Shown: one piece after another, positions 1 through 64,000 of the stretch
Layout: every line of letters starts with the position of its first letter
Position numbering within the stretch: the stretch's first letter is position 1
Source: Candidatus Gastranaerophilales bacterium
GTDB lineage: Bacteria > Cyanobacteriota > Vampirovibrionia > Gastranaerophilales > Gastranaerophilaceae
Direction: 5' to 3'
NCBI GenBank assembly: GCA_944324905.1
Contig: CALUYB010000003.1
Location: forward strand, 62,001 to 126,000
Length of the DNA stretch: 64,000 nt
The notes under the pieces: model-generated
Seen by the model: only the letters and a program-made list of their open reading frames with translations
The model's database searches: none
What the model was told of the DNA's origin: nothing
Made by a program: the position numbers and the translations under genes

Positions 1-2
1 TT

Positions 3-728
3 TGTTCCTCAAGTGTGGTGGCTTCATTTGGTGAACATGCGCTTTTAATGTTTTCAATTCCAGGAGTTTTAACTGCAATATTAATTTATTTTGTCGTGCC
101 AAAAATCCCTTCCGATGCTTTATGTGGAAGCAAAGAAAGTTTTTTTGCTTTAATGAAAGAGATTTTAAGCTCAAAAACTATTTTAGGATTAGTGTTAATT
201 GCTGTTGTGAAATCAGGGGTTAGTATAAGTTTTGGTACTTATATGCCGTTTTTGCTTGAGAAAAATGGTTTTTCGCTCAATGAAATAGGTTTTATTGTGA
301 CATTGTTTTTTACAATCAGCGGAATTGCAACCATGATAAGTCCAAAACTTGAAGAAAAAATTGGTGGGGCAAATGTAATCAGGCTTTCTTTCTTTTCAAT
401 TTTACCGCTTACTCTGCTTACACTTTTTGTGCTTGAAAAAGCGCCATACTTTGCTGCAGCTCTGTTTATTCTGACAGGTTTCTTTATTTTGCTTTCAGTT
501 TCTGTAACCCTTGTAAGCGCCCAAAAGTTAGTTAATAAAAACAAGGGAGTTATATCTGGTGTTATGCAAGGTTTCAGCTGGGGTTTGGGAGCTCTCTTTT
601 TAGCTCCAATGGGCTTTGTTGGGCAATACTTTGGTGTGGATAAAATTTTGATTATTATGAGCTCAATTGCTTTTCTTACTGGTATTTTTGGAATAACAAA
701 GGAATTAAAAAAAGTATTTGAACAATAA
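3..728 (+). CDS. MFS transporter, C-terminal part (5' end outside window)
   Basis: The reading frame is open to the left edge, so the gene begins before the window; the first GTG at 15 is unlikely to be the true start. About 240 residues are visible: a polar central loop near residues 30-45, then about six hydrophobic segments. This matches the second half of a roughly 400-residue major facilitator protein in the inner membrane. Short inter-helix loops with conserved Gly and Pro support the family. The substrate cannot be read from the sequence; a drug or small-molecule efflux role is only a guess. The gene converges on the protease gene 5 nt downstream, with no terminator hairpin between them. 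Confidence 0.75.
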   Translation, partial: CSSSVVASFGEHALLMFSIPGVLTAILIYFVVPKIPSDALCGSKESFFALMKEILSSKTILGLVLIAVVKSGVSISFGTYMPFLLEKNGFSLNEIGFIVTLFFTISGIATMISPKLEEKIGGANVIRLSFFSILPLTLLTLFVLEKAPYFAAALFILTGFFILLSVSVTLVSAQKLVNKNKGVISGVMQGFSWGLGALFLAPMGFVGQYFGVDKILIIMSSIAFLTGIFGITKELKKVFEQ

Positions 729-733
729 TTTAG

Positions 734-2137
734 CTAAATAATCCCTTTCATCATTTCGTTAAGCGTATATTTTGCCGCTCTAATTGGACTAGCAAATGAT
801 GTTCCATATATGCCCAAGTAATATGGTGTAAGGTTTCCATCTGTGTTTATTTTATATGGTATCCAATTGCCAACCGTTACATATAAATCATCATATTGAT
901 GGGTCTTTTTGTCTAAAAATAACTGACATGCCTGTTTGCCGCTAAGCAGTTTTTCTTCATCGACCCATTTTGCAAATATTTCATAAAACTCTATGGATGA
1001 TTGCTTTTTGGCCTTTAGAGCTTTTTTAAATTCGTTTGCATCTATCAAACATTCACTTGCTTTTTTGCCTCTTAGGTTAAATATTTTTTTTGTGTCACAT
1101 ATGTAGTCTGTTTGGCCTGTTTTTGTATAACTTATACCGTCTTTTGTCTCTATTGGGTTGTACTCTCCTAACTCAAAATGCTTTACAAGCGAGTTAATTT
1201 TTGATGAGTTAAAAACGCTTAAATGACCATATTTATCAAGTGAGCCCACACCTTGCACTTTTTTTCCAAGCAAATTTAAATTAAAGTTTTCCCTACCGCC
1301 GTTTCCTGCTGATATAAAGACTTTGATGCCATTTTCAGTTAAAGTATTGATATCTTCTATTAGCATCGCGCTATCATTTATTGTACAAAATATTTCTGCA
1401 GCTTCTGTGTCATTTTCAAATTCTTTGCTTATAATTTTTTGTGCTATTTTGCCATAGTTGTTCGTTTTCTTTGATTTAAAATCATCATAAAATTCAAGCG
1501 GAATTAAATCAGCCCATGAAAAATTCACTACGTCTATTTTTTGTTCCTGACTTAATTTTTTAACTTTTTTCATAACTTCAAAAGGTTGCGTGTCTTTATC
1601 TATTTTTACGTGTAAATAGTTTGCAAATGGGTTGTTTACAAAGGCAAATCTTGAAACAATTTCGCCATGTGAGATTCTTGGTATTGGTTGGATTTCAAAC
1701 GAACCGTCTTTTATCGCGTAGCCTTCAGTTTCAAATTTGTCCGCTATAACAATAGTTTTTGGCTTAATTTTAGCGTTTTTCACAAATTTGCCACTCTGGG
1801 TAAGTATTCTTACATTAATTTGCCCGTTTTTCTCTTGTGATTCTTTTATAATGTAATATACCTTGCAATCTCTAGGATTAAACCACTTTGCTCTTTTCGA
1901 TGCTGCATCATAGGTTTTATCTGTTAATATTTTATAGTCTTCCTTGCTTGCATGACGAAAGTTTTCTTTTATATCTTTTTTTGCTTCATGCATTGCAAAT
2001 ACGTTTGTCTTTAGTGCCCATGAGGAGCTGTTTTTGTAACTTGCTTTTGCACTACTTGTCTTATGTGTATTGTTTTTGCCAAAGTGTACGTAGTTTAGTT
2101 TATTTTTATGTATAAATGTATTTATAATCATAATCAC
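734..2137 (-). CDS. S8 subtilisin-like protease, no signal peptide
   Basis: This is a probable serine endopeptidase of the subtilase fold. Numbered from the GTG start, the catalytic set appears in order: Asp133 (IVIADKFE), His157 (ISHGEIVSRF, equivalent to HGxxV), oxyanion Asn279 (ISAGNGG) and Ser447 (YGTSFASP). At 467 residues it is longer than a minimal catalytic domain, with an insertion of about 165 residues between Asn and Ser. The N-terminus (MIMIINTFIHKNKLNYVHFG) is not a secretion signal, so the protein is cytoplasmic or uses another export route. An ATG two codons in (2131) is an alternative start. No Shine-Dalgarno is visible. Substrate unknown. Confidence 0.75.
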   Translation of the reverse strand: MIMIINTFIHKNKLNYVHFGKNNTHKTSSAKASYKNSSSWALKTNVFAMHEAKKDIKENFRHASKEDYKILTDKTYDAASKRAKWFNPRDCKVYYIIKESQEKNGQINVRILTQSGKFVKNAKIKPKTIVIADKFETEGYAIKDGSFEIQPIPRISHGEIVSRFAFVNNPFANYLHVKIDKDTQPFEVMKKVKKLSQEQKIDVVNFSWADLIPLEFYDDFKSKKTNNYGKIAQKIISKEFENDTEAAEIFCTINDSAMLIEDINTLTENGIKVFISAGNGGRENFNLNLLGKKVQGVGSLDKYGHLSVFNSSKINSLVKHFELGEYNPIETKDGISYTKTGQTDYICDTKKIFNLRGKKASECLIDANEFKKALKAKKQSSIEFYEIFAKWVDEEKLLSGKQACQLFLDKKTHQYDDLYVTVGNWIPYKINTDGNLTPYYLGIYGTSFASPIRAAKYTLNEMMKGII

Positions 2138-2282
2138 TTTTAAAAATCCTATGAATGTTAGGTTTTGACAATATGTTAAGTATTGTTAACTATAATTTTT
2201 TAAAATGTCAATTTTTACTCATAAAAATACTTTATAGAAATATAGGAAACGGGATTAAATAAAAACTTAAAGGGAGAAGAAA

Positions 2283-2549
2283 ATGGCTATAGGAGCTAAG
2301 GATAAAATTGATGCATTATTGGTTAAAAAATATCAAGGTTTAAAGGTTGATAACCCTGTTATACAGTCATCAATGGTAGATCCGCAAAAAATGCTTGATG
2401 CTATGAATGATTATGCAATGATTCAAATGAATACAATTAATCTTCAACAACAGCTAAAAAGCACTTGTATAAAAGCTATTTCTTTAAATATTCAATATCG
2501 TAAATCAAGAAATATTAAAATTAAAAAACCAGCTCAAGCTGTAAAATAG
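2283..2549 (+). CDS. Small hypothetical protein (88 aa)
   Basis: I do not recognise this protein. It is a short, basic, probably helical polypeptide with a Gln/Asn-rich central helix (MIQMNTINLQQQLKST) and a Lys-rich tail (RKSRNIKIKKPAQ). There is no membrane segment or signal peptide. A strong GGGAGAAG Shine-Dalgarno 3 nt before the ATG supports the start. It sits just upstream of maf, which has its own promoter, so the two are probably not co-translated. Confidence 0.6.
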   Translation: MAIGAKDKIDALLVKKYQGLKVDNPVIQSSMVDPQKMLDAMNDYAMIQMNTINLQQQLKSTCIKAISLNIQYRKSRNIKIKKPAQAVK

Positions 2550-2556
2550 TTTGTGC

Positions 2557-2562
2557 TATAAT
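2557..2562 (+). promoter_or_regulatory. Extended -10 (TGCTATAAT) of maf, leaderless arrangement
   Basis: TATAAT preceded by TGC ends 6 nt before the ATG at 2569, which places the expected transcription start on the start codon itself. No Shine-Dalgarno is present. Confidence 0.6.
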
Positions 2563-2568
2563 TGCAAA

Positions 2569-3177
2569 ATGGAAAATTTTGCGAAAAAATTAATACTTGC
2601 TTCAAATTCGCCAAGGCGTAGGGAAATACTTGCGCGTTACGGATATGAATTTGAAATTGTCAAATCGTTTTATAGGGAAGAAAAATTTGAGTTTTTCTCA
2701 TACAGTAACATAAAAAAGAATTCATTGGGTAAGGCATTGGACGTTGCTCAAAGAATTCAATATGAAGCAACGGTAGTAGGTGCCGATACCATGGTAATCC
2801 TCGATAGTGTGTGTTTGTTAAATAAGCCTCGAGATTTTAGCGAGGCTTTTTCTATGCTTAAAAGCCTAAGTGGAAAAGAACATAAGGTTGTAACCTCAAT
2901 TTCTCTTGTAAATTCAATCTCTTTAGAAAATTTGACAGAATTTGCAACAACAAAAGTGTATTTTAGAAATTTAAACGATGATGAAATTATAGAATATATT
3001 AAAACTAAAAATCCGCTTGATAAAGCCGGTAGCTATGGTATTCAAGATTTTATTTCAGAACAGGAAGTGCTTAGACCTCCAAAAAAATCTTTCATTGAAA
3101 AAATTGAGGGCGATTACTTAAATGTCGTTGGATTTAGTATAAAAACTTTTGAAAATATGCTTAAAGCTTTACATTAA
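2569..3177 (+). CDS. maf: Maf family nucleoside triphosphate pyrophosphatase
   Basis: Maf proteins hydrolyse non-canonical or pyrimidine nucleoside triphosphates to monophosphates, a housecleaning role in the cytoplasm. The sequence shows the family signature LILASNSPRRREIL near the N-terminus, the acidic VGADTMV motif, SGKEHKVVT, and DKAGSYGIQ, which is typical of the dTTP/UTP-specific YhdE branch. The length of 202 residues is normal. I chose ATG 2569 over the in-frame TTG 18 nt upstream because the Maf fold begins right after it and a perfect extended -10 lies 6 nt before it. A perfect terminator-like hairpin lies inside the coding sequence at 2824-2851. Confidence 0.92.
   Translation: MENFAKKLILASNSPRRREILARYGYEFEIVKSFYREEKFEFFSYSNIKKNSLGKALDVAQRIQYEATVVGADTMVILDSVCLLNKPRDFSEAFSMLKSLSGKEHKVVTSISLVNSISLENLTEFATTKVYFRNLNDDEIIEYIKTKNPLDKAGSYGIQDFISEQEVLRPPKKSFIEKIEGDYLNVVGFSIKTFENMLKALH
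2824..2851 (+). terminator. Terminator-like hairpin inside maf
   Basis: AAGCCTCG (2824-2831) and CGAGGCTT (2841-2848) form a perfect 8-bp stem around a 9-nt loop, directly followed by a run of T. The shape is that of an intrinsic terminator but it lies in frame within the maf coding region. Confidence 0.5.
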
Positions 3178-3228
3178 TTTTTTTATGTAGTTTAATTAAA
3201 ATGTGGCAAGTTAGCGGATTTGGTTTAG

Positions 3229-4179
3229 ATGATAGAGATTTTAAAAACACAAGATAATAACGAACTTGTCGAAGTTAGCATTTCCGAGGCGCAATGCGGT
3301 TCTTGGTTTAACCTTATTGATCCTACGTATGAAGAAATGCAAAAAGTTTCGCTTGTTTTAAATCTTGATGAAAGTTTTTTGAGAAATTCTCTTGACGTCG
3401 ATGAACGCTCACGTATGGAATATGAAGACGGCCATCTTCTAATAATTACAAATATTCCTGTTATGGAAGATGAAGGCGCTTTTGACACTTTGCCATTGGG
3501 TATAATTTTTACCCCAACAAGTTTTATTACTGTTTGTTCCAAGGAAAATAGGATTATAAGCTCATTTAACAAAGAAACATCCAGCTTTTTTGACACAAGA
3601 AATAAAACCAGATTTTTGCTGAATATTCTTTTTAGGTCTACAAAATACTATTTGAGATATTTAAATTTTATTAATAAACAAACTGAAAAAATCGAAGATG
3701 ATCTCAGGAAAACTATGAAAAATAAAGCGCTTTTTCAGCTGTTTGAAGCGCAAAAGTCTTTAGTTTACTTTACAACAGCGCTCAAAGATAACTATATAGT
3801 TTTGCAAAAAATTATGCGCCTTACAAAGTCTAATTCTGTAACGCCTTTAAAATTTAACGAAGATGACATAGATTTATTGGAAGACGTAATCATTGAAAAT
3901 AAACAGGCGCTTGAAATGGTTGAAATGCACAGAAACATTCTTGAAAATATGATGGACGCATTTGCCTCAATTATTTCAAATAACCTAAACATCGTTATGA
4001 AATTTTTAACATCAATTACAATAATTTTGGCTATACCTACTATGTTTGCAAGTTTTTGGGGCATGAATGTCCATCTGCCTTTTGCTGCACATCAGTTTGG
4101 TTTTGTAATTGTAATATTTATATCAGGCATTGCCTCAATGCTTGCTGCTGCTTTATTTGCTAAAAAAGGTATGTTTTAA
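3229..4179 (+). CDS. corA: CorA-like magnesium/divalent cation transporter
   Basis: CorA proteins are pentameric inner-membrane channels for Mg2+ (sometimes Co2+ or Ni2+). The protein has a soluble alpha/beta N-terminal domain (about 1-130), a long helical region (130-250) and two C-terminal membrane helices. The selectivity motif G-M-N is present in FWGMNVHLPF between the two helices. The length of 316 residues is typical. No Shine-Dalgarno is evident before the ATG. The 3' end overlaps the convergent flavoprotein gene by 20 nt. Confidence 0.92.
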   Translation: MIEILKTQDNNELVEVSISEAQCGSWFNLIDPTYEEMQKVSLVLNLDESFLRNSLDVDERSRMEYEDGHLLIITNIPVMEDEGAFDTLPLGIIFTPTSFITVCSKENRIISSFNKETSSFFDTRNKTRFLLNILFRSTKYYLRYLNFINKQTEKIEDDLRKTMKNKALFQLFEAQKSLVYFTTALKDNYIVLQKIMRLTKSNSVTPLKFNEDDIDLLEDVIIENKQALEMVEMHRNILENMMDAFASIISNNLNIVMKFLTSITIILAIPTMFASFWGMNVHLPFAAHQFGFVIVIFISGIASMLAAALFAKKGMF

Positions 4180-5221
4180 TATTTTCTGCTACGCAATATG
4201 CGCTGCTCCAGCAGTTTTGCAGGTTGTATCCTCCGCAAAAACCGTCTATGTCCATTATTTCGCCGCAGAAAAATATTTTTGGATTGATTTTAGACTGGCA
4301 TTTGTTGTTGATTTCTTTTAAATCTACTCCGCCACAAGTTACAATTTCGCCATTGTTATCTGTTGAGATTACCTTGAATGTTAGTTTATTAAGCTCCTCG
4401 ATTTCTTTTTTTGACACGTTTGCACAAGATTTTTCGTAATTTTCTAAAATAACATGCGCTAGTGATTTTGGGATAAATTCTGACACTACATTGCCAAAGC
4501 TTTTTTTGGGGTTGTTTTTTACTTTTTGAAAAAGCTCTTTAGGCTCAATTAGTGGAACACTTATTTCGTATGGAAAGTCTTTTCTGGCATTTATGGAAGA
4601 TATTTTATATACTAATGGCCCAGAAATCCCCTCTTTTGTAAATAAAATCTCTCCTTCAGGAGTTTTTAATACTACGCCTTGAGGGTATTTTGGGCTGTCG
4701 TCACTGAGTTTTATCCCGCATAGTGCTGGTCTTGGCTCAATTATTTTATGCCCTAATTCTTTAGCTAAGTTATATCCGCCTTTTGATCCTGTTGATATCA
4801 CAATAAAATCGTAGTTAGTTAACTCTTTCAAACTTTTAATTTCTTTTTTTATAATTTTTGTATTGCCTAAGGCTTTTAGCATTTTTTCACGCATATCTTT
4901 TGCGCTGTTTGACTTTGGGAAATACCTGAAATCCTCTTGCATATATGTTTCAATGCCAATACTTTTAAAGAAATCAAGTGTGTCATCAACAAAATGTTTT
5001 GAAAAAATTGAATATAAAAACTTTTCGCCACGTGGGTAATTTTTACTCAAATCTCTAATGTCTTGTGCAAAGTGCGTTAAGTTACACCTTCCGCCGCCTG
5101 TTACAAGCAAGGTTTTTAGAGGTGAATTTTTTTCATAAATATCGATATTACAATAGCCTTTTAAATGCAGCGCGCAATATATTCCGGAGGGGCCTGCGCC
5201 TATTATTGCAACTTTTTTCAT
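4160..5221 (-). CDS. NAD(P)/FAD-dependent oxidoreductase, HI0933/BaiN-like family
   Basis: This is a flavoprotein of the HI0933 family. A Rossmann FAD-binding motif GAGPSGIYCALHL opens the protein, followed by the family signature VTGGGRCNLTH and a C-terminal FAD-contacting stretch GGYNLQNCWSSAYCVA. The length of 353 residues is somewhat shorter than the usual 390-420. The physiological substrate is not known for most members; BaiN homologues have been linked to bile-acid metabolism, but that cannot be inferred here. The gene shares 4 nt with folK upstream (ATGA overlap), so the two are translationally coupled. Confidence 0.85.
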   Translation of the reverse strand: MKKVAIIGAGPSGIYCALHLKGYCNIDIYEKNSPLKTLLVTGGGRCNLTHFAQDIRDLSKNYPRGEKFLYSIFSKHFVDDTLDFFKSIGIETYMQEDFRYFPKSNSAKDMREKMLKALGNTKIIKKEIKSLKELTNYDFIVISTGSKGGYNLAKELGHKIIEPRPALCGIKLSDDSPKYPQGVVLKTPEGEILFTKEGISGPLVYKISSINARKDFPYEISVPLIEPKELFQKVKNNPKKSFGNVVSEFIPKSLAHVILENYEKSCANVSKKEIEELNKLTFKVISTDNNGEIVTCGGVDLKEINNKCQSKINPKIFFCGEIMDIDGFCGGYNLQNCWSSAYCVAENIKTYLF

Positions 5222-5733
5222 TTATTTGCTTCCGGCAAAACTGTGCCATACAAGAATACATCCTCTGGATTATCAAGTTCTTCGTGCATCTCCATTATTG
5301 TTTTATTTAAAATGGGGTGTTTATAATTTGCATTCACTTCAATCATGGGCACAAGCGCAAAAGCCCTTAAATGCACGTATTTGTGAGGAATTTCCAGAAT
5401 TTCGTTTTTAAAAACTAAATCATCGTAAAATAATATGTCTATATCAATTACTCTTTCGCTCCATTTTGGTTTGCCTTCTCGAATTCTGCCGAGTTTTGCC
5501 TCTATATCTTGACACACGCGTAAAAGTTCAATTGGCGAAAGTTCCGTTTCTACAGCAATTGCAGCATTTATAAACCAGTTTTGAGAACTCAAACCCCAGG
5601 GCTGAGTTTCGTAGAATGATGACGCTCTTAAAAGTTTTATATTATTGTCGCTTATCAAAAGTCTAACAGCCTGTTGTATATTTGACAGGCGGTCACCTAA
5701 ATTTGAACCTAGTGATAGATAAGCTTTTGACAT
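5218..5733 (-). CDS. folK: 2-amino-4-hydroxy-6-hydroxymethyldihydropteridine pyrophosphokinase
   Basis: HPPK transfers pyrophosphate from ATP to 6-hydroxymethyl-7,8-dihydropterin in folate synthesis. Family motifs are intact: SLGSNLGDR at the N-terminus, FYETQPWG, the loop KPKWSERVIDIDILFYDD with catalytic and Mg-binding Asp residues, and IPHKYVHLRAFALVPM. The length of 171 residues is normal for a single-domain enzyme. It overlaps the downstream flavoprotein gene by 4 nt. The intergenic region to ftsH holds a palindromic -10 that could serve both genes. Confidence 0.93.
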   Translation of the reverse strand: MSKAYLSLGSNLGDRLSNIQQAVRLLISDNNIKLLRASSFYETQPWGLSSQNWFINAAIAVETELSPIELLRVCQDIEAKLGRIREGKPKWSERVIDIDILFYDDLVFKNEILEIPHKYVHLRAFALVPMIEVNANYKHPILNKTIMEMHEELDNPEDVFLYGTVLPEANK

Positions 5734-5746
5734 GTGTATATTCCCA

Positions 5747-5780
5747 TTAACATTTTATTATTCTTTTGCTATAATAGCAA
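5747..5780 (+). promoter_or_regulatory. ftsH promoter with palindromic extended -10
   Basis: TTAACA (5747-5752), a 17-nt spacer and TATAAT (5770-5775) preceded by TGC form a near-consensus promoter. The -10 lies in the perfect palindrome TTGCTATAATAGCAA (5766-5780). Read on the minus strand it gives TGCTATTAT, so the same bases can act as the -10 for folK. Confidence 0.7.
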
Positions 5781-5807
5781 CAGAAATATTTTATTACAGG
5801 GGAAAAA

Positions 5808-7703
5808 ATGAATAAAAATCAGTCAATGGGAGTTTACATTATAGTTGGCATTATTGCTATTTTGCTTGCAGTCGTTGCTTTTGCCGGTCCAACTACAACA
5901 AGTAGTGAACTTTCATACTCTCAATTTTTAGATAAGGTAAATGCAGGTGAAATTGAAAGTGTTACAATTGCAAAAAACCTTGTAACTGCTGTGCCAAAGG
6001 ATGAATCAAAGACTGATAAAACCGCTCCTGCTAAGCCAAAGACTGATATTGTAGGTTTGTCTAATGTAAATCAACCTGCAAGTTTTCAATACAAAATTCA
6101 AATTCCCGATAATGACCCGAATTTACTTTCGGTTTTAGAAAAAAATAATGTAGAAATTAATGTTAAAAAACCACAAGAAGGTTCAGTATTGGGTACAATC
6201 GGCTCATTACTTGTTCCAATATTTTTTATAGGTTTGATTATTTTGTTGTTGCGCGGAATTCAACAAGGTGGTTCTGCTGCAATGAATTTTGGCAAATCTC
6301 GCGCTAAGTTAATGCAAGAAAATAAAGTTAAGGTTACATTTAAGGATGTTGCCGGAATTGATGAAGAAAAGCAAGAACTCGAAGAAATCGTTGATTTCTT
6401 AAAAAATGGTGATAAGTATACTAAACTTGGTGCAAAAATACCAAAAGGCGTGCTTTTAGTGGGTGTCCCGGGGACCGGTAAAACCCTAATGGCAAAAGCT
6501 GTAGCAGGTGAAGCCGGAGTTCCATTTTTCTCTATTTCAGGTTCTGACTTTGTTGAAATGTTCGTTGGTGTTGGTGCATCTCGTGTTAGGGATTTATTTG
6601 AACAGGCTAAAAAACACCAGCCTTGTATTATTTTTATAGATGAAATTGATGCTGTTGGTCGTCAAAGGGGTGCCGGTATGGGCGGCGGTCATGATGAACG
6701 TGAGCAGACTCTTAACCAGTTATTGGTTGAAATGGATGGGTTCGATGAAAATGTTAATATTATTGTCCTTGCAGCTACTAACCGTCCTGACATTCTTGAT
6801 AACGCGCTATTGCGTCCCGGTAGGTTTGATAGGCAAATAATTATTAATCGTCCTGATATTTTAGGTCGCGAGCAAATTCTTGCGGTGCATGCTAAAAATA
6901 AACCTTTAGCATCAGATGTTGATTTGAAGGTTTTAGCTAAGCGTACTCCAGGGTTTACCGGTGCTGACTTACAGAATTTATTAAATGAAGCTGCGCTTTT
7001 AAGTGCAAGATATGATAAAAATGAAATTTCAATGGAACATATCGAAGAAGCTATTGATAAGGTTATGGCTGGCCCTGAGAAAAAATCTCGAATAATATCA
7101 GATGAAGAAAAAGAAAATACAGCCTACCATGAAGTTGGACATGCTTTGTTAGCAAGGCTTTTAAAGGATTGCGACCCTTTGCATAAAGTTTCAATTATTC
7201 CGCGTGGCATGGCGCTTGGTATTACAACAGTTTTGCCAGAAAAGGATCATTTAACGCTTAAAAAATCCCAACTTTTAGACAGAATTACCATGATACTTGG
7301 CGGTAGAGTGGCTGAGGAGCTGATTTATGGCCCTGAGTCAATTACGACAGGTGCGCAAAATGATTTAGAAAAAGTTTCTGCTCTTGCTCGCAAAATGGTT
7401 ACTGTTTATGGAATGTCTGAAAAAATGGGCAATTTAGCTTACGGGACAAGTCAAGAGCACGTTTTTATGGGCAGGGACTTTGGACATCAACGTGATTTTA
7501 GTGAAGAAATTGCTGCTGATATTGATAAGGAAGTTAAGAGAATTGTTGATGAACGTTACAATATAGCAAAGCAAATGCTAACCGAGAATGAAGATATGCT
7601 CAGAAAAATTGCAAAAGAATTGCTTGAGCGTGAAACACTTGATGAAGCTGAATTTAGCGAAATTATGAATAAAATTATTGAACAGAGAGGGCAGCAGGCG
7701 TAA
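5808..7703 (+). CDS. ftsH: ATP-dependent zinc metalloprotease FtsH
   Basis: FtsH is a hexameric inner-membrane AAA protease that degrades misfolded membrane proteins and regulatory proteins. Two membrane helices (about 8-28 and 128-148) flank an extracytoplasmic domain. The AAA domain carries Walker A GVPGTGKT (219-226), Walker [12 protein letters not shown] and the second region of homology [20 protein letters not shown]. The zinc site HEVGH is at 441-445. The length of 631 residues is standard. An AGGGGA Shine-Dalgarno lies 4 nt before the ATG. The corrinoid protein gene follows with no gap. Confidence 0.97.
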
Positions 7704-8540
7704 GTGGATAAATTGAGTTTAAAACTTGGATTAGAATTTCCAATTGAGCTTAGCGACAATTATTCGCCCGTTTTAAGAAAATACTGGGGTAATGTTGTGA
7801 ATAACCCTGTGGAATGGTTTTTGGCTGTTCAAAAAAAAGCTGTTGAAACAGGTGCAGATTTTGTAAGTGTATACTTTAACGCTCAAGAACCAAATGACGA
7901 TAAGAAAAATGAGCTTTTGGCTAATTACAAAAGAATTTTTAAGTTTATTTTAGATAATTCAAAAATTAAGTTAATGATAAAGTTAAGTTCTAATGCCAAA
8001 TGGGATTGCGAAGTTTTTTGCGCGTTGTCGGAAATTATTGATAGGGAATTAATTATTTCACCAATTCAAGCTGCAAATTACGAAACTTTGCTAAAAATGG
8101 CTTTAAGTTCACCCTTTAAACATAAATTTGTCTTAAGAACACCTATTGATATTAACTTGACAAAAGAATTAAATATATTGTCTATTGACGCAGGGCTAAA
8201 GGCTGAACAAATTCTAATTGACCCTGATATGGGCTGTATTGGTTATGGGATTGATTACGGTTATAGCATAATTGAGCGTATTTGTCTTGCAAGACAAGCG
8301 GGTGATAAAATGCTTAATATGCCAATTATAGTTTACGCCGGAGAAGAATCTTATAAAGCTAAAGAGTCAAAGAGTACTGATTTTGCTCCTTCTTGGGGTG
8401 AGTTAAATAATCGTGCAATGATGTGGGAAATTTCGACTGCTTCTTCATTAATTGCTGCGGGCGCAAATATTGTTGTTTGTTGGCATCCAGATGTCTTAAA
8501 AGTTATTAAAAATAATTTTTGTGAGGTTTTATGTCACTAG
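7704..8540 (+). CDS. Corrinoid iron-sulfur protein small subunit-like (CO dehydrogenase/acetyl-CoA synthase delta)
   Basis: The protein resembles the TIM-barrel delta subunit (AcsD/CdhD) of the corrinoid iron-sulfur protein, which passes methyl groups from a pterin to acetyl-CoA synthase through a corrinoid. Visible landmarks are the early (K/E)LGLEFPIEL segment, ILIDPDMGCIGYGIDYGYSIIER, and the C-terminal SWGELNNRAMMWEISTASSL followed by AAGANIVVCWHPD. The length of 278 residues is near the family size. The GTG start abuts the ftsH stop. The gene overlaps the gamma-like gene by 10 nt. No acsA/acsB catalytic subunit gene is in the window, so a full Wood-Ljungdahl role is not shown. Confidence 0.75.
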   Translation: MDKLSLKLGLEFPIELSDNYSPVLRKYWGNVVNNPVEWFLAVQKKAVETGADFVSVYFNAQEPNDDKKNELLANYKRIFKFILDNSKIKLMIKLSSNAKWDCEVFCALSEIIDRELIISPIQAANYETLLKMALSSPFKHKFVLRTPIDINLTKELNILSIDAGLKAEQILIDPDMGCIGYGIDYGYSIIERICLARQAGDKMLNMPIIVYAGEESYKAKESKSTDFAPSWGELNNRAMMWEISTASSLIAAGANIVVCWHPDVLKVIKNNFCEVLCH

Positions 8541-9661
8541 GCGCAATGGATATATTTAAGTTTTTGCCTGCAGGCAAGCGCGAAGCAAATGCAAACTGCA
8601 AAAAGTGCGGTTGTCCAACTTGTATGATGTTTGCAATGAAACTTTCCAAAGGTCAGGCGGAGCCTTCAAAATGCCCTTTTTTGCCTCCTGAATTAAGCAA
8701 AGAATTAGAACATAACAGTAAAATTCAGCAAAAAACCCTGACATTGGGCAATTTAAAAATCGGCGGCGAAACTGTTTTATATAGGCATGAAAAAACTTTT
8801 ATAAGTCCGACTGTGCTTGTTGTTGAGCTTGATTCAAAAAATGATGATTACAAAGATAAGCTAAAGCGAATTTTAGATTTTGAAATAGAGTGTATTGGTG
8901 AAAAATACCGCATTGACGCGGTGTACTTTAAAAATCCGCTTGAAGAAGATGTTGAAAAAATAAAACAACTAGGTATAGAGATTATTGATGATAATTTTTT
9001 ATCAAAAATGCGCAATGTTGACTATAAATCATTAACTCAGACTATCGACGAATTAACGAAAATTAGAAAAGCAGCAATTATTGATAGAGATGAAAAATTC
9101 TCTGATCCCACTTGTGTCAGATTAGCGGGTCATGATTTTTTATCTATTTGCTCAATAGCGTCAGCTTTAGTTTGTAAATATGCCAATATGTTGATTTTTG
9201 AAGAATTTGATGAAGCATTATTTGCAAGTTTAATAACACTTAGAATGAATATTTTTACTGACCCGCAAAAACCTTTGCAGGTAGAATCAAAAGTGTATGA
9301 ATTTAATAATCCTGATGAAAATGCGCTAGTGTTTTTAACTACAAATTTTGCACTGAGCTATTTTGCAGTTGCAAATGAATTATCTGCGCTTAAATGTGCC
9401 TCGTATCTTGTTATTACACCAAGTGAGGGCATGAGTGTTTTAACTGCATGGTCGGCGCAAAAAATTACGGCTGATATTGCGTCAAAAGTTGTAAATGCAA
9501 ATGAAATTTTAAATAAAGTTAAGGTAAAAAGGATTATTATCCCGGGGCTTTTATCGGATTTAAAGGATGAGCTACAACAGGCATTACCCGATTGGGAAAT
9601 TGTTGTAGGTACTACTGAAGCTTACAAATTGCCTGATTTTATCAAGAAGCTTACTGCTTAA
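8531..9661 (+). CDS. Corrinoid iron-sulfur protein large subunit-like (CO dehydrogenase/acetyl-CoA synthase gamma)
   Basis: This is the partner of the preceding gene. The N-terminus carries a [4Fe-4S] signature Cys23-x2-Cys26-x4-Cys31 (NCKKCGCPTC) and Cys48, as in AcsC/CdhE. In that family a TIM barrel and a C-terminal corrinoid-binding domain follow; here the C-terminus (VKRIIIPGLLSDLKDELQ) fits that domain. At 376 residues it is shorter than the usual 440-460. GAGG 5 nt upstream supports ATG 8531. The 10-nt overlap with the delta-like gene suggests coupled synthesis of a 1:1 complex. Confidence 0.75.
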   Translation: MSLGAMDIFKFLPAGKREANANCKKCGCPTCMMFAMKLSKGQAEPSKCPFLPPELSKELEHNSKIQQKTLTLGNLKIGGETVLYRHEKTFISPTVLVVELDSKNDDYKDKLKRILDFEIECIGEKYRIDAVYFKNPLEEDVEKIKQLGIEIIDDNFLSKMRNVDYKSLTQTIDELTKIRKAAIIDRDEKFSDPTCVRLAGHDFLSICSIASALVCKYANMLIFEEFDEALFASLITLRMNIFTDPQKPLQVESKVYEFNNPDENALVFLTTNFALSYFAVANELSALKCASYLVITPSEGMSVLTAWSAQKITADIASKVVNANEILNKVKVKRIIIPGLLSDLKDELQQALPDWEIVVGTTEAYKLPDFIKKLTA

Positions 9662-10319
9662 GCTTTTCAAACTTTTTAAAGTCTTTTTTAAGCAATTCGT
9701 ATTGAGAATTCAGCGCGTCTTCAACTTGCTTTCTAATTCTTTCGATTTCTTCATCGTCCGCGTCAGGCTTCACAAAAATCGGTTCGCCGTAGTAAGAAAT
9801 TAATAATTTGCCAAACAGTGGAAAGCGAAATTCATCCCAAGTTTTGAACTTTAAAAAACCAATTGACGGGCAATACCAGCTCATAGGCACTATTGGAATG
9901 CCTGTAATTTTGGCAATTTCTACGATACCTTTTTTTACAACCCTTTTTGGTCCTTTTGGGCCATCAACTGTTATTGCGCCAAACTCACCTTTTTTAATTC
10001 TGTCTATAAGCTCTTTTGTTGCACTTGCACCGCCTCTTGTAATTGAACCCCTTACGGTTTTTATTCCCATTGCTTCCGTTGCTCTGGCAATTATTTCGCC
10101 GTCTTTAGAGCGGCTAATCATTACGTTTGTTTTTTCCCTGTCTTTTATAGAATAAAGCGCACACTGGTGTGCATGCCAAAGTGCAAACAGGCACTGCTGT
10201 TTTGGGTAATTTATATTTTTGCACCAGTATGTAAAATGTTTTAACCAAAAAAGAAATGTAACAAGTGTTCCAAGTACTCTTATTTGCCTTTGTTCACTTT
10301 TTTTATATTCAAATCGCAT
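9651..10319 (-). CDS. DUF374/lysophospholipid acyltransferase-like protein
   Basis: This 222-residue protein resembles the DUF374 branch of the glycerolipid acyltransferase superfamily. Landmarks are an N-terminal hydrophobic stretch (LVTFLFWLKHFTYW), the acceptor motif LWHAHQ, the pair ISRSKDGE and RGSITRGGASAT, and the conserved VDGPKGPKR. The family is thought to act at the inner membrane in lipid A or phospholipid acylation; the substrate here is not determinable. It overlaps hisD by 11 nt and is the last gene of the minus-strand his cluster. Confidence 0.8.
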   Translation of the reverse strand: MRFEYKKSEQRQIRVLGTLVTFLFWLKHFTYWCKNINYPKQQCLFALWHAHQCALYSIKDREKTNVMISRSKDGEIIARATEAMGIKTVRGSITRGGASATKELIDRIKKGEFGAITVDGPKGPKRVVKKGIVEIAKITGIPIVPMSWYCPSIGFLKFKTWDEFRFPLFGKLLISYYGEPIFVKPDADDEEIERIRKQVEDALNSQYELLKKDFKKFEKLKQ

Positions 10320-11577
10320 TATTACCTCTTAAATCGCTTGCCAGTTTATGCCCCATAAGTCCTTCTTGCGCTGCCAGTTCCGATGCCAGTGCTGAAAGTT
10401 CTTGAGAATAATTTTTGCTAATCATCTGATATGTTTGAATTTTAATAAAGTCAAACACGTTTAATCCGCCAGTGTATCTCGCTGCAGAGTTTGTGGGCAG
10501 TACGTGATTTGTTCCTGAACAATAGTCCCCAAAAACTTCGGCGCAGTTACTCCCTATGAAAAGCGAGCCGTAGTTTGTAAATTTATCAGATATTTCATCT
10601 GCGCCGTTAAACATTAATTCCAGGTGTTCGGGTGCTCTTTTATTTGATATTTCAATGGCTTCTTGAATATTTTTAACAACTATTGCAACGGATTTTTCAA
10701 AAGAAACTTGTGCTATGTCTTTAGTTTCAAGTGTTTCCAATTGTTTTTTTGCTGAGTCTATAACTTTTTGTGCAAAATCTTCACTAAAGCAAATTAAGTA
10801 TCCGCGAGCATCCCTGTCATGCTCACACTGTGCTAAAATATCAGCACTCACTAACTTTGGGTCTTGATTGTCATCAGCTATAATAAGTACTTCAGATGGC
10901 CCTGCTAAAAAGTCAATCGAGCATTTACCATATACATATTTTTTTGCAAAAGTAACGTATTTGTTTCCGGGGCCTACAATCTTGTCTACGGGGTTAATTG
11001 TTTCGCTACCATAAGCAAAGGCGCTTATGGCTTGTACTCCACCAAGTTTGTATATTTTGTCTGCTCCTGATAATTTTGCCGCAACAATTGTTTGCGGTTT
11101 AATTCTTGGTGAAGTCAGGCAAATTTCTTTTACTCCTGCAACTTTAGCAGGTACTGTTGTCATAATAGCGGATGACGGCAGGGGATAATTCCCTCCGGGG
11201 ACATAGCATAGCACTTTTTCAATAGGGATAATTCTGTGTCCAAGGAGTGAATCTTGAATTTGTAAATCCAGATTTTTTATGCATTTTAGTTGTTCTTGTG
11301 CAAAATTTTTAACATTTTCTATGCATTTTTTTAGCGTGGCTACAGTCTTTTCAGATGTTAAATTAAAAGCTTCATCAATTTCTTTGTCGCTTACTAAAAA
11401 ATCACTAGCATTTGAAAAGTTTCCATCGCCAAATTGTCTGCAATATTTGATTATTGCATCATCACCGTTGTTTTTTACATCTTCTATGATTTTTGTAGCA
11501 CTTTTGAGGTTTTCTAGATCTGTTGTGTGGTAAAAATCATTGTCATTATTGAGTTCTTGAGATTTTATAATTTTCAT
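10309..11577 (-). CDS. hisD: Histidinol dehydrogenase
   Basis: HisD oxidises L-histidinol to L-histidine in two NAD-dependent steps, the end of histidine synthesis. Recognisable segments are [39 protein letters not shown], the substrate loop [14 protein letters not shown], the zinc-site region [15 protein letters not shown], and NRAPEHLEL with SGTNHVLPT. The length of 422 residues is typical. The start overlaps the stop of the hisA fusion by one base (TAATG), indicating coupled translation. Confidence 0.96.
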
Positions 11578-12806
11578 TATTTTGTCCTTGATGAAAGGTT
11601 GTTTATTAAATCATCAAAAGTTGTGTTATGCATTGCCATAAAAACAAGTAAATGATACATTAAATCCGCTGATTCCCAGCTCAGCCCGTCGCCTTTTTCA
11701 AAATTCACACTTTCAAAAGCTTCTTCCATTATTTTTCTTTTAAGATAAAACTCATCCTTAAAAAGCTTTGTAGTGTAAGACTTTTCAGGCAATTTTTCTT
11801 TTCTGTCCAAAATCAAATCATATAATTCGTTAATGCAAAAATCCCTATCTTCAAAGCAGCTAAACCTGTCCAGATGGCAGGCATTGCCTTTTTGATTGAC
11901 TTTAAATAATATTGTGTCATTATCGCAGTCAAACCTTGCAGCAACAAGCTCTTGAGTATTCCCGCTTGTTTTGCCTTTTGTCCACAATTTATTTCTAGAG
12001 CGACTAAAATATGTTGCACGTCCTTCCTTTAGTGATTTTCTTAGGGATTCTTTATTTGAATAAGCTAGCATTAAAACCTGTTTTGTTTTAATGTCTTGTA
12101 CAATAGTTGGTACAAGGTTGTTGCATTTTTCAAAATCAATAAGCGCTTCAAAGGCATCAACAAGGTCAATTTTGCCGGTGTAAATTGACATGCCAAGCTG
12201 TGATGAGATATTCATCTTTTCAAGCTCTTTTATTTCATCAATTGTTGTAATACCGCCTGCTGCAACAATTGGTTTTTTTGTAATGTTTCTTATTGCCTTA
12301 AACGCTTCAAGATTGGTGCCCGAGAGCATTCCCTCCTTTTCAACTACAGTGTACAAAAAGCCGCTGCATAAGTCTTCAAAACGTTTAGCATATTCTTGCG
12401 TTTTTATTTGTGTGTCTTTTTGCCAGCCTTCAAGGGTAATGTTGCCGAATTTAGAGTCAATCGCTACAATTACCTTGTCTTTTGGCAGTTGTGATAAAAA
12501 TTCTTCATTTGCTGCAGTACCTATTATGATTTTTTTTGCACCAAGGGCAAGCATTTTCTTTGCTTTTGCCTTATCGCGAATTCCGCCGCCAACTCTGCAA
12601 GGGGCAATTTTGCAAATTTTTGCAATTAATTCTTCGTTATTTTTGCCTGTATTCATTGCGGCATCAAGGTCTATGACAGCTATTTCTCCAAATCTTGCGT
12701 AATATTTTGCAAGTTCTAAAACATCTTCACGCTCAAGAACTTTTTCTTTGCCTTGCTTTAGCTGTACTGCTTTTGAATCCATTAAATCTATACTAGGTAT
12801 TAGCAT
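11577..12806 (-). CDS. Trifunctional HisA-HisI-HisE fusion
   Basis: Three histidine enzymes are joined in one 409-residue chain. Residues 1 to about 235 are HisA (ProFAR isomerase, TIM barrel): MLIPSIDLMDSKAVQL, CRVGGGIRD, AAGGITTIDEI. Residues about 240-330 are HisI (PR-AMP cyclohydrolase): VLMLAYSNKESL, YFSRSRNKLWTKGKTSGN, FDCDNDTI, ACHLDRFSCF. The last 75 or so are HisE (PR-ATP pyrophosphatase), including KIMEEAFE. HisI-HisE fusions are common; adding HisA in front is not. An AAAGG Shine-Dalgarno precedes the ATG. The reactions are not in strict pathway order, since HisE and HisI act before HisA. Confidence 0.92.
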   Translation of the reverse strand: MLIPSIDLMDSKAVQLKQGKEKVLEREDVLELAKYYARFGEIAVIDLDAAMNTGKNNEELIAKICKIAPCRVGGGIRDKAKAKKMLALGAKKIIIGTAANEEFLSQLPKDKVIVAIDSKFGNITLEGWQKDTQIKTQEYAKRFEDLCSGFLYTVVEKEGMLSGTNLEAFKAIRNITKKPIVAAGGITTIDEIKELEKMNISSQLGMSIYTGKIDLVDAFEALIDFEKCNNLVPTIVQDIKTKQVLMLAYSNKESLRKSLKEGRATYFSRSRNKLWTKGKTSGNTQELVAARFDCDNDTILFKVNQKGNACHLDRFSCFEDRDFCINELYDLILDRKEKLPEKSYTTKLFKDEFYLKRKIMEEAFESVNFEKGDGLSWESADLMYHLLVFMAMHNTTFDDLINNLSSRTK

Positions 12807-12822
12807 ATTTGCCTTTCGTTGT

Positions 12823-13833
12823 TTATTTAGACATGTAGCTGTCGATTACGTTCCAATTAAAGTGTATTTCAGGTTTTTCCTGATTGTTATTTTGCATAAA
12901 ATCTGAAAATTTTGGATTGTAGTTGTCTGGTTTTTCACTGACATTTATGCTTTGCAAGCCAAATTCTCTTGCTAAAAGTTCTACCTTGATGTCATAAGGT
13001 AGTGTAAAAACTTTTATACCATACTTTAAGCCCAAAAGGCAAGCGTGAAAACGCATAGCAAAAAGGTATTCAAGGTTTGAAAATCCTGTAACAATTGCTT
13101 TTATTGAGTTATCGTTTCTAATTTCGTATTTCATATGTGGCCATTGAGATTTTAATTCTTTTTCAAATTGGTAACATAATTTTAAATCTTGAGGATTTTG
13201 AAAAGAAAATATTATTATTTTCCTGTCTGAAAAATACAGCCCAATGTATTTTACAAGTAATTTTATAAAATCAGGGTGCATTTTAGAATATTCCCTAAGT
13301 TGTATACCAACATAGCCGCGACTTTCTCGCGGTAAAATTGGAATATCCCAGGCCGGGTCTTCAACAAGTCTTGATTTAATTCTCCAATTGCCAAGCATTT
13401 TGTAGCTTTGCGAGTCCCTAACTGTTATAAAGTTACATAAAGATAGGGTAAATCTTGTAAGTCCTTGCCAAAAGCCGCCATTAATAGGCCCAATGCCTTG
13501 TGCAAATATAATTACTTTTTTAAACATCAGCTTTGCAAAAAGTATTATTAAAATGTAATATAAAAGGCTTGCATTGCTTGTTGCGTTTTGCAAAAGGCTG
13601 CCTCCGCCACTTATTAGGTAGTCACACTTAGCTATCTCTTTTATTATTTCAAATGGATTTTTGTAATATGCTGCGCTAACTTTATGTTGTTGTTTAGTTT
13701 TTGCAGGATTTGACGAAAGTGCGCTAATTTGATAACCTTGAGCTTTCAGGTGTCGCGTTAGCATGGCAAATATAACATCATCACCAAAGTTTGAAAATCC
13801 TATGTATCCCGATATAAGTACTTTTTTAGCCAT
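12823..13833 (-). CDS. csaB: Polysaccharide pyruvyl transferase family protein (CsaB-like)
   Basis: The protein fits the CsaB branch, which adds pyruvate ketals to cell-wall polysaccharide sugars used as S-layer anchors. Landmarks are the opening ISGYIGFSNFGDDVIFAML, the glycine-rich ISGGGSLLQNATS, IFAQGIGPI and RDSQSYKMLG, and the C-terminal RFHACLLGLKYG motif. The length of 336 residues is normal. It overlaps the PfkB-family gene by 8 nt and precedes the his fusion by 16 nt, so it looks co-transcribed. Whether this organism has S-layer proteins cannot be seen from the window. Confidence 0.85.
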   Translation of the reverse strand: MAKKVLISGYIGFSNFGDDVIFAMLTRHLKAQGYQISALSSNPAKTKQQHKVSAAYYKNPFEIIKEIAKCDYLISGGGSLLQNATSNASLLYYILIILFAKLMFKKVIIFAQGIGPINGGFWQGLTRFTLSLCNFITVRDSQSYKMLGNWRIKSRLVEDPAWDIPILPRESRGYVGIQLREYSKMHPDFIKLLVKYIGLYFSDRKIIIFSFQNPQDLKLCYQFEKELKSQWPHMKYEIRNDNSIKAIVTGFSNLEYLFAMRFHACLLGLKYGIKVFTLPYDIKVELLAREFGLQSINVSEKPDNYNPKFSDFMQNNNQEKPEIHFNWNVIDSYMSK

Positions 13834-14764
13834 AAATCTCGTTAAATAATTTCTCCGTTTCTATTCTTGTAGGTATTGATTTTATTGCTCCTACATCTTT
13901 TATTTGCAATATCGAAAGTGCATTTGCGTATTGCGCACACTTTATTGTATCATAACCCTTTAAAAAATAATTTAAAAATGCGCCGTTAAATGCTGATTCC
14001 CAGCCTGTTGAATCAACTATATTTACGTTTTTGTATTCTACAAAGTTGTAATTTGCCGTGTTTACAACGTGCAAGCCTTTTTTGTGTTCCCTTATAACGC
14101 TAATATTTATTGCATTGTCTGCAAGAATTTTTTGGATTTTATCGATACTTTGTGTATCGAAAAGTGCTTGCGAGTCTGATTTTGTATTTAGAAATATCGC
14201 ATCAATATATTCACTAACTTCTTCAAAGTACTCCTTCGCTTCTTCGTGCGAGCTTACTTTTGGCGAAAAATTAGGGTCATATGCTACTAAAATGTCATTG
14301 TCTTTTGCGAATTTAAAAATATCCCTTACGACTTCTCTTACACTAAGCGATAGTGATTGCACAAAGCCTGTTGCATAAACACATTTTGCATTTTTTATGT
14401 AATCAAAATTTATATCATCAATACAGAGGTTTTTTGCAGCAGTTTTTTTTCTGTAAAAGACAAATTCGCTTTTATTTTCTTTTTTGCCGACAAAGTAAAG
14501 CCCATTTTGTCCTTGACTAAGCTTAACTTGTGAAATATCAAGACCTTCTGAACCCCAAGCATCAAGCAAATACTCGCAAAAATTGTCATTTGCAACTTTT
14601 GTAATATAGCCTGCGCTTGAACCGCATCTAAGAGCTGCAATTGCAGTTCCTAAAGAATCTCCGCCATAGTATTTGTCAAAAATTTGTGCAAATTTTAGCG
14701 ATGTATTACTTGAAAGCTCCACCAAGCCTTCGCCTATTGTAATTATGTCTATGTTTTCAACCAT
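13826..14764 (-). CDS. PfkB-family carbohydrate kinase-like protein with altered catalytic motif
   Basis: The fold matches PfkB sugar kinases, closest in feel to 2-keto-3-deoxygluconate kinases: GEGLVELS at the N-terminus, GGDSLGTAIAALRCG, and AYDPNFSPK. The usual anion-hole and catalytic motif (D-T-T-G-A-G-D) reads D251-S-T-G-W-E-S257, so the catalytic Asp is Ser and the Ala-Gly pair is Trp-Glu. The surrounding FNGAF is intact, which argues against a sequencing error. The protein may be a non-catalytic sugar-binding or regulatory homologue. The ATG lies 6 nt after an extended TGTTAAAAA -10-like element. CsaB overlaps its 3' end. Confidence 0.8.
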   Translation of the reverse strand: MVENIDIITIGEGLVELSSNTSLKFAQIFDKYYGGDSLGTAIAALRCGSSAGYITKVANDNFCEYLLDAWGSEGLDISQVKLSQGQNGLYFVGKKENKSEFVFYRKKTAAKNLCIDDINFDYIKNAKCVYATGFVQSLSLSVREVVRDIFKFAKDNDILVAYDPNFSPKVSSHEEAKEYFEEVSEYIDAIFLNTKSDSQALFDTQSIDKIQKILADNAINISVIREHKKGLHVVNTANYNFVEYKNVNIVDSTGWESAFNGAFLNYFLKGYDTIKCAQYANALSILQIKDVGAIKSIPTRIETEKLFNEIYG

Positions 14765-14770
14765 ATAGCT

Positions 14771-14776
14771 TTTTTA
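14771..14776 (-). promoter_or_regulatory. -10-like hexamer TAAAAA, 6 nt before the PfkB-like gene
   Basis: On the minus strand TGT-TAAAAA is followed by 6 nt and the ATG at 14764. The hexamer matches the consensus only moderately. No Shine-Dalgarno is present. Confidence 0.4.
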
Positions 14777-14835
14777 ACATATATTGCCCGTTTGGTCAAA
14801 ATTGTTAAGCAATGGCGTAAATTTCGGATTTATGA

Positions 14836-14841
14836 TATAAA
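14836..14841 (+). promoter_or_regulatory. Extended -10 (TGATATAAA) of the SDR gene
   Basis: TATAAA preceded by TGA ends exactly 6 nt before the ATG at 14848. There is no Shine-Dalgarno, so a leaderless mRNA is predicted. Confidence 0.55.
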
Positions 14842-14847
14842 AAAATC

Positions 14848-15654
14848 ATGAACAAAAATGTTTTAGTAATTGCGGGTAGTTCTCAAATCGGGCTTGAGGC
14901 TGTTAAATTGCTTTTAAAATCAGGTTTTAATGTTTATTTAACTTCGCGCTCAACTGTTGATTTAGAACATGAAAATCTTCATAAATATAGCCTTGATGTT
15001 TGTTCAAACGATTCTTTTGATGAGCTTTTTAATAAAATTTCGTCGTTAAAATTTCGCGCCATTGTAAATAACGCAGGCTGTGTTGTTGCTACTCCTGTGG
15101 AGTTTTTAGATGAGAGTGAGCTACATCGGCAACTGGATGTTAATTTATTTGGTCTTTTAAGGGTTATAAAAAAATTCGCTCAATTGCTTGATACAGATGG
15201 CAGAATAATCAACATCAGCTCTATGGCAAGTTATGGTGTTTATCCCTTTTTATCGCCTTATTGTCTATCTAAAGCTGCGGCAGATGTTCTTTTAAGAGCT
15301 TTTTCAAACGAAACAGGCATAAAGTACGTTTCAATTCGCCCTGGGGCAATTAAGACTAAGTTCTGGACAGATAGCATTGAACAAAATCAAGCTAATTTTA
15401 AAAATTTTATGCAAAAGTATGAAAAAGTCGGACTTTACATGCTCGAAAATGCTCAAAAAAATGCTAAAGAGGCGCTTGAGCCTTATTATGTAGGTAAAGC
15501 TGTTTTTGATTCTGTCGTTAAAAATAATCCAAAAACAGTTATAAACGTTGGACTTGACGCTAAAATCTGTGCTTTTGCTTCAAAATATTTGAGCGAATCT
15601 CTGGTAAATAAGATAGTTAGGATGAGTTTAAAGTTAAAATCTAATGAAAAATAA
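14848..15654 (+). CDS. Short-chain dehydrogenase/reductase
   Basis: This is an NAD(P)-dependent SDR enzyme in the cytoplasm. The cofactor motif is atypical (AGSSQIGLEAV instead of TGxxxGxG). NNAG is intact (IVNNAGCVVATP), and the catalytic Ser and YxxxK are present (NISSMASYG and YCLSK). The motif RPGAIKTKFW after the active site is typical of classical SDRs. At 268 residues it has the normal size. It overlaps the radical SAM gene by 11 nt, so the two probably act in one pathway. Substrate unknown; a lipid or envelope substrate is only a guess. Confidence 0.88.
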   Translation: MNKNVLVIAGSSQIGLEAVKLLLKSGFNVYLTSRSTVDLEHENLHKYSLDVCSNDSFDELFNKISSLKFRAIVNNAGCVVATPVEFLDESELHRQLDVNLFGLLRVIKKFAQLLDTDGRIINISSMASYGVYPFLSPYCLSKAAADVLLRAFSNETGIKYVSIRPGAIKTKFWTDSIEQNQANFKNFMQKYEKVGLYMLENAQKNAKEALEPYYVGKAVFDSVVKNNPKTVINVGLDAKICAFASKYLSESLVNKIVRMSLKLKSNEK

Positions 15655-17050
15655 GAAAGTTTATTTAATATACCCTCCCTCGCCTGTAATGAACAGGGAG
15701 GACAGGTGTCAGCAGCCGACAGATGACTTAATAGTTATTCCGCCACTGCCACCTACTGATTTGTTGTATTTAGCTTCAATTGCCCGTCAAAATGGATTTG
15801 AACCAATTGTCCGCGATTATTCTTTTTTTGGCGAAAATTTAGAAAAACTAGAACAAGATTTGCTTGAGATTAAACCGCGCTATATTGTTGTTAATGTTGC
15901 AACTCCGACTTTAGAAAACGATTTAAGTGCGCTAAGGCTTGCAAAAGAGCTTTTTGGCGATGAGATTATTACAGTTGCCAAAGGTGCTCATTTTTCTTTT
16001 CTTGCAAAAGAAACAATGACTGAGCATGATTTTATTGATGTTGCAATGTGTTCAGAATGCGAGTTAACTTTTGCTGAATTGCTTGAGGGCAAAGAATTGC
16101 AGTCTATAAAAGGCATTTGCTACCGTTGCGATGTTGAGGTTATATTAAATCCCCCGCGGCCTTTTAATGATAATCTTGATGAATTACCTTATCCTGCGCG
16201 TGATTTAATTGATAACTCCTTGTACATAAGACCTGACAATGGCAAAACCCAAGCTGTTATAAAAGTTTCGCGCGGTTGCCCTTATCACTGTTTTTTCTGT
16301 CTTGCAACTCCTTTAAATGGTAGGATTGTTCGCAAAAGGTCCCCTGAAAATATTGTTGGAGAAATTAAAGAATGTGTTGAAAAGTATGGTATTAAAAATT
16401 TCATATTTTGGTCTGATATTTTCAATTTAGATAAAGATTGGGCACGTGATCTTTGCAATAAAATCATTGAATCAAAGCTAAAGATTACCTTTTCAACAAA
16501 TACAAGAGCTGATAGTGCAGATACTGAAACAATTAAACTAATGAAAAAAGCAGGCTGTAGACTTGTTTCTATTGGTATTGAAAGCGGTTCGCAAGAAATG
16601 CTTGATAAAATGGGTAAGAAAATCACGCTTGCGCAGGTAAGAAATACGGTAGATGCCTTTAAAAAGGCTGGTATTCAGATTTATGCGTATTATGTTGTTG
16701 GTTTACCTTGGGAAACTAAGGAAACAATTAATCAAACACTTGAATTTGCAAAATCCCTAAACACTGAATATGTGAGTTTTTACACAGCTTGTGCGTTAGT
16801 TGGGACAAGGTTTTACGAGTATGTTGAGAATAATTCTTTAGGTGAGCTAAATTATGATAAACCTTATTACTATCCCAGCGTTAAGACTCACAATTTAACA
16901 GTAGATGAGGTTTTCAAGCTGCATAAAAAACTTGTTAAAAGTTACTATTTGCGCCCACGATATATTTTAAAAATGATTTTTAACATACGTTCATTTGCGC
17001 AGTTAAAGAATTATTTCAAAGCTGGTTTTACTATCTTGTTGCGTAAATAG
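15644..17050 (+). CDS. B12-binding domain radical SAM protein
   Basis: An N-terminal Rossmann-like cobalamin-binding domain (about 1-150; YLIYPPSP and PPLPPTDLLYLASIARQ) precedes a radical SAM domain with the CxxxCxxC cluster motif SRGCPYHCFFC. A glycine-rich IGIESGSQEMLDKMGK follows. Proteins of this type carry out cobalamin- and SAM-dependent methylations or rearrangements in lipid, hopanoid, cofactor and natural product synthesis. The C-terminal 80 residues are basic and hydrophobic (LRPRYILKMIFNIRSF), as in HpnJ-like enzymes, hinting at a lipid substrate. It is coupled to the SDR gene. The exact reaction is unknown. Confidence 0.88.
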   Translation: MKNKKVYLIYPPSPVMNREDRCQQPTDDLIVIPPLPPTDLLYLASIARQNGFEPIVRDYSFFGENLEKLEQDLLEIKPRYIVVNVATPTLENDLSALRLAKELFGDEIITVAKGAHFSFLAKETMTEHDFIDVAMCSECELTFAELLEGKELQSIKGICYRCDVEVILNPPRPFNDNLDELPYPARDLIDNSLYIRPDNGKTQAVIKVSRGCPYHCFFCLATPLNGRIVRKRSPENIVGEIKECVEKYGIKNFIFWSDIFNLDKDWARDLCNKIIESKLKITFSTNTRADSADTETIKLMKKAGCRLVSIGIESGSQEMLDKMGKKITLAQVRNTVDAFKKAGIQIYAYYVVGLPWETKETINQTLEFAKSLNTEYVSFYTACALVGTRFYEYVENNSLGELNYDKPYYYPSVKTHNLTVDEVFKLHKKLVKSYYLRPRYILKMIFNIRSFAQLKNYFKAGFTILLRK

Positions 17051-17063
17051 TGAAACAAAAATC

Positions 17064-17092
17064 CTCCTTTTGAGTCTTATTTTTAAAAGGAG
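17064..17092 (+). promoter_or_regulatory. Hairpin covering the Shine-Dalgarno of the 17099 gene
   Basis: CTCCTTTT (17064-17071) is perfectly complementary to AAAAGGAG (17085-17092), with a 13-nt loop. The 3' arm contains the AAGGAG ribosome site for the ATG at 17099, so the hairpin would mask it. Confidence 0.5.
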
Positions 17093-17098
17093 AGTTTT

Positions 17099-17428
17099 AT
17101 GGATAATGTTTTAAATACGTATATTTATGAAATTAAAAAGGGTACAAAACCGCTTGCCTTGCTTACAGTATCTAATGAATGCCTTGATAGATTGCTCGAT
17201 AAAATTACAAAGAATGGGCTTGAATATGCTCTACAAAAAATAGAAAATAAATGCAATATATTTTTTGGTGAAAGTGAGTGTGTTGAGGTTGTAAAAACTT
17301 TTTTAGATAAAAATTTGTCGCAGCTTTCCGCCGATAAAGATTTTATACTGGGCATTTTACTGGGTTATAATCGCGTTCAGCAGTGTAGAAGATATTTAAA
17401 TAAGTTGAATTTACACCCAATTGGGTAG
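17099..17428 (+). CDS. DUF2023-like small protein
   Basis: This 109-residue protein resembles the DUF2023 family. It has an N-terminal YEIKKGTKPLALLTV segment, a central IFFGESECVEVV and the C-terminal DFILGILLGYNRVQQCRRY. The family function is unknown to me; members occur near flavodoxin, ferredoxin or iron-responsive genes, and a ferredoxin gene follows here. There is no signal peptide or membrane helix. An AAGGAG site 6 nt before the ATG sets the start, and this site is the 3' arm of a hairpin. Confidence 0.6.
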   Translation: MDNVLNTYIYEIKKGTKPLALLTVSNECLDRLLDKITKNGLEYALQKIENKCNIFFGESECVEVVKTFLDKNLSQLSADKDFILGILLGYNRVQQCRRYLNKLNLHPIG

Positions 17429-17489
17429 TACAATAGTTGTAAATTATATTTTAATATAACTTGTGACATTGAGTGACAAGGAGAAAAAA

Positions 17490-17672
17490 ATGATAGTTTC
17501 AATAATGGACGGCTGTACTGCTTGTGGCGCTTGCGAAGCCATTAATCCTGAAGTGTTTCATGTGGATAATGTTGCACATGTAAATGAATCAAAAATAAAG
17601 GGTAATGAGCAAGATTGCATTGATGCAGCGCTAATTTGCCCTGTAAACGCTATTTGGGTAGAAGATATTTAA
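17490..17672 (+). CDS. Ferredoxin, single [4Fe-4S] cluster
   Basis: This is a 60-residue electron carrier with Cys9-x2-Cys12-x2-Cys15 (GCTACGACEAI) and a distant Cys50 followed by Pro (LICPVNAI), the pattern of monocluster 4Fe-4S ferredoxins. The ATG at 17490 is chosen because an AAGGAG site lies just upstream and the fold begins immediately; an in-frame upstream start would put the ribosome site inside the gene. The redox partner is not evident; the upstream DUF2023-like gene and radical SAM enzymes in the window are candidates. Confidence 0.9.
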   Translation: MIVSIMDGCTACGACEAINPEVFHVDNVAHVNESKIKGNEQDCIDAALICPVNAIWVEDI

Positions 17673-17677
17673 GTTGC

Positions 17678-17699
17678 ATGGGGTGTAAATGCACCCCAT
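17678..17699 (+). terminator. Hairpin after the ferredoxin gene
   Basis: ATGGGGTG and CACCCCAT form a perfect 8-bp stem with a 6-nt loop, 6 nt after the stop codon. The following T-run is weak (TAATATATTT), so termination may be partial. Confidence 0.5.
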
Positions 17700-17784
17700 T
17701 AATATATTTGATTGATTTTTCTCCATTTACTCTTGTAACAAGCTTGTTTCAAGGTTAAAATATTAGTATAAGGAGAAGTGGAAT

Positions 17785-18198
17785 ATGAAAAAAATTGTAT
17801 TGGCATTATCGGCAGTTATGGCTTTAAGTTGCGCAGTTTACGCTCAAGAAGCCGTATTTCAGTCTATGGACTCAGTTGATGAAATTCAAAAAGTTGATCT
17901 TCAACCTGTTGGAGATGTTGCTCCTGCTGCAAAAACCACTGTTATTACAGGTTCTATTCAAGAAGAAAAATTTAAAAGCGCAATTACAAATCTTGATGAT
18001 GCGTCAGCTGAAATTCGCGAGCAGTTAATTAACTATAATTCATTATTAACTGCAGCAGAAGCTCGTGAAGATCAGGTTAAATCTGAAATTAAAGGCTTGA
18101 AAAAGAATGTTAGTCAAACAAAAAAGAAATTAAAAAACATCGAGAAATCTAAAAAGTACATTAACTCTAACTTTGAAGAACAAAGTACAAAGAGCTAA
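17785..18198 (+). CDS. Small secreted coiled-coil protein
   Basis: I do not recognise the family. A Sec signal peptide is clear (MKKIVLALSAVMALSCAVYA, cleavage before QEAVFQ). The mature protein of about 117 residues has an acidic first third and then a long charged helix with heptad spacing (about residues 60-130), rich in Lys and Glu. This suggests a periplasmic coiled-coil spacer or envelope structural protein. An AAGGAG site precedes the ATG. The 3' end overlaps the convergent recJ stop by 4 nt. Confidence 0.7.
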   Translation: MKKIVLALSAVMALSCAVYAQEAVFQSMDSVDEIQKVDLQPVGDVAPAAKTTVITGSIQEEKFKSAITNLDDASAEIREQLINYNSLLTAAEAREDQVKSEIKGLKKNVSQTKKKLKNIEKSKKYINSNFEEQSTKS

Positions 18199-20534
18199 TC
18201 TAAACAAGAATTTACAAGTTCATACATCTTGTCGAGGTCGTCTTCGGCAAGATGTTTTTTAAACTCTAAAATTTTTGTAAATTCTTCTGTAAGTATTTCG
18301 TATAATGATTGCGAGCTTATTTTTTCTATATTAACAGGCTCTATATATTTAATCTTATCTACATCTAAAATCTCTATTGAGCCAGAGTTTTCAAAAATTT
18401 CAAGTGCTAATTGTACAAACGCTTCACTTGTTCCGCAAGCACAAGCTAGTTTTACAATGCTTATTTCGCCATTTTTATGATTGTGCGCGTACTTTAGCAT
18501 GCCTGAAAGTAATTTTATGTGATTTTCTATATTTTCATCGTAATCATCCTTCATAAAATGAATTTTTGCGGGATTAATTTCATTTAATATGGCCTTTAGT
18601 TCTTCAAAATTAGATGGGTAATTGAAAAACATAACGCTTTCATATCTGTCTTTGTTTTCGTAAAATTTATTTTTTATTTCAGGGTAATTTTTCAAATTTT
18701 CAATTGTTTTAACATTTTTTGCCCAAATCGTAATATCCGGATTGTCCCTTTTTAAATAATCACAAATTTGATTTAAAATACCCTCTTTTTTTCTGTGGTC
18801 ATAAATTTTCAAAGTATTACTATTTTTAGGAGTAAAGTTTTCGCAGTAAACATCGCAAATTTCCAGCTGGATATTTTCTTCATTGTTAAAAATATTTAAT
18901 CTTGGCGAAAAAGCTATGTCTAGTGTGGAATTTAGCGGTATTTTAAAATCATTTTCGCTCCATTTTACGCATTCAAAATTTATTTCATCTTTTTGGCATA
19001 TAAATTTTAAATGATTAGCATTTTTGCCAATTACCCTTGAATCTTTTAGTATTGTATCTTTAAGACCAAAAATCGGCGATGGGTTATTTTGTCCGCAAGG
19101 CTCTAATACATTTATTTTTTCAATTAAGCTTTTATTTATTTGATTTGCGTCAAGAAATTTATCAACTTCAAAGCAGTCTTTTTTTTGTGGTTCAATGTTT
19201 AATTCTTCAATAGTGTTTAATATTGCACTTTTTATTTCTTCAAAAGGGTGCAAATCCATATCAAATGAAAATCCGCCCGCAAGTGAGTGTCCGCCGTATC
19301 CTAAAAATAAGCCAGCATTGCTTTTTAAAATTTCATAAACATTGTACCCTTCAATTGAGCGAATTGAACATCTGGCAACATTATTTTCATCTGATGTAAC
19401 CATAAAAACAGGCTTGTTGTGGTCTTCAACTACTTTTGAGGCAACTATACCTATTATGCCCAAGTGCCAGTCTTTGTTGTATAAAATAATTGCGCTGTCT
19501 TTTTTGTTTTCCCGTGTCATTTCGCTTGCTTCAAGGTATATGTTCTCGCAAAGACTTTGTCGAATTTTATTAAAGTTGTCGAGTTTTTCCAGTATAAAAT
19601 TAAGTGAGCTTTCATTTTCTTCTGTTAAAAATTCAAAAGCTAAATCAGGCGTACTTAAACGCCCTACAGCATTAATTCTTGGAGTTAGCACAAAAGCAAT
19701 ATCGTTGCTTGTTATATTTTGTCTGCCGTTATTTTCAAAAAGCATTGAAATGCCTTTGTGGCGCTTTTTATTAATTAGTTTTAAGCCCTTTGCGACAATT
19801 GTCCTATTCTCGCCCAAAAGCGGAACAACATCTGATATTGTCCCAACGCAAGCCAATACTAAAAGTTCCTCATTTTCTTCTTCGTTAAGCAATTCTAATG
19901 CCAACTTGTACGCTACACCCACACCTGCAAGTCTGCACAGGTTTTGAATTTGCTTTATTTCCAAATTTTCCTTTAGTGAATTTGGCGCTTGCGGGTTTAA
20001 AATAGCGTACGCTTCTGGCGTTTGTCCATCCAGTTTGTGGTGATCCGTAATAATTACATCTACTCCAAAGGATTTTATTAAATTAATTTCTTTAGCATTT
20101 GAAATACCGCAATCAACCGTAATTAAAACTTTTATCTTGTGTTTTGCAATAAGCTCAAGTGCCTTTTTTGAATTTAGCCCGTGGCCATGCTTTTCTCTAT
20201 CGGGTATAAAAATTTCAAAGTTTGCACCGAGTTTTAAAAGTGTTTTGTGCATTAGCGCGCTTGATGTTACGCCATCAGCGTCAAAGTCCCCCCAAACAAG
20301 GATTTTCTCTTTTAGCTCAATTGCCTTTTTTATTCTATCAAGTGCTTTTTGCCCATCGTTAAAAACATCGAGCTTGCTCAACTTGTTTGTTTCGCTCTCA
20401 AGGAATTCTTTTGCCTCGTCTGCTGTTTTTATGCCCCTTAACAAAAGTAAATCACAAAGCAGAGGGTCATTGATATATTCACTTAACTCTCTGCTTTGTT
20501 CTATTTCTTTTTGTACAATTTTTTTGTAATTCAT
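18195..20534 (-). CDS. recJ: Single-stranded-DNA-specific exonuclease RecJ
   Basis: RecJ is a 5'-3' single-strand exonuclease in recombination and repair. DHH-superfamily motifs are present: WGDFDADGVTSSALMHK, ITVDCGIS, VIITDHHK, and the DHHA1 motif GYGGHSLAGGFSF. At 779 residues it is about 200 longer than the E. coli enzyme; the extra C-terminal part resembles the extension seen in Firmicutes and Cyanobacteria RecJ. The start codon shares its bases with the stop of the upstream BI-1 gene, implying one operon. Confidence 0.95.
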   Translation of the reverse strand: MNYKKIVQKEIEQSRELSEYINDPLLCDLLLLRGIKTADEAKEFLESETNKLSKLDVFNDGQKALDRIKKAIELKEKILVWGDFDADGVTSSALMHKTLLKLGANFEIFIPDREKHGHGLNSKKALELIAKHKIKVLITVDCGISNAKEINLIKSFGVDVIITDHHKLDGQTPEAYAILNPQAPNSLKENLEIKQIQNLCRLAGVGVAYKLALELLNEEENEELLVLACVGTISDVVPLLGENRTIVAKGLKLINKKRHKGISMLFENNGRQNITSNDIAFVLTPRINAVGRLSTPDLAFEFLTEENESSLNFILEKLDNFNKIRQSLCENIYLEASEMTRENKKDSAIILYNKDWHLGIIGIVASKVVEDHNKPVFMVTSDENNVARCSIRSIEGYNVYEILKSNAGLFLGYGGHSLAGGFSFDMDLHPFEEIKSAILNTIEELNIEPQKKDCFEVDKFLDANQINKSLIEKINVLEPCGQNNPSPIFGLKDTILKDSRVIGKNANHLKFICQKDEINFECVKWSENDFKIPLNSTLDIAFSPRLNIFNNEENIQLEICDVYCENFTPKNSNTLKIYDHRKKEGILNQICDYLKRDNPDITIWAKNVKTIENLKNYPEIKNKFYENKDRYESVMFFNYPSNFEELKAILNEINPAKIHFMKDDYDENIENHIKLLSGMLKYAHNHKNGEISIVKLACACGTSEAFVQLALEIFENSGSIEILDVDKIKYIEPVNIEKISSQSLYEILTEEFTKILEFKKHLAEDDLDKMYELVNSCLD

Positions 20535-21265
20535 TAACGATTTCTGCTAAGTTGAGCAAGCAGTCTTAATAATTCCAGATATAACCAAACAATTGTTACT
20601 AAAAGCGAAAATGCACCAAACCATTCAAAATATTTTGGTGCCATTTTTTGCGCGCCTTCTTCAATGAAATTAAAATCAAGTATAAAATTAAGTGCTGCAA
20701 CTGCGCAAAATGCTATACTTAAACCAATTCCCAAAAGTCCGCTGTTCCATACCGCAATAAAGTTAGGGCTAAAAAAGCTTGCTACTATGCTTACTAAATA
20801 AAATATTGCAATAGAGGCAGTCGCTGTCACAACAACTTTTCGAAAGGTGTCTGTTGCTTTTATTATTCCCAACTTGTATAAAAATAGCATAACAAATAGG
20901 GTTAAAAATGTTATAAGAGCAGCATTTGCAACAATACCTTTTAATTGCATTTCATACATTGCTGAAATACCGCCAATTGCAAGACCTTCGCAAACTGCAT
21001 AGCCAAGTGATAAAACCTTTGCATTTTGTGGTTTGAATCGCATTATTATAGCAAGTATAAGTCCTGCTATGATTCCAACCCACATAAGTATAGCAACTTT
21101 ATCCATATAGCCATTAAAAGCTTGTGTCCAGCTAAACACGCCAACGCCAAATGTTACAAGTAACAGTATAATTGTTTTGTTAACAGCACCTGAAACGGTC
21201 ATAGGTTGCGAATCTACAACAGCGCCATCGTAAATAGTGCTTTGTGTCATTGGATTTGATGTCAT
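20534..21265 (-). CDS. Bax inhibitor-1/YccA family membrane protein
   Basis: This inner-membrane protein has about seven hydrophobic helices and the BI-1/YccA layout: a short polar N-terminus (1-25), helices from residue 28 on, and a C-terminal FNFIEEGAQKMAPKYFEWFGAFSLLVT segment with the conserved acidic residues. Bacterial members are pH-sensitive calcium leak channels or FtsH modulators (YccA in E. coli). ftsH is present 13 kb away, though not linked. A strong GGAGGAG site lies upstream of the ATG. The gene abuts recJ. Confidence 0.88.
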   Translation of the reverse strand: MTSNPMTQSTIYDGAVVDSQPMTVSGAVNKTIILLLVTFGVGVFSWTQAFNGYMDKVAILMWVGIIAGLILAIIMRFKPQNAKVLSLGYAVCEGLAIGGISAMYEMQLKGIVANAALITFLTLFVMLFLYKLGIIKATDTFRKVVVTATASIAIFYLVSIVASFFSPNFIAVWNSGLLGIGLSIAFCAVAALNFILDFNFIEEGAQKMAPKYFEWFGAFSLLVTIVWLYLELLRLLAQLSRNR

Positions 21266-21299
21266 TTTTACTCCTCCATTTTCTCATGATGGATTATAC

Positions 21300-21318
21300 T
21301 ATAATTTTAATGTAAAAT
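21300..21318 (+). promoter_or_regulatory. coaE promoter region with two -10-like hexamers
   Basis: TATAAT lies at 21300-21305 and TAAAAT at 21313-21318. The second ends exactly 6 nt before the ATG at 21325. No Shine-Dalgarno is present, so a leaderless or very short leader is expected. Confidence 0.5.
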
Positions 21319-21324
21319 AAAGCC

Positions 21325-21873
21325 ATGATTAAGGTTGCATTAACTGGTAATATCGCTTCAGGCAAGTCTGTTGTGCAAGGTCTAATATCTAAAATGGGCT
21401 TTTTGGTTTTAGATACTGATGAATGCGCACACAATTTGCTCAAGGGTAATCGCGAGGTTGAAAAAACTTTTGGAACATCAGACAGGTCAGAGCTTGCTAA
21501 AATAGTCTTTTCCGACAAGTCAAAACTAAAAAAACTAGAGCAAATTTTACACCCCCTTGTGAGGGATGAAATTTTAAAATTTTTCAAAAACAATTCTCAA
21601 AATGAAATTTTATTTGTTGCTGTTCCGCAGCTTTTTGAGGCAGGTTTTGAAAATTTGTTTGATAAAATAATTTTTGTTGACGCTCCTTATAATTTGCGAC
21701 TTGAGCGCCTCAAAAAAAGAAATAATTATGATGAAAACTACGCAAAATTAAGGCTTGATTCACAAATGGATTCAAATGTTAAAATTCCCAAGTGCGATTA
21801 TGTTATAAATAACGCCTCAAGCCTTGACGAGCTTGAGAAAAATACTAAAGAATGTTTAAAACTTCTCTTATAA
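21325..21873 (+). CDS. coaE: Dephospho-CoA kinase
   Basis: CoaE phosphorylates dephospho-CoA, the last step of coenzyme A synthesis. The P-loop LTGNIASGKSVV, DTDECAHNLL, ILHPLVRDEI, VAVPQLFEAGFENLFDKIIFVD and the RLKKRN lid are all present. At 182 residues it is slightly short but complete. The usual Gly of the P-loop (GxIGSGKS) reads GNIASGKS, a common variant. It overlaps the convergent agmatinase-family gene by 29 nt. Confidence 0.93.
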   Translation: MIKVALTGNIASGKSVVQGLISKMGFLVLDTDECAHNLLKGNREVEKTFGTSDRSELAKIVFSDKSKLKKLEQILHPLVRDEILKFFKNNSQNEILFVAVPQLFEAGFENLFDKIIFVDAPYNLRLERLKKRNNYDENYAKLRLDSQMDSNVKIPKCDYVINNASSLDELEKNTKECLKLLL

Positions 21874-22681
21874 GTTTGCAAGCCGTTGCAGTCGAAACCT
21901 TTGTTATGTCTAAATCTGGCGCAAGTTCGACAATGTCTGCACCAATAATGTTATACTTTTTAAGCTCTAAAATCCAGTTCATAAGCTCTTTGTAAGTAAA
22001 TCCGCCTGCTTCAGGCGTTCCTGTGCCGCTCATAATCGATGGATCAAGCACATCAAGGTCTATTGTTACAAATATTTTTTTATCTTGAAATCTTTTTAGC
22101 TCACTAGGTTCAAATGCTCTTGTAGAGTATTTTTCCATTAACTCAAATTCTTCTTTTTCGCCTGAGCGAATTCCGATTTGCATTATATTTTCAAAGCCTA
22201 CAAGCCTTGCTATTTGTAGCATTACGCCTGAGTGTGTTAGCTCAACCCCAAGGTATTGCTCTCTTAAATCAGTATGTGCATCAAAATGCACTACGGCAAT
22301 GTCTTTGTGGTGTTTTAGCACTCCTTTTATTGTTCCAAGGGTGACAAGGTGCTCGCCGCCTATGCCTAAAATTTTCTTGTTGCAAGCATAAATTTCATCA
22401 GTATTTTTTTCAATAAGCTCAAGAGCCTCTTTTGGTGCGCCAAATGGTAACTCAAGTTCTCCTGCGTCATAAAACATTAAATCTGAAAGATTTGTATTGA
22501 AATAAGCCGAATATTCCTCAATCCCAACGCTTTCAACTCTAATTTGCTGAGGTGCAAAGCGCGCTCCGGGGCGATTTGTGCAAGTTCCGTCAAATGGCAT
22601 ACCAAGCATAACGATTTTTGAATTTTCAAAATTTTCGCTTGAGCCTATAAAATTTTTATCTAAAAACGGTCCGCTTAACAT
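21845..22681 (-). CDS. speB: Agmatinase/ureohydrolase family protein
   Basis: This is a manganese ureohydrolase that most likely converts agmatine to putrescine and urea. All metal-ligand motifs are visible: IGGEHLVT, VVHFDAHTDLR and TIDLDVLDPS, with SGTGTPEAGGF after them. The length of 278 residues matches bacterial agmatinases. Arginase, guanidinobutyrase and formiminoglutamase share the fold, so the substrate is inferred. A TGATAAAAT -10-like element lies 7 nt before the ATG and there is no Shine-Dalgarno. The divergent neighbour is a TonB-like gene. Confidence 0.85.
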   Translation of the reverse strand: MLSGPFLDKNFIGSSENFENSKIVMLGMPFDGTCTNRPGARFAPQQIRVESVGIEEYSAYFNTNLSDLMFYDAGELELPFGAPKEALELIEKNTDEIYACNKKILGIGGEHLVTLGTIKGVLKHHKDIAVVHFDAHTDLREQYLGVELTHSGVMLQIARLVGFENIMQIGIRSGEKEEFELMEKYSTRAFEPSELKRFQDKKIFVTIDLDVLDPSIMSGTGTPEAGGFTYKELMNWILELKKYNIIGADIVELAPDLDITKVSTATACKLIREVLNIL

Positions 22682-22688
22682 GGTTTAA

Positions 22689-22694
22689 ATTTTA
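22689..22694 (-). promoter_or_regulatory. Extended -10-like TGATAAAAT before speB
   Basis: On the minus strand the hexamer TAAAAT preceded by TGA ends 7 nt before the ATG at 22681, consistent with a leaderless or near-leaderless transcript. Confidence 0.4.
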
Positions 22695-22735
22695 TCATAA
22701 AAATTTTACAATTTGGCACAAAATCTAAATAATGT

Positions 22736-22741
22736 TATATT
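22736..22741 (+). promoter_or_regulatory. Extended -10 (TGTTATATT) of the TonB-like gene
   Basis: TATATT preceded by TGT ends 6 nt before the ATG at 22748; no Shine-Dalgarno is seen. Confidence 0.5.
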
Positions 22742-22747
22742 TTTGTT

Positions 22748-23353
22748 ATGAGAGTGATTTTAAGTTTATTGGTTTTAATTTCTACACTTTTGCCCGTGTT
22801 TTCTATTGACAATGCACAAGTGTGGAATCCTTATTTGCAAAAAATTGAAAAAGAAGCAAAAGCCTCTTGGTACAAGGTTTCTGGTTTAACAAGACACGAT
22901 CGCGAGTGTAAAATTAATTTATTTTTTAATGTGAAAAATACTGGCGAGGTGTCACAAATCAAAGTTTTAGCTTCAGATTGCACAAAGGATATGAATGATC
23001 TTGCAATTAAAGCACTGAAAGATGTTACGCCTTTTGACCCTTTCCCAAAGGCTGTTTCTAATATTAAAGAAATAAGTATTGATTTTATTTTTGTCTATCG
23101 TCTTTTGCCTGAAAATAGGGTGTCGCAGACCTCTGAGTCTTTGAATATTCCTGTGCAATCTGTTGTTGAGGATATTAAAAAACCTGTAGAAAATATAGTT
23201 GATGAAAACAAAAATGTTGTTGAAAATCAAACCGTTAAACAAGATTTAAATAAGGATAAAAATAAAAATATGTTTGTTTTGTTGATGATTTTTGCAGCTA
23301 TTGTTGTTATGGTTGCAATATTTTATATCTGTAAGTTTTTCAAATTAATCTAA
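22748..23353 (+). CDS. TonB C-terminal-like domain protein, secreted and C-terminally anchored
   Basis: The chain has a signal peptide (MRVILSLLVLISTLLPVFS), then a TonB/TolA C-terminal-like domain (about 20-120): WNPYLQKIEKEAKASWYK, INLFFNVKNTGEVSQIKVL, DLAIKALKDVTPFDPFP. A Lys/Asn/Val-rich linker follows, and a C-terminal hydrophobic helix (about 173-197). This topology is opposite to classic TonB, where the anchor is N-terminal. The protein may be a periplasmic domain tethered by its C-terminus. Partner receptors are not in the window. Confidence 0.7.
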   Translation: MRVILSLLVLISTLLPVFSIDNAQVWNPYLQKIEKEAKASWYKVSGLTRHDRECKINLFFNVKNTGEVSQIKVLASDCTKDMNDLAIKALKDVTPFDPFPKAVSNIKEISIDFIFVYRLLPENRVSQTSESLNIPVQSVVEDIKKPVENIVDENKNVVENQTVKQDLNKDKNKNMFVLLMIFAAIVVMVAIFYICKFFKLI

Positions 23354-23390
23354 AAAAAGGGCGCATATTTTTTCCTAGAGTAGTGCGCCC
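23352..23390 (-). terminator. Intrinsic terminator of the glycine-rich prepilin gene
   Basis: On the minus strand GGGCGCA and TGCGCCC (23359-23365 and 23384-23390) form a perfect 7-bp stem with an 18-nt loop, followed by seven T. It lies 23 nt after the prepilin gene stop, and can also form in transcripts of the convergent gene. Confidence 0.75.
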
Positions 23391-23413
23391 AGAAAGATTA
23401 AGATACGAAACCT

Positions 23414-25795
23414 TTAATTGTACTCCGTCCAGTACAAATAAACATATCCGTTTTGTCCATTACCACCATAGCCCGGGTTGTTTGTCGGATACATCGTAGT
23501 ATTATACGCGTATCCGCCACCGCCTCCGCCGGCTCCTGCTTTGCCATAATCAGCAGCGTCAAATATATTAGATGGTGAAACAAATACTGGACTTAAACCA
23601 AATGCACCGGTTGCAGAGCAACTTCCGCCATTATCAAATAATGCTCCACATCCTCCTTCGCTTTGAACTCCACTTTTTCCGCCATTTCCACCAATTGCGC
23701 CAATATCTCCTGCACTTCCATCACTACCCTTAGCCCCTGCAACAGATGTTCCGGTACTTAATTTAGAAGCACCATTACCACCTACACCATGGACAACAGA
23801 AGCAGTTGAACTTGCGCTGGTTCCAGCAGTACCGCCTTTGCCGCCACTTAAAGTATAACTTACACTACCAAAAGTAACTTTACTTTCTCCACCATTTGAG
23901 CCATTATTTGCAACGGCTCCACCATTACCACCGCCACCAACACGAATAACATAATTAGTAGAAGGTGTAACAGTTATATTTTCAACTTTTAACATGGCAC
24001 CACCGCCGCCACCTCCGCCTGCAGCAGGGTCGTAAACTATGTCATAGGTAATTTCTGCTACTCCATTTGCTCCTTTTCCTCCTGCTCCTGCGGTTGCAAC
24101 ATCAGAAACAACTTTTGTTGTTCCACCGCCGCCGCCTGAGCCATAAAGTGACCCGTTACCACCATTTACAGAACTTGAGCTGCCACCATTACCACCTCCG
24201 GATAGCGATGTTGTATTATACATTGAGCCTCCGCCAACACCGCCACCGGCTGCAGTATTACTATCTGTTACTTGTAATTTATTTCCATTATTTCCTGCAC
24301 CGCCAACACCTGAGCAGCTTGTATTTGTCCAACTTCCATTTTGAAATATCTTACAGCTATTTGTACTTACACTACTTCCACCATTACCAAAAGTAGACCC
24401 AGTCGCTCCCTTTCCTCCATTTCCACCTGAAGCTTTTAATCCCCATTTTAAATTTCCATCCGCGTCATACAGTGCTATGTATGATTCAGAACCATTGTTA
24501 CCATTGCTCGCGTTAGATCCAGATGAACTTGCTTTATTTCCACCTTTTGCCCCAGGAGCAGAATACAATACAATCCTTCCTCCAATGTTATTTGAAATTA
24601 CACTTTCAGGAATTTGATAGTTCTTAAAATACCCTCCAGCACTACCTCCACCACCTGAGTAGGAGTTATATGTCGAGCCTCCGCCCTCCAGGACACAGCG
24701 AACCGAATCGGCGTAGCGAGGACCCTGACTGCTCTGACTGAAGCTACCACTGTCCAGGCCGAAATAGTAGTAATTGCTGCCATTAGGTGTAGAAGACCAC
24801 ACCTCTCTCGGGTAGCAGAAACCATTGGTAGCCCCGTCGCAAACGCTGTAAATGGCGCAGTGCGCTGCGCCGTAACCGGTGCCGTAGTCACAGAGCCTCA
24901 AGCCGTTATCACCTTTGTTTTTGTTAATAGATGAAATATTTGTTTTCCATTTAGCCATCTCATCTTTTGTTGGTAATCTCCAATCACCTGCTTTTGTGCC
25001 ATTGTATGCTAATGCTTGACAAGAGGCGTTACCGGCGTACCAGGTGCATACTGTTCTGTTGCATCCGCTGTAAGTTGTGCCTGAACTATCACATGAGCCT
25101 GCAGTGTTTCCTTGCCAGCAGCATGCGTTAGCATTGCAAGTTCTGTTAGTTTGAACAGTTGTAACACTTGCTGCTATCCCGCCATTTGTTGCTGATGGGA
25201 TATCCCCAATATTCCACTTGGTAACACATACACCTGTTGATGTTCCATTTTGTGCTGGTGTTAAGTATTTCGCATCATATTTATCGCAATCAGCCTGAGA
25301 TGTTGGCACTTTACCCGCTGTTTCAACCCATGCTCCGCCGCCTCCGCCGCCGCCTGAGCCTGCTAAATATGTAACTGTAAAATTTTTCATGCCTTTTGTA
25401 ATTGTAAACTCTTGAGTTTTAGCACTGCCAATTGTAGCGTTTGTTACAGTTAATTTTTTTCCATAGTCATAATTAGGCGTTGTAGCTCCAGCACCTCCGC
25501 CACCGCCTGAGACCATGACAACATTCATGCTTTTAACACCAGAGCCTGTTCTAAAAGTACAATCAAGAGCATTTTGCCCAGAAACTGCAGAGCAGTTTGG
25601 ATCGGTTGGATTATACAAAAAAAGTTTACTTTCTTTTTTAGTACTTCCTCCTCCGCCTGAAACATTAATGTTACTTGTCACCCTTTTGGTGATGACAGGG
25701 GCTAAAACTACCATAATAATTGAAATAATAAGAGTTGACACCAGCAATTCTGCTAGAGTAAAGCCCAAAAGGGCGTTCAAAGCACGTTTTTTCAT
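23414..25795 (-). CDS. Giant glycine-rich type IV prepilin-like protein with lectin/FGE-like insert
   Basis: A prepilin leader (MKKRALNALLG, cleavage before FTLAELLV, with Glu5) and a hydrophobic helix ending in APVITKR mark a type IV pilin or pseudopilin. The chain is about 793 residues, several times a normal pilin. The rest is strongly Gly/Ser/Asn-rich with repeated GGGG blocks, resembling a glycine-rich adhesin. Inside it (about 24690-25330) sits a Cys-rich domain with DWRLPTKDEMAKW and VWSSTPNGS...SVRCV, like DUF1566/FGE-type C-lectin folds. I chose ATG 25795 because GGAGAAG lies 9 nt upstream; an in-frame ATG at 25813 is possible. Likely surface-exposed. See the separate entry for the GC-rich patch. 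Confidence 0.75.
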   Translation of the reverse strand: MKKRALNALLGFTLAELLVSTLIISIIMVVLAPVITKRVTSNINVSGGGGSTKKESKLFLYNPTDPNCSAVSGQNALDCTFRTGSGVKSMNVVMVSGGGGGAGATTPNYDYGKKLTVTNATIGSAKTQEFTITKGMKNFTVTYLAGSGGGGGGGAWVETAGKVPTSQADCDKYDAKYLTPAQNGTSTGVCVTKWNIGDIPSATNGGIAASVTTVQTNRTCNANACCWQGNTAGSCDSSGTTYSGCNRTVCTWYAGNASCQALAYNGTKAGDWRLPTKDEMAKWKTNISSINKNKGDNGLRLCDYGTGYGAAHCAIYSVCDGATNGFCYPREVWSSTPNGSNYYYFGLDSGSFSQSSQGPRYADSVRCVLEGGGSTYNSYSGGGGSAGGYFKNYQIPESVISNNIGGRIVLYSAPGAKGGNKASSSGSNASNGNNGSESYIALYDADGNLKWGLKASGGNGGKGATGSTFGNGGSSVSTNSCKIFQNGSWTNTSCSGVGGAGNNGNKLQVTDSNTAAGGGVGGGSMYNTTSLSGGGNGGSSSSVNGGNGSLYGSGGGGGTTKVVSDVATAGAGGKGANGVAEITYDIVYDPAAGGGGGGGAMLKVENITVTPSTNYVIRVGGGGNGGAVANNGSNGGESKVTFGSVSYTLSGGKGGTAGTSASSTASVVHGVGGNGASKLSTGTSVAGAKGSDGSAGDIGAIGGNGGKSGVQSEGGCGALFDNGGSCSATGAFGLSPVFVSPSNIFDAADYGKAGAGGGGGGYAYNTTMYPTNNPGYGGNGQNGYVYLYWTEYN
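24686..24905 (-). other. GC-rich lectin-like segment, candidate DGR variable region
   Basis: Within the prepilin gene this stretch is clearly richer in G and C than the AT-rich genes around it. Read in frame, most codons end in C or T (for example TAC TAC TAT TTC GGC and GAC AGT GGT AGC TTC AGT), as expected if AAY codons of a template were replaced by NNY. It encodes the VWSST...DSVRCV part of a C-type-lectin-like fold, the usual place of variable residues in diversity-generating retroelement targets. No reverse transcriptase or template repeat is in the window. Confidence 0.45.
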
Positions 25796-25853
25796 ATCAA
25801 AATTCTTCTCCATATTCAGGCTATTTGCCTGAGTGACATGTACAAAATACCAC

Positions 25854-25859
25854 TAAAAT
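25854..25859 (+). promoter_or_regulatory. -10-like TAAAAT of the XRE regulator gene
   Basis: TAAAAT ends 6 nt before the ATG at 25866 with no Shine-Dalgarno between them; leaderless transcription is predicted. Confidence 0.4.
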
Positions 25860-25865
25860 TTAAAT

Positions 25866-26078
25866 ATGGCAAATGGAACATTTGAAATAATTAGAAATAA
25901 TATAAAAAAGTACCGCAACAAAAGGAATTTGAGCCAAGTTCAACTTGCAATGAAATGCTCATTGTCATCAGAATATTTATCAGAAATTGAGCGTGGCAAG
26001 CGTGCGCCATCACTAAAGCGACTGTTAATGATAGCTGAAGCCCTTGGCGTTGAGCCGCATAAGCTATTTTTAAAGTAG
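25866..26078 (+). CDS. XRE-family helix-turn-helix regulator
   Basis: This 70-residue protein is a bare lambda-repressor-like DNA-binding domain. The helix-turn-helix runs through LSQVQLAMKCSLSSEYLSEIERGKRAPS, followed by LKRLLMIAEALGVEPHKLF, the classic Cro/CI C-terminal part. There is no effector domain. It lies divergent from the giant prepilin gene, so it could control that gene, but no palindromic operator stands out between them. Its 3' end overlaps the convergent MATE gene by 9 nt. Confidence 0.85.
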   Translation: MANGTFEIIRNNIKKYRNKRNLSQVQLAMKCSLSSEYLSEIERGKRAPSLKRLLMIAEALGVEPHKLFLK

Positions 26079-27440
26079 TGTTTTTTCTTCTTTTATTTTA
26101 TAAACAATAGGTTTTATGCTTCTAAAGTAGCCGAAAGATAGAATTGAGCAGGCGCTCACCCAAGCGATAGGGCCTGAGTAGAACATGCCAATGTAGCCAA
26201 ATTTCATTGCTAAATAAATCGCTGCAAAAGTTCGCATTATAAGCTCTGCAATACTTGCAATAAGCGGAAATATCGTTTCGCCCATGCCCTGCAGTGCGTT
26301 TCTGTATATAAAAATTTGTGATAGAAAAACGTAAAAAATTGTAGCAATAAGCAAGTATTGGTGCGATATTTCAATTACTTCTTTTGTAGCAGTACCAATG
26401 AACTCCCTTATTATTTCTGCTCCAAAAAATCGCATTAGAATTGCCATTAAAATGCTTAAAATAATACTAAGTATTGACATTTGCACAACGGCTGTTCTAA
26501 TTCTTCTGAATTTTTTTGCACCGAAATTTTGCGCAACAAATGAGGATAGCGCGACTCCAAAAGAAAGCATTGGCAGTGTCGCTATTTGCTCTATTCTAAG
26601 CGCTGCAGTGACAGCTGCAATGACATCAGAGCCAAAAGTGTTGCAGACACTTTGAATTACGATAATTCCAATTCCTATTATTGAAAATTGCAAGGACATT
26701 GGAATTCCGACTTTTAGATGTTCAAGGGCTGAATTTTTAAAGTTGGTATCGAATTTTATTTTCCAGTCTTGTTTTTTGAGGCACAAAATAGTAAATTTTT
26801 TCTTTACATAAATCAAGCAAAGCCCAACCGAGATTGCCTGAGAGAGAATAACCGCAACAGCTGAGCCTGCAACTCCTAAGTGCAGATATTTAATAAAAAA
26901 TAAGGCTAGAAAAATGTTTACAATAGAGGCAATAATTAAAAAATACAGCGGTGTTTTGCTGTCGCCTAATGCCCGTATTAAGCTTGCTAAAAGATTATAA
27001 AAAGTAGTTGCAACAAGCCCAAGGACAATAATTTCTGTGTACCAATAGGCGTTATGATATATATTTTTAGGCACATTTAGCATTTGTAGCACAGGGTGCA
27101 TTAAAAGGGTGCAAAATATTGTAAAAAGCAGTGATACACCAAAACTTAGAATAGTTGAAATTACAACGGAATTTTTAACGCCGTCGTAGTTTTTTGCACC
27201 GTAGCGCTGACCTGTGATTACTGCAAAGCCGTTTGTTAAACCAACTATGATAAAAGTTATAAGGAAAAACAAAGGCGCAGTTGCCCCAACTGAGGCAAAA
27301 GCCTCTACACCCAAGAGCCTGCCTACTATTACAAGGTCTGCTATGTTGTAAAGCTGCTGGAAAATATTCCCTATTAAAAGCGGTATAGAGAATATGAGTA
27401 TTAGTTTTAAGGGTGTACCTTGTGTAAGGTCTTTAATCAT
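26070..27440 (-). CDS. MATE family efflux transporter
   Basis: This is an inner-membrane multidrug/toxin extrusion protein with twelve hydrophobic helices in two homologous halves and 456 residues, the family norm. Typical features are the opening PLKLILIFSIPLLIGNIFQQLYNIAD, VGRLLGVEAFASVGATAP and the matching second-half segment VTAALRIEQIATLP. MATE proteins exchange drugs for Na+ or H+; which ion is used cannot be told. A small secreted His-rich protein gene lies 3 nt upstream in the same direction. Confidence 0.92.
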   Translation of the reverse strand: MIKDLTQGTPLKLILIFSIPLLIGNIFQQLYNIADLVIVGRLLGVEAFASVGATAPLFFLITFIIVGLTNGFAVITGQRYGAKNYDGVKNSVVISTILSFGVSLLFTIFCTLLMHPVLQMLNVPKNIYHNAYWYTEIIVLGLVATTFYNLLASLIRALGDSKTPLYFLIIASIVNIFLALFFIKYLHLGVAGSAVAVILSQAISVGLCLIYVKKKFTILCLKKQDWKIKFDTNFKNSALEHLKVGIPMSLQFSIIGIGIIVIQSVCNTFGSDVIAAVTAALRIEQIATLPMLSFGVALSSFVAQNFGAKKFRRIRTAVVQMSILSIILSILMAILMRFFGAEIIREFIGTATKEVIEISHQYLLIATIFYVFLSQIFIYRNALQGMGETIFPLIASIAELIMRTFAAIYLAMKFGYIGMFYSGPIAWVSACSILSFGYFRSIKPIVYKIKEEKTLL

Positions 27441-27443
27441 TTT

Positions 27444-27695
27444 TTATTTGCACCACCAAAAATAACATTTTCGAGGTTCGTGAGGTTTTTTATCAGGCTT
27501 GTGCTTTTTAGGTTTTGGTTTTTTAGGGTGATGTTTGTGTGGCGGTGGCGCCGGTACAGGGTGTTCGGTGTTGCTGATGAAAATTTCTGTGTCATTGTTT
27601 CTCAAGCCAAACCAAGTAAAGCCATGTGCATTTGCACTACAGTAAAATGAAGTTATTACAAGGCAAATATATATTCCTAAAAACTTCTTAAGCAT
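27444..27695 (-). CDS. Small secreted His/Lys/Pro-rich protein
   Basis: I do not recognise the family. The 83-residue protein has a Sec signal peptide (MLKKFLGIYICLVITSFYCSANA, cleavage before HGFTWFG). The second half is low complexity with alternating Pro, His and Lys (PAPPPHKHHPKKPKPKKH), ending in CYFWWCK. The His-rich stretch and paired Cys suggest metal binding in the periplasm or at the surface, but this is inference. A GAGGAGG Shine-Dalgarno supports the start. It is 3 nt from the MATE gene and probably co-transcribed. Confidence 0.65.
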   Translation of the reverse strand: MLKKFLGIYICLVITSFYCSANAHGFTWFGLRNNDTEIFISNTEHPVPAPPPHKHHPKKPKPKKHKPDKKPHEPRKCYFWWCK

Positions 27696-27753
27696 TTCAA
27701 TCCTCCTCGTTGTTTATAAAGAGAGTAAAAGTCATTTAATGTAAACTCAAAAC

Positions 27754-27840
27754 CGGAGAGGGGGGGATTCGAACCCCCGGTGGAGTTGCCCCCACACAAA
27801 CGTTCCAGGTTTGCACCTTAAACCACTCGGACACCTCTCC
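27754..27840 (-). tRNA. tRNA-Ser (GGA)
   Basis: An 87-nt cloverleaf can be drawn: acceptor GGAGAGG/CCTCTCC, D-arm with GAGTGGTTTAAGG, anticodon stem CAAAC/GTTTG with loop CTGGAAC (anticodon GGA), a long variable arm typical of serine tRNAs, and the T-arm GGGGGTTCGAATCCCCC. The discriminator base is G and CCA is not encoded. A good promoter lies upstream. Confidence 0.95.
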
Positions 27841-27855
27841 TTATGTGATGTAGTT

Positions 27856-27884
27856 ATATTAGCTAAAGCAAATTAAAATGTAAA
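27856..27884 (-). promoter_or_regulatory. Promoter of tRNA-Ser
   Basis: On the minus strand TTTACA, a 17-nt spacer and TAATAT are placed so that transcription starts about 9 nt before the tRNA 5' end. Confidence 0.65.
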
Positions 27885-27896
27885 TAATGAATTTAA

Positions 27897-28607
27897 TCAG
27901 AATTTAAACTCGTAAATTTTATTTTGAATTTTTAAAATTGCTTGCAGTTTATTTTTTACCCCCAATTTTCTGTAAATGCTTGTTAAATGCATCTTTACGG
28001 TGTGTTTTGATATATGTAAAGTTTGTGCGATGTCGTCATAGTCATCACAAGTTGCTGCGACTGATATTACTTCTAGCTCACGATCCGTAAGGTCAATTTG
28101 TTCTTCAATCGGTTTATCAATTGGCAACTGTCGCATTTGATTCATATGTTTTATTAATCGATATATAAAATTGCTCATACTGTTGTCATAGTAAGAGCCG
28201 CCTTTTGAGACAATTTCTATTGCTTTTATGAGTTCGGAAATTTCACTGTTAATTGAGCAATAGCCCTTAACACCCGCAACGACAGAACTGCAAAACTCGG
28301 CCTCATCAACATTTTTGGCTAATACAACTTTTTTTATTAATGGAAACTCGTTATGAACTTTTTTAATATGGCTGTACTGTTCATCTGAACCAATAAAAGA
28401 GGAAAATATAACTATATTTGGTGAAACTTGTGCGAGCTCATCTGTTATGTTTTCTACATAAGGCATTTCACCAGCCAATCTAAACTTATTGGCACACTTA
28501 ATTTGCTCGCGCAAATTTGAGCGGACTACCTTATCACTTTCGACAATAAAAACAGCATTTTTTGAACTGCAATTAGCAGATTCTTTTAGGGATGATGCGC
28601 AATACAT
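27897..28607 (-). CDS. LuxR-type regulator with degenerate receiver domain
   Basis: The C-terminal domain (about 170-236) is a LuxR/NarL helix-turn-helix: LTDRELEVISVAA, IAQTLHISKHTVKMHLTSIYRKLGV. The N-terminal part has the receiver fold of NarL-type response regulators, but the phospho-acceptor Asp is replaced by Ser69 (NIVIFSS) and the upstream acidic pair reads E23-S24. Phosphorylation is therefore unlikely, and the protein may be constitutively active or respond to another signal. It is a single gene between tRNA-Ser and clpC. The ATG has no Shine-Dalgarno; TATATT lies 13 nt upstream. Confidence 0.85.
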   Translation of the reverse strand: MYCASSLKESANCSSKNAVFIVESDKVVRSNLREQIKCANKFRLAGEMPYVENITDELAQVSPNIVIFSSFIGSDEQYSHIKKVHNEFPLIKKVVLAKNVDEAEFCSSVVAGVKGYCSINSEISELIKAIEIVSKGGSYYDNSMSNFIYRLIKHMNQMRQLPIDKPIEEQIDLTDRELEVISVAATCDDYDDIAQTLHISKHTVKMHLTSIYRKLGVKNKLQAILKIQNKIYEFKF

Positions 28608-28704
28608 GTAAATACTTTCTAATATAAAATTGATTTACATTAACACAAAATTGGTAAATAAAATTTATTGTTATATATTAATTAAGATTTTAAATATTAA
28701 TTAA

Positions 28705-28737
28705 ACAAAATGCCCAAACTAGCTTGTAGTGGGCATT
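28705..28737 (-). terminator. Terminator downstream of clpC
   Basis: On the minus strand ATGCCCA and TGGGCAT (28730-28736 and 28710-28716) form a 7-bp stem with a 13-nt loop followed by TTTGTT, about 30 nt after the clpC stop. Confidence 0.7.
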
Positions 28738-28767
28738 TCCAAAATAAATTTTTACAAAACTTTACAT

Positions 28768-31221
28768 TTACGCTTTAACTTTTTTCTCGATGACTATTTT
28801 TTCATCTCGAACATCCATAACAAGCTCGTCATGCGGCTGATAATTTCCGGTTAAAATTTCCTCCGCTAAAACGTCTTCTACGTTTTTTTGAATTACCCTA
28901 CGCAAAGGACGCGCACCATAGGTTTCGCTGTAACCTTCTTTTGCAAGATAGTCTTTTGCTGCATCAGTTACTTCGATGGTTAATTCACGTTCACCCAATC
29001 TTTTAAACAGATCATTTAGCATTAAATCTACAATTTGACGTATTTCTTCTTTGTTTAAGTGAGCAAATACGATTATGTCGTCAATTCTGTTTAAAAACTC
29101 GGGTCTAAACGCTTTTTTAAGTTCTTCCATAACCGTTTCTTTGAGTTTCTCGTATTTATCCTTTTTCTCGTCGTTAGAAACAGAAAAACCTAATTTAGCA
29201 GTGTTTTGAATCATATGAGCACCAACGTTAGATGTCATTATGATAATTGTATTTTTAAAGCTTACATGTCGACCTTTAGAATCGGTCAGGCGGCCGTCAT
29301 CAAGTATTTGCAGCATTATGTTGAATACATCGGGATGAGCCTTTTCGATTTCGTCAAAAAGAATAACTGAATATGGTTTCTTTCTGACGAGCTCGGTCAT
29401 ATGTCCGCCATCATCATAACCTACATATCCCGGAGGAGAACCGATTAATTTTGCAGTTGTATGTTTTTCCATAAACTCGGACATATCAATTCTTATCATA
29501 TTGTCTTCAGAGCCAAACACAGCTTCAGCAAGCGCCTTAGCAAGTTCTGTTTTACCAACACCTGTAGGCCCTGAGAAAATAAAGCTGCCAATAGGTCGAT
29601 TAGGACTTTTTAACCCAACACGCGCACGCCTGATTGCTTTTGAAATTGAAACAACGGCTTCGTTTTGACCAATAACGCGTGCATGTAACGTTTCTTCGAG
29701 CTTCAATAAGCGTTGTGACTCACCTTCGGTTATTTTTGTAACCGGAATTCCAGTTATTGTTGAAATTACTTGCGCAACTTCCTCTACACCTACTGTTGGC
29801 TTGTTTTCATCCTGTTCATTGCGCCATTTATCTTGGATTTCACGTATTTTATCTTTTAAATTTGCTTCATCATCGCGCAAATCGGATGCTTTTTCAAATT
29901 CTTGATTTCTGATTGCGTCTTCTTTTTCTTTTATTATTGCTTTTAACTGCTTTTCAAGTTCTCTGCCTTCAGGCGGAAGCGCTGAAACATTCAAACGAAC
30001 TTTTGAGCTGGCCTCATCGATTATATCAATTGCTTTGTCAGGCAAAAATCTCTCAGTTATGAATTTACTTGAAAGTTCGGTAGCAGCAACTATTGCCTCG
30101 TCTGAAATGTGCAATTTATGGTGTTCTTCATATTTTGGTTTTAGGCCTCTGATTATTTCAATTGTTTCTTCTATTGAAGGCTGATCAACAATAACTGATT
30201 GAAAACGTCTTTCAAGCGCAGAATCTTTTTCAATATGCTTTCTGTACTCGTCAAGTGTTGTGGCACCAATTACTTGAATTTCACCGCGAGAAAGAGCGGG
30301 TTTTAAGATATTGGCAGCGTCAATTGCGCCTTCAGCTGCACCAGCGCCAATTAAAGTGTGCATTTCATCAATTACAAGTATGATATTACCTGCTTGACGG
30401 ATTTCATCCATTATTTTCTTAAGGCGTTCTTCAAATTCACCACGATACTTAGTGCCTGCAACCAAAAGTCCCATATCAAGCTGAATAATTTTTTTATTTT
30501 CCAAAATGTCTGGAACTTCGCAATCTACAATTCTTTGAGCCAAACCTTGTGCAATTGCTGTTTTACCGACACCCGGTTCGCCAATAAGTATAGGATTGTT
30601 TTTTGTACGTCTTGCAAGAATTTGAATAACACGTTCGATTTCTTTTTCGCGTCCTACTACAGGGTCAAGTCGCTGCTCCTGAGCTGCAAGGGTCAAATCT
30701 GTACCAAATTCATCCAGACTGGGAGTTTTAGCTTTACTTTGAGAAGCCCCCGGAGTAGCAGTTTGAGCACCCGAAGAAGAACTTTTTGTTTCACCGAGAA
30801 GTTTTATAACATTGCTGCGGCATTTATTTAAATCAACGCCGAGGTTTTCAAGTACTTTTGCAGCAACACCTTCGCCTTCGCGTATCAGACCCAAAAGCAA
30901 ATGTTCCGTTCCAATATAATTATGTCCCAATTGTCTTGCCTCATCCCAAGAGAGTTCAAGAACTTTCTTTGCACGAGGAGTAAAAGGAATTTCTACTGCA
31001 ACAAAACCGCTTCCGCGACCGATTATTTTTTCAACTTGAGCGCGCGCGTCTTTTATTGTCACACCCATAGACTTCAAAGTTTTTGCTGCAATTCCTGTGC
31101 CTTCGCCAATTAGACCCAGCAAAACTTGCTCTGTACCTACAAAGTTGTGACCCAAACGTCTTGCCTCCTCTTGAGCCAACATGATTACACGTATTGCTTT
31201 TTCGGTAAATCTTTCAAACAT
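28768..31221 (-). CDS. clpC: ATP-dependent Clp protease ATP-binding subunit ClpC
   Basis: ClpC is a AAA+ unfoldase that feeds proteins to ClpP. Two N-terminal Clp repeats (about 1-150) precede the first AAA domain (Walker [13 protein letters not shown]), a UVR/M-domain ([21 protein letters not shown]) and the second AAA domain ([13 protein letters not shown], with SEFMEKH). The UVR segment and the length of 817 residues separate ClpC from ClpA and ClpB; this type is usual in Firmicutes and Cyanobacteria. clpP is not in the window. It is a single transcription unit ended by a hairpin. Confidence 0.96.
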
Positions 31222-31304
31222 TGTTATAAACTTCCTAATAATATATTAACTAATTCTATAGTTTAATATTACATCAAAAATATTGAGTTTCAATTAATAT
31301 TTTA

Positions 31305-31739
31305 CTACTCAATCATATCAATTCTGCGTTTATGTCTTCCGCCTTCAAAGCCTGTTTTTAGCCAAACGTCAACTATGTCAAGAGCAAGGTTTTGACCAAT
31401 TACACGTTCACCTAAGCATAGTATATTTGCATTATTATGTGCGCGAGAAACACGTGCAGAGTATGTATTTTCAAGACAAACGGCACGAATTCCTTTTGTT
31501 TTATTTGCAGTAATTGACATGCCAATACCTGTACCGCAAACTAAAATACCTCTGTCATAGTTACCTTGCGCTACTTCATTTGCGACTTCTTTTGCAACAA
31601 TGGGGTAATCGCTTTGTTCAAGATTGTAAATACCAAAATCTTTGTATTCTATGTGGTGAACTTCTAAATACTCAAGAATTTTTTCTTTTAAATGAAATCC
31701 GCCATGGTCACAACCGATTGCAATTTTTAAATTTTCCAT
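31305..31739 (-). CDS. rpiB: Ribose 5-phosphate isomerase B
   Basis: RpiB interconverts ribose 5-phosphate and ribulose 5-phosphate in the pentose phosphate pathway. Family motifs are IAIGCDHGGFHLK at the start, SDYPIVAKEVA, LVCGTGIGMSITANK with the catalytic Cys, and RAHNNANILCLGERVIG. The length of 144 residues is standard. GGAG lies 7 nt before the ATG and is embedded in a long palindrome that also overlaps the probable promoter. Confidence 0.95.
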   Translation of the reverse strand: MENLKIAIGCDHGGFHLKEKILEYLEVHHIEYKDFGIYNLEQSDYPIVAKEVANEVAQGNYDRGILVCGTGIGMSITANKTKGIRAVCLENTYSARVSRAHNNANILCLGERVIGQNLALDIVDVWLKTGFEGGRHKRRIDMIE

Positions 31740-31743
31740 AATA

Positions 31744-31798
31744 ACACTCCAAATAAACTGTATTTCTTAATTATACAGTTTTTTTTGGAGTGTGTAAA
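31744..31798 (-). promoter_or_regulatory. rpiB promoter, palindrome and ribosome site
   Basis: On the minus strand TTTACA (31793-31798), a 17-nt spacer and TATAAT (31770-31775) form a promoter. The region is a nested palindrome: outer 10-bp arms ACACTCCAAA (31744-31753) and TTTGGAGTGT (31784-31793), inner 8-bp arms 31756-31763 and 31773-31780. One outer arm contains the GGAG Shine-Dalgarno. It could be an operator, an SD-masking hairpin in read-through RNA, or a terminator of the upstream gene. Confidence 0.6.
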
Positions 31799-31808
31799 TA
31801 TATTTAAG

Positions 31809-33431
31809 TTAATCTTTTTTGATGTCTTCGTATCTTTCCATTAATTGCGCAACACGTGAGAGGTAAATACTTTGTTGAACATTTGACATGTCTGAAGATG
31901 AATCTGTCATAGTGTCAATCATGGCATCAAAAGAACCAAAAGCTGAAGTTAATTTGCTAACGGCTGATTCAACTTCAGCATCAAGACAATGTTGAATATC
32001 AAGGTTGTAAAGCACATCCTTAACAAGTGAAGCACTTGCCTTGGAGTTGTCAGAACTTTTGCTGGTACTAGGAACACTGTACCTATCGTTGAAAAACTCC
32101 TTGAGCTTATCATTTTTATCACTGTCAGAAGAATTTTCTACAATATAGTTAACCAAATAGCCTGCATTTGTGTCTTTCTTGTTAACCGCTGACATTTCGA
32201 CACCGTATTTTGAGTTATACATGTCGATTTGAGCTGGAGTTAATTGTCCGTCCTTAACATTTACTTCATAGGTGTCTTCGCCGTCTTCATCTTTTGTTTT
32301 TACTATTTCAACTTGAACACCTGATGATGGGTATTCGTAAGTTGTTTCTGAAATTAAATTATCATCATGGATTCTAGTGCCGTCTTCATTTTTTTCGCTT
32401 CCATATACTTCGCTTGAGATTAGTATTCTTTTACCATCTTCATCATACGCATATGTATTTCTGCTAACTTGTTTTAAATCACTGTCTTCAACAATTTCGC
32501 TTTCTACGTCTTTCATATCAAAGTAATTGGGATTTTCTTCTTCATCAGAAACCTCGATACCATCAGCCTTTGCATTTTTTTGATCAGTGTTTGCTGTACT
32601 TAATGCCTTTTTAGCATTTTCATCAATAGTATCCCAGTTTTCACCTTCATCTCTGTCGCCTGATTTCATTTGTTCAAGCTCTTGTTTCATCTTGTCTAAT
32701 TCTTCTTGAGCTTGTGTAAGTTCATCTTCAAGACCTTCAATATTTCCTGCGATTTCTTTTAGTTGATCATCAATTTCTTTTTCTTTTTGGTCTTTTTTAT
32801 CGGTATATTCATCCAGCTCTTTTTCTAAATTTTCAATTTTTTCTTTTGTTTCTTTTGCTTTTTCTTGTGCTTCTTTGAGTGCTTCTTGAGCTTCTTTTTG
32901 TTCTTCTACCGCTTTTGTATATTCTTCTTTTTTAGCATCAAGTGTTGCCTTTAGTGAGTCGATAGCGCTTGTATCTTTATTATCATCCTCGCTGTTTGAA
33001 GCAGCACTTTTAGCTTTGTTGTATTCTGATAAAGCTTGGTCGTAGCTTGTTTTTGTACTTGAAACATTATCATTTGCAGATGTTAACTTATCGGTACAGT
33101 CTGCAATTTCTTGTTGCTGTTCATCATACTCACTTGTTGTAGTTTCAAAATCGTTTTTAATGCCTTCTATTGCGTCTTCTATTGGAATGAGTATTTCTTG
33201 ACCTTCGTATACAACGTCAGCATTTTCAATTTTATGATCTTCAATTTGATTGTTATATTCTTGGATTTTGTCTTGTTGTTCTTTTATTTTGCTCCACTCG
33301 CCGGCTTCATCAGTTTTACCAGCGTTTTTTAGCGAAGTCTGTGCAACGCGTGACAAACAGTCGTTTTCACCTGTTCCCCATTTTTGTACATTGATTTTAA
33401 AATAATTGTCAAAACTAAAATCCTTGCTCAT
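31809..33431 (-). CDS. Large acidic coiled-coil protein with LysM-like N-terminal part
   Basis: I do not recognise a named family. The 540-residue protein starts at ATG 33431 (AAAGGAA site upstream), not the in-frame start 30 nt earlier. The N-terminal 70 residues include VVYEGQEILIPIE, which resembles the end of a LysM motif but with a long insert before it. Residues about 80-260 form a long coiled coil rich in Glu, Lys and Gln with SMC-like heptads. The C-terminal half is acidic and globular. There is no signal peptide. It could be a structural or cell-wall-associated protein. Confidence 0.65.
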   Translation of the reverse strand: MSKDFSFDNYFKINVQKWGTGENDCLSRVAQTSLKNAGKTDEAGEWSKIKEQQDKIQEYNNQIEDHKIENADVVYEGQEILIPIEDAIEGIKNDFETTTSEYDEQQQEIADCTDKLTSANDNVSSTKTSYDQALSEYNKAKSAASNSEDDNKDTSAIDSLKATLDAKKEEYTKAVEEQKEAQEALKEAQEKAKETKEKIENLEKELDEYTDKKDQKEKEIDDQLKEIAGNIEGLEDELTQAQEELDKMKQELEQMKSGDRDEGENWDTIDENAKKALSTANTDQKNAKADGIEVSDEEENPNYFDMKDVESEIVEDSDLKQVSRNTYAYDEDGKRILISSEVYGSEKNEDGTRIHDDNLISETTYEYPSSGVQVEIVKTKDEDGEDTYEVNVKDGQLTPAQIDMYNSKYGVEMSAVNKKDTNAGYLVNYIVENSSDSDKNDKLKEFFNDRYSVPSTSKSSDNSKASASLVKDVLYNLDIQHCLDAEVESAVSKLTSAFGSFDAMIDTMTDSSSDMSNVQQSIYLSRVAQLMERYEDIKKD

Positions 33432-33587
33432 ATACCCGTTCCTTTGTACTTTATATATCAATATACTTCGACATATAATTGATAATCTTTATAGAATGTT
33501 AAGAAAGGTAAAATAATTTTTCTTGTATTCAAACAAATTTTGTTATAAAATCTAGCTGTATACGGTACATTAATGAGGATTATTTTT

Positions 33588-34547
33588 ATGGCAGAAAGAA
33601 AACTCGTTGGAACAGGTGAAATGTTCAAAAAAGCACTTGCTGGCAAATACGCTATTGGTGCTTACAATGTTAACAACATGGAAATTTTACAAGGTATAGC
33701 AGAAGCTGCTGAAGAAACTCGCTCTCCAATTATTTTACAAGTTTCAGCCGGTGCTAGAAAATACGCTAATCAAACTTACTTAATTAAACTTGTTGAAGCA
33801 GCTCTTGCTACAACTACAGTGCCTATTGCACTTCACTTAGACCACGGTGCGGATTTTGATATTTGCAAATCTTGTATTGATGGCGGTTTTTCTTCAGTTA
33901 TGATAGACGGTTCGAGATTCCCGCTTGAAGAAAACATTGCTCTTACAAAACAAGTAGTTGAATACGCTCATGCAAGAGGTGTTTCAGTAGAAGCTGAACT
34001 TGGTAAATTAGCAGGTGTAGAAGATGATGTTAAAGTTCATGCAAAAGATTCAACTTACACCGACCCAGAAGAAGCTGCAAGATTTGTTAAAGAAACAGGT
34101 TGCGACTCTTTAGCTGTTGCAATAGGTACTTCTCACGGTGCTTACAAATTCAAAGGTGAAGCTAAACTCGACTTTGAAAGACTTGCTGAAATTAAAAAAG
34201 CAGTTAACGATGTTGTTGGCTTTGATTATCCGCTTGTGCTTCATGGTTCATCATCAGTTCCAAAAGCATTTGTTGACAAATGCAACAAATATGGCGGTAA
34301 ATTACCTGATGCTCAAGGTGTTCCTGAAGATATGCTTAACTACGCTTCAAAACATGGTGTTGCAAAAATCAATATCGATACAGACTTAAGACTTGCAATG
34401 ACATCTACAATTCGTGAATTCTTTATTGAGCATCCTGAAAAATTTGACCCAAGAGAATATATGGGACCGGGAAGAACAGCTGTTAAAGAAATGGTTATAC
34501 ACAAAATGAAAGATGTATTGGGCACAGCAGGACACGCTGACGACTAG
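33588..34547 (+). CDS. fba: Fructose-bisphosphate aldolase, class II
   Basis: This is a zinc-dependent aldolase of glycolysis and gluconeogenesis, cleaving fructose 1,6-bisphosphate. Landmarks are AYNVNNMEILQGI, HLDHGADFDICKSCIDGGF with catalytic Asp and zinc His, YTDPEEAARFVKETGCDSLAVAIGTSHG, LVLHGSSSVP, and INIDTDLRLA. The length of 319 residues is typical of the class IIB type. ATG 33588 is chosen because GAGGA lies 9 nt upstream and the family begins with this Met; an in-frame ATG at 33573 contains the ribosome site. A strong terminator follows. Confidence 0.96.
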   Translation: MAERKLVGTGEMFKKALAGKYAIGAYNVNNMEILQGIAEAAEETRSPIILQVSAGARKYANQTYLIKLVEAALATTTVPIALHLDHGADFDICKSCIDGGFSSVMIDGSRFPLEENIALTKQVVEYAHARGVSVEAELGKLAGVEDDVKVHAKDSTYTDPEEAARFVKETGCDSLAVAIGTSHGAYKFKGEAKLDFERLAEIKKAVNDVVGFDYPLVLHGSSSVPKAFVDKCNKYGGKLPDAQGVPEDMLNYASKHGVAKINIDTDLRLAMTSTIREFFIEHPEKFDPREYMGPGRTAVKEMVIHKMKDVLGTAGHADD

Positions 34548-34567
34548 TATGTACAAATAAAACTTGC

Positions 34568-34598
34568 AATGAGCCTTGTTTTGCAGGGCTCATTTTTT
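34568..34598 (+). terminator. Intrinsic terminator of fba
   Basis: AATGAGCC (34568-34575) and GGCTCATT (34587-34594) form a perfect 8-bp stem with an 11-nt loop, followed by six T. Confidence 0.85.
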
Positions 34599-34599
34599 A

Positions 34600-34625
34600 T
34601 TGTCAAGCCTTTTTTGACAATTTTT
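34600..34625 (+). terminator. Second hairpin after fba
   Basis: TTGTCAA (34600-34606) and TTGACAA (34614-34620) form a perfect 7-bp stem with a 7-nt loop, followed by five T. It may be a backup terminator or a protein-binding palindrome. Confidence 0.45.
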
Positions 34626-34672
34626 AAATAAATAAAAAAAAATTTACTTTATGAAATATTTGCTGATTTTTA

Positions 34673-34692
34673 AGCACATAATGTGCTATAAA
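34673..34692 (+). promoter_or_regulatory. Extended -10 with overlapping palindrome, winged-helix gene
   Basis: AGCACATAATGTGCT (34673-34687) is a perfect palindrome with 7-bp arms. Its right arm forms the TGC and first T of TGCTATAAA (-10 at 34687-34692). A repressor bound here would block the promoter of the regulator gene at 34735. Confidence 0.55.
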
Positions 34693-34734
34693 GAATAAAG
34701 AACGGAACACAAACACATAAAGAGGAACAGTTTA

Positions 34735-35238
34735 ATGAGTGAATACTTAAGCAAAGAAGAAATAAAACAATGGAGAAGTTCTCTTGAAAAAATTACATTG
34801 GAAGAGTACGCTAAACGCTTGGGTAAAACCTTAAAAGAAGAAAAGCAAACAAGGGATATTGTTGATATAGTACTTAAAAATGAGAAATTTGCAGCTTCTG
34901 TTTCTGAAATTAAAAACGAAAAACCAAAAGAGCAAGTATTGAAAATTGCAAAAAAATCTGTTCAGTTGCAAAACGAAACAATGAAAAAAGAAGATAAATC
35001 AAAAGATTTAACGCAATCTCTGAAAATTACTTTTAAAAAGCCTCTAACGCAAAGAGAGCAAGCAGTCTTGGAACACTTTATAAAACATAAAAATCAAATA
35101 GTTTTTGCAAAAGACTTGGCAAGTGTACTTGAGTTGCCGACTGACTATGTTTACAAATATATTAAAAATTTAAGGACAAAAATTAACGAAGATATTTTGC
35201 AAAACGCAACAAAAGGCGGTTATAGGCTAAACGCGTAA
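34735..35238 (+). CDS. Protein with C-terminal OmpR/PhoB-like winged helix
   Basis: Residues about 100-167 match the winged-helix output domain of OmpR/PhoB regulators: KPLTQREQAVLEHFIKHKNQ, FAKDLASVLELPTDYVYKYI, KNLRTKINEDIL, GGYRLNA. The N-terminal 95 residues are not a receiver domain: they are charged and helical, with no acidic pocket. The protein is therefore an orphan DNA-binding regulator with an unknown input. GAGGAA precedes the ATG. A palindrome over its promoter suggests autoregulation. The histidine kinase downstream has its own -10. Confidence 0.75.
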   Translation: MSEYLSKEEIKQWRSSLEKITLEEYAKRLGKTLKEEKQTRDIVDIVLKNEKFAASVSEIKNEKPKEQVLKIAKKSVQLQNETMKKEDKSKDLTQSLKITFKKPLTQREQAVLEHFIKHKNQIVFAKDLASVLELPTDYVYKYIKNLRTKINEDILQNATKGGYRLNA

Positions 35239-35271
35239 ATATAAATATTTGCCCGTTTTTTAAAAAAGTCT

Positions 35272-35277
35272 TATAAT
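35272..35277 (+). promoter_or_regulatory. -10 TATAAT of the histidine kinase gene
   Basis: A perfect TATAAT ends 6 nt before the ATG at 35284, with no Shine-Dalgarno. Confidence 0.55.
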
Positions 35278-35283
35278 AATTTA

Positions 35284-36495
35284 ATGAACAAAAATACAAA
35301 CGAAATTTTAACCCTGATTACTTCGCTAATTAATAATAACGAAATAAATAAGATTGATTTCTATACAAAAATACTAAAAGAAATCAACAGCGTTATTAAA
35401 GCAAAGGCATTGGGGATTTATTTTATAAATTCAGATAGCTTTGAGCTAAAAGGCTGTTATCCTGAAAATAACAGCTTAATTAACCTTGACAGCCCATTTT
35501 ACAATAAAATTTCAAATTGTCCTACAAATACTATGCAGTTTAAAGAGGGTGATTTTTTAGCTTGTTCAAAGCTTTTAATTAGAAATTCGCTTTTTGGTGT
35601 ATTTACGGTTCAGGACAGCAGTAAATTTAGTGATGAAAACATTAGTGCAATAGAGACTATTGCAAGTGTTATTTCTTATTTAATAAAAGATTACGAACTG
35701 AACGATGTCTTTAAAATGCAGCTAAAAGCCTTGCAAGACAGCATTGCCGAAAAAAACAGCGCATATGAAATTATTGAAAAGCAGCACAAAAAATTGCTTG
35801 AGCTGGATAAAACCAAAAATTCTTTCCTTGCAAATATTTCGCATGAGTTAAGAACTCCACTTAATGCCATTATCGGTTTTTCGCAAGCCCTTGGTTGTAA
35901 GATTTTCGGGGATTTAAACCCAAAACAGGAAGAATATATAAAAGATATTCAAATATCCAGCTTGCATTTGCTGGGTATGATAAATGAGATTTTAGACCTT
36001 TCTAAAATCGAATCCAAGGTAATGAAAGTGTCACTTTGCGAGCTTTCTCCACAAAATGTGATACAAGAGGCAATAAATATACTTACTCCACTTTTTGAAC
36101 AAAAATCAATCAAGGTAAAATTCACAAATAATTGCAAAAAGAATATTATGGCTGATTACCAAAAATTGCAGCAAATTTTATACAATCTTTTAAGTAATGC
36201 AATAAAGTTTACCCCTGAAAATGGCAAAGTAAACATCAAAACATCGACTCAGGGCAATGATTTTATACTTGAAGTTCAAGATAATGGAATTGGTATAGAT
36301 AAAAAATATCATAATAAAATATTTACAAAATTTGTTCACCTGAATAATCTTTACACAAAAGGGCAAAGTTCAACAGGGCTTGGGCTTACAATTACAAAAG
36401 AGCTTGTTAAATTGCACAAAGGTAAAATCACTCTTGAAAGCGCCCCAAATAAAGGTACCACCTTTAAAATACAACTTAGGGGAGCACTTATATGA
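35284..36495 (+). CDS. Soluble sensor histidine kinase with GAF-like domain
   Basis: This 403-residue kinase has no membrane segment. Residues about 15-140 have a GAF-like fold. A short coiled coil follows, then HisKA with the phospho-acceptor His187 in ANISHELRTPLNAIIGF, and a HATPase domain with YNLLSNAIKFTPE (N box), DNGIGIDKK (G1) and TGLGLTITKELVKLHKGKITLES (G2). The signal is intracellular but unknown. It overlaps the single-domain response regulator by 4 nt (ATGA), so they form a two-component pair. Confidence 0.92.
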   Translation: MNKNTNEILTLITSLINNNEINKIDFYTKILKEINSVIKAKALGIYFINSDSFELKGCYPENNSLINLDSPFYNKISNCPTNTMQFKEGDFLACSKLLIRNSLFGVFTVQDSSKFSDENISAIETIASVISYLIKDYELNDVFKMQLKALQDSIAEKNSAYEIIEKQHKKLLELDKTKNSFLANISHELRTPLNAIIGFSQALGCKIFGDLNPKQEEYIKDIQISSLHLLGMINEILDLSKIESKVMKVSLCELSPQNVIQEAINILTPLFEQKSIKVKFTNNCKKNIMADYQKLQQILYNLLSNAIKFTPENGKVNIKTSTQGNDFILEVQDNGIGIDKKYHNKIFTKFVHLNNLYTKGQSSTGLGLTITKELVKLHKGKITLESAPNKGTTFKIQLRGALI

Positions 36496-36851
36496 AAAAT
36501 ATCCTGATAGTTGAGGATAATCCGACAAATATGAAACTTTTTGCCGACATTTTAGAGGCAAAAGGTTATTCTGTAACAAAAACTTACGATGGGCTTGAGG
36601 CTTACGGCGTAATTAAAGAAAACTCTTTTGATTTAATGATTTTGGATATTCAACTGCCTGAGCTAGATGGTTTTTCACTTCTTAAAAAGCTAAAAGACGA
36701 GAATATTAATTGTCCTAAAACTCTAATTGTATCAGCTTTTGCAATGGATAAAGACAAACAAAAAGCAAAAGCATTGGGTTGTGACAATTATATTACAAAA
36801 CCTATTGATATAATGAATTTTTTAGCAACGGTTAAAAAGCTTACTAAATAA
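36492..36851 (+). CDS. Single-domain response regulator
   Basis: A stand-alone receiver domain of 119 residues, similar in layout to DivK or CheY types. The acidic pair Glu8/Asp9, phospho-acceptor Asp52 (LMILDIQLPELDG), the Ser/Thr switch (LIVSAFAM) and the conserved Lys (NYITKPIDI) are intact. There is no output domain, so it must signal by protein interaction or pass phosphate on. It is translationally coupled to the kinase. The 3' end overlaps the convergent radical SAM gene by 8 nt. Confidence 0.93.
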   Translation: MKNILIVEDNPTNMKLFADILEAKGYSVTKTYDGLEAYGVIKENSFDLMILDIQLPELDGFSLLKKLKDENINCPKTLIVSAFAMDKDKQKAKALGCDNYITKPIDIMNFLATVKKLTK

Positions 36852-38625
36852 TGCTTTTATCATAGATTTTATGCATTTTTAAATTAGAACAAACACCGCA
36901 ATTTGAACATTTTTGCTCGCAAGGGATTGTATTTTGCGCATTTTTTGCTTTGTTATACTCATTAATTAGCCAGTCTTTGTTTAAACCGCAATCGATAATA
37001 TCCCAAGGAGAAATATCATTTGGATTAAGCATTTTAACCGCTTCTTTTGAAAAATCAATACCCAGTTTACAAGCTATATCATTATAAAGTTCAAAATTAA
37101 TATTTTCTTCCCATGAATCAAGATATGAGCCGTTTTTATAAAGCTTGTAAATAAAACGTCCTGCGCCCTTATCAGCACGCGTAAAAAATGCCTCAAGCTG
37201 AGAAACGCGCGGTGAGTGAAAATTTAACTTTGCATTTTTAATTTCAGGCTTTCTTGAAAGCAAAAGTTGCTTCTTGCGCTCAATTTCATCGATGGAATTT
37301 TGTCCATGCCAGCAAAACGGTGTGTGAGGCTTTGGAACAAAAACAGAAATTGAACAGGTGATGGAGGGAAGTCTTAATCCTTCTTTTTTGCAATTATAGT
37401 TAATAGTTTTTATTAAATCAGCAATTGCAAGAACATCTTCATCTTCTTCAAAAGGCAGACCTATAATAAAATAAAACTTTATTTTATCCCAACCGCTTCT
37501 AACGCAGGACAAAACAGCATTTAAAATCTGCTCTTGGGTTAAATTTTTATTAATAACGTCGCGCATTCTTTGACTACCTGCTTCAGGAGCAATTGTAATC
37601 GCGGACTTTTTCTCTTGCTGCATAAGCTGTGCTAGTTTTATTGAAAATTTATCAGCACGCTGGCTGGGCAAGGAAACATTCACGCCTGTGCCGCTAAAGT
37701 GTTTATTAAGTTTTTCAATGATATTTTCAATGTTTGTGTGGTCATTAGATGAAAGAGAAAGCAGAGAATATTCATCATATCCTGTATTTTTAACATAATC
37801 ACATGCAAGGGAAATTATATCATCAGCATTTCTTTCTCTAACAGGCAAATTAGTATGCGCACTTTGACAAAAACGGCATAATCTGCCGCAACCCCTTCTG
37901 ATTTCTACCGTTGCCCTGTCATGCACGCTCACAAAATGTGATATAGGAGATTTTACAGGGTGTGACTTTTTATCAGGTATAAAAATTCTTTTTGTTGTTT
38001 TTTTAGGGTATTTTGGGCAATACACGCCTTGTATTTGAGATAACTCTGCTAAAATTTCATCGCGTGTTTTGGTTTTAATTTTATCGTATAAGTCTAAAAT
38101 TTCTATAAGAACTTCTTCACCATCACCAATTAAAAACAAATCAATAAAATCACTCATTGGTGCAGGGTTAAAGGCGCAAGGCCCTCCTGCAAAAATTATA
38201 GGATCGTCATCTTTTCTCTCATTTGAAAATACTGCTACATTTGAAAATTCAAGCATTTTTAAAATTGTCGTGTAAGACATTTCATATTGTAGAGCAAATC
38301 CTAAAAAATTAAACGAGTTTAAGGGCTTTTTTGATTCTAATGCATAAAGAGGCTTGTTATATTTTTTTAATAAGTCCAGAAAATCTTTATCGGGCGCATA
38401 GGCTCTATCTGCCATATACAATGGATGAGAGTTTACAATATGGTACAAGATTTTATGACCAAAGTTGCTAATTCCAATTTCATATTTATCAGGAAAAACA
38501 AAGGCGACCTTGACATTTGCCTTGTTAAAATCCTTGTTAGCACTTAAAAATTCATCACCTATATAACGTGAAGGTCTTTCACAAGAGGATAAAATTAAAG
38601 CATATTCATCTAAAAAATTACTCAT
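36844..38625 (-). CDS. Radical SAM protein, TIGR03960-like family
   Basis: The 593-residue protein matches the uncharacterised radical SAM group often annotated TIGR03960. It has an N-terminal B12-binding-like region (AFVFPDKYEIGISNFGHKIL, FAGGPCAFNPAPMSDFID, IGDGEEVL) and the cluster motif RRGCGRLCRFCQ with CxxxCxxC. IAPEAGSQRMRDVINK and FYFIIGLPFEEDED follow. The C-terminus adds a Cys-rich tail (CEQKCSNCGVCSNL) that could hold another Fe-S cluster. In many genomes a DUF2344 domain is fused or adjacent; here a different 105-residue gene overlaps the start by 4 nt. Function unknown. Confidence 0.82.
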   Translation of the reverse strand: MSNFLDEYALILSSCERPSRYIGDEFLSANKDFNKANVKVAFVFPDKYEIGISNFGHKILYHIVNSHPLYMADRAYAPDKDFLDLLKKYNKPLYALESKKPLNSFNFLGFALQYEMSYTTILKMLEFSNVAVFSNERKDDDPIIFAGGPCAFNPAPMSDFIDLFLIGDGEEVLIEILDLYDKIKTKTRDEILAELSQIQGVYCPKYPKKTTKRIFIPDKKSHPVKSPISHFVSVHDRATVEIRRGCGRLCRFCQSAHTNLPVRERNADDIISLACDYVKNTGYDEYSLLSLSSNDHTNIENIIEKLNKHFSGTGVNVSLPSQRADKFSIKLAQLMQQEKKSAITIAPEAGSQRMRDVINKNLTQEQILNAVLSCVRSGWDKIKFYFIIGLPFEEDEDVLAIADLIKTINYNCKKEGLRLPSITCSISVFVPKPHTPFCWHGQNSIDEIERKKQLLLSRKPEIKNAKLNFHSPRVSQLEAFFTRADKGAGRFIYKLYKNGSYLDSWEENINFELYNDIACKLGIDFSKEAVKMLNPNDISPWDIIDCGLNKDWLINEYNKAKNAQNTIPCEQKCSNCGVCSNLKMHKIYDKSII

Positions 38626-38939
38626 GCAAGATTTTCCGGTTTTAGTTTGTCGATGTCTATAATCTCGCCTTCAATTTTACCATTAAAATAAGCATCGAAA
38701 AATAAGTTTAACTTTGAGCCTTCAACAAAAAAATTATAAACAAAAGTGTTTTTATCCACCTTTCTTGCAACTGAAATGTTGTATCTGTTTTTATTTGAAT
38801 ACTCCAGTAAATGCTCAATATTGAATTCAAGCCCGTTTACGTCTTTTTTTAGTTTTATATACTCAAACCCTAAATAAGATTTTAGTTGTGCTACTTTTTT
38901 AGTGTTATTTTTTGTGTCAAATCTGGTTATTTTACTCAT
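38622..38939 (-). CDS. Hypothetical protein (105 aa) upstream of the radical SAM gene
   Basis: I do not recognise it. It is a small soluble alpha/beta protein with a basic N-terminus and acidic C-terminus, without signal peptide or membrane helix. It does not show the DUF2344 motif that usually accompanies the downstream radical SAM family. The 4-nt overlap with that gene implies coupled expression and perhaps a shared complex. A TTTAAT hexamer lies 6 nt before the ATG. Confidence 0.6.
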   Translation of the reverse strand: MSKITRFDTKNNTKKVAQLKSYLGFEYIKLKKDVNGLEFNIEHLLEYSNKNRYNISVARKVDKNTFVYNFFVEGSKLNLFFDAYFNGKIEGEIIDIDKLKPENLA

Positions 38940-38945
38940 ATTACT

Positions 38946-38951
38946 ATTAAA
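38946..38951 (-). promoter_or_regulatory. -10-like TTTAAT before the 105-aa gene
   Basis: On the minus strand the hexamer ends 6 nt before the ATG at 38939. The match to consensus is modest. Confidence 0.35.
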
Positions 38952-38989
38952 TAATAACTGAGGTAAAATTTCAAAGTTTTAATATTTTT

Positions 38990-39028
38990 TAATAAAATCC
39001 GCATTTAAAAACTTATAAATGCGGATTT
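38990..39028 (-). terminator. Hairpin downstream of the Gln-rich HEAT-like gene
   Basis: AAATCCGCATTT (38995-39006) and AAATGCGGATTT (39017-39028) form a perfect 12-bp stem with a 10-nt loop. On the minus strand it is followed by TATTAAAA and lies about 46 nt after the stop at 39075. Confidence 0.6.
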
Positions 39029-39074
39029 GAATATAGTTAACTATTTTGTGCTTATTATAAAATTACTCAGTTTG

Positions 39075-40295
39075 TTATGCTGCTTTTGCTTCTTGAGTTT
39101 TTTCTTCTTTTGGTTGTTCTGCAGCTTGAGCTTCAGGTGCTTGTTGTTCAGTTTGAGCTGTTTGTTCTTGCTGGGGTTGTTCAGCCTGAGCTGCTTGTTC
39201 TTGCTGTGCAGCAGCTGGTTGTTGAGCTGACTCAGCAGGTGCAACGCTTAAGTTATTAAGAGCATTTTCAGCTACACTTTTAACCATCTGATCTTGGCCA
39301 TTTAGTGCAGGTTGAAGTGCTTGTTCAACATCAGCTTTTTCTTCAGGTTTTGCCATGTATTGCAATGCTTGAACACCTGCTGATCTTACTTCTGGATTTG
39401 GATCATTTTTAATTACGTTTGCAATGTCATTATAGCCCATCAGCTCTTTAATTCCCGGTTGAGCAGGAGCTTGTTTACCTTGTTCTTGTTGAAATTGAGC
39501 ATATTGTGCAACATTATCTCTTGCGGCTTTTTGCAACATTGAAAGTGTGAATAAAGCTATCATTTTATTTTTATCAATGTAGAATTTTTCAGCACCCTTG
39601 CCTAATTTTGCTTCTTCTTCAGGTGTTAATTGTTGTCCATTATCTTTTTTAGCTATAAGTTGCAATTCTTCTTCACTAGGCTGCGGTAAGGAGCTGCTGT
39701 CTTTGTTAATAATGTCAATCAAACCTTGTTTAACAGGGTCAACTGCTGCTTGTAAAACTAAATCAGGGCTGGTATTTACAATGTTAGCAATTGATGTGAT
39801 TGCATTTTTTTGAGTTACATAATCGGGGCTTTTTAAGTCTTGAACCAATGCATCTACATTAAGCTGAGGAACATTCTCTTGTGGAGTTACTTCAGGCATT
39901 TGCGGTTGCTGTGTTTGTTCAACTTGATTGGCTTGTTGAGGTTGTGTTTCAATTGCGCTCTGTGGCATTTCTTGCTGAACTACAGGTGCTGTTTCTTGAA
40001 TGTTTGGCATTGGTATAATTTTTTGTTGATTATCATAAATTGGTGCGCTCATAATTTGTTGCGGCATTGTAGGAAGCGTTGGATTCATTGCGTATTGTTG
40101 ATACGGGGAAACCGCAAAGTTTTGAGGCTGTTGTGCCCATGCTGATGCTTGAGGCATTGAATAAAGTTGATTTGTATAACCATAAGGTGCGCAATTATTT
40201 GGAGCAGAACCATAACTTTTTGGTTCATAAATATTTATGCTAACAGCAGATGGTGATTGAGGGTATTGCTGCTGAAAATACTGCGGTTGTATCAT
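39075..40295 (-). CDS. Gln-rich protein with HEAT-like repeats and AVSINI motif
   Basis: The 406-residue protein has three parts. The N-terminus (1-150) is Pro/Gln-rich and includes SAVSINIYEPKSYG. The centre (about 155-345) has alpha-helical HEAT-like repeats such as LKSPDYVTQKNAITSIANIV and DPNPEVRSAGVQALQYMA. The tail is very rich in Gln, Ala and Glu. There is no signal peptide. The AVSINI motif is shared with the 40863-41642 protein, so these are probably paralogues. HEAT repeats suggest a protein-binding scaffold. A GGAG site precedes the ATG. Function unknown. Confidence 0.7.
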   Translation of the reverse strand: MIQPQYFQQQYPQSPSAVSINIYEPKSYGSAPNNCAPYGYTNQLYSMPQASAWAQQPQNFAVSPYQQYAMNPTLPTMPQQIMSAPIYDNQQKIIPMPNIQETAPVVQQEMPQSAIETQPQQANQVEQTQQPQMPEVTPQENVPQLNVDALVQDLKSPDYVTQKNAITSIANIVNTSPDLVLQAAVDPVKQGLIDIINKDSSSLPQPSEEELQLIAKKDNGQQLTPEEEAKLGKGAEKFYIDKNKMIALFTLSMLQKAARDNVAQYAQFQQEQGKQAPAQPGIKELMGYNDIANVIKNDPNPEVRSAGVQALQYMAKPEEKADVEQALQPALNGQDQMVKSVAENALNNLSVAPAESAQQPAAAQQEQAAQAEQPQQEQTAQTEQQAPEAQAAEQPKEEKTQEAKAA

Positions 40296-40422
40296 TATAC
40301 GTTTCTCCTTTTCTAATAAAATTCTTATTATCTGATATTATAAATCTTGTGATTAAAAATTATTGCTAAATATTTGCTAAATTTTAAGTTTTGTAACAAA
40401 TGTCTTAAAAAGCCCGATTTTG

Positions 40423-40863
40423 CTACTTCAAATAGTCTTTCCTTTCAAATATATTGGTGCTGTTTTTAATAAAATCCCATGCTACAGACAAACCAAGACC
40501 AATAATGCCTGCTTTTCTTGTTCCGTCTTTTTTGGCAAAGAATGCTAAAGCAGAAAAACCAAGGGTAGCTATATTATAACCAATTCCTTTTGCTACGCCC
40601 TTGAGGTAGCCTGTTGCAGTATTCCATATTTCAGAAATTTGCAATGGATATTTAAAATTCATTAACCATTTTTTCATGGCATTGTGTTTTTCGCTTGGGT
40701 AATTAAGCTTAGATGAACCGATTTGATCAGCAATAAAGTCATCCGCGTAATTTTTTTCACGTTTAATGTTAGCTTCTCTTACGCCAAGTTTGTGAATATC
40801 GTATAAAGAAGCACCTGTAGCTAGTGTTGCAGCTGACTTAGAGGCAATATTTAATATATTCAT
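40423..40863 (-). CDS. Hypothetical protein with one hydrophobic segment (146 aa)
   Basis: Unrecognised. It is a basic protein with a Gly-rich hydrophobic stretch near the C-terminus (GLGLSVAWDFI) and another around GIGYNIATLGFSALAFFA, so one or two membrane helices are possible. The N-terminal ASKSAATLATGASLYDIHK is helical. A GGAGG site lies in the 3' end of the upstream HEAT-like gene, and the start and stop codons overlap (TAATG), so the two are translated together. Confidence 0.6.
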   Translation of the reverse strand: MNILNIASKSAATLATGASLYDIHKLGVREANIKREKNYADDFIADQIGSSKLNYPSEKHNAMKKWLMNFKYPLQISEIWNTATGYLKGVAKGIGYNIATLGFSALAFFAKKDGTRKAGIIGLGLSVAWDFIKNSTNIFERKDYLK

Positions 40864-41642
40864 TATTTAACCTCCTTTGTTGCCTCAGTTGTATCTTCTT
40901 TTTTTGACTCAACCACTTGTCCTTCTTCTGGTTTAAATTTAACTTTATCACCGGCACTCAATTTTAACAAGATTTGCGTTGCTAGTGACGAGTCTTCACC
41001 GTATTCTTTTTGTCCATCAGCTTGGATAGCTTTTAGAAGCTCTAAAGTTTGTTCGTTTCCTTTTGCATAACCTGCATCAAGGATTGTTAAACCTAAAAAG
41101 CGAACAGCAGAGTTTGGATCTTGCAAAATCTTGTTTAACAACGCAGTTAAAGCTACGTCATTTTTTCTGTTTAAATCTTCTTTAAATCTGTCTAATAAAT
41201 CATTTGCGGCCATTAATCTGACCTTAGCATCTTGAGAATTCAAATAATTTTCTAAAGTTTTTATATAGTCATCCGTTAAAGGAATTTTTTCTCTTAATTC
41301 TTCTTTTTTTTCTTCTGTTTTATTTTCCTCTTTATTATCAGCAGAAGCTGCTCCAACAACCGGTGCAGGAGGGGTTGGTGATTTGTCCTGTTGATTTGGT
41401 AGAGCATTTAGTGAGTTTGAATTAACATTGTTATTATAATTCATAGGGTATTGCATCTGCATTGGCTGAGCAGAATAATAGCTTGTAGTAGGATATTGAT
41501 ATACACCATTTTGGTATGGCTGACACATTGGATTTGTCATACCAACGGTTGGGTTCATAATGTTTATAGAAACAGCACCGCATGACGCAGTTGGAACTGC
41601 CTGCGGCATATATGTTTGCTGATTATATAAAGGATAACTCAT
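40863..41642 (-). CDS. HEAT-like repeat protein with AVSINI motif
   Basis: The start is set at ATG 41642 because GGAG lies 7 nt upstream; the longer in-frame ORF begins in the leader. The 259-residue protein has a Tyr/Gln/Pro-rich N-terminus with GAVSINIMNPTVG and a low-complexity acidic spacer (KEENKTEEKKEELREK). A HEAT/armadillo-like region follows (about 120-235: YLNSQDAKVRLMAANDLLD, LLNKILQDPNSAVRFLGLTIL). It resembles the downstream 39075-40295 protein in layout and motif. Probably a cytoplasmic or envelope-associated scaffold; function unknown. Confidence 0.7.
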   Translation of the reverse strand: MSYPLYNQQTYMPQAVPTASCGAVSINIMNPTVGMTNPMCQPYQNGVYQYPTTSYYSAQPMQMQYPMNYNNNVNSNSLNALPNQQDKSPTPPAPVVGAASADNKEENKTEEKKEELREKIPLTDDYIKTLENYLNSQDAKVRLMAANDLLDRFKEDLNRKNDVALTALLNKILQDPNSAVRFLGLTILDAGYAKGNEQTLELLKAIQADGQKEYGEDSSLATQILLKLSAGDKVKFKPEEGQVVESKKEDTTEATKEVK

Positions 41643-41785
41643 ATTAAGACTCCACTTCCTTATATTAATAAACTCAACGGCTCTATATAAAATGCCTAAA
41701 TTTGAAAAAATATTAAGAATTATTAACATTTGAATAATTATTTTTGTGATATATTTGAATAAACAGCTTGAAGCAAGGAGAGAAC

Positions 41786-43237
41786 ATGTCGCTTGAGGAT
41801 ATGAAAGAAAAATATGAAATGGTTATAGGACTTGAAGTCCACGCACAACTAAAAACTAATACAAAAATATTTGCTCCAGACGGAGCAGAGTTTGGCAAAG
41901 AACCAAATACACAGACTTCAGCTATTACTTTGGGCATGCCGGGTGTCTTGCCTGTATTAAATAAAGAAGCTGTAAGGATGGGTATTTTAACCGGTCTTGC
42001 GCTAAATTCTCAAATTCCTAAAAGATGCAAGTTTGACAGAAAGCAGTATTTTTATCCTGATTTGCCAAAGGGTTATCAAATTTCACAATTTGACGAACCT
42101 ATTTGCCTTGGCGGATGGGTGCAAATTTCAAATAAAAAAATAGGAATTACTCGCGCTCACTTGGAAGAAGACGCAGGAAAACTTGTGCACGCTGGCGCTG
42201 CAGGTCTTTACGGCTCATCATATTCTCTTGTTGACCTTAACCGCGCTGGAACTCCATTGTTAGAAATTGTTTCAGAGCCTGACATGCGCTCATCTGAAGA
42301 AGCCAGAGATTACGTTGAACAATTAAGAAATATTTTAAGATACATTGGTGTTTGCGATGGCAACTTGGAAGAAGGCTCAATGAGAGCTGACGCAAATATT
42401 TCAGTTCGTCCGAGAGGTCAAAAGGAATTTGGTACAAGGGCTGAAATTAAAAACGTAAACAGCTTTAGGGCATTGCAAAGAGCTATAGAATATGAATTTG
42501 AAAGACAAACAGACCTAATTGAAAGCGGCGGTGAAGTTGTTCAAGAAACAAGACTATGGGACGATAACAGCGGAACAACTTCCTCTATGAGAGGAAAAGA
42601 AGACGCTCATGACTACAGATATTTCCCCGAACCCGATTTAATGCCCCTTGAAATAAGCAGGGAATGGATTGAAGACATTAAAAAATCCATGCCCGAATTG
42701 CCGCAACAAAAGCTGGAAAGATATATTTCGCTAGGTTTGAGCGAATATGACGCAAATGTACTTGTAAATCAAATGGATATTGCGTTATTCTACGATGAAG
42801 CACTAAAGGGTGGTGTAAATCCAAAAACAGCCTCTAACTTCTTGACAGGCGAAATTGCTGCTTATTTAAAAGAAGAAAAGGTTTCAATTGGTGAAACAAA
42901 ACTCAGTGTTGAAAATTTCGTGAAATTACTTTCATTACTTGAAAAAGGCACAATTTCAAATAACATTGCAAAACAACTTGTGGTTGAAATTTTAAAATCA
43001 GGCGAAGACGCACAACAATTAGTTGATAAAAAGGGCTTGAGCGTGCTTTCTGACGCTAGTCAACTTGAAGAACTTGCAAGAAAAGTTGTTGAAGCAAATC
43101 CTGAACAGGTTGCAGCATACAAAGGCGGCAGGGATAAGCTTTTTGGTTTCTTTGTAGGTCAAATCATGAAAGAAACAAAAGGCAGGGCAAATCCACAAAT
43201 GCTGAATGAAATTTTGAAAAAAGAATTGGAAAAATAA
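41786..43237 (+). CDS. gatB: Aspartyl/glutamyl-tRNA amidotransferase subunit B
   Basis: GatB is the kinase/binding subunit of the GatCAB complex that converts Glu-tRNA(Gln) or Asp-tRNA(Asn) to the amides. Motifs are MVIGLEVHAQL at the start, KYFYPDLPKGYQISQ-type sequence (KQYFYPDLPKGYQISQFD), LEEDAGKLVH, DLNRAGTPLLEIVSEPD and EIKNVNSFRA, and the C-terminal YqeY-like tail domain. ATG 41786 is preceded by AAGGAGAG. At 483 residues it is standard. gatC is 10 kb away and gatA is not in the window, so the complex genes are dispersed. Confidence 0.96.
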   Translation: MSLEDMKEKYEMVIGLEVHAQLKTNTKIFAPDGAEFGKEPNTQTSAITLGMPGVLPVLNKEAVRMGILTGLALNSQIPKRCKFDRKQYFYPDLPKGYQISQFDEPICLGGWVQISNKKIGITRAHLEEDAGKLVHAGAAGLYGSSYSLVDLNRAGTPLLEIVSEPDMRSSEEARDYVEQLRNILRYIGVCDGNLEEGSMRADANISVRPRGQKEFGTRAEIKNVNSFRALQRAIEYEFERQTDLIESGGEVVQETRLWDDNSGTTSSMRGKEDAHDYRYFPEPDLMPLEISREWIEDIKKSMPELPQQKLERYISLGLSEYDANVLVNQMDIALFYDEALKGGVNPKTASNFLTGEIAAYLKEEKVSIGETKLSVENFVKLLSLLEKGTISNNIAKQLVVEILKSGEDAQQLVDKKGLSVLSDASQLEELARKVVEANPEQVAAYKGGRDKLFGFFVGQIMKETKGRANPQMLNEILKKELEK

Positions 43238-43275
43238 TCTTTTTTTGGTATCATTATTTGGAGAGCTGCTGAAAA

Positions 43276-43321
43276 GCAAATTGACAATTTAATAGACTGA
43301 TTTATACCTGCCGGTGTGATG
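43276..43321 (+). repeat. 46-bp direct repeat, first copy (tRNA-Leu 5' end duplicate)
   Basis: This segment is identical to 43377-43422 and includes the region just upstream of tRNA-Leu plus its first 11-12 bases (GCCGGTGTGATG). The copies are offset by 101 bp. Between them lie a hairpin AAACATGC-GTA-GCATGTTT and an inverted fragment of the tRNA D-arm sequence (ACCAATTTCATCAC). Confidence 0.85.
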
Positions 43322-43376
43322 CTAAACATGCGTAGCATGTTTAAGAGAATATGTAGACCAATTTCATCACATCTTG

Positions 43377-43422
43377 GCAAATTGACAATTTAATAGACTG
43401 ATTTATACCTGCCGGTGTGATG
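43377..43422 (+). repeat. 46-bp direct repeat, second copy (functional tRNA-Leu context)
   Basis: Identical to 43276-43321; it runs from the upstream sequence (GCAAATTGACA) into the first 12 bases of the intact tRNA-Leu. Confidence 0.85.
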
Positions 43423-43496
43423 AAATTGGTAGACGTGCCAGACTCAAAATCTGGTGTGGTTCACCCCACGTGCCGGTTCGACTCCGGCCACCGGCA
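43411..43496 (+). tRNA. tRNA-Leu (CAA)
   Basis: An 86-nt cloverleaf: acceptor GCCGGTG/CACCGGC, D-arm with GAAATTGGTAGACG, anticodon stem CCAGA/TCTGG with loop CTCAAAA (anticodon CAA), a long variable arm (TGTGGTTCACCCCACG), T-arm GCCGGTTCGACTCCGGC, discriminator A. CCA is not encoded. It is followed by a terminator hairpin and by tandem copies of its own 3' end. Confidence 0.95.
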
Positions 43497-43513
43497 GTAT
43501 AAACATAATTTAA

Positions 43514-43536
43514 CCCACGCAAGGTGTGGGGTTTTT
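43514..43536 (+). terminator. Terminator after tRNA-Leu (copy 1)
   Basis: CCCAC (43514-43518) and GTGGG (43526-43530) with a 7-nt loop, then GTTTTT. A second copy lies at 43630-43652 with six T. Confidence 0.7.
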
Positions 43537-43629
43537 AATTGAGTCGAACCGACCCCACGCATATGTTGTAGTCGCAACCTCACGGTCGCTCAGTCGACTC
43601 CGGCCACCGGCAGTATAAATATAATTTAA

Positions 43630-43652
43630 CCCACACAAGGTGTGGGTTTTTT
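43630..43652 (+). terminator. Terminator, duplicated copy 2
   Basis: CCCAC (43630-43634) and GTGGG (43642-43646) followed by TTTTTT; this is the same element as 43514-43536, shifted by 116 bp. Confidence 0.6.
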
Positions 43653-43737
43653 AATAGAGTCGAACCGACCCCACGTATATGTTGTAGTTGCAACCTCACG
43701 GTCGCTCAGTCGACTCCGGCCACCGGCAGTATAAACA

Positions 43738-43854
43738 TTAATCAATAAGAACTATGTCATGCTGAACTTGTTTCAGCATCTTTAAATCTGAATACAAATA
43801 TTTTAATCCCCTAAATTAAAAAGTTTTGAAATAAATTCAAAATTCACATACTTA
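43738..43854. other. AT-rich spacer, nothing recognised
   Basis: The non-coding stretch between gatB and the DUF5672 gene (43238-43854) is filled by tRNA-Leu and its repeats up to about 43737. In the last 117 bases I see no gene, promoter or hairpin of note. Confidence 0.5.
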
Positions 43855-44640
43855 CTACAAAATAAATTTTTCCCAAAATTCAGGATTATATTTCAAGTAT
43901 CCATGGCAGCCAAAAGGTAACTTGTACCCATTCATTTTATACAAAATTTCAGGATGAACTTCAAATGAAAATTTCATTGCAATATTTGGTGGAGCACATT
44001 TAAACTCTTTCATAAACTTTTTTGAATATTTTACTATTGCATAATCCTCATTTAATGTAGTAGACTCCCAAAAAGGAATTTCACAAAAAAAGTGCATTAG
44101 ATAATTATAGGCAACGTTAAATATGGTTTTTAAATCAGAGGACTTTAAATAGGAGGCAGCATATTCACGAGGATTATACTTTATAGCCTGTTTATTGCTT
44201 AAAATCTTAATCATGTCATTGATATTTCTAAGCGAAAAACCACCGTTACCAGCAATTGCAGATAACTCATCGCCAACAAACCAAGGTGCGCCAATGTAAG
44301 AAAAACCCTGGTTACACCAATAATCAAGTTCATCTCTAAATACCCAAGCATCTAGCTGGTAAATTAGCATAAAATCATATTCACTAAATCGCATATAAAA
44401 TTCTGGTTTTAAAAGCAACTTTGAATATGCGCTAAGTGACTCAAAATAAGAACTATCAAAACGCGCAACGCAAAAATTGCAATTCTTGAATACTTGCTCG
44501 TAAATGCCCACATGCAAGTTGACAGGACAAATAAGCCTTATGTCTCTTTTTGCAAAAATTTTTGCACATTGGACCAAAGAATGCAGCTCATTGGCACCAG
44601 GGTTTTCTTTATAAACAGGAATAACAATTGCGCAGTTCAT
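43855..44640 (-). CDS. DUF5672 family glycosyltransferase-like protein
   Basis: The protein matches the DUF5672 group found in glycan clusters, with a GT-A-like opening CAIVIPVYKENP. Signatures are YDFMLIYQLDAWVFRDELDYWC, FSYIGAPWF and AGNGGFSLRN. The QLDAW segment probably contains the metal-binding acidic residue. I take ATG 44640 over the longer in-frame start because the fold begins there and TATTAT lies 6 nt upstream. It is a single gene, divergent from the riboswitch-like leader. The sugar donor is unknown. Confidence 0.8.
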   Translation of the reverse strand: MNCAIVIPVYKENPGANELHSLVQCAKIFAKRDIRLICPVNLHVGIYEQVFKNCNFCVARFDSSYFESLSAYSKLLLKPEFYMRFSEYDFMLIYQLDAWVFRDELDYWCNQGFSYIGAPWFVGDELSAIAGNGGFSLRNINDMIKILSNKQAIKYNPREYAASYLKSSDLKTIFNVAYNYLMHFFCEIPFWESTTLNEDYAIVKYSKKFMKEFKCAPPNIAMKFSFEVHPEILYKMNGYKLPFGCHGYLKYNPEFWEKFIL

Positions 44641-44646
44641 AAAAAT

Positions 44647-44652
44647 ATAATA
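44647..44652 (-). promoter_or_regulatory. -10 TATTAT of the DUF5672 gene
   Basis: On the minus strand TATTAT ends 6 nt before the ATG at 44640; no Shine-Dalgarno is present. Confidence 0.45.
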
Positions 44653-44666
44653 ACTTAAAAACAAAT

Positions 44667-44695
44667 TTGCAAATAATAAAAATTAGTGTTATGAT
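44667..44695 (+). promoter_or_regulatory. Promoter of the structured leader RNA
   Basis: TTGCAA (44667-44672), a 17-nt spacer and TATGAT (44690-44695) preceded by TGT give a good promoter. Transcription would start near 44702, just before the conserved core of the leader. Confidence 0.6.
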
Positions 44696-44701
44696 TACTA
44701 T

Positions 44702-44838
44702 AAAAAATAGGAAATAAGGTGAAACTCCTTAACTGGACCGCAGCCGTAAAGTCGGAAAACTTATATATCCTGTAATTGCGTGAACCGATACAGGAGGTAA
44801 AGTTCCTTGTGTTGCGGTCAATAGCACAAGGTTTTTTA
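44702..44838 (+). ncRNA. Cobalamin-riboswitch-like structured leader
   Basis: The core reads TAGGAAATAAGGTGAAACTCC, then CTGGACCGCAGCCGTAA and TCGG, which lines up with the GGGAA-GGTGnAAnTCC-CnGnCCCGCnACnGTAA core of cobalamin riboswitches. TAAGG/CCTTA (44715-44719 and 44727-44731) is the P4-like helix. GACCGCA (44736-44742) is perfectly complementary to TGCGGTC (44813-44819) in the loop of a hairpin CCTTGTG/CACAAGG, like the L5-L13 kissing loop. That hairpin holds the AAGG ribosome site and is followed by six T. I do not find the usual GCCACTG box, so the class is not certain. Confidence 0.6.
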
Positions 44839-45579
44839 ATGGTAGGATATTTATCACAAGTTAATAACAACAGAGCAAATACTTGCCCACATGGCTTGCC
44901 GCTAGGTGCATGCCCAATCTGCAACGGCATGGGTGGCGGCGGAGGTTCTACAAAAAAAATGGATGAGCCAAGGCGCCCTGGAGAAATGTCCTATCAAGAG
45001 TGCTATGCCCAGTGGAAACAAATGCAAAGAGCGCAGGCAAGGGAGCAAGCCTTGCAAGAGGCGATGTTAAAAAATGCTGAACTTGCAGCAAAATTTCAAC
45101 AACAATTAACAAATGTTGTAAATACTGCCCATAATATCCTTGATAAAATTCAGCAAAATTTACCAAAACCTGTTGCAAAAGTCTTTGAAGGGATTTCAAA
45201 TAATATCTTAAAACCATTGCTAAACATCATAAAAGATTTTCCTCAAATAATTAAAAATCTGCCAAATGCCATTGAAACAATTAAAAATGAAATAGCAAAA
45301 GTAGCAGAAAAGATTAGCGCCGTAATTGGTGAAATTCAAAACTTTATAGAAAAGAAAATTTCAGATGCAACAAAAGTTCTGAAAAAGAAATTTAGAAAGC
45401 TCTTGTCTTTCTTCGGTATAGAAGAAGAATACGAAGAAGACGAAGAACTAAAGAAAGAAATTGCAGTATTTAAAGAATTTGAAATTGAAAACTTAAAGGA
45501 ATTACTAAGAAAGCTTATTAGACCAAGAAGTCAGAAGGAAGAAGAAATTGCCGCAAGTACAGATAACCAGTATCAATAA
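44839..45579 (+). CDS. Protein with CPHG...CPIC zinc-knuckle-like motif and amphipathic helices
   Basis: I do not recognise the family. The ATG at 44839 is 7 nt after AAGG in the leader hairpin; a longer in-frame ORF would run through the RNA structure. Near the N-terminus CPHGLPLGACPICNG offers Cys, His, Cys, Cys as a possible zinc site, followed by GMGGGGGSTKK. Then come Gln/Ala-rich helices, an apolipophorin-like amphipathic stretch (about 95-185: ILKPLLNIIKDFPQIIKNLP), and an acidic end. There is no signal peptide. It is the first gene of a four-gene run and the apparent target of the riboswitch-like leader. Confidence 0.7.
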   Translation: MVGYLSQVNNNRANTCPHGLPLGACPICNGMGGGGGSTKKMDEPRRPGEMSYQECYAQWKQMQRAQAREQALQEAMLKNAELAAKFQQQLTNVVNTAHNILDKIQQNLPKPVAKVFEGISNNILKPLLNIIKDFPQIIKNLPNAIETIKNEIAKVAEKISAVIGEIQNFIEKKISDATKVLKKKFRKLLSFFGIEEEYEEDEELKKEIAVFKEFEIENLKELLRKLIRPRSQKEEEIAASTDNQYQ

Positions 45580-47062
45580 CGCCAACAGGTATTTAACAAA
45601 TCGCCAGTTAAAACAAAAAAACGCAACGCTTGAAGGCGTTGTAGTTAACAATTTTATAAAAGATTATGATGCTCAAGAATGTGCAAATTTAGATGACACT
45701 TACAATACTCTTGTAATATCTGATAATGAAAGTGAAAACGTTCAAAAATACATTGGGGCCGAAAAGGAAAAAGGTTACAATGCAAAAAAAGCCTTGTTGC
45801 CACTTGCGCTTAGTACTGGTGCAATATTTGCCTCAGGCGCGATTTTAAGTTTTCTCTTTAAAAATTCTGCAAAGAAAAATTTAACCGAGCCCTTTATTAA
45901 AAAATTGCCATCAATGGGTATGAATATAAATATTGTTGAAGAAACAGGTTTTGCAACATACATGGCGCTAAGCGATCCTAACAGGCAAAATATAATGGCA
46001 ACAATAGCGGTTTTTGCCTTTAGCGCATTGACGCTCACTGCTAAAAAATTTGTTGAAGGTGTAAAGGAAATTTGGGTTAAAAAACAAGACGCGCAAGTTC
46101 AAAAGGAATTACAAGAAAATTTAATCGATGTTGAAACAAAAGCCTTTTCAGGGAAGTTGGCAATACAAAGAAATATGTTAAGCCAACATGGAAACTATTT
46201 TAAAAAAGCACTCCAAAACCAAAATAACAAAGAAAAAGACTTGGGTGCAATATATTTTAAAAATTTTAATTTTAAAGGTAGTAACAAGACAAAAGAACAA
46301 AATAATGACAAAAAGCTAAAAGATTTAATTACACCAAATGCGCTTATAAGTGCAGGCTTACTGATTGGCAGTGTAGCCCTTGGTATATTAACTCTAAAAA
46401 ACATAAAATCAGGTGCAAAGTACCACGAGGACTTTATTAACAACTTTAAAAACGCAAAGCAAAAAATCCTTGACGAGATAATAAATAACAAAACGCAAGA
46501 TAAAACATTGCTTACTGACACTTTAATTAAAATGGGTGCAAATTCTCAAAAAGCAAAAGAATGCGCACAAAAAGCAGGTTTTGGCGAAAAAGATATAAGC
46601 GACATAGTAGAAACTGTTTCAACTAACGTTGAAAACATCTGGGGCAATGCGCCGACAGGTATGAGTACAGAAAACGGAAAAGCATTTTTCTACTGTTATT
46701 TAAACGAAACTCGCGGACACCTGTATAATTGGCTTATACACAATGATAACCCATTTTTAAAGAATTTATTTATAGCAATGGCGGCAGTAAGCTCTACAAG
46801 TTTTGTAGCGCAACAAACAGCAGAGGCTATAAAAGAAGCAACTGTTATAAAAGAAAACGCTAAAACAGAGCTTGATCTACAAAAAAGGCTTGTTGAAGTT
46901 GAAATTAAAAATTTCAAAGCGAAAAAGGAAAGCGCAATTGCGCCGCTAATAGAGGAATTTGAGCGCAAGAAGAAAGAAGGCAAACCGGCAAACGAACTAA
47001 AGGTTATGGCGGATAACATCTTGCTTGAGATTAAAAACGGCCCTCCATTTGTTTATTCATAA
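45548..47062 (+). CDS. Membrane protein with an internal duplication (504 aa)
   Basis: Unrecognised. A GAAGGAAG site supports the TTG start at 45548, giving an N-terminus MPQVQITSINNANRY; it overlaps the preceding gene by 32 nt. About four hydrophobic segments are visible (82-104, 148-164, 264-284, 403-420). Residues 146-203 and 403-460 are similar: hydrophobic helix, then KKFVEGVKEIWV versus QQTAEAIKEATV, then ELQENLIDVETKAF versus DLQKRLVEVEIKNF. The protein looks like two copies of a membrane-plus-coiled-coil unit. It may form an envelope complex with its neighbours. Confidence 0.7.
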   Translation: MPQVQITSINNANRYLTNRQLKQKNATLEGVVVNNFIKDYDAQECANLDDTYNTLVISDNESENVQKYIGAEKEKGYNAKKALLPLALSTGAIFASGAILSFLFKNSAKKNLTEPFIKKLPSMGMNINIVEETGFATYMALSDPNRQNIMATIAVFAFSALTLTAKKFVEGVKEIWVKKQDAQVQKELQENLIDVETKAFSGKLAIQRNMLSQHGNYFKKALQNQNNKEKDLGAIYFKNFNFKGSNKTKEQNNDKKLKDLITPNALISAGLLIGSVALGILTLKNIKSGAKYHEDFINNFKNAKQKILDEIINNKTQDKTLLTDTLIKMGANSQKAKECAQKAGFGEKDISDIVETVSTNVENIWGNAPTGMSTENGKAFFYCYLNETRGHLYNWLIHNDNPFLKNLFIAMAAVSSTSFVAQQTAEAIKEATVIKENAKTELDLQKRLVEVEIKNFKAKKESAIAPLIEEFERKKKEGKPANELKVMADNILLEIKNGPPFVYS

Positions 47063-47071
47063 GGAAAAATT

Positions 47072-47563
47072 ATGCAAATCAGCCCATCTGGATTATTTAA
47101 CATACAAAACATAGGTAAAAATGTGCAAAGAGCAAATTTTAAACAAAATTTTTGCACATTTGACGAAAATAAAGTGCAACGAATAATTAATGAAAAAGAG
47201 ACCGCACTGCCGTACATAGAAAATATGCTCAAAACAACAAATGATGAAAATTGCGCTATAGAGTGCCTTTACATTTTAAACAGAATGCTTGACAATAACG
47301 TCAAAGGAATTGAGAAAATGTACCCGACATTAAGCAGGTTTAATTACTCAAATTCTCCTGATATTCAGGTAATGCTATCCGGAATATATAGAAAAACCCT
47401 GATACCGGACGCATTTGGTCCACTCAATAGAATGCTGGCGCAACAAATTTATTACCCAAACAGCCCATATTTTGACGCAACAGAAGAAATTGGCGGCGCA
47501 ATTTTAGAATATATAAGAAGTTATGGTGCAAAAAATGTATACAAACAACAATCTTGCAATTAA
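47072..47563 (+). CDS. Hypothetical HEAT-like helical protein (163 aa)
   Basis: Unrecognised. The N-terminus MQISPSGLFNIQNIGKNV followed by RANFKQNF resembles that of the upstream 504-aa protein (MPQVQITSINNAN). The body is all-helical with repeat-like spacing (ALPYIENMLKTTNDENCAIE, LYILNRMLDNNVKGIEKM), suggesting one or two HEAT-like units. There is no signal peptide or membrane helix. AAGGA lies 6-7 nt before the ATG, and only 9 nt separate it from the upstream stop, so it belongs to the same operon. Confidence 0.65.
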   Translation: MQISPSGLFNIQNIGKNVQRANFKQNFCTFDENKVQRIINEKETALPYIENMLKTTNDENCAIECLYILNRMLDNNVKGIEKMYPTLSRFNYSNSPDIQVMLSGIYRKTLIPDAFGPLNRMLAQQIYYPNSPYFDATEEIGGAILEYIRSYGAKNVYKQQSCN

Positions 47564-47577
47564 TTTAGAAACTATTG

Positions 47578-47583
47578 TAGAAT
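47578..47583 (+). promoter_or_regulatory. -10-like TAGAAT of the pilin/tail-collar gene
   Basis: TAGAAT directly preceded by TG ends 6 nt before the ATG at 47590. Confidence 0.4.
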
Positions 47584-47589
47584 AATCTT

Positions 47590-47931
47590 ATGAAAATAAA
47601 AGCTTTTACAATGGCAGAAATGCTTATAACAATACTTATGATATCAATCGCTATGATTGTTATGGCGCCAGTTATGACAAAAAAAGCAAAAGAGCCCCTG
47701 CCGCAAGTCGTTGTTAAAGAAGGCCAAACGTTGCCAAAAGGCGCAATTATCCTATATTACGGAGATGATATTCCAGATGGCTGGCAAGAGTGCAGTGGAC
47801 AAAGCTTAGATGGTGAAGAATTTAAAGAACTAAAAGAAAACATCTCAAATTATTCATATTTGCCTGATTTAAACCAGCTTTTTCAAGCAACAGATACAAA
47901 TTTAAAATGGATTATAAAAGTAAAAAAATAG
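47590..47931 (+). CDS. Prepilin-like protein fused to a phage tail-collar-like domain
   Basis: The N-terminus MKIKA-FTMAEMLITILMIS is a type III/IV prepilin signal with Glu5 and a hydrophobic helix, ending in MAPVMTKKAK like the giant prepilin at 23414 (APVITKR). Residues about 45-113 resemble a tail-collar domain: LPKGAIILYYGDDIPDGWQECSGQ. In phages this domain sits on tail fibres. Here it may form the exposed tip of a minor pilin. At 113 residues it is a very small pilin. It lacks a Shine-Dalgarno but has TAGAAT 6 nt before the ATG. Confidence 0.75.
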   Translation: MKIKAFTMAEMLITILMISIAMIVMAPVMTKKAKEPLPQVVVKEGQTLPKGAIILYYGDDIPDGWQECSGQSLDGEEFKELKENISNYSYLPDLNQLFQATDTNLKWIIKVKK

Positions 47932-47932
47932 C

Positions 47933-48805
47933 TTATTTGTTTTCTATTTGAGCTAAAACCTCAGTCCCTACAAGGTTTTCCAAAATCATCCTTGATGCCC
48001 AAAACTCTGACTCTGCTTTTTTAGCTGCATTTTGAGCATTTCTGTAATAAACATCTGCAATAATCAACTCCTCGCGCGGAGCATTTTGAGATTTATCATA
48101 AATTTCTCGACGTTTTTCAAGATTATCAAGTGTCATTGCCATAATCTCTTTTTTTGTCAGGTAGTCAATGTAAAGATTGAGTAATTTTTTTTGCAAATCG
48201 TCGATTTTTCGCACCAATAAAACCATATCAGCATCATTTACTTTTGTAAATTTATAATTTAATTCCTTGTCATCACGCGTAATTGCGCCCAAAAGACCGC
48301 CGCCAATTAGCGCGCCTGTTGCCATATAAGGGTTTGAGCTAAGCGCAGTACCGGCTATTGTTGAAAAACTGGCAATTGGTTTAATAATTTTCTTTAAAAT
48401 GTTTTCATTTGGTTTATTTTCATCAGGGTTAGATAGTTTGTAAATAGTGTATTTAATTGTTTCACTTCTTTGAGCTGCAGCGGCCCAAAGCAGTTGCAAA
48501 TCAGCCAGTAAATCAGCAGATTCGATATTCAAGTCATAGGAAACATCATCAGCCAATCTTTTTAAACTCAAGTCGGCGTATGATGAATCATAAGCCGCCT
48601 GCTTAATGCCACTGCTCGACACGACTGTTTTACCCTCGTTTACAGTTTTTACTTCACTAAATGGTGCTTCGGGATTTTGACCGACACCAAGCCTGTTTGC
48701 AGGAGGCATGGGATAATTTAAACTCTCAAGCGTTAATGATTGCGATGGCAAAATTGTCATCGAAAAAAGTACTAATAAAATTTTCTTACAATTACTTTTT
48801 ATCAT
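47933..48805 (-). CDS. Secreted helical protein, paralogue of the 48792-49670 protein
   Basis: Start ATG 48805 is chosen: GAGG lies 6 nt upstream and the signal peptide (MIKSNCKKILLVLFSMTILPSQS) begins there. The mature part has a helical region LLADLQLLWAAAAQRSETIKYTIYKL, a Gly/Ala-rich hydrophobic stretch (TGALIGGGLLGAI) and a long C-terminal coiled coil (LLNLYIDYLTKKEIMAMTLDNLEKRREIYDKS, shown here only as the start of the helix region). The order matches the upstream gene product. Coiled coil plus export recalls TolC-like or envelope spacer proteins, but no clear family match is seen. Confidence 0.65.
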   Translation of the reverse strand: MIKSNCKKILLVLFSMTILPSQSLTLESLNYPMPPANRLGVGQNPEAPFSEVKTVNEGKTVVSSSGIKQAAYDSSYADLSLKRLADDVSYDLNIESADLLADLQLLWAAAAQRSETIKYTIYKLSNPDENKPNENILKKIIKPIASFSTIAGTALSSNPYMATGALIGGGLLGAITRDDKELNYKFTKVNDADMVLLVRKIDDLQKKLLNLYIDYLTKKEIMAMTLDNLEKRREIYDKSQNAPREELIIADVYYRNAQNAAKKAESEFWASRMILENLVGTEVLAQIENK

Positions 48806-49670
48806 TAAAAGCCTCAATATTAACAGGAATTTCGCGCTTTTTGAAGTTAATGTCATTTAAATCCACATTTTGAGTTTTTAAATTGTACTGTGCAACATTT
48901 AAGTTTTCAGTAGTTTCCTTACCGGCAAGACGCTCAAGCATTAAATGATACTTTTTAACATCCTGCTTAATCCTATATTCCTCAACCAGCTGTTCTTCCC
49001 ATTGTGCAGCAGCAACGGAGATTTCCAGTGAATCATTTTTCTTTAGCGCTTCATTGTAGTTTTTATTGTAAAGCAATAATTGCGCTCTGCAATCTTTTAA
49101 ACGCATAAGCGCGCCCTTGTAATTGTAATATGTGATTACAATTTCATCTTGCAAATCTTCAATAAGTGCCGCAAGCTCAATAGCCTCGGTGTCAGTCAGT
49201 GGCACATCTTGCAATTTTTTATAATTATCGCGATTAATCCAGTTATTTGCAAGTCTAGCTGCTGCAAAAGAGGCAGATTGAACAGAATAATGCATGCCCA
49301 TAAAAGAAGGAAGCATTGCAGCACCGCTTAAAAGCGCACTTACGCTTTTTGCCATAAGTGATGAGTGAATTCGCCTTTGCTCCTCGGGAATTGCAAGTTT
49401 TTTCAAGCAAAATTTAATTAAAGGATTAGAATCAACAGTAGCATTCCAAAGGTTTTCTAAATCCTCAACATCACTTTGCTGTTGCTTATTAACAATAATC
49501 TGAGCTTGCTCGGTTTCATTGATGAACAACGACCCCTTTAGGGTTTGAACTTGCTCGCCATAGTTTATTTTATGTTCATCAACATTTTCAAGTTTAATTT
49601 CTTGCGCCGCAAAGCTTAACTGCGTAAAAAAATTAAATATTAAAACAGATGAAATAATTTTTTTGAACAT
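48792..49670 (-). CDS. Secreted helical protein, tandem paralogue
   Basis: A signal peptide (MFKKIISSVLIFNFFTQLSFA, cleavage before AQEIKL) leads a mature protein of about 270 residues. Shared with the downstream gene are a helix DVEDLENLWNATVDSNPLIK (compare LLADLQLLWAAAAQRSETIK), a small hydrophobic region and a long C-terminal coiled coil (LIEDLQDEIVITYYNYKGAL). The gene overlaps its paralogue by 14 nt. TGCTATAAA ends 6 nt before the ATG. It is probably a periplasmic helical hairpin protein; function unknown. Confidence 0.68.
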   Translation of the reverse strand: MFKKIISSVLIFNFFTQLSFAAQEIKLENVDEHKINYGEQVQTLKGSLFINETEQAQIIVNKQQQSDVEDLENLWNATVDSNPLIKFCLKKLAIPEEQRRIHSSLMAKSVSALLSGAAMLPSFMGMHYSVQSASFAAARLANNWINRDNYKKLQDVPLTDTEAIELAALIEDLQDEIVITYYNYKGALMRLKDCRAQLLLYNKNYNEALKKNDSLEISVAAAQWEEQLVEEYRIKQDVKKYHLMLERLAGKETTENLNVAQYNLKTQNVDLNDINFKKREIPVNIEAFNDKK

Positions 49671-49676
49671 AATAAC

Positions 49677-49682
49677 TTTATA
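49677..49682 (-). promoter_or_regulatory. Extended -10 (TGCTATAAA) of the paralogue operon
   Basis: On the minus strand TATAAA preceded by TGC ends 6 nt before the ATG at 49670, with no Shine-Dalgarno. Confidence 0.55.
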
Positions 49683-49695
49683 GCATGATTTTTAG

Positions 49696-50268
49696 TTAAT
49701 ACCCAAAATCATCACTTTGTTTATCTTCTTCATCTTGCAATGAAGACAAATCGTAATTATAAGTAGAGTCAAAGTCTTCAGGAAGATTGTCATTATCAGG
49801 CCAAATTGTACCTTCATCAAATCTGCAAGCACTCATGTTAACACTTGATGTAAAATCGCTGTCAGTAAGGTCTGCTTCGTTTAATACGCATCCTGCCATG
49901 TCTGCATCGGTAAAGTTAGAATATGTAACGCTTGCGTAGCTGAAATCCGTACCATTTAGCACAGCCTCTGAAAAATCGCACTCTGTTAAAGTAGCACGTG
50001 AGAAATTAGCACTTGTTAAGTCGCACCCGCTAAAGTTTACATTAGTCAAGGAACATTCAGCAAAAGAAGCACCTGAAAAATCAATGTTTGAAAAGTTTAC
50101 ATCAGAAATTTCAGTTGCGGCAAAATCGCATTCACTTAAATCTAAATCTTGGTTTTCTGATTTGTAATTCTCAAATTCGTCTTTGTTGTTTAAAATAAGG
50201 CTAATAATTTCATCTTTAGACTTCATGCTCATAATCCTTTTATCTCCCGTTTTATTATTTTCCGACAT
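49696..50268 (-). CDS. Pentapeptide repeat protein
   Basis: Residues about 40-135 consist of A(D/N)LxX-type repeats, for example FSNIDFSGASFAECSLTNVN and LTSANFSRATLTECDF, which fold as a right-handed quadrilateral beta helix. The flanks are charged: a Lys/Glu-rich N-terminus and a very acidic C-terminus (DEEDKQSDDFGY). There is no signal peptide. Some family members mimic DNA and inhibit gyrase, but most have no known role, and nothing here points to gyrase. Start choice is uncertain: AAGG lies 9 nt before the ATG at 50226, so a shorter protein beginning MKSKDEII is possible. Confidence 0.85.
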   Translation of the reverse strand: MSENNKTGDKRIMSMKSKDEIISLILNNKDEFENYKSENQDLDLSECDFAATEISDVNFSNIDFSGASFAECSLTNVNFSGCDLTSANFSRATLTECDFSEAVLNGTDFSYASVTYSNFTDADMAGCVLNEADLTDSDFTSSVNMSACRFDEGTIWPDNDNLPEDFDSTYNYDLSSLQDEEDKQSDDFGY

Positions 50269-50295
50269 CTAGCCAATTAGTCAAGTAAAGAAAAT

Positions 50296-50925
50296 TTAAC
50301 TGTCTATAATTTGTGTTTGAATTGCCAAAAGCACAGCCTGCACACGATTATCGACATTTAATTTTTTATAGATACTGTTTAGGTGGGTTTTAACAGTTAC
50401 CTCCCGTACAAAAAGTTTTTCCGCAATATCAGCATTACTTGCACCTTTTGCAACAAGTGTAAGGATTTCTTTTTCTCTTGATGTAAGTGGCGAAATAGGC
50501 TCAGAGCTCACAAAAGGTAGAGCACCTGTATGCTTTTTCTCGTTAGACCACTTTGAGCGCCTTAAAAGCGCTTCAATTCTTGCTAAAAGGTTTGGCAAAA
50601 TAAAAGGCTTTGTAATATAATCGTCAGCACCGAATTTTAAACCTGAAACTTGTTTGTTATCCTCATTTACAGCAGTTAGCATAATAATCGGCGTATGCAT
50701 GGTTTTTTCATTTTCACGTATTGATTTTAGGGTGTCCCAGCCGTCTAAATTAGGCATAACAACATCTAATAAAACCAAATCAAATGGTTCTTTTTCTTCG
50801 CTTAAAAGCTTTAGCCCCATAAGCCCGTCAGTTGCAACTTTAACGTCATACCCATACATAGGCAGGGCGTCTTCAAGCAATTTTGGATTATCATCAATAA
50901 TTAAAATTTTTCCCAGTGTCGACAT
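50296..50925 (-). CDS. Response regulator, receiver plus LuxR-type output
   Basis: A 209-residue two-domain regulator. The receiver (1-120) has Asp11/Asp12, phospho-acceptor Asp54 (LVLLDVVMPNLDGWD), the Thr switch (IIMLTAV) and Lys (DYITKPF), all intact. The output is a LuxR/NarL helix-turn-helix (LTSREKEILTLVAKGASNADIAEKL, given here in part, and EVTVKTHLNSIYKKL). Receiver style is PhoB-like while the output is NarL-like, a mixed type seen in Cyanobacteria. No partner kinase is adjacent. A second LuxR-type regulator lies upstream in the same direction. Confidence 0.93.
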   Translation of the reverse strand: MSTLGKILIIDDNPKLLEDALPMYGYDVKVATDGLMGLKLLSEEKEPFDLVLLDVVMPNLDGWDTLKSIRENEKTMHTPIIMLTAVNEDNKQVSGLKFGADDYITKPFILPNLLARIEALLRRSKWSNEKKHTGALPFVSSEPISPLTSREKEILTLVAKGASNADIAEKLFVREVTVKTHLNSIYKKLNVDNRVQAVLLAIQTQIIDS

Positions 50926-50952
50926 ATAAATTCTATCCTTATATTAAATATT

Positions 50953-51606
50953 TTACCCTATAATATTTTCTTTTATAGCTTTTATTGCAGCTTGCGTTCT
51001 ATCATCAACCGAAAGTTTCTGTAAAATATTGCAAACATGCACTTTTGCGGTATTTATCGAAATGTTAAGTTTCTTAGCAATTTGTTGATTGGAGTTACCA
51101 TCGGCAAGTAGTGAAAGTACTTTTTTCTCCTTTAAGGTTAAATTATACTCGTCATCACACTTTGTTTTTTGAGTACTGTTGTGACGCTTTGAATTAAGGA
51201 CATATTGTGAAACAGTAGAATCAAACCACAAATTTCCGTTTAAAATGTCCTGCAAAAGTTCAATTAATTTATCGGGCTTAATGTCTTTTGAACAATACGC
51301 GCAAATGCCTGCCTCAAGGCATTTTAAAACTTCACTTTCTTCATTATGTGAGGTAAGAACAACAACTTTGATTTTTTTATACATTTTTTTAATTTCTTGC
51401 GTTGCCTCAACTCCATTAATTCCAGGGAGTCCTAAATCCATAATAACAAGCTGAATATCAGATACTGCAAGCTTTTCATATGCCTCTTGAGCACATGATG
51501 CCTCATAAATTTCATTTACAAATTCAGCTTCTCTTAGTGAAGTTTTAAGTGCAAAACGCGTTAATGCATGGTCTTCAACTATGAGAATATTGTATTTCTT
51601 ACCCAT
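50953..51606 (-). CDS. NarL-family response regulator
   Basis: A 217-residue regulator with an intact receiver: Glu11/Asp12, phospho-acceptor Asp57 (LVIMDLGLPGINGVE), switch Thr (VVVLTSHNE) and Lys (YCSKDIKPD). The C-terminal LuxR helix-turn-helix reads LTLKEKKVLSLLADGNSN and ISINTAKVHVCNILQKLSV. The cognate kinase is not adjacent. TATAAT lies 6 nt before the ATG, without Shine-Dalgarno. It is 27 nt upstream of the other LuxR-type regulator. Confidence 0.93.
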   Translation of the reverse strand: MGKKYNILIVEDHALTRFALKTSLREAEFVNEIYEASCAQEAYEKLAVSDIQLVIMDLGLPGINGVEATQEIKKMYKKIKVVVLTSHNEESEVLKCLEAGICAYCSKDIKPDKLIELLQDILNGNLWFDSTVSQYVLNSKRHNSTQKTKCDDEYNLTLKEKKVLSLLADGNSNQQIAKKLNISINTAKVHVCNILQKLSVDDRTQAAIKAIKENIIG

Positions 51607-51612
51607 TTTTAA

Positions 51613-51618
51613 ATTATA
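51613..51618 (-). promoter_or_regulatory. -10 TATAAT of the NarL-type regulator
   Basis: On the minus strand a perfect TATAAT ends 6 nt before the ATG at 51606; no Shine-Dalgarno is seen. Confidence 0.55.
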
Positions 51619-51698
51619 TTACAATTATTCCTTTATTTGCAAGACACTTTGCATTATTTCATTTTTTTTGATAAATTTATAATAAAGGATGTGAACAG

Positions 51699-51980
51699 AT
51701 GATAGAAATTAAAGACGTAGAACATGTTGCAAAACTTGCAAGGCTTGAGCTTAGCGAGGAAGAAAAGGTAAAATTTTCAAAACAATTGGGCGACATTTTA
51801 AAGTATGTTGAACAGATGAATGAAGTTGATACAACAGGCGTTGAACCAATGAATCATGCTATGGAATTCTACAACGTTATGAGAGAAGACGTTGTAAAAT
51901 ACGAAAATACTCGTGAAGAATTAATGGCAAATGCTCCTGATTCTGAATCTGACTTTTTTAAAGTCCCGAAAATAAACTAG
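51699..51980 (+). CDS. gatC: Aspartyl/glutamyl-tRNA amidotransferase subunit C
   Basis: GatC is the small scaffold subunit that stabilises GatA and GatB in tRNA-dependent amidation. Typical features are VEHVAKLARLELSEEEKVKF, QLGDILKYVEQMNEVDTTGV and EPMNHAME, and an acidic C-terminal part. The length of 93 residues is normal. AAGGATG lies 8 nt before the ATG. pyrG follows after 15 nt, so they are likely co-transcribed. gatB lies elsewhere in the window and gatA is not seen. Confidence 0.94.
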   Translation: MIEIKDVEHVAKLARLELSEEEKVKFSKQLGDILKYVEQMNEVDTTGVEPMNHAMEFYNVMREDVVKYENTREELMANAPDSESDFFKVPKIN

Positions 51981-51995
51981 TTTTAAGGAAACATA

Positions 51996-53600
51996 ATGAC
52001 AAAATATATTTTTATAACAGGCGGTGTAGTAAGCTCTCTAGGCAAGGGCATAGTAGCCGCCTCTTTAGGTAATCTTTTAAGGGCAAGAGGCTACAGTGTT
52101 ACTATACAAAAATTTGACCCGTATATAAACGTTGACCCCGGAACAATGAGCCCTTTTCAACATGGTGAAGTTTTTGTGACAGATGACGGAGCAGAAACAG
52201 ATCTTGATTTAGGTCATTATGAAAGATTTACAAATACATCGCTTGGTAAATATAACAATGTAACATCAGGCAGTGTCTACCAGACAGTTATAAACAAAGA
52301 GAGACAAGGCGAATACCTTGGTGCAACAGTACAAACAATTCCACACATTACAAATGAAATTAAATCAAGAATTCAAAAAGTTGCAAAACAGTTTAAACCT
52401 GATTTTTTAATTGCTGAAATTGGCGGAACAATAGGTGACATCGAAGGTTTGCCATTTATTGAAGCAATAAGGCAATTCCGCTCGGAAGTTGGCATTGGTA
52501 ACTCGATTTCAATTCATGTCACACTTTTACCATATTTACCAACATCAGGCGAATTAAAAACAAAACCTTCTCAACACAGTGTAAATACCCTAAGAAGTTT
52601 TGGTATTCAGCCAGAGATACTTGTCCTTAGAACGCAAGTACCGGTTTCGCAATCCGAAAAAGATAAAATAGCGCTTTTCTGCTCCGTTTCAAAGGAATGT
52701 GTCATAGAATGTCGCGACATGGATACAATTTATGAGGTACCGCTTGCGCTTGAAAATCAAAACCTTGCTCAAAGTGTTTTAAAACTTTTAAATTCACGCG
52801 ATAAAATTCCAAATCTTAACGGTTGGAAAGAACTTGTTAATAAAATTAAACACCCCAAAAAAGAAATTACTGTTGCACTTGCCGGAAAATACACAGAGCT
52901 GAATGACGCATATATTTCTGTCGTTGAATCGCTTAAACACGCAGGTTGCGCGTATGATACAAAAGTAAAAATTAAATGGCTAGCTTCAGAAGAATGTACA
53001 AGTTACGATAAGGCAAAGGAATTTTTAAAAGGCGTTGATGCCCTTGTTGTCCCCGGAGGCTTTGGTTTTAGGGGTATTGAAGGCAAATTAAACGTTATCA
53101 GATATGCACGTGAAAATAATTTGCCGTTTTTGGGTCTTTGCCTTGGCATGCAATGCGCAGTAATTGAGTATGCAAGAAATGTTGCAGGGCTAAAGGGCGC
53201 AAACTCGACAGAGTTTGACGAAAAAACACAATATCCCGTAATAGACCTTATGGCGGAACAAAAAAACATTGGCGGATATGGCGGAACAATGAGGCTTGGT
53301 GCTTATGAGTGCCACATAAAAGAAGGCACTAAGGCTCATAAAGCCTATGGTAAAAAGATTATTTCAGAACGCCACAGACACAGATATGAATTTAATAATG
53401 ACTACAAAAAAATAATTGAAGATGCAGGGCTTATTATCAGCGGCAAATCACCCGATGGGCTTTTGTGTGAAATGGTGGAGTACCCTAAAAATGACTGGTT
53501 TGTTGCATGCCAATTTCACCCCGAGTTTAAATCAAGACCAAATGAGGCTCACCCACTTTTCTTAGGCTTAATTAAAACAGCAATTAATAATACTAAATAG
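51996..53600 (+). CDS. pyrG: CTP synthase
   Basis: PyrG aminates UTP to CTP with glutamine and ATP. The N-terminal synthetase domain shows [40 protein letters not shown], and [11 protein letters not shown]. The C-terminal class I glutamine amidotransferase domain shows the oxyanion loop [10 protein letters not shown], the nucleophile Cys in [17 protein letters not shown] and the His-Glu of [11 protein letters not shown]. The length of 534 residues is standard. It overlaps the convergent secreted protein gene by 8 nt. Confidence 0.98.
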
Positions 53601-54189
53601 GCTCGGCAATCCTTGCAAAACCTTCTACACAAACGTCAAGGTTAGAAAAGATAATTCTTGCCACATTTTGTGAAGGATATACTATTCTTGCATAAATTAT
53701 AGAATTGCTTTCCCAATTATCCTTTGTATCTATTGCTTTTATTGAACCGTAAGTATTAAGACCTTGCATAAAATTAATGGTTTTCATATCATCTTTATCA
53801 GAAAATGTAATTTGGTAATGCCCTTTTGGAATAATTTGTCCATATGAATCAATAATGTCACTTGAGAGAACAAGATTAGGTTTTTGCGCATTTATTTCTT
53901 TAGCACTCATTCCCATTTCATTTGGAATATCAGATTTGAAGTTTTTTAAATTAGGGTCATTTTCAGGTTTATTTCGACCTAGAAAATCGCGAAATTTTTG
54001 TATTAAACCTTTAGAACGATTTTGTTTTTGTTCCATAGCCTTGTCAAATTGTTCTTGTGTTACGGCTTTTCTACCTGAAATTGACGGAGAATCAATTAAA
54101 TTCATATCCATGTCAATAAAATCGTCCTCAGCAAATACACAAGACGAAAATAGCAAAATTACAAAAAACGTTGTTAAAAACTTCTTCAT
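53593..54189 (-). CDS. Secreted hypothetical protein (198 aa)
   Basis: Unrecognised. A signal peptide is clear ([20 protein letters not shown], cleavage before EDDFID). The mature part begins acidic, has a basic helical region (about 55-90: [20 protein letters not shown]) and ends in a probable beta-rich domain of about 95 residues ([40 protein letters not shown]). It is probably periplasmic. TATTAT lies 6 nt before the ATG, without Shine-Dalgarno. Confidence 0.65.
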
Positions 54190-54195
54190 ACTACT

Positions 54196-54201
54196 ATAAT
54201 A
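54196..54201 (-). promoter_or_regulatory. -10 TATTAT of the secreted protein gene
   Basis: On the minus strand the hexamer ends 6 nt before the ATG at 54189. Confidence 0.45.
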
Positions 54202-54260
54202 ATAAATTATATAAATATGTAAAGTAAATTTACGAAAATTTGAATTTAATTTAAAAATTG

Positions 54261-54266
54261 TATAAT
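54261..54266 (+). promoter_or_regulatory. -10 TATAAT of the TPR protein gene
   Basis: A perfect TATAAT directly preceded by TG ends 6 nt before the ATG at 54273. Confidence 0.55.
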
Positions 54267-54272
54267 TATATT

Positions 54273-55919
54273 ATGAACATTAATCTACTTTTAATATGTG
54301 CGCTAATAATTTTTGCATTCATAATACTTAGGATATACTTTTTGTTTTTATTAAACACTGAGGAAAAAGAGCCTGAAGAATTAACTGTTGATGATGCTTT
54401 AACACGCGCACAACAGTTATACAATAACGGTTTGCACCTAGAGCTGCAAAGGTTTCTGAAAAATGAACTTACAAGAAAATACAATAGTTTAGAGTTAAGA
54501 AAATTACTAATACAGTCCTATCTTGACACCGGAAATACAAAATTTGCCGCATTGCATTTGGAAGCTGTACTTAAAATTGATCCAACGGATTCTGAGGCAA
54601 AAGAGCAGCTTGGAAAAATATATCTTGAAGACGGTAACAAGCGCAAAGCGCTTAATGTGTATGAAGATATTTACAAAAACAATCCGACTGATATTGTTGC
54701 AATAAAAAATCTTGCACAGCTCTATAAAGACATATCAAATCCGCAAAAAGCTATTAAAATGTATAATTTGCTTTTAGAAGCAGAAGATGACAATCAAGAA
54801 ATCGCAAAAATTAAACATACAATAGCACAGTTATATTTGTTAGACGGCTTTATAGATGATGCGCTAAAAACATATGAAGAAATAGAACAAATTGCCCCTG
54901 ATGACCTTGATGTTACAAATATAATAGCAGAATTAGCGTACAAAAAAAATGACTGGGTAAAATGCCTTGAGTGCTATGAAAAACTTGGCAAAACAAAAGG
55001 TGAAGACATAGAGCTGCTGGAAAAAATTGCCCTTATGCACTTTAACATTAAAAACTGGGATGAAGCACTTATTGCATATAGAAAATTAATCGACCTTGAA
55101 GGCTCTCAAAGTACAAATTATCTACATTATCAAAACAGATACTGTGAAATTTTAATACACAAAGGTCAAACTCAAGAAGCTGTTGATATTTTGACAAATT
55201 TAATTACGGATTTTCCTAACGAAGACTCGCTTGCTTACACTCTTGCTCAAGCATACGTAAGCTTGGGCGAATATGAAAAAGCAGTTGAAATGTACGAGAA
55301 TTTGATTAACAATTTACCAACAGAACAAACCGAAATTCTAAGGAACTTTATTTCAAGGATTATTTCTGCTTGGGCCATGGATTTATTTAATCAAGGAGAA
55401 TACAACAAGGCTTTTGATAAGTTCATGGAAGGTTTAAAATATAATGAAGAAAATTCTGAGATTTACTATAAACTGGGAAGATGTAACTGCGAAATAAAAA
55501 GCTATCAAGATGCAATCAGTCACTTTAAAAGAGCTATTTCAATTGCTCCTCAGGAGTCTAAATACTATTTTGGACTAGGCTATGCATACGATGAAATAGG
55601 TGATATAAAAAACTCAAAAACAGCTTTCTTTGATGCTATAAATATTGACCCACTTAATATTCAAGCAAGAAAAGCTTATGCAATAGCCCTTACAAAAGAG
55701 CTTGAATACGACAATGCGATAGAACAATTTAAAGAAATTTTAAAATCTGCACCCAATGACGCTGATACAATGTACAATTTAGCACTTGCGTGCGAATTAA
55801 CAGGTGACAAGGAAAATGCTACGCAGTATTACAAAAAAACACTCGCAATTCAGCCAGATCATGAAGAAGCTAAACATAATTTAGAGCTTTTAAATAATGA
55901 AATATCGCAACAATACTAA
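54273..55919 (+). CDS. Membrane-anchored TPR repeat protein
   Basis: The 548-residue protein starts with one membrane helix (MNINLLLICALIIFAFIILR), then carries ten or more tetratricopeptide repeats to the C-terminus, for example KIDPTDSEAKEQLGKIYLED, EIYYKLGRCNCEIKSYQDAI and PQESKYYFGLGYAYDEIGD. The repeats form a superhelical protein-binding surface. Orientation probably leaves the repeats in the cytoplasm, but the helix could also direct export. I chose ATG 54273 over the in-frame TTG 15 nt upstream, which overlaps the -10. Partners unknown. Confidence 0.85.
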   Translation: MNINLLLICALIIFAFIILRIYFLFLLNTEEKEPEELTVDDALTRAQQLYNNGLHLELQRFLKNELTRKYNSLELRKLLIQSYLDTGNTKFAALHLEAVLKIDPTDSEAKEQLGKIYLEDGNKRKALNVYEDIYKNNPTDIVAIKNLAQLYKDISNPQKAIKMYNLLLEAEDDNQEIAKIKHTIAQLYLLDGFIDDALKTYEEIEQIAPDDLDVTNIIAELAYKKNDWVKCLECYEKLGKTKGEDIELLEKIALMHFNIKNWDEALIAYRKLIDLEGSQSTNYLHYQNRYCEILIHKGQTQEAVDILTNLITDFPNEDSLAYTLAQAYVSLGEYEKAVEMYENLINNLPTEQTEILRNFISRIISAWAMDLFNQGEYNKAFDKFMEGLKYNEENSEIYYKLGRCNCEIKSYQDAISHFKRAISIAPQESKYYFGLGYAYDEIGDIKNSKTAFFDAINIDPLNIQARKAYAIALTKELEYDNAIEQFKEILKSAPNDADTMYNLALACELTGDKENATQYYKKTLAIQPDHEEAKHNLELLNNEISQQY

Positions 55920-55920
55920 A

Positions 55921-56289
55921 TTATTTTACCTTCTTTATTTTCTGAAAAGCTGAACTAAAAGTTTTTCTCGCAGATTTTGCTAAGTTTAATATAGGGTTAT
56001 TGAATTTACCTATTTTTAATTTACCCTTAAACTTGCCTTTTAGCTTACCAACACACAACAATGCTGCTGCTGCAACAGTTGCAACTCCTGCTAAAATAGC
56101 TCCTGTATTTTTATTTTTCTTTTTATTGGATTTAGATGTGAATGCATAGCAGTCCCCTAAGGCAAAAGTGCCTGGGATATTTAATCTTTGATTCAAAGTT
56201 GACTTTGTATCATTAATATAAGCTGTTGCATCAAATCCTAATACCCTGGCTGATGCCATATCTAAGCTTGTCGGCAAAACAGGTTGCAT
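55921..56289 (-). CDS. Hypothetical basic protein with one membrane segment (122 aa)
   Basis: Unrecognised. The N-terminal half (MQPVLPTSLDMASARVLGF...GTFALGDCYAF) is polar. A Lys/Asn stretch is followed by an Ala/Val-rich hydrophobic helix (AGVATVAAAALLCVG) and a very basic C-terminus (KGKFKGKLKIGKF, FQKIKKVK). The positive tail after the helix suggests it stays cytoplasmic. A GGAG site 9 nt upstream supports the start. The N-terminus has the same MQ-start, no-signal style as other unrecognised proteins in this window. Confidence 0.6.
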   Translation of the reverse strand: MQPVLPTSLDMASARVLGFDATAYINDTKSTLNQRLNIPGTFALGDCYAFTSKSNKKKNKNTGAILAGVATVAAAALLCVGKLKGKFKGKLKIGKFNNPILNLAKSARKTFSSAFQKIKKVK

Positions 56290-56339
56290 AATGATAAACT
56301 CCGTTGATTACTATATTATTAAAAAATTTTTTTGTTAAA

Positions 56340-56372
56340 AAATTGCTTTTTTAAAGCAATTTCTGATATAAA
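56340..56372 (+). promoter_or_regulatory. Palindrome and extended -10 upstream of the GT-C gene
   Basis: AAATTGCTTT (56340-56349) and AAAGCAATTT (56353-56362) form a perfect palindrome with a 3-nt centre. TGATATAAA follows (-10 at 56367-56372) and ends 6 nt before the ATG at 56379. The left arm contains TTGCTT, a possible -35 at an 18-nt spacing, so a bound protein would block the promoter. Confidence 0.5.
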
Positions 56373-56378
56373 TTATTT

Positions 56379-58121
56379 ATGAAAAAAGTTTTAGTCGATG
56401 AAAAAAAATCATTATTATTAATTTTAGCCTTATATTTGATAACCTTTATCCTTACATACGGGCGCATGGGTAGCCTAACGGTTGATTGTGGCCGAGAGGC
56501 TTATATACCTTATGCAATAATGCAAAATAAGGTACTTTACAAGGACATTTTTTGCATATACGGTCCATTTCCGTACCTTTTTAATGCTTTCTTTTATAAA
56601 ATTATTGGTGCAAATCTTAATGTTTTATATTTTATAGGTGGTATTTTTGGGCTTATTTACACTATAGGAGTGTATTTATGCTCAAGGGAGTTTCTCTCAA
56701 AATCAATCAGTCTTTGCATATCAGCGTTAATTATATACAGTGTTATTTTTGACAGTTCGATATTTAATTTTATTTTTCCATATTCTTATGCAATTGTTTT
56801 TGCCTCTACATGTGCCATCTGGATACTGTATTTTTTGTTAAAATATGTACAAACAAAAAATATTAAATTTATTCACTATTGCATGTTCCTCTGGGGTGTA
56901 ATTTGTGTAAGCAAAATTGAATTTATACCGGTAATACTCATAATATTGGCAGTATTTTACTTGTATGAAAAAGAAAATAAAAAAGAGTTTTTAAAATCAA
57001 TATTATACGCTCTAATAATACCTGCAATAACCTATTTTGTACTTTTTACACAGGGGCTTTCAATTTCTGACCTGATGAAAAACTCGTTTTATGTTAAAGA
57101 AATGGTTAAAACACAATCTTTTGATTATTTTTACAGCAGATATTCAGTGCTATCTTTTTCACTTAAAAACTTTTTAATTAATACAAAAGGTTTAATTTCA
57201 ACATTTTTTGTTTCAGCTTTATATTTTTATTTAACACTATTTGCAATAAGAAAAAGAAAAAAATTGCTAAAATACAGTTTAATTACTGTAATGGTAATAT
57301 TTTGTTATGTAGTATTTTTCATGCAAGAAACAATACCACAGATGATTTTTGCAACATTGCCATACATTTGCGCTGTTGCGCTAATAATTTATTTAATTAA
57401 ATTTTTACAAATTAAAGACTATAAAAACAACAAGTATACAAGAAAGCTTGTTCTTTTATCATTTGCTTTAATTTGCTCGATAAAAAATTTTCATGCACTA
57501 CTGCTGGGCTTTTACGGCTCGTACTCTTTTGCGCCGCTTTTAATTTGTCTAACACTGTTTATAAAGGAATATCTAAGTAACAACGCACTATATAATACAA
57601 AAAAACAGTACGAAGGTGTGCTTTGTGCTTATCTTATTATTCTAGCGCTTGTTTTTGCAAATCAGCTGACAATTTCATTATTAATTAAAAATGTAAACTT
57701 AAAATCGAGCTTTGGGTTAATAAAAGCACCAGTTACTCTGGTACAGCCTTTTAAAGAAGCCCTTGAATATTTAAACTTGCATGCAGAAAATCAAAAATCA
57801 TTACTTGTAATGCCTGAGGGGATTATGTTGAACTTTTTATCAGGAAAAGAGCATGAATTTTATCAAACCAGTTTTATACCGCTGGACTTTGACACATTTA
57901 AAGAGGATAATATAATTAACGAAATTAAACTAAAAAAACCACAATTTATAGCCTTCACAAACAGAGAAACTGATGAATACGGGCAAAACTACATATGTAA
58001 AGATTACGGTGTAAAAACTTGCAAGTATGTAGTGAAAAATTATTCACTGGAAGCTGCATTTGGCGAAAAGTTCAGGATATATTTATTTAAAAATAAAGAA
58101 TTGGAAGATGAAAAAGAATAA
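56379..58121 (+). CDS. GT-C-type membrane glycosyltransferase-like protein
   Basis: This 580-residue inner-membrane protein has about eleven hydrophobic helices and a C-terminal soluble domain of about 100 residues. The first periplasmic loop has the acidic signature LTVDCGREAYIPYAIM followed by VLYKDIFCIYGPFPYLFNA, as in ArnT/PMT-type (GT39-like) enzymes using polyprenyl-phosphate sugars. The acceptor, lipid A or protein, is unknown. The gene end overlaps rimO by 14 nt. A palindrome covers its promoter. Confidence 0.82.
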   Translation: MKKVLVDEKKSLLLILALYLITFILTYGRMGSLTVDCGREAYIPYAIMQNKVLYKDIFCIYGPFPYLFNAFFYKIIGANLNVLYFIGGIFGLIYTIGVYLCSREFLSKSISLCISALIIYSVIFDSSIFNFIFPYSYAIVFASTCAIWILYFLLKYVQTKNIKFIHYCMFLWGVICVSKIEFIPVILIILAVFYLYEKENKKEFLKSILYALIIPAITYFVLFTQGLSISDLMKNSFYVKEMVKTQSFDYFYSRYSVLSFSLKNFLINTKGLISTFFVSALYFYLTLFAIRKRKKLLKYSLITVMVIFCYVVFFMQETIPQMIFATLPYICAVALIIYLIKFLQIKDYKNNKYTRKLVLLSFALICSIKNFHALLLGFYGSYSFAPLLICLTLFIKEYLSNNALYNTKKQYEGVLCAYLIILALVFANQLTISLLIKNVNLKSSFGLIKAPVTLVQPFKEALEYLNLHAENQKSLLVMPEGIMLNFLSGKEHEFYQTSFIPLDFDTFKEDNIINEIKLKKPQFIAFTNRETDEYGQNYICKDYGVKTCKYVVKNYSLEAAFGEKFRIYLFKNKELEDEKE

Positions 58122-59412
58122 ATCAATAGGTGTAATACAACATGGCTGTGCAAAAAATCTGGTTGATACAGAGTTAATGCTTGGCATACTTGAAAAAGCA
58201 GGTTACAAAACAACACTTGATGTATATGATAAAAATGTAAAAACGGTAATTATAAATACTTGCTCATTTATTTGTGACGCTGAAAAAGAAAGTATCCAAA
58301 GTATTTTTGAGATGATAAATGCAGGTAAAAAAATAATTGTTACAGGTTGCTTACCTCAAAAACATAAACTGGAACTTAAAAAACTTTTGGGCGAAGTGTC
58401 CGGTTTTATTGGCACATGTGACTTTAAAGACATTGTAGATGCAGTAGAGTCAGAAGAATTTTACAGTGTCAGCGAAAATCCCTGCTATATTTACCCTGAA
58501 GACGTTGAAAGGGCGCAAATAACAGTTGGTAGCTCGTCTTACATAAAAATAGCAGATGGCTGTAATTATTCTTGCGGTTATTGTGTAATCCCACAACTAA
58601 GAGGTAAATACAAATCAAGAAAAATCGAAGACATAGTAAAAGAAGCCCAAAAGCTTGCAGACAAAGGGGTTTCAGAAATTATACTTATAGCTCAAGACAC
58701 AACAAGTTATGGTATAGATTTATATAAAAAGCCCTGTTTAGACAAGCTTTTAGAAGAATTAAACAAAATTGATAATATTAACTGGATAAGGGTTTTATAC
58801 GCTTATCCTACTAATTTTACAGATGGACTTATAAACGCGTACAAAAATCTTGAGAAAGTTGTGAAATACATTGATATACCTTTGCAACACTCTCATAAAG
58901 ACGTTCTTAAAAGGATGAAAAGGCCTGTTATTGATCAAGAAAAATTAATAAAAAAATTAAGAAAAGAAATTCCTAATGTTGCCATAAGAACAACTTTTAT
59001 TGTCGGATATCCACAGGAAACCGAGGAAGAATTTGAGCATTTATATAACTTTGTTAAAAAGATGAAATTTGAAAGACTGGGCGTGTTTGAATATTCAAGA
59101 GAAAAAAATACTTATTCTTATTCATTAAAACCACAAGTGCCTGCAAGAATTAAACATGCTAGAAAAAATAAAATATTAAAATTACAAAAAGAAATATCAA
59201 AGAAAATTAATTTAAACTTTATTTCTAAAACAGTTCAATGTATAATTGAAGAAGTTCACAATAATGGTATGATTATTGCAAGAAGTTATGCAGACGCACC
59301 TGAAGTTGATGGACTGGTTTACGTTAAGACTAATGATTATCTGTCCCCCGGGCAAATAATTAACGTAAAAGTTACAGGAGCGGATAGTTATGATTTGGTC
59401 GCGAAGCTATGA
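58108..59412 (+). CDS. rimO: Ribosomal protein S12 methylthiotransferase
   Basis: RimO adds a methylthio group to an Asp of ribosomal protein S12. It has an N-terminal UPF0004 domain with three Cys (QHGCAKNLVDTELM, NTCSFICDAEKESI, TGCLPQKHKLEL) and a radical SAM core with CNYSCGYCVIPQLRGKYKSR. Further marks are IDIPLQHSHKDVLKRMKRPV and a C-terminal TRAM domain (about 365-434). QHGCAKNLVD distinguishes RimO from MiaB. ATG 58108 is preferred over the in-frame start 48 nt upstream, which lies deep in the GT-C gene. Length of 434 residues is normal. Confidence 0.95.
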   Translation: MKKNKSIGVIQHGCAKNLVDTELMLGILEKAGYKTTLDVYDKNVKTVIINTCSFICDAEKESIQSIFEMINAGKKIIVTGCLPQKHKLELKKLLGEVSGFIGTCDFKDIVDAVESEEFYSVSENPCYIYPEDVERAQITVGSSSYIKIADGCNYSCGYCVIPQLRGKYKSRKIEDIVKEAQKLADKGVSEIILIAQDTTSYGIDLYKKPCLDKLLEELNKIDNINWIRVLYAYPTNFTDGLINAYKNLEKVVKYIDIPLQHSHKDVLKRMKRPVIDQEKLIKKLRKEIPNVAIRTTFIVGYPQETEEEFEHLYNFVKKMKFERLGVFEYSREKNTYSYSLKPQVPARIKHARKNKILKLQKEISKKINLNFISKTVQCIIEEVHNNGMIIARSYADAPEVDGLVYVKTNDYLSPGQIINVKVTGADSYDLVAKL

Positions 59413-59429
59413 GATGTCTGGAGTAAAAA

Positions 59430-59828
59430 ATGAGTAGCCAAAAAACCAAAACAAATGCTGACGAGCCGATATTATCCATCGGCAAGGTTGCGTCAGCCTT
59501 AAATGTTCACCAAAGGACATTAAGAATTTACGACGAGCAGAACTTGCTCGTTGCAAAACGTTCAAAACAAAATAGGCGCCTTTATTCGCTAAACGATATT
59601 GAAAGAGGCAAGCTTATTCAATTTCTTACAAGAAATCTGGCAATCAACCTTGCCGGTGTAAGAATTATTTTAAAATTACTGGAAACAGGAAAAGTAAAGC
59701 CAGATTTGTACATTCAATACATTAAAGATGTAGCAAAATCAGCAAAAATTGACAATAAAATTCAACAGTACAATGTCGAAAGATTGTCAAAGAGAGGTAA
59801 GAAACTCAACAAAACAGCTAATACATAA
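59430..59828 (+). CDS. MerR-family regulator (HspR-like)
   Basis: An N-terminal winged-helix MerR domain (about 15-85) is present: LSIGKVASALNVHQRTLRIYDEQNLL, given here in part, then SKQNRRLYSLNDIERGKLIQ and NLAGVRIILKLLE. The HQRTLRIYDEQNLL pattern is close to HspR, the heat-shock repressor, rather than metal-sensing MerR; no Cys pair is present in the C-terminal part. The tail is basic. GGAG lies just upstream. dnaK or clpB targets are not in the window, though clpC is, 30 kb away. Confidence 0.82.
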   Translation: MSSQKTKTNADEPILSIGKVASALNVHQRTLRIYDEQNLLVAKRSKQNRRLYSLNDIERGKLIQFLTRNLAINLAGVRIILKLLETGKVKPDLYIQYIKDVAKSAKIDNKIQQYNVERLSKRGKKLNKTANT

Positions 59829-60704
59829 TTATTTGTCTACGATAATTTTTGTATAAATTTCGGCTGCACGATACGAACTTCTGGCAAGAGGAGCGAAAAC
59901 AGTATATTTTATTCCGACTTTTCTTGCCATAATTTCAAGCGTTTCAAACTCATCCGGCGTGTAATATTTTTCAACACGCAAATGTTTTTTGGAAGGCGCA
60001 ATGTACTGACCTACAGTAAGAATATCGACTTTTGCTTTTTTAATATCGGCGAAAGTTTGATGAAGTTCGTCCAAAGTTTCACCTAAACCGACCATAAGAC
60101 CCGTCTTTGTAATAATGTCATTGGAGTTTTCTTTTATAAACTCCAGCACCCCTAAAGAAGTCTTATAGTCAGCCATTTGTCGTGCGCTAGGGTACAAACG
60201 CTCCACAGTTTCAACATTGTGGTTAAAAACATCAGGCTTATACTTTATGATATTTAGCAATGATTCACAAGAACCGCAAAAATCAGGGGTTAAAATCTCT
60301 ATTTTAGTATGTGGCGAAAGTTTTCTTATTTGGAAAACAGTTTTGCAAAAGTGATTTGCGCCGTAATCATCTAAGTCATCACGCGTTACCGATGTTATTA
60401 CAACGTAGTTTAGCCCCATTTTTTTAACTGCAAGTGCAACATTTTTAGGCTCATCGTCATCCGGTAAATCCGGTACACATTGTTCAATGTTACAAAAAGC
60501 GCAATTTCTGGTACAGGTTTTACCTAAAATTAAAAAAGTTGCTGTTAAATTTGAATAACACTCGCATTTATTTGGACATCTTGCACCGTCACAAACAGTG
60601 TTTAGATTAAACTCTTTTAAAATCTCACGCACTTTTTTATTTTCAGTGTTATCCAGTGATGCAATCGGACGTTTTAAATAATCGGGTAATTTTAATCTAT
60701 CCAT
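59829..60704 (-). CDS. lipA: Lipoyl synthase
   Basis: LipA inserts two sulfurs into protein-bound octanoyl groups using radical SAM chemistry. The auxiliary cluster motif C-x4-C-x5-C is seen in CDGARCPNKCEC, and the radical SAM CxxxCxxC in TCTRNCAFCNI. Other marks are VITSVTRDDLDDYGANHF, FNHNVETVERLYP, KTGLMVGLGET and TVGQYIAPSKKHL. At 291 residues it is standard. It overlaps lpd by 8 nt, which fits a shared role in lipoylated dehydrogenase complexes. The sacrificed auxiliary Ser near the C-terminus is seen in ARSSYRA. Confidence 0.97.
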   Translation of the reverse strand: MDRLKLPDYLKRPIASLDNTENKKVREILKEFNLNTVCDGARCPNKCECYSNLTATFLILGKTCTRNCAFCNIEQCVPDLPDDDEPKNVALAVKKMGLNYVVITSVTRDDLDDYGANHFCKTVFQIRKLSPHTKIEILTPDFCGSCESLLNIIKYKPDVFNHNVETVERLYPSARQMADYKTSLGVLEFIKENSNDIITKTGLMVGLGETLDELHQTFADIKKAKVDILTVGQYIAPSKKHLRVEKYYTPDEFETLEIMARKVGIKYTVFAPLARSSYRAAEIYTKIIVDK

Positions 60705-61995
60705 TTAACAAAGCCTCTAAAATGCCTTCTGAATACGTTGGATGAGGAAAAATCACATCTTTTAAATCTTGAACTTTTAGCCTTGCCTTCATAGCAATAG
60801 CAATCTGAGAAATCAGAGCAGAGGCTTCTTTTGAAATTATATGCGCACCCACGATAAAATCATTATGCGTAATAATTTTTATAAAACCGTCAATTTCATC
60901 ATCACACCAAGATTTAGCAAGATAAGAAACAGGAAGTTTATAAATTTTATAATCATTTAAATCGTCGATGTCCTGCTCGATTATGCCAATTGAGGCAATT
61001 TCAGGAGAACCATATATGACAGATGGTATATTTGGCATGTTAAATTCAATACCATCATATAATTCATCAAACAATGCTCTAGCTTGATGTGAAGCTGCAT
61101 GCGCCAGCATTGTAACGCCCGAAACATCACCTGCAACATATAAGTTTTTAACATTTGTTTTACAGTTTTTACTTATTTCAAGAGAAAAATCTCCCACAAT
61201 ATCAGGTAAAATTCTTTTTCTACCAATAGCACAAAGAATTTTTTCACAAGGAATTTCAGCACCGCAAGAAAGCCTTGCAATGCCACAAGAGTAACTTTCA
61301 ACTGTCGTATTTTTATAGAAATTGATTTTAGACATTTTAAAAATGCGCTCTAGCCTTGTACTTATATCCTTGTCGCAAGTTGGGGCTAGACTTTGGGCTT
61401 TTTCTACAACGTAAACTTTTGTACCAAAAGAATTAAGCAGCCTTGCCCATTCGACACCAATTGCGCCTGAGCCAATTATTAAAATGCTTTTTGGCAAAAC
61501 GCAGTCTTGAAGTATTTGATTAGAATTTAAAACGTCATTTGAGTTGAAATTTAAATCAATAGGCGCAGAGCCAGTTGCTACTATAACGTTTTTTGCACAA
61601 TATTCAACACCATTAGAAATAATGGTTGCCAAAGAATTATTAATACTTAAGCAAGCACTTTGGTGGACAATCTCAAGACCCTTTTGTTCAAGATCTTTTT
61701 GAACGGCAGTACTCAATTTTAAGACAATATTATTTCTTTTTTTGCATAAATTTTCATATGAAAATTCATTCAAGTTTGTATTAGGTAAGACATTAGATTT
61801 AGAATATACATTTATTTTAGAAAAAACTTCCGCGCAAGCGAGCATTGCTTTAGTGGGAATACAACCTAAATTTAAGCAAGTTCCACCGACGGAAGTTTTT
61901 TCAAAAGCGATTGTTTTTAAACCTCTTTTTAGTGATTCTTTTGCAAATTCTATTCCTGCAGGACCAAGCCCAATTATAGCTACATCATAGTTCAT
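60697..61995 (-). CDS. lpd: Dihydrolipoyl dehydrogenase
   Basis: This is the E3 flavoenzyme that re-oxidises dihydrolipoamide in 2-oxoacid dehydrogenase or glycine cleavage complexes. The FAD motif IIGLGPAGIEFAKE opens it. The redox disulfide is in GGTCLNLGCIPTKAML, the NAD motif in IIGSGAIGVEWARLL, and the C-terminal catalytic His in FPHPTYSEGI. At 432 residues it is some 30 shorter than usual but has all motifs. TGATAAAAT ends 6 nt before the ATG. lipA follows with an 8-nt overlap. Confidence 0.94.
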   Translation of the reverse strand: MNYDVAIIGLGPAGIEFAKESLKRGLKTIAFEKTSVGGTCLNLGCIPTKAMLACAEVFSKINVYSKSNVLPNTNLNEFSYENLCKKRNNIVLKLSTAVQKDLEQKGLEIVHQSACLSINNSLATIISNGVEYCAKNVIVATGSAPIDLNFNSNDVLNSNQILQDCVLPKSILIIGSGAIGVEWARLLNSFGTKVYVVEKAQSLAPTCDKDISTRLERIFKMSKINFYKNTTVESYSCGIARLSCGAEIPCEKILCAIGRKRILPDIVGDFSLEISKNCKTNVKNLYVAGDVSGVTMLAHAASHQARALFDELYDGIEFNMPNIPSVIYGSPEIASIGIIEQDIDDLNDYKIYKLPVSYLAKSWCDDEIDGFIKIITHNDFIVGAHIISKEASALISQIAIAMKARLKVQDLKDVIFPHPTYSEGILEALLNG

Positions 61996-62001
61996 AACAG
62001 G

Positions 62002-62007
62002 ATTTTA
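62002..62007 (-). promoter_or_regulatory. Extended -10 (TGATAAAAT) of lpd-lipA
   Basis: On the minus strand TAAAAT preceded by TGA ends 6 nt before the lpd ATG at 61995; no Shine-Dalgarno is present. Confidence 0.5.
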
Positions 62008-62028
62008 TCACAAAAGAATAAAAGTGAA

Positions 62029-62292
62029 TTAGTTTTCTTTTTTCTGCTTGTTAATCATATCTTGAATTTTGTCTATGATTTCTTCACCTTTTTTCTGAAC
62101 TTCATCAACAACAGATTCAGCCTTTTGCTGGATTTCTTTTGCCGCGTCAGAAACTTTGCCATACGCTTCTTTAGTTGATTGGCTAATCATTTCGCGAGTT
62201 TCTTCGCCTGATTGGGGAGCTAAAAGAACACCAATTACCGCACCTACTACACCGCCTACAATAAAACCTGCTACAAATTTTCCTGTTGACAT
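62029..62292 (-). CDS. YtxH-like protein (second copy)
   Basis: An 87-residue protein with a Gly-rich membrane helix FVAGFIVGGVVGAVIGVLLAP immediately followed by QSGEETRE, the YtxH family mark, and then a charged amphipathic helix to the end. Family members are stress-linked in Bacillus and are common in Cyanobacteria; the mechanism is unknown. AAAGGA precedes the ATG. It forms a small operon with the DUF948-like gene and the other YtxH gene upstream. Confidence 0.82.
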   Translation of the reverse strand: MSTGKFVAGFIVGGVVGAVIGVLLAPQSGEETREMISQSTKEAYGKVSDAAKEIQQKAESVVDEVQKKGEEIIDKIQDMINKQKKEN

Positions 62293-62310
62293 AGTTTATA
62301 TTCCTTTCTA

Positions 62311-62667
62311 TTACTTTTTGTTAAATAAATTAAGCCCAAAACTTATGCCTTTTACAAGCCCGTCCATAAGACCTTTCATTTTGCAACCTACAATACTTGA
62401 CGCGCCCAGCACACTCTTTAGGGTACTTTGAAAACCGCTAAATTGTGTGTCTGCATTATTTGCTATTGAATTTATTGATTGAGCGGCTTCTCTAAGTTCT
62501 TTTAGTGTTGGCTGCACTTCACTTTGTACACTTTGCGCAATTGAATCAACATTTTTTGATAATAGTGTCAAATTCAATATAAGCCTAGCAAGTAAAATTC
62601 CAAGTACTAAGACTACCACCGTTGTTACAACAAGCAGAGCAACAAGTGACACATTTACGGGACTCAT
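62311..62667 (-). CDS. DUF948-like membrane protein
   Basis: A 118-residue protein with an N-terminal membrane helix (LVALLVVTTVVVLVLGILLA) followed by a helical region (about 40-95) with heptad pattern, as in the DUF948 family that neighbours YtxH in Firmicutes and Cyanobacteria. The C-terminus (GCKMKGLMDGLVKGISFGLN) is also typical. Function unknown; a role in envelope stress is suggested by the neighbours only. Confidence 0.75.
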   Translation of the reverse strand: MSPVNVSLVALLVVTTVVVLVLGILLARLILNLTLLSKNVDSIAQSVQSEVQPTLKELREAAQSINSIANNADTQFSGFQSTLKSVLGASSIVGCKMKGLMDGLVKGISFGLNLFNKK

Positions 62668-62680
62668 TTATAAAACCTTT

Positions 62681-62989
62681 CTATATTTCGTAAACGTCAA
62701 TTTCGCAATTTTTAGCATGTGCCAACTTTTGCGCTTTAATATTGTCGTTAAATTTTTTGTAAGTATCTTCAATTTTTTCTTTAGATGATTTAATCATCTC
62801 AATAGCCTGCCTTTTAGCTTGAGTAATTTCGGGTGAATACTTTTGCATCAAATCTTCATAGGCATCTTTCAGCTCACGCCTAGATTCTTCACCTGATTTT
62901 GGCGCAAACAAAATTCCTGCCGCAATGCCGCCTACTACACCTGCCAATATGCCAATTGCAAAGCATATCGAGTTGTCTTTTTTACACAT
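62681..62989 (-). CDS. YtxH-like protein (first copy)
   Basis: A 102-residue protein with a Gly-rich membrane helix (CFAIGILAGVVGGIAAGILF) followed by APKSGEESRRELKDAY, the YtxH mark, and a charged C-terminal helix. It is a paralogue of the gene at 62029-62292, though the tails differ. AAGGAG precedes the ATG. It is the first gene of the YtxH-DUF948-YtxH run. Confidence 0.82.
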   Translation of the reverse strand: MCKKDNSICFAIGILAGVVGGIAAGILFAPKSGEESRRELKDAYEDLMQKYSPEITQAKRQAIEMIKSSKEKIEDTYKKFNDNIKAQKLAHAKNCEIDVYEI

Positions 62990-63084
62990 TGTATAACTCC
63001 TTAACTAAGAATAGCTAAATTATAACATTTTTTATTGTGTGTTAAAACCCCCTTTAAAGAATAATTTAAAAAAGTATATAAATT

Positions 63085-63969
63085 TTAATCTTCACAATAA
63101 ATAATTTTTGGTTTAATTTCGTTAAAATTATACAAACTGTCTCTAATACACTTGCAAATAAAACGTGCAGGGGTTCTAAATAGTTTATCAATTTGTTGCA
63201 TACTTAAAAACAGGTGTAGCTCCAATAATACTCTTGGCAAAATAGGAACTTTGGATTTAAAAATAAATTTAAATATTGAGCGAATAAAATTATTCATCTT
63301 AGCATGGTCAATACTTGTTATGTAGCTATTTTCATGCCTGCGCCATATAGATAAATTTTCATCAATATAAGCAACATTGTGATTTGACAAAACCTGTGCC
63401 CACAGCCACCAGTCAATATTTTGGGCAAGTGGGGAAGAAAAATCAAGCGAGTTAAACAAATCTTTTTTAATCATTACACATGAAAATGTTGGAATTGGAT
63501 TTTCTTGTATAAGCATGGCAATATTGAAATTATTCTTAATAAGATTATTCCTGCGCTTAAATATGCCAATATAGTTATCTTGAACTGTTTTTGAACTTAA
63601 AATTTCAACACCGGAAAATATAAGTTCTGCGTTAGGGTACTTGTTTACAGTGTCAAGCTTTTTTGACAAATAATTTGGCTTTAGTATGTCATCGCTCTCA
63701 ATAAAAGCAAGCCAATCACCTGAAGCAGCATTACATGCTGCTTTTATGGTATTAATTAACCCTTTGTTTTGATTATTTTCATGCGTAAAAAGCTTAACAC
63801 GCTGGTCTTTTTGTACATATGAATTAATAACTTCTATTGAATTATCTTTTGAGCCGTCATCAAAGACGATTAACTCCCAATTAGGATTATCTTGCGCCAT
63901 GACGCTTTCAATGGTCTGCGCAATATAGTTTGCATAATTGTAACTCGCACATATAAACGAAACTTTCAT
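63085..63969 (-). CDS. Family 2 glycosyltransferase
   Basis: A GT-A fold inverting glycosyltransferase of the GT2 family, 294 residues. The nucleotide-binding opening FICASYNYANYIAQTIES, WELIVFDDGSKDNS, and the metal-binding DxD-like ESDDIL in WLAFIESDDILKPNYL are clear. The later WWLWAQVL and LSIWRRHENSY are typical of surface polysaccharide enzymes. No membrane helix is evident. TGCTAATAT ends 6 nt before the ATG. Sugar and acceptor unknown. Confidence 0.92.
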   Translation of the reverse strand: MKVSFICASYNYANYIAQTIESVMAQDNPNWELIVFDDGSKDNSIEVINSYVQKDQRVKLFTHENNQNKGLINTIKAACNAASGDWLAFIESDDILKPNYLSKKLDTVNKYPNAELIFSGVEILSSKTVQDNYIGIFKRRNNLIKNNFNIAMLIQENPIPTFSCVMIKKDLFNSLDFSSPLAQNIDWWLWAQVLSNHNVAYIDENLSIWRRHENSYITSIDHAKMNNFIRSIFKFIFKSKVPILPRVLLELHLFLSMQQIDKLFRTPARFICKCIRDSLYNFNEIKPKIIYCED

Positions 63970-63975
63970 AGGAAA

Positions 63976-63981
63976 ATATTA
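63976..63981 (-). promoter_or_regulatory. Extended -10 (TGCTAATAT) of the GT2 gene
   Basis: On the minus strand TAATAT preceded by TGC ends 6 nt before the ATG at 63969; no Shine-Dalgarno is present. Confidence 0.5.
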
Positions 63982-64000
63982 GCATAAAAAATTCAACTTG

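Follow-up and report, generated by a model that had tools for sequence, protein, structure and literature searches.

The GC-rich segment in the gene of a type IV prepilin-like protein, located in a 64-kb stretch of DNA (the window), is very probably the variable repeat (VR) of a diversity-generating retroelement (DGR) and forms part of a lectin-like domain. The VR is regarded as a DGR product because a reverse transcriptase (RT), an Avd protein, and two template repeats (TRs) are present in the same genome, and because the substitutions in it are concentrated at template adenines. As read from the assemblies, the system comprises the RT, Avd, templates, a shared homing-site sequence, adenine bias, a covarying leader, and a family of paralogous targets. 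Relatives of the bacterium appear to draw their expressed VRs from libraries of silent cassettes. The genome that contains the window is designated G000, and the relatives discussed below are G003, G004, G012, G013, G050, and G079.

Table 1 Features of the prepilin-like target gene in the window, the template repeats of G000, and the silent cassettes of relatives.
Feature	Location	Strand	Remarks
Target gene, 799-residue prepilin-like glycine-rich protein	window 23414..25813	-	One of ten domain-bearing paralogues in G000
Prepilin-type N-terminal segment, residues 17-44	window 25682..25765	-	Weak model matches, all below curated cut-offs
Lcl_C/DUF1566 lectin-like domain, residues 233-374	window 24692..25117	-	Pfam PF07603, E 9e-7, and fold model
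Probable DGR variable repeat (VR), residues 305-374	window 24692..24901	-	Adenine-biased differences from TR1/TR2 of G000 and TRa/TRb of G003
Homing-site-like (IMH-like) 3′ end of VR	window 24687..24712	-	Common to templates and paralogues
Glycine-rich domain, residues 598-795	window 23429..24022	-	PF21722, E 1e-7, over cut-off
TR1	G000 C1:208825-209038		~2.8 kb from RT
TR2	G000 C1:17118-17331		Same contig as RT; ~193 kb from C1:210254
Tandem array of G004, 31 cassettes and three leader elements	L089 8048-17050 (G004:C1:341047-350049)	one strand	Adjoins RT, Avd, and target prepilin
Cassettes of G050, at least 114	L098, L099, L176-L184 (about twelve contigs)	one strand in each contig	Spacers mostly unrelated

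The GC content of the VR is 0.564, compared with 0.435 for the rest of the gene and 0.345 for the whole window. Segments of 210 nucleotides with a GC content at the level of the VR start only at positions 24670-24690, when the 64 kb are scanned in 10-nucleotide steps. Codons ending in C or T constitute 81% of the VR (n = 68) and 57% of the remainder of the gene (n = 732). The VR is internal in the protein rather than C-terminal, and its 3′ end, TTCGGTTCGCTGTGTCC, is identical or nearly so across the TRs and VRs. The Lcl_C score of residues 233-374 is 29.7 bits, just short of the Pfam cut-off of 34.9, and the Lcl_C/DUF1566 domain was matched in 30 of 35 relatives (E ≤ 0.01). The structure of the domain was modeled with confidence (pLDDT 92), and the model could be aligned to C-type lectins, FGE, Legionella Lcl, and the DGR protein Mtd with Z-scores of 4.5-7.8. 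Alignments with Z-scores below 8 provide modest evidence for the predicted lectin/FGE-type fold; Foldseek alone identified zero PDB matches at E ≤ 0.001. An earlier model calculated from alignment A3 was poor (pLDDT 45) and was excluded from the reading of the fold. An earlier note on the window had described a GC-rich segment with codons ending in C or T and had proposed a lectin/FGE-like fold for it; the composition and the model agree with both.

The same note had placed the RT outside the window. The only match to RVT_1 over the cut-off in G000 is indeed located on another contig, and the search of the genome identified a DGR RT together with Avd: the RT is 395 residues long, and an Avd-like open reading frame (ORF) is positioned immediately upstream of its gene. 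The hallmarks of DGR-type RTs are an IGxxxSQ-like motif and YxDD; IGNLTSQ and YVDD are invariant in the alignment of ten RTs from G000 and nine relatives. The best match of the RT profile among solved chains is 8ub7 (E 9e-41), which we take to be the RT of the DGR from phage BPP-1, and the runner-up has an E-value of 1.8e-11. The Avd-like ORF matches bAvd and NF033474 (E 4e-9), below the curated cut-offs. Relatives of the RT occur in 45 of 383 genomes of the family (E ≤ 1e-40). The RT of the sister species G003 is 96% identical to that of G000, and the RT of G004, from the same genus, is 73% identical. Genomes carrying close RTs are labeled as Candidatus Gastranaerophilales or Melainabacteria MAGs, and several hits of the contig scan as uncultured bacterium. 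A contig labeled Alphaproteobacteria (L239, PFTR01000045.1) encodes an RT with 49% identity, and a 128-nucleotide repeat pair at 91% is located nearby.

When the VR from the window was used as a DNA query, nine further clear copies were found in G000. Two of them, TR1 and TR2, lie outside prepilin frames and have conserved flanks. Both are homologous to positions 24690-24900, for which a near-identical template repeat had been predicted, but an exact template of the window VR is absent from the assembly. TR2 and the VR of the RT-adjacent prepilin C1:210254 differ at 14 of 213 aligned positions, and all 14 mismatches are at adenines. TR1 adjoins C1:210254, while TR2 is ~193 kb away from it, which implies action in trans. 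A clean offspring VR of TR1 was not found in G000. TR2 contains an in-frame TAA stop codon, which the VR of C1:210254 has lost through changes of adenines.

The templates of G003 are TRa and TRb. Between TRb and the RT-adjacent VR of G003, differences are present at 21 of 62 adenines and 2 of 149 other positions. The window VR aligns without gaps to TRa of G003, from which it differs at 22 of 56 adenines and 13 of 156 other positions (p 6e-7); the corresponding differences from its own TR1 are 21 of 53 and 21 of 159 (p 7e-5). Substitutions relative to TRa are enriched at adenines, yet they are not confined to them. The bias is absent from four control comparisons of TRs with each other (p 0.39-0.80). 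C9:69828 of G003, in which the regular expression found no core, was left out of the comparison of templates with VRs. Most of the repeat pairs beside other RTs of the family (12 loci) are adenine-sided: the adenine-sided fraction is 0.91-0.95 in G212, G112, G253, G329, G165, and G149, 0.82 in G060, 0.75 in G035, and 0.32-0.45 in G087, G131, G183, and G278. The proposed randomization of template adenines is supported by the adenine-only differences between TR2 and C1:210254 and by the excess of adenine differences between the window VR and TRa.

Since the window VR is adenine-biased but has non-adenine differences from every template found, it is read as a DGR product whose exact template is missing from the assembly. 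Judging from these comparisons, it descends from a related TRa-type template that would have changed since then in G000 or would lie in an assembly gap. A one-breakpoint mosaic test of the VRs from G000 and G003 against five TRs, performed without a null distribution, reduced the numbers of non-adenine mismatches moderately, from 13 to 8 for the window VR. The window VR may still be a live target of the system. A tenable but somewhat doubtful alternative is that the window VR is fossil: it would have been made by the DGR in the past, its template would since have changed, and it would now drift as part of an ordinary paralogue, while VRs of the C1:210254 type stay live. The 13 non-adenine differences from TRa and 21 from TR1, and the absence of a matching template from the assembly, are consistent with a fossil; by contrast, the reading frame and the homing-site end of the VR are both intact, a TRa-type template persists in G003, and the G000 assembly, being in 24 contigs, could have missed a template. 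It is highly improbable that the differences arose by ordinary divergence after duplication of a lectin domain, without involvement of a retroelement: some paralogue pairs are equally divergent over the 200 residues downstream of the VR, but the substitutions relative to an untranslated template are restricted to adenines in C1:210254, adenine bias recurs in further pairs and not in the TR-TR controls, and the closest paralogue is 60% identical in the VR and 98% identical downstream of it.

In the proposed DGR mechanism, the RT-Avd complex would reverse-transcribe a structured non-coding template RNA composed of the leader, TR, and homing site. Template adenines would be randomized during copying, and the cDNA would replace the VRs of the prepilin paralogues in trans. 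The system may be active at present, and the target protein may be displayed on a pilus. The leader and terminal elements (n = 11, from four genomes) have a common three-helix structure, in which 92% of the alignment cells pair and two-sided changes are found in 35 cells. The mean number of two-sided changes in shuffled controls is 11.8, with none of the 500 shuffles reaching 35, and slid controls reach at most 8. In G000, G003, and G013, the leader recurs after the RT-linked type of TR, together with a homing-like end, and the array of G004 ends in the same arrangement. A terminator-like hairpin, recognized by eye, follows the terminal element in G000. A search of the TR-bearing loci against Rfam identified nothing but a tRNA, and the TR leader pattern was not found in viral contigs. 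One base is missing from the terminal homing-like end (TTCGG-TCGC type) in all four genomes that were compared (G000, G003, G013, and G004). The same one-nucleotide deletion causes a frameshift in the RT-adjacent VRs of G003 (C8:72173), G004 (C1:339675), and G012 (C58:90); it is absent from the RT-adjacent or RT-linked VRs of G000, G050, and G079. The shared deletion hints that this position may mark the start site of the cDNA.

Silent VR cassettes are present in G004 (31), in G079 (31), and in the fetched regions of G050 (at least 114); the latter two genomes belong to another genus. The counts include units with at least 45 model positions of the HMM, and the expressed VR of G050 on contig C26 is not among the 114. 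The cassettes form tandem arrays in G004 and G079 and are clustered in G050. The spacers of the G004 array are 38-44 nucleotides long, with a single 316-nucleotide gap that holds a second leader and one short unit. The VR frame is free of stop codons in all 32 units of G004 (31 silent and one expressed), 102 of 114 in G050, and 29 of 31 in G079, whereas the best of the other five frames is stop-free in 3, 32, and 2 units, respectively. The N-terminal half of the lectin domain was not found beside the silent cassettes of the three genomes, and the two matches to it in these loci belong to expressed genes. The possibility that the cassettes are broken full-length genes was rejected, because the N-terminal half of the domain is missing and the spacers in most tandem arrays are 9-44 nucleotides long. 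When silent cassettes are compared with each other, the adenine bias is weak and about equal in both directions. The strict homing-site motif has 29 copies in G004, all on one strand, and is present in 5 of 191 genomes of the family; the backward control for the motif gave zero in all genomes among the matches listed.

Libraries were found only alongside the RT, and most RT carriers are without one. Among the 19 genomes scanned, the number of domain matches is 124 in G050 (genome-wide), 68 in G035, 36 in G004, 31 in G079, 14-19 in G183, G260, G278, and G329, and 0-4 in the other RT carriers. Four genomes from the same genus without an RT match have one or two domain matches each, and fourteen further genomes outside the set of RT carriers have zero. 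A silent library in G000 is ruled out, as all 12 of its domain matches are accounted for by ten prepilins, TR1, and TR2. The matches listed for G035 (e.g., L155 61-2028) are mostly in long frames, many of ~1000 residues, and one frame contains three domains in tandem.

The RT-adjacent VR of G004 is identical to the cassette L089 15476-15689, except for one A-to-T change near each end and a one-nucleotide deletion. In a leave-one-out comparison, the coverage of the expressed VR is also attained by 2 of the 31 silent cassettes of G004, a nearly identical pair, and the result is weaker than that for G050. The VR in the prepilin start on contig C26 of G050 contains exact stretches of 37, 64, and 59 nucleotides from three cassettes on three contigs. 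Silent-cassette 30-mers cover 92% of its 157 nucleotides, and none of the 114 cassettes equals that when left out in turn. The RT contig of G050, C118, carries the C-terminal part of a prepilin that starts in a different VR tail, 56 nucleotides of which are identical to a fourth cassette. The content of C26 and C118 is complementary, which suggests that each holds a part of the same gene; in that case, the sample would contain two variants side by side. Alternatively, the two contigs may originate from different strains or from two genes. In G079, one cassette matches the RT-linked VR at both of its broken ends (55 and 37 nucleotides). As a control, five VR-like genes of G050 outside RT linkage were tiled over 0-20 of their 264-297 nucleotides.

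In the pilE/pilS system of Neisseria and the vlsE/vls system of Borrelia, a single expressed surface gene receives segments from silent, incomplete copies. The relatives of G000 resemble these systems in the silent partial-copy donors and in the mosaic expressed VR of G050. However, the libraries described here are linked to a DGR RT, their cassettes have the limits of TRs and VRs, and TR-type flanks are present in G004. The chances are about even that the cassettes of G004, G079, and G050 are moved by ordinary homologous recombination, in the style of silent pilin loci, and that the DGR is only their historical source. Of the 49 adenines in the G004 copy, two are changed (P 2e-5 at the rate of TR2 in G000), and the near absence of adenine changes from copies favors recombination or faithful reverse transcription. 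The exact stretches of 37-64 nucleotides in G050 and 37-55 nucleotides in G079 are also in line with recombination. In contrast, the coincidence of cassette limits with those of DGR repeats, the DGR leaders and TR-type flanks in the G004 array, the position of expressed VRs next to the RT or on contigs complementing the RT contig, and the restriction of strong libraries to RT carriers argue against it. On present evidence, we lean slightly towards ordinary recombination as the mover of the cassettes.

More tentatively, it is possible that this DGR lineage has turned a single template into a library, in which the RT copies cassettes and switches templates to produce mosaics. One kind of RT would then either randomize adenines, as in G000 and G003, or shuffle an archived set of variants combinatorially. 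The synthesis of cDNA would start at the conserved terminal leader-plus-homing element, which would explain why the one-nucleotide deletion of this element is found in the RT-adjacent VRs of G003, G004, and G012.

The system of G000 resembles the DGR of Bordetella phage BPP-1 (brt, avd, TR, and VR in mtd) in having an RT with Avd, a non-coding template, a homing-site end, and an adenine-biased VR in a lectin-like fold, with Mtd among the fold matches. Unlike in BPP-1, the templates are not positioned between avd and the RT gene, and one of them is ~193 kb away; there are ten prepilin targets, a leader upstream of the TR, and a VR internal to the protein. DGRs with several TRs and VRs are described, and pilin-like DUF1566 proteins mentioned, in the available portion of PMC6642488; together with the DGR of Treponema denticola (PMC4891356, available portion), they share with the present system the use of more than one template, many targets, and DUF1566 domains. 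Unlike the relatives with libraries, neither of the two sources, in these portions, describes a silent cassette library or a cassette mosaic, and silent libraries are likewise not described in the available portions of PMC8144416, PMC10907252, PMC12875486, and PMC12632263. The last of these reports, in the part at hand, the diversification of type V pilus tip pilins of Bacteroides by DGRs, which is a similar pilus-linked DGR target in a gut bacterium; however, those targets are type V lipoprotein pilins, whereas the N-terminus of the protein studied here is type IV prepilin-like. In the open-licence literature, DGRs co-occur with silent cassettes in a general review, PMC5745447, and with gene conversion and antigenic variation in that review and in PMC5816788. 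No publication was found there on DGRs in Melainabacteria, retroelements in Gastranaerophilales, or DGRs in Vampirovibrion- taxa, which is not proof of absence; nor was any found on a DGR with a silent cassette library, and the paper listed for template switching and mosaics in DGRs was off topic.

In G000 and its relatives, which are closely related gut bacteria, mutagenesis by a retroelement is linked with variation from silent cassettes, two mechanisms otherwise regarded as distinct. Should the RT be the mover of the cassettes, surface proteins would be shuffled in an RNA-templated manner from a stored set of variants. With ordinary recombination as the mover, the genomes still document the conversion of a DGR-type repeat into an archive of over 100 variants. 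The contrast of G000 and G003 with G004, G079, and G050 makes the question of the mover directly testable. Elsewhere in the window, an ORF on the plus strand (47590-47931) matches the Phage Tail Collar domain (PF07484, E 1e-6).

Follow-up and report, generated by a model that had tools for sequence, protein, structure and literature searches.

A conserved N-terminal module common to two HEAT-like protein families of the Gastranaerophilales

The window, the whole 64,000-nucleotide stretch of DNA that we analyzed, comes from a 1.66 Mb host genome whose named relatives are mostly Candidatus Gastranaerophilales. On its minus strand, the open reading frames follow one another in the order A, M, B (Table 1). 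We place the start of A at the ATG at 41642, in preference to a longer ORF beginning at 41729, because the MSYP start is kept within the genus and a purine-rich, ribosome-binding-like sequence lies ahead of this ATG. The stop codon of A and the start codon of M share one base (TAATG), and a GGAGG sits within the 3' end of A. This arrangement suggests translational coupling, and A is probably coupled to M in this way.

The initial annotation had described A and B as flanking a small membrane protein gene. A 146-aa gene does lie between them, but its membrane nature is not established. The M product contains weak hydrophobic segments, with a best 19-residue Kyte-Doolittle mean of 1.17 in the window copy, and 10 of 28 members of the family reach 1.6. 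Since this hydrophobicity is moderate, a membrane protein is a plausible identity for M and no more. The window copy matches no Pfam family, and the genes flanking the locus, read by eye, gave no functional lead. A TIGR03960 radical SAM protein adjoins the A-M-B cluster, directly downstream of a 105-aa protein with a sub-threshold DUF3284 match (36844-38939, minus strand). Farther away, a 799-aa glycine-rich protein with an N-terminus that resembles type IV pilins by eye (23414-25813, minus strand) lies where the GC content of the window is highest (0.434, compared to 0.291-0.386 for other 2-kb stretches). Three consecutive orphan genes of 267, 504 and 163 aa occupy 44776-47563 on the plus strand; the 504- and 163-aa products have no Pfam match at E 0.01, and the 267-aa product has only matches below the cut-offs.

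Table 1. Features of the A-M-B locus (positions are those of the window).
Feature	Position	Strand	Description
Gene A	40863-41642	minus	259 aa; disordered N-terminus and HEAT-like helical domain; ORF
Core motif of A	41550-41579	minus	GAVSINIMNP, residues 22-31
Second shared element of A	41475-41504	minus	VYQYPTTSYY, residues 47-56; within the A-B aligned stretch; conserved tyrosines
HEAT/ARM-like helical domain of A	40956-41273	minus	residues 124-229; AlphaFold2 and structural match
Gene M	40423-40863	minus	146-aa orphan, possible membrane protein
Gene B	39075-40295	minus	406 aa; disordered N-terminus, HEAT-like helical domain, disordered C-terminus; ORF
Core motif of B	40221-40250	minus	SAVSINIYEP, residues 16-25
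Second shared element of B	40137-40166	minus	LYSMPQASAW, residues 44-53; within the A-B aligned stretch
HEAT/ARM-like helical domain of B	39246-39857	minus	residues 147-350; AlphaFold2, structural match and HEAT_2

AlphaFold2 predicts the helical domain of A with pLDDT mostly about 90 or more and that of B with values mostly above 85. Their best structural matches are ARM/HEAT folds (A: Z 13.3, rmsd 3.1, 110 residues aligned; B: Z 13.9, rmsd 3.4, 148 aligned), and these scores are near the level of about 13 under which a match between helical repeats may reflect only a common arrangement. Foldseek returned no match in the PDB at E 0.001 or better for either predicted domain. By sequence, the B profile matches designed and natural repeat proteins of solved structure (best designed match, E 1.5e-20), and A gave nothing convincing against solved structures. 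The Pfam family HEAT_2 (PF13646) scores 27.0 bits for B and 21.3 bits for A in the window copies, neither reaching the curated cut-off of 27.7; at E 0.001 all 29 B proteins have it, as do 11 of 49 A proteins. The HEAT-like repeats proposed in the initial annotation are upheld as helical by prediction, with family matches that stay below the cut-off in the window copies.

The two N-termini have the opposite character. Taking low pLDDT as a proxy for disorder, residues 5-26 and 28-78 of A and 5-24 and 26-36 of B all fall below 50. Within these regions both proteins carry AVSINI-x-x-P, at the places where it had first been read, and the motifs are predicted to have no secondary structure, with pLDDT below 50 at all but one motif residue per protein. 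No match in Pfam or NCBIfam covers the tail motif of window A or B.

Aligned across relatives, the motif takes the general form [AG]-[VI]-x-I-x-[IV]-x-x-P. V24, I26, I28 and P31 are invariant in 49 aligned A proteins, as are A17, V18, I20 and P25 in 29 aligned B proteins, in which Y45 and P48 of the second element are also invariant. The fraction held by the top residue in A is 0.83 in the motif, 0.35 in the rest of the tail and 0.70 in the HEAT part; the corresponding values in B are 0.82, 0.46 and 0.63. A conserved motif inside an otherwise variable N-terminus, as the initial annotation had it, is thus an accurate description of both families.

Among the named loci, which lean towards the query because they are the best-scoring 80 of 270, the strict motif occurs in 79 of 80 A proteins, the remaining one (L278) ending at a contig end, and in all 30 B proteins scoring above 250 bits. 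A more diverse fetched set, to which genomes of the window's own genus contribute 15 members of each family, has it in 59 of 73 A and 60 of 74 B proteins. It is degenerate in most of the others, and contig ends cut short at least two of the B proteins that lack it (G050 and G062). Variants recur: GVNIQIFNPSV in many A proteins, YNAVKIDVHNPxV in many B proteins, and degenerate forms such as AVNITINGVN in family f3, which, with genera g26 and g31, is among the lineages where the motif is in some cases degenerate or unrecognizable. In all 78 A motifs counted, the residue following the third hydrophobic position is F, Y, M, I or V.

Pattern searches show how closely the motif is confined to these two genes. 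The strict pattern, [AV]-V-S-I-N-I with a serine codon position that admits a few other residues, has four matches in the window's own genome, compared to none for a reversed-pattern control: A, B, an internal site in a GT11 glycosyltransferase and a 21-aa frame. A relaxed pattern has five, again with none in the control, namely A, B, two short frames (20 and 28 aa) and a match interrupted by a stop. When the strict pattern is lengthened to include the proline, exactly two matches, A and B, are left in each of 15 same-genus genomes. Across 98 genomes, the host genome included, 34 sites match the pattern and 5 match its reversed control; of the 34, 30 are the A and B of the own genus, one is the B of G067, and the remaining three are in short frames (20, 20 and 46 aa). 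For a looser pattern in the same 98 genomes, we inspected the matches beyond A, B and B-like tails at L073, L188-L198, L230, L231 and L345. None of them is the N-terminal motif of an A- or B-like protein; most are in short frames, others are in longer frames (one pantothenate kinase-like by eye), and L230 has no uninterrupted match. At L345 (1463, plus strand, G053), a 24-aa frame reads SAVNINIFEPS, which closely resembles the motif and lies apart from the A and B of that genome. Module and motif HMMs were run on a biased set, 1.97 Mb of DNA fetched around A and B, and found at E < 0.01 only A, B or motif-bearing tail fragments.

These searches bear on the suggestion in the initial annotation that the motif is a sorting tag, that is, an export or localization signal read by a transport or compartment system. 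An N-terminal position would suit such a signal, as would its presence on two different proteins and on the mini-proteins described below. However, a general sorting tag is rejected on the grounds that the patterns match N-terminally, in real genes of the own genome, only in A and B, and the HMM searches of the biased set found it only there and in tail fragments. No strongly hydrophobic segment is present in either protein, the best 19-residue hydropathy means being 0.94 in A and 0.93 in B. We consider a sorting or export role highly unlikely. The initial annotation would have abandoned its motif had it been absent from other proteins of the genome and its relatives, and the outcome is divided: by these patterns, other proteins of the own genome lack it, bar the one internal match, but the A and B proteins of relatives keep it. 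A separate element, with F-G or F-K near the N-terminus or in the tail (VHFGKNN, VSFGANI, ISFNGISFKAN), was seen by eye at 734-2137 on the minus strand and at L006, L074 and L127; it could be another recurring tag.

The similarity between A and B is not limited to the motif. An initial comparison of the family profiles aligned 24 columns around it (E 2.2e-6, probability 89). With columns set by the window sequence, hhalign aligned 46 or 41 columns with scores of 72.4 and 76.1 (E 1.8e-9 and 5e-10), compared to 17.8 and 17.1 for reversed profiles and 19.7 for the best of 40 column shuffles. The reversed-pattern, reversed-profile and column-shuffle controls rule out a chance match. The shared stretch contains a second element, Y-x-[MY]-P...[YW], and outside this tail module the two families have no strong match. 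The flanks of the motif, initially described as unrelated, are therefore not wholly so, given 41-46 shared columns and the second element within them. When the motif is masked, the HEAT parts align weakly (score 34.3, E 7e-4, probability 27%), so it is possible, from sequence comparison, that the two domains are distant paralogues.

Both families are nearly universal in the order. Of 383 genomes, 363 are matched by the A profile and 369 by the B profile; among the 306 good genomes, the numbers are 300 and 302. Neither A, searched as a profile, nor B, searched as a single sequence, has a match in 17 genomes from other orders of the class. We discarded a phage origin because A has no match in 50,697 phage records. 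M lies directly after A at 77 of the 80 named loci, and B directly after M at 29 of the 80. A and B are close together in the own genus, and in other families of the order they share a contig. Within the own family, B is located elsewhere than A in most of the genera sampled, yet both mostly keep the motif.

Shared descent could account for the shared tail if the HEAT domains are indeed paralogous. The motif would then be an ancestral remnant, kept in two old paralogues for a function within each protein, and both the weak HEAT-to-HEAT match and the proximity of the two genes in the own genus and in other families are consistent with this. Other features fit it poorly. Between the families, the short tail is matched much better than the folded domain, although neutral divergence would give the reverse, and in the AlphaFold2 predictions the motif forms no structure with the domain of its own protein. 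Furthermore, the tail exists without the domain. All three genomes examined in genus g34 (G047, G217 and G252) encode, upstream of B, a tail-only mini-protein of 63-64 aa (L076, L343 and L344) that repeats the B module and lacks the HEAT domain; the one in G217 has a GGAGG ahead of its ATG. Similar tail-only frames lie upstream of B in G048 (63-aa frame) and G033 (121-aa frame), and the mini-proteins resemble the B tail. Overall, we judge an inherited tail unlikely.

Another way to explain a shared motif is self-assembly, in which a cross-beta or prion-like strand polymerizes the Q/N/P/Y-rich tails of A and B. Hydrophobic residues alternate with Q or N in many A proteins (GVNIQIFNP), and the B of G038 (L074 1441-2643, plus strand) carries two motif copies, NAVKIQINKP and NAVNIQVDEP, 28 residues apart. 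Templated stacking should also favor matching motifs within a genome. The identity of A and B motifs is 0.615 in the 6 same-genome pairs called linked, which accords with stacking, but 0.446 in the 35 called unlinked, compared to 0.415 across genomes, which is mildly against it; "linked" here means that A and B came from one fetched locus, and adjacent pairs such as those of G016 and G040 were counted as unlinked. This comparison used a wrong first site in three or more genomes (among them G030, G047 and G052) and omitted the other 14 own-genus genomes, pairs below 100 bits and pairs without a loose motif. In addition, the strand is closed by a proline, and the RHIM core of known amyloid motifs, [IV]Q[IV]G, is absent: 0 of the 78 A motifs have a glycine after the third hydrophobic position. 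Homotypic assembly therefore seems quite unlikely to us.

The genomes that lack part of the system offer a different kind of evidence. A has no match in 20 genomes of the order. In genus g19, A and M were not found in any of the five genomes searched, which are all that were searched for that genus, and B is kept in all five as a short frame of 257-273 aa without the motif or the Q/P-rich tail. The five genomes have a completeness of 81-92% and evolve fast (B branch 1.67), so A and M may have diverged beyond recognition instead of being lost. Among four family f3 genomes searched with the M profile, three gave no match in spite of having A. A second case is G044 (genus g31, 97% complete), in which M is kept, no A is found upstream or elsewhere, and B again lacks the motif. 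In the B tree, G044 groups with g26 (support 100/99), apart from g19.

Other genomes depart from this pattern. The B motif is kept where neither A nor M was found in G033, G071, G163, G250, G352 and G386, and G163 is 99% complete; each of the six belongs to a genus that has A elsewhere, so the absence may stem from gaps in the assembly or from a recent loss. In G381, another genome with no A match, all that was seen is a 142-aa frame that carries the motif. Neither A nor B is matched in G061, G072, G077, G079, G366, G377 and G382.

Given the shared module, its conservation, the predicted disorder, the gene order and the pattern of loss, we propose that A and B are scaffolds that share a docking module in a flexible tail, and that this module would engage, in trans, a common partner tied to A. 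Several observations weigh against this reading: six genomes keep the B motif with neither A nor M found, the A and B motifs do not covary significantly once relatedness is allowed for (partial Mantel r 0.15, p 0.058 by permutation; 41 genomes, from the comparison described above with its omissions), the HEAT domains may be distant paralogues, and some lineages have a degenerate or unrecognizable motif. We hold it tentatively, at just short of an even chance. The docking half of the initial annotation's suggestion fares better than the sorting half: the tail is predicted to be unstructured, the motif is conserved above its surroundings and is carried by two families with weakly aligning folds, and mini-proteins consist of the tail by itself, all of which makes docking the likely role.

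In the proposed mechanism, A and B would be probably cytoplasmic scaffold proteins with an N-terminal docking module of roughly 45 residues. Its core, [AG]-V-x-I-x-I-x-x-P, has fixed V, I and I alternating with variable residues and then a proline, the pattern of a short extended strand. Such a strand would lie with one face in a groove and be ended by the proline. We infer that the module binds in trans to the putative common partner and that the HEAT-like domains bind something else, in which case A and B would be adaptors bringing clients to one site. The partner would be tied to A, being either A itself or an A-dependent protein, and M may place the docking site at the membrane. A bolder version holds that this is the order's own core plug-and-socket, an undescribed cytoplasmic assembly in which a strand-like module on two HEAT adaptors and on mini-proteins would recruit proteins to one A-dependent site, possibly linked to the membrane via M. 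We regard that version as a long shot.

Two genes found almost throughout this order of uncultured gut bacteria, relatives of the cyanobacteria, are brought into focus here, together with M as the neighbor of one of them. The analysis also provides a handle on the function of A and B, as the module is short enough for synthesis and has clear residues to change, and the loss pattern makes the question of the partner directly testable. In the portion of the literature accessible to us, we found no paper that joins Gastranaerophilales or Melainabacteria with a HEAT repeat and nothing on the module.

The closest general parallel is with short linear motifs (SLiMs) that dock as an extended strand, a known class of short motifs in disordered tails. 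Like them, the A/B module is a short conserved island in a disordered tail, with fixed hydrophobic residues and variable positions between them; the two folds attached to it align only weakly and may be paralogous. Unlike them, it is kept across most of a bacterial order and is found on two core proteins as well as on tail-only mini-proteins; to our knowledge, docking motifs in disordered tails kept across a whole bacterial order have seldom been described. Amyloid signaling motifs, such as RHIM and the bacterial BASS motifs, are likewise short, beta-prone and common to the products of neighboring genes, as is the motif of A and B. In contrast to those, the A/B motif lacks the RHIM core, its proteins have no receptor or effector domain in Pfam or NCBIfam, and unlinked pairs show little matching. 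Finally, A and B resemble the HEAT/ARM scaffolds of the HEAT_2 family in their predicted helical repeats (Z 13.3 and 13.9) and differ from its members in that the window copies score under the Pfam cut-off and the tail motif is covered by neither Pfam nor NCBIfam. The module looks like a new, order-specific form of a known kind of element.

Follow-up and report, generated by a model that had tools for sequence, protein, structure and literature searches.

The window, by which we mean the entire stretch of 64,000 nucleotides that was analysed, contains on its forward strand a structured leader followed by a three-gene operon (44839-47563) of unrecognised protein families, which is the predicted target of a riboswitch in the leader. 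The features of the leader and the operon, with the basis on which each was assigned, are the following:

44667..44695, plus strand: likely promoter, TTGCAA, a 17-nt spacer and TATGAT preceded by TG (consensus scan, 9 of 12 matches)
44698..44766, plus strand: predicted aptamer core (P3-P6) of a class-II cobalamin riboswitch (RF01689 score; covariation in 27 homologues)
44736..44742, plus strand: GACCGCA, made up of loop L5 of the aptamer and two further bases; aptamer side of the proposed kissing pair (sequence)
44768..44795, plus strand: middle hairpin TCCTGTA...TACAGGA, its inner pairs closing the conserved heptaloop CGnnnAC (fold z -2.2; genus alignment)
44805..44831, plus strand: candidate expression hairpin resembling P13, whose 3' arm holds the ribosome site (terminator-like scan; fold -11.6 kcal/mol, z -3.4)
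44813..44819, plus strand: TGCGGTC, hairpin-loop side of the proposed kissing pair (sequence)
44828..44831, plus strand: AAGG as ribosome site, 7 nt upstream of the ATG (sequence; 3' arm of the hairpin)
44832..44837, plus strand: T tract TTTTTT, at which transcription may end just ahead of the start codon (sequence)
44839..45579, plus strand: operon gene 1, 246 aa, N-terminal CPHGxPxGxCPxCxG, then helical (ATG conserved after the hairpin in homologues)
45548..47062, plus strand: operon gene 2, 504 aa, internally duplicated, with four hydrophobic segments and EIKNGPPFVYS at the C-terminus (downstream of gene 1, 79 of 80 loci)
47072..47563, plus strand: operon gene 3, 163 aa, conserved FDPNEEIGGAIL, no known family (75 of 80 loci)

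The promoter-like site would place the start of the transcript near 44702, a consensus match alone being no evidence of function. A gene for a DUF5672 protein (168.7 bits) lies at 43855-44664 on the minus strand, divergent from the leader.

The segment at 44698-44766 is matched by the model of the AdoCbl-II riboswitches (RF01689) with 39.1 bits, above the gathering score of 36.5 and with E 9e-6 over the whole window. The class-I model RF00174, which the first-pass annotation of this DNA had named for checking its proposal, reaches 28.1 bits at the leader, below its cut-off of 31.5, and thus does not place the element in class I. Genome-wide, each of the two models matches this leader alone, and it is the sole cobalamin riboswitch found in the window's genome. 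The helices of the four-way core find strong comparative support: 96.6% of the cells for 13 named pairs in 27 homologous cores are standard pairs, two-sided changes affect seven of the 13 pairs (a score reached by none of 500 shuffles), and paired cells drop to 52% or less when the structure is slid along the alignment. Among the individual helices, covariation is strong in P4, some two-sided changes occur in P5 and P3, and P6 is invariant. The cobalamin-riboswitch-like core recognised in the first-pass annotation is thereby upheld by the RF01689 score. Its observation that the GCCACTG box of class I is missing is also correct: the element has no class-I 3' domain, which is what is expected of a leader belonging to class II. 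Its further suggestion of a divergent or new class has to be abandoned, because the score over the RF01689 cut-off rules out a new class, and because RF01689 is itself a known class without the class-I 3' domain, so that the want of the class-I box does not make the RNA new. From the primary sequence and its covariation, the leader is almost certainly a cobalamin riboswitch of the known class II, with predicted binding of the corresponding ligand.

A search with gene 1 across 84,980 species genomes recovered 270 relatives, of which 80 were analysed at the locus. These appear to derive from Gastranaerophilales or gut bacteria, with one labelled Fusobacterium that is probably a mislabelled MAG; as far as seen, the operon is confined to the order Gastranaerophilales. 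In every one of the 80 loci the riboswitch core lies upstream of gene 1, 73 cases being recognised by a sequence pattern and 7 by eye, and the pattern occurs elsewhere just once in 2.3 Mb of both-strand sequence. Gene 2 follows gene 1 in 79 of these loci and gene 3 is present in 75; as a rule the genes overlap or lie some tens of bases apart at most, and no other neighbour is as conserved as these two. Among 58 relative genomes, 48 possess gene 1 and exactly the same 48 possess gene 2; a cobalamin riboswitch, in most cases RF01689, precedes gene 1 in 47 of them. In the deeper family f3 class I predominates, and seven genomes have a class-I RF00174 element before the operon (L167-L172 and G054:C50), i.e. 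the riboswitch class changed and the target stayed. In one further genome (G039, locus L162), a core with an enlarged P4 loop was seen by eye upstream of gene 1, the Rfam models having missed it at the thresholds used. The sole exception among the 48 is G052 (L163), with the operon present and no cobalamin riboswitch found upstream. Other RF01689 copies in related genomes precede ribonucleotide reductases, a TonB-receptor-like gene and MetE (names from sequence motifs), all of them genes expected under B12 control. Most genus members have a second class-II switch before a ribonucleotide reductase gene (L032, L035, L039, L041, L044, L049, L050 and others), and the window's genome and its sister G005 have the operon copy only. 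No publication on B12 uptake or on riboswitches in Gastranaerophilales came up in literature searches.

Downstream of the aptamer, and absent from the first-pass annotation, the middle hairpin occupies the region before the ribosome site; all 15 genus members keep its loop CGnnnAC, and within the genus there is covariation of the inner pairs (U-G/C-G/U-A and U-A/G-C/C-G). That annotation also overlooked that the target is an operon of three genes and that this operon is conserved through the order. The hairpin at 44805-44831 with its T run is the sole terminator-like site on the plus strand, as against 0.2 sites expected from shuffles for both strands. In the terminator-like match, six T come after a stem of 10 pairs (4 GC), but this tract adjoins the start codon (ATG at 44839-44841). 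The placing of AAGG within a hairpin ending in six T, as first described, proved correct base by base. Most homologues have a ribosome-site hairpin of varying stem sequence upstream, directly before the ATG, with AAGGA, GAGGA and similar sequences in the corresponding arm. Since the homologues keep an ATG after this hairpin, and in view of the protein alignment, the start was fixed at 44839; upstream in-frame GTG or TTG starts, served by AGGAGG at about 44793, were rejected on the same conservation. The ribosome site is enclosed in a hairpin that is a candidate for control by the ligand, the arrangement of a translational cobalamin riboswitch.

The aptamer and this hairpin would be linked through a perfect 7-nt complement between L5 (GACCGCA) and the hairpin loop (TGCGGTC), and base-level inspection agrees with the original description of this complement. 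None of the 15 genus members departs from CCGCA in L5 or from TGCGG in the loop, and the TGCGG loop motif also occurs in L096 and L097, there on different stems; most other genera are without L5 complementarity at the ribosome-site hairpin. Covariation of the kissing pair, which had been proposed as its test, is uninformative within the genus, because the two sides show no variation in their five core bases.

These observations suggest a mechanism in which bound cobalamin would fold the four-way core, and L5 would then dock into the hairpin loop and stabilise the hairpin. The stabilised hairpin would hide AAGG and may end transcription at the T tract, turning the operon off; with cobalamin absent, the hairpin would be less stable and translation would begin at ATG 44839. 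The overall explanation, in which a class-II cobalamin riboswitch represses the three-gene operon when B12 is plentiful, and which includes the role in acquisition considered below, appears probable, and repression is also likely to act through the hairpin at 44805-44831. When B12 is available, the switch most likely represses translation of the operon, and perhaps its transcription.

The element resembles the AdoCbl-II riboswitches in its core sequence, in its four-way junction and in the lack of the class-I 3' domain. In the marine env8 RNAs (RF01689), the kissing-loop hairpin holds the ribosome site, as proposed here. The leader differs from AdoCbl-II representatives including env8 in the T tract that follows the hairpin next to the start codon, in the second conserved hairpin lying in between, and in its target, an unrecognised operon. 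In the class-I switches of E. coli btuB and Priestia megaterium metE, an L5-L13 kissing loop stabilises P13, and repression proceeds via a hidden ribosome site or termination (PMC10653944, PMC9600662). Since this role of a kissing loop is established in cobalamin riboswitches, the mechanism proposed here follows a known pattern. The P. megaterium metE switch has one hairpin for P13 and another for the terminator (PMC10653944), whereas the leader has both features in one.

Several alternatives to parts of this reading deserve consideration. That the leader represents a divergent class sensing another ligand is highly improbable: its RF01689 score is just 2.6 bits over the cut-off, but related genomes have the same core before B12-related genes, and family f3 replaces the core by the class-I RF00174. 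As for the partner of L5, the part of L13 may in truth belong to the middle hairpin. If the loop of this hairpin (44768-44795) were to take it, the L5/TGCGGTC pairing would act, if at all, as an alternative ligand-free helix, namely a 9-bp pairing of GACCGCAGC with GTTGCGGTC competing with P5 and the hairpin. The centroid fold includes this long 9-bp helix, and in other genera it is the loop of the middle hairpin, not the ribosome-site hairpin, that shows covariation with L5 (mean longest run 2.98 versus 2.54 shuffled, p 1e-4, 40 leaders; p 0.012 over 19 unique combinations). Within the genus, however, the CGnnnAC loop has little L5 complementarity, while CCGCA/TGCGG is invariant (15/15) and L096 and L097 retain the loop motif on different stems, and we regard both this partner and the competing 9-bp helix as rather unlikely. 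In most of the family, the switch might instead consist of a mutually exclusive helix, formed by the 5' strand of aptamer P3 plus GGA with the anti-ribosome-site arm, and not of a kissing loop. Own pairs are indeed more stable than swapped ones across 58 leaders (-8.0 versus -7.0 kcal/mol, permutation p 2e-4), and several species have perfect 9-bp matches; but nine strongly divergent leaders give p 0.15, so that relatedness may explain the signal, and the match in the window extends over just about 5-6 bp. This exclusive helix is hence a doubtful substitute for docking of L5 into the ribosome-site hairpin, which we continue to prefer.

The proteins encoded by the operon give few indications of their function. 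None of the three matched Pfam or NCBIfam over the cut-off, and no TonB-receptor barrel, FecCD permease or other transport domain was found among them, nor any likeness to a transporter or B12-binding protein; a Pfam search with 29 members of the gene 3 family likewise gave no match. The first reading of the downstream protein as an unrecognised one, and not a known B12 gene, is therefore sustained. In the gene 1 protein, C16, H18, C25, C28 and C55 are invariant, and the cysteine/histidine motif is possibly a zinc site; neither a signal peptide nor a membrane segment is obvious in this protein. The internal duplication of the gene 2 protein was recovered by profile comparison (E 2e-10). For genes 1 and 2 AlphaFold gave weak models (pLDDT 63.6 and 59.1), which matched nothing in the PDB with E below 0.001, and assignment of function from structure was given up for both on these grounds. 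Weak profile matches to coiled coils were disregarded.

The distribution of the operon was set beside that of B12 need and supply in the 58 genomes. NrdJ, the B12-dependent ribonucleotide reductase, is present in 52 of these, and full-length MetH in one, with partial domain matches only in the others. TonB receptors were found in 11 genomes, FecCD/BtuC-type permeases with strong scores in nine, CbiC, a marker of B12 synthesis, in three, CobS in four and CbiQ over the cut-off in 12. The window's genome gave no match to a TonB receptor, FecCD/BtuC, CbiC, CobS or CbiQ. All 42 genomes with NrdJ and without BtuC and CbiC possess the operon, as against six of the 16 other genomes (Fisher 1.5e-7; by genus 26/26 versus 3/11, p 4e-6). 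These tests ignore phylogeny and shared ancestry, but the absences are spread over several families (f1, f2, f3, f4, f6 and f8). The six NrdJ genomes without the operon have either CbiC (G035, G037, G049) or BtuC (G041, G043, G057), and the operon is absent in four of the six genomes without NrdJ. Operon and BtuC occur together in four genomes (G014, G026, G040, G045). Two genomes, G030 and G047, are without NrdJ, the operon, BtuC, CbiC and any RF01689 match, as if B12 use had been lost altogether.

The envelope of the lineage is of the Gram-negative kind and contains SomA/B-type porins (PMC4040986), and B12 should therefore need an outer-membrane route. The phylogenetic profile gives roughly even odds that the operon serves corrinoid acquisition, whether uptake or handling, in B12 auxotrophs without BtuB/BtuC. 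More tentatively, it could be an unrecognised system by which Gastranaerophilales acquire corrinoids, one that takes the place of BtuB-BtuFCD in B12-auxotrophic gut bacteria and is turned off by cobalamin riboswitches of either class; its components would be a helical protein with a CPHG motif like a zinc knuckle, a membrane protein with a duplication and about four hydrophobic segments, and a small conserved partner. It would share with BtuB-BtuFCD corrinoid uptake the control by riboswitches and the tie to B12 need, but the operon proteins have no homology to TonB receptors or ABC permeases, and the two distributions are largely complementary. A less favoured, though still appreciable, alternative is that the operon is repressed by B12 and has a B12-sparing or envelope function for times of B12 scarcity, its link to NrdJ stemming from lifestyle or ancestry. 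This would accord with the lack of a transporter-like fold, signal peptide or known domain, and with the fact that B12-independent isozymes are common cobalamin-switch targets (here ribonucleotide reductase and MetE). It is harder to reconcile with the predominant absence of the operon from genomes without NrdJ (four of six), where replacement of B12 enzymes should be free to occur, and with the presence of CbiC or BtuC in every NrdJ genome that is without the operon.

The novelty of the locus is the target operon and not the switch, the RNA joining a known riboswitch class. A B12 switch that is conserved even through a change of class draws attention to three protein families of no known function, in genomes that need B12 for NrdJ and show neither a corrin-synthesis marker nor a known B12 receptor or permease. 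If the operon does perform acquisition, it would constitute a new vitamin-uptake system in common gut bacteria. Directly after the operon, at 47590-47931 of the window, lies a short pilin-like protein (weak N-terminal methylation motif) with a phage tail collar domain.
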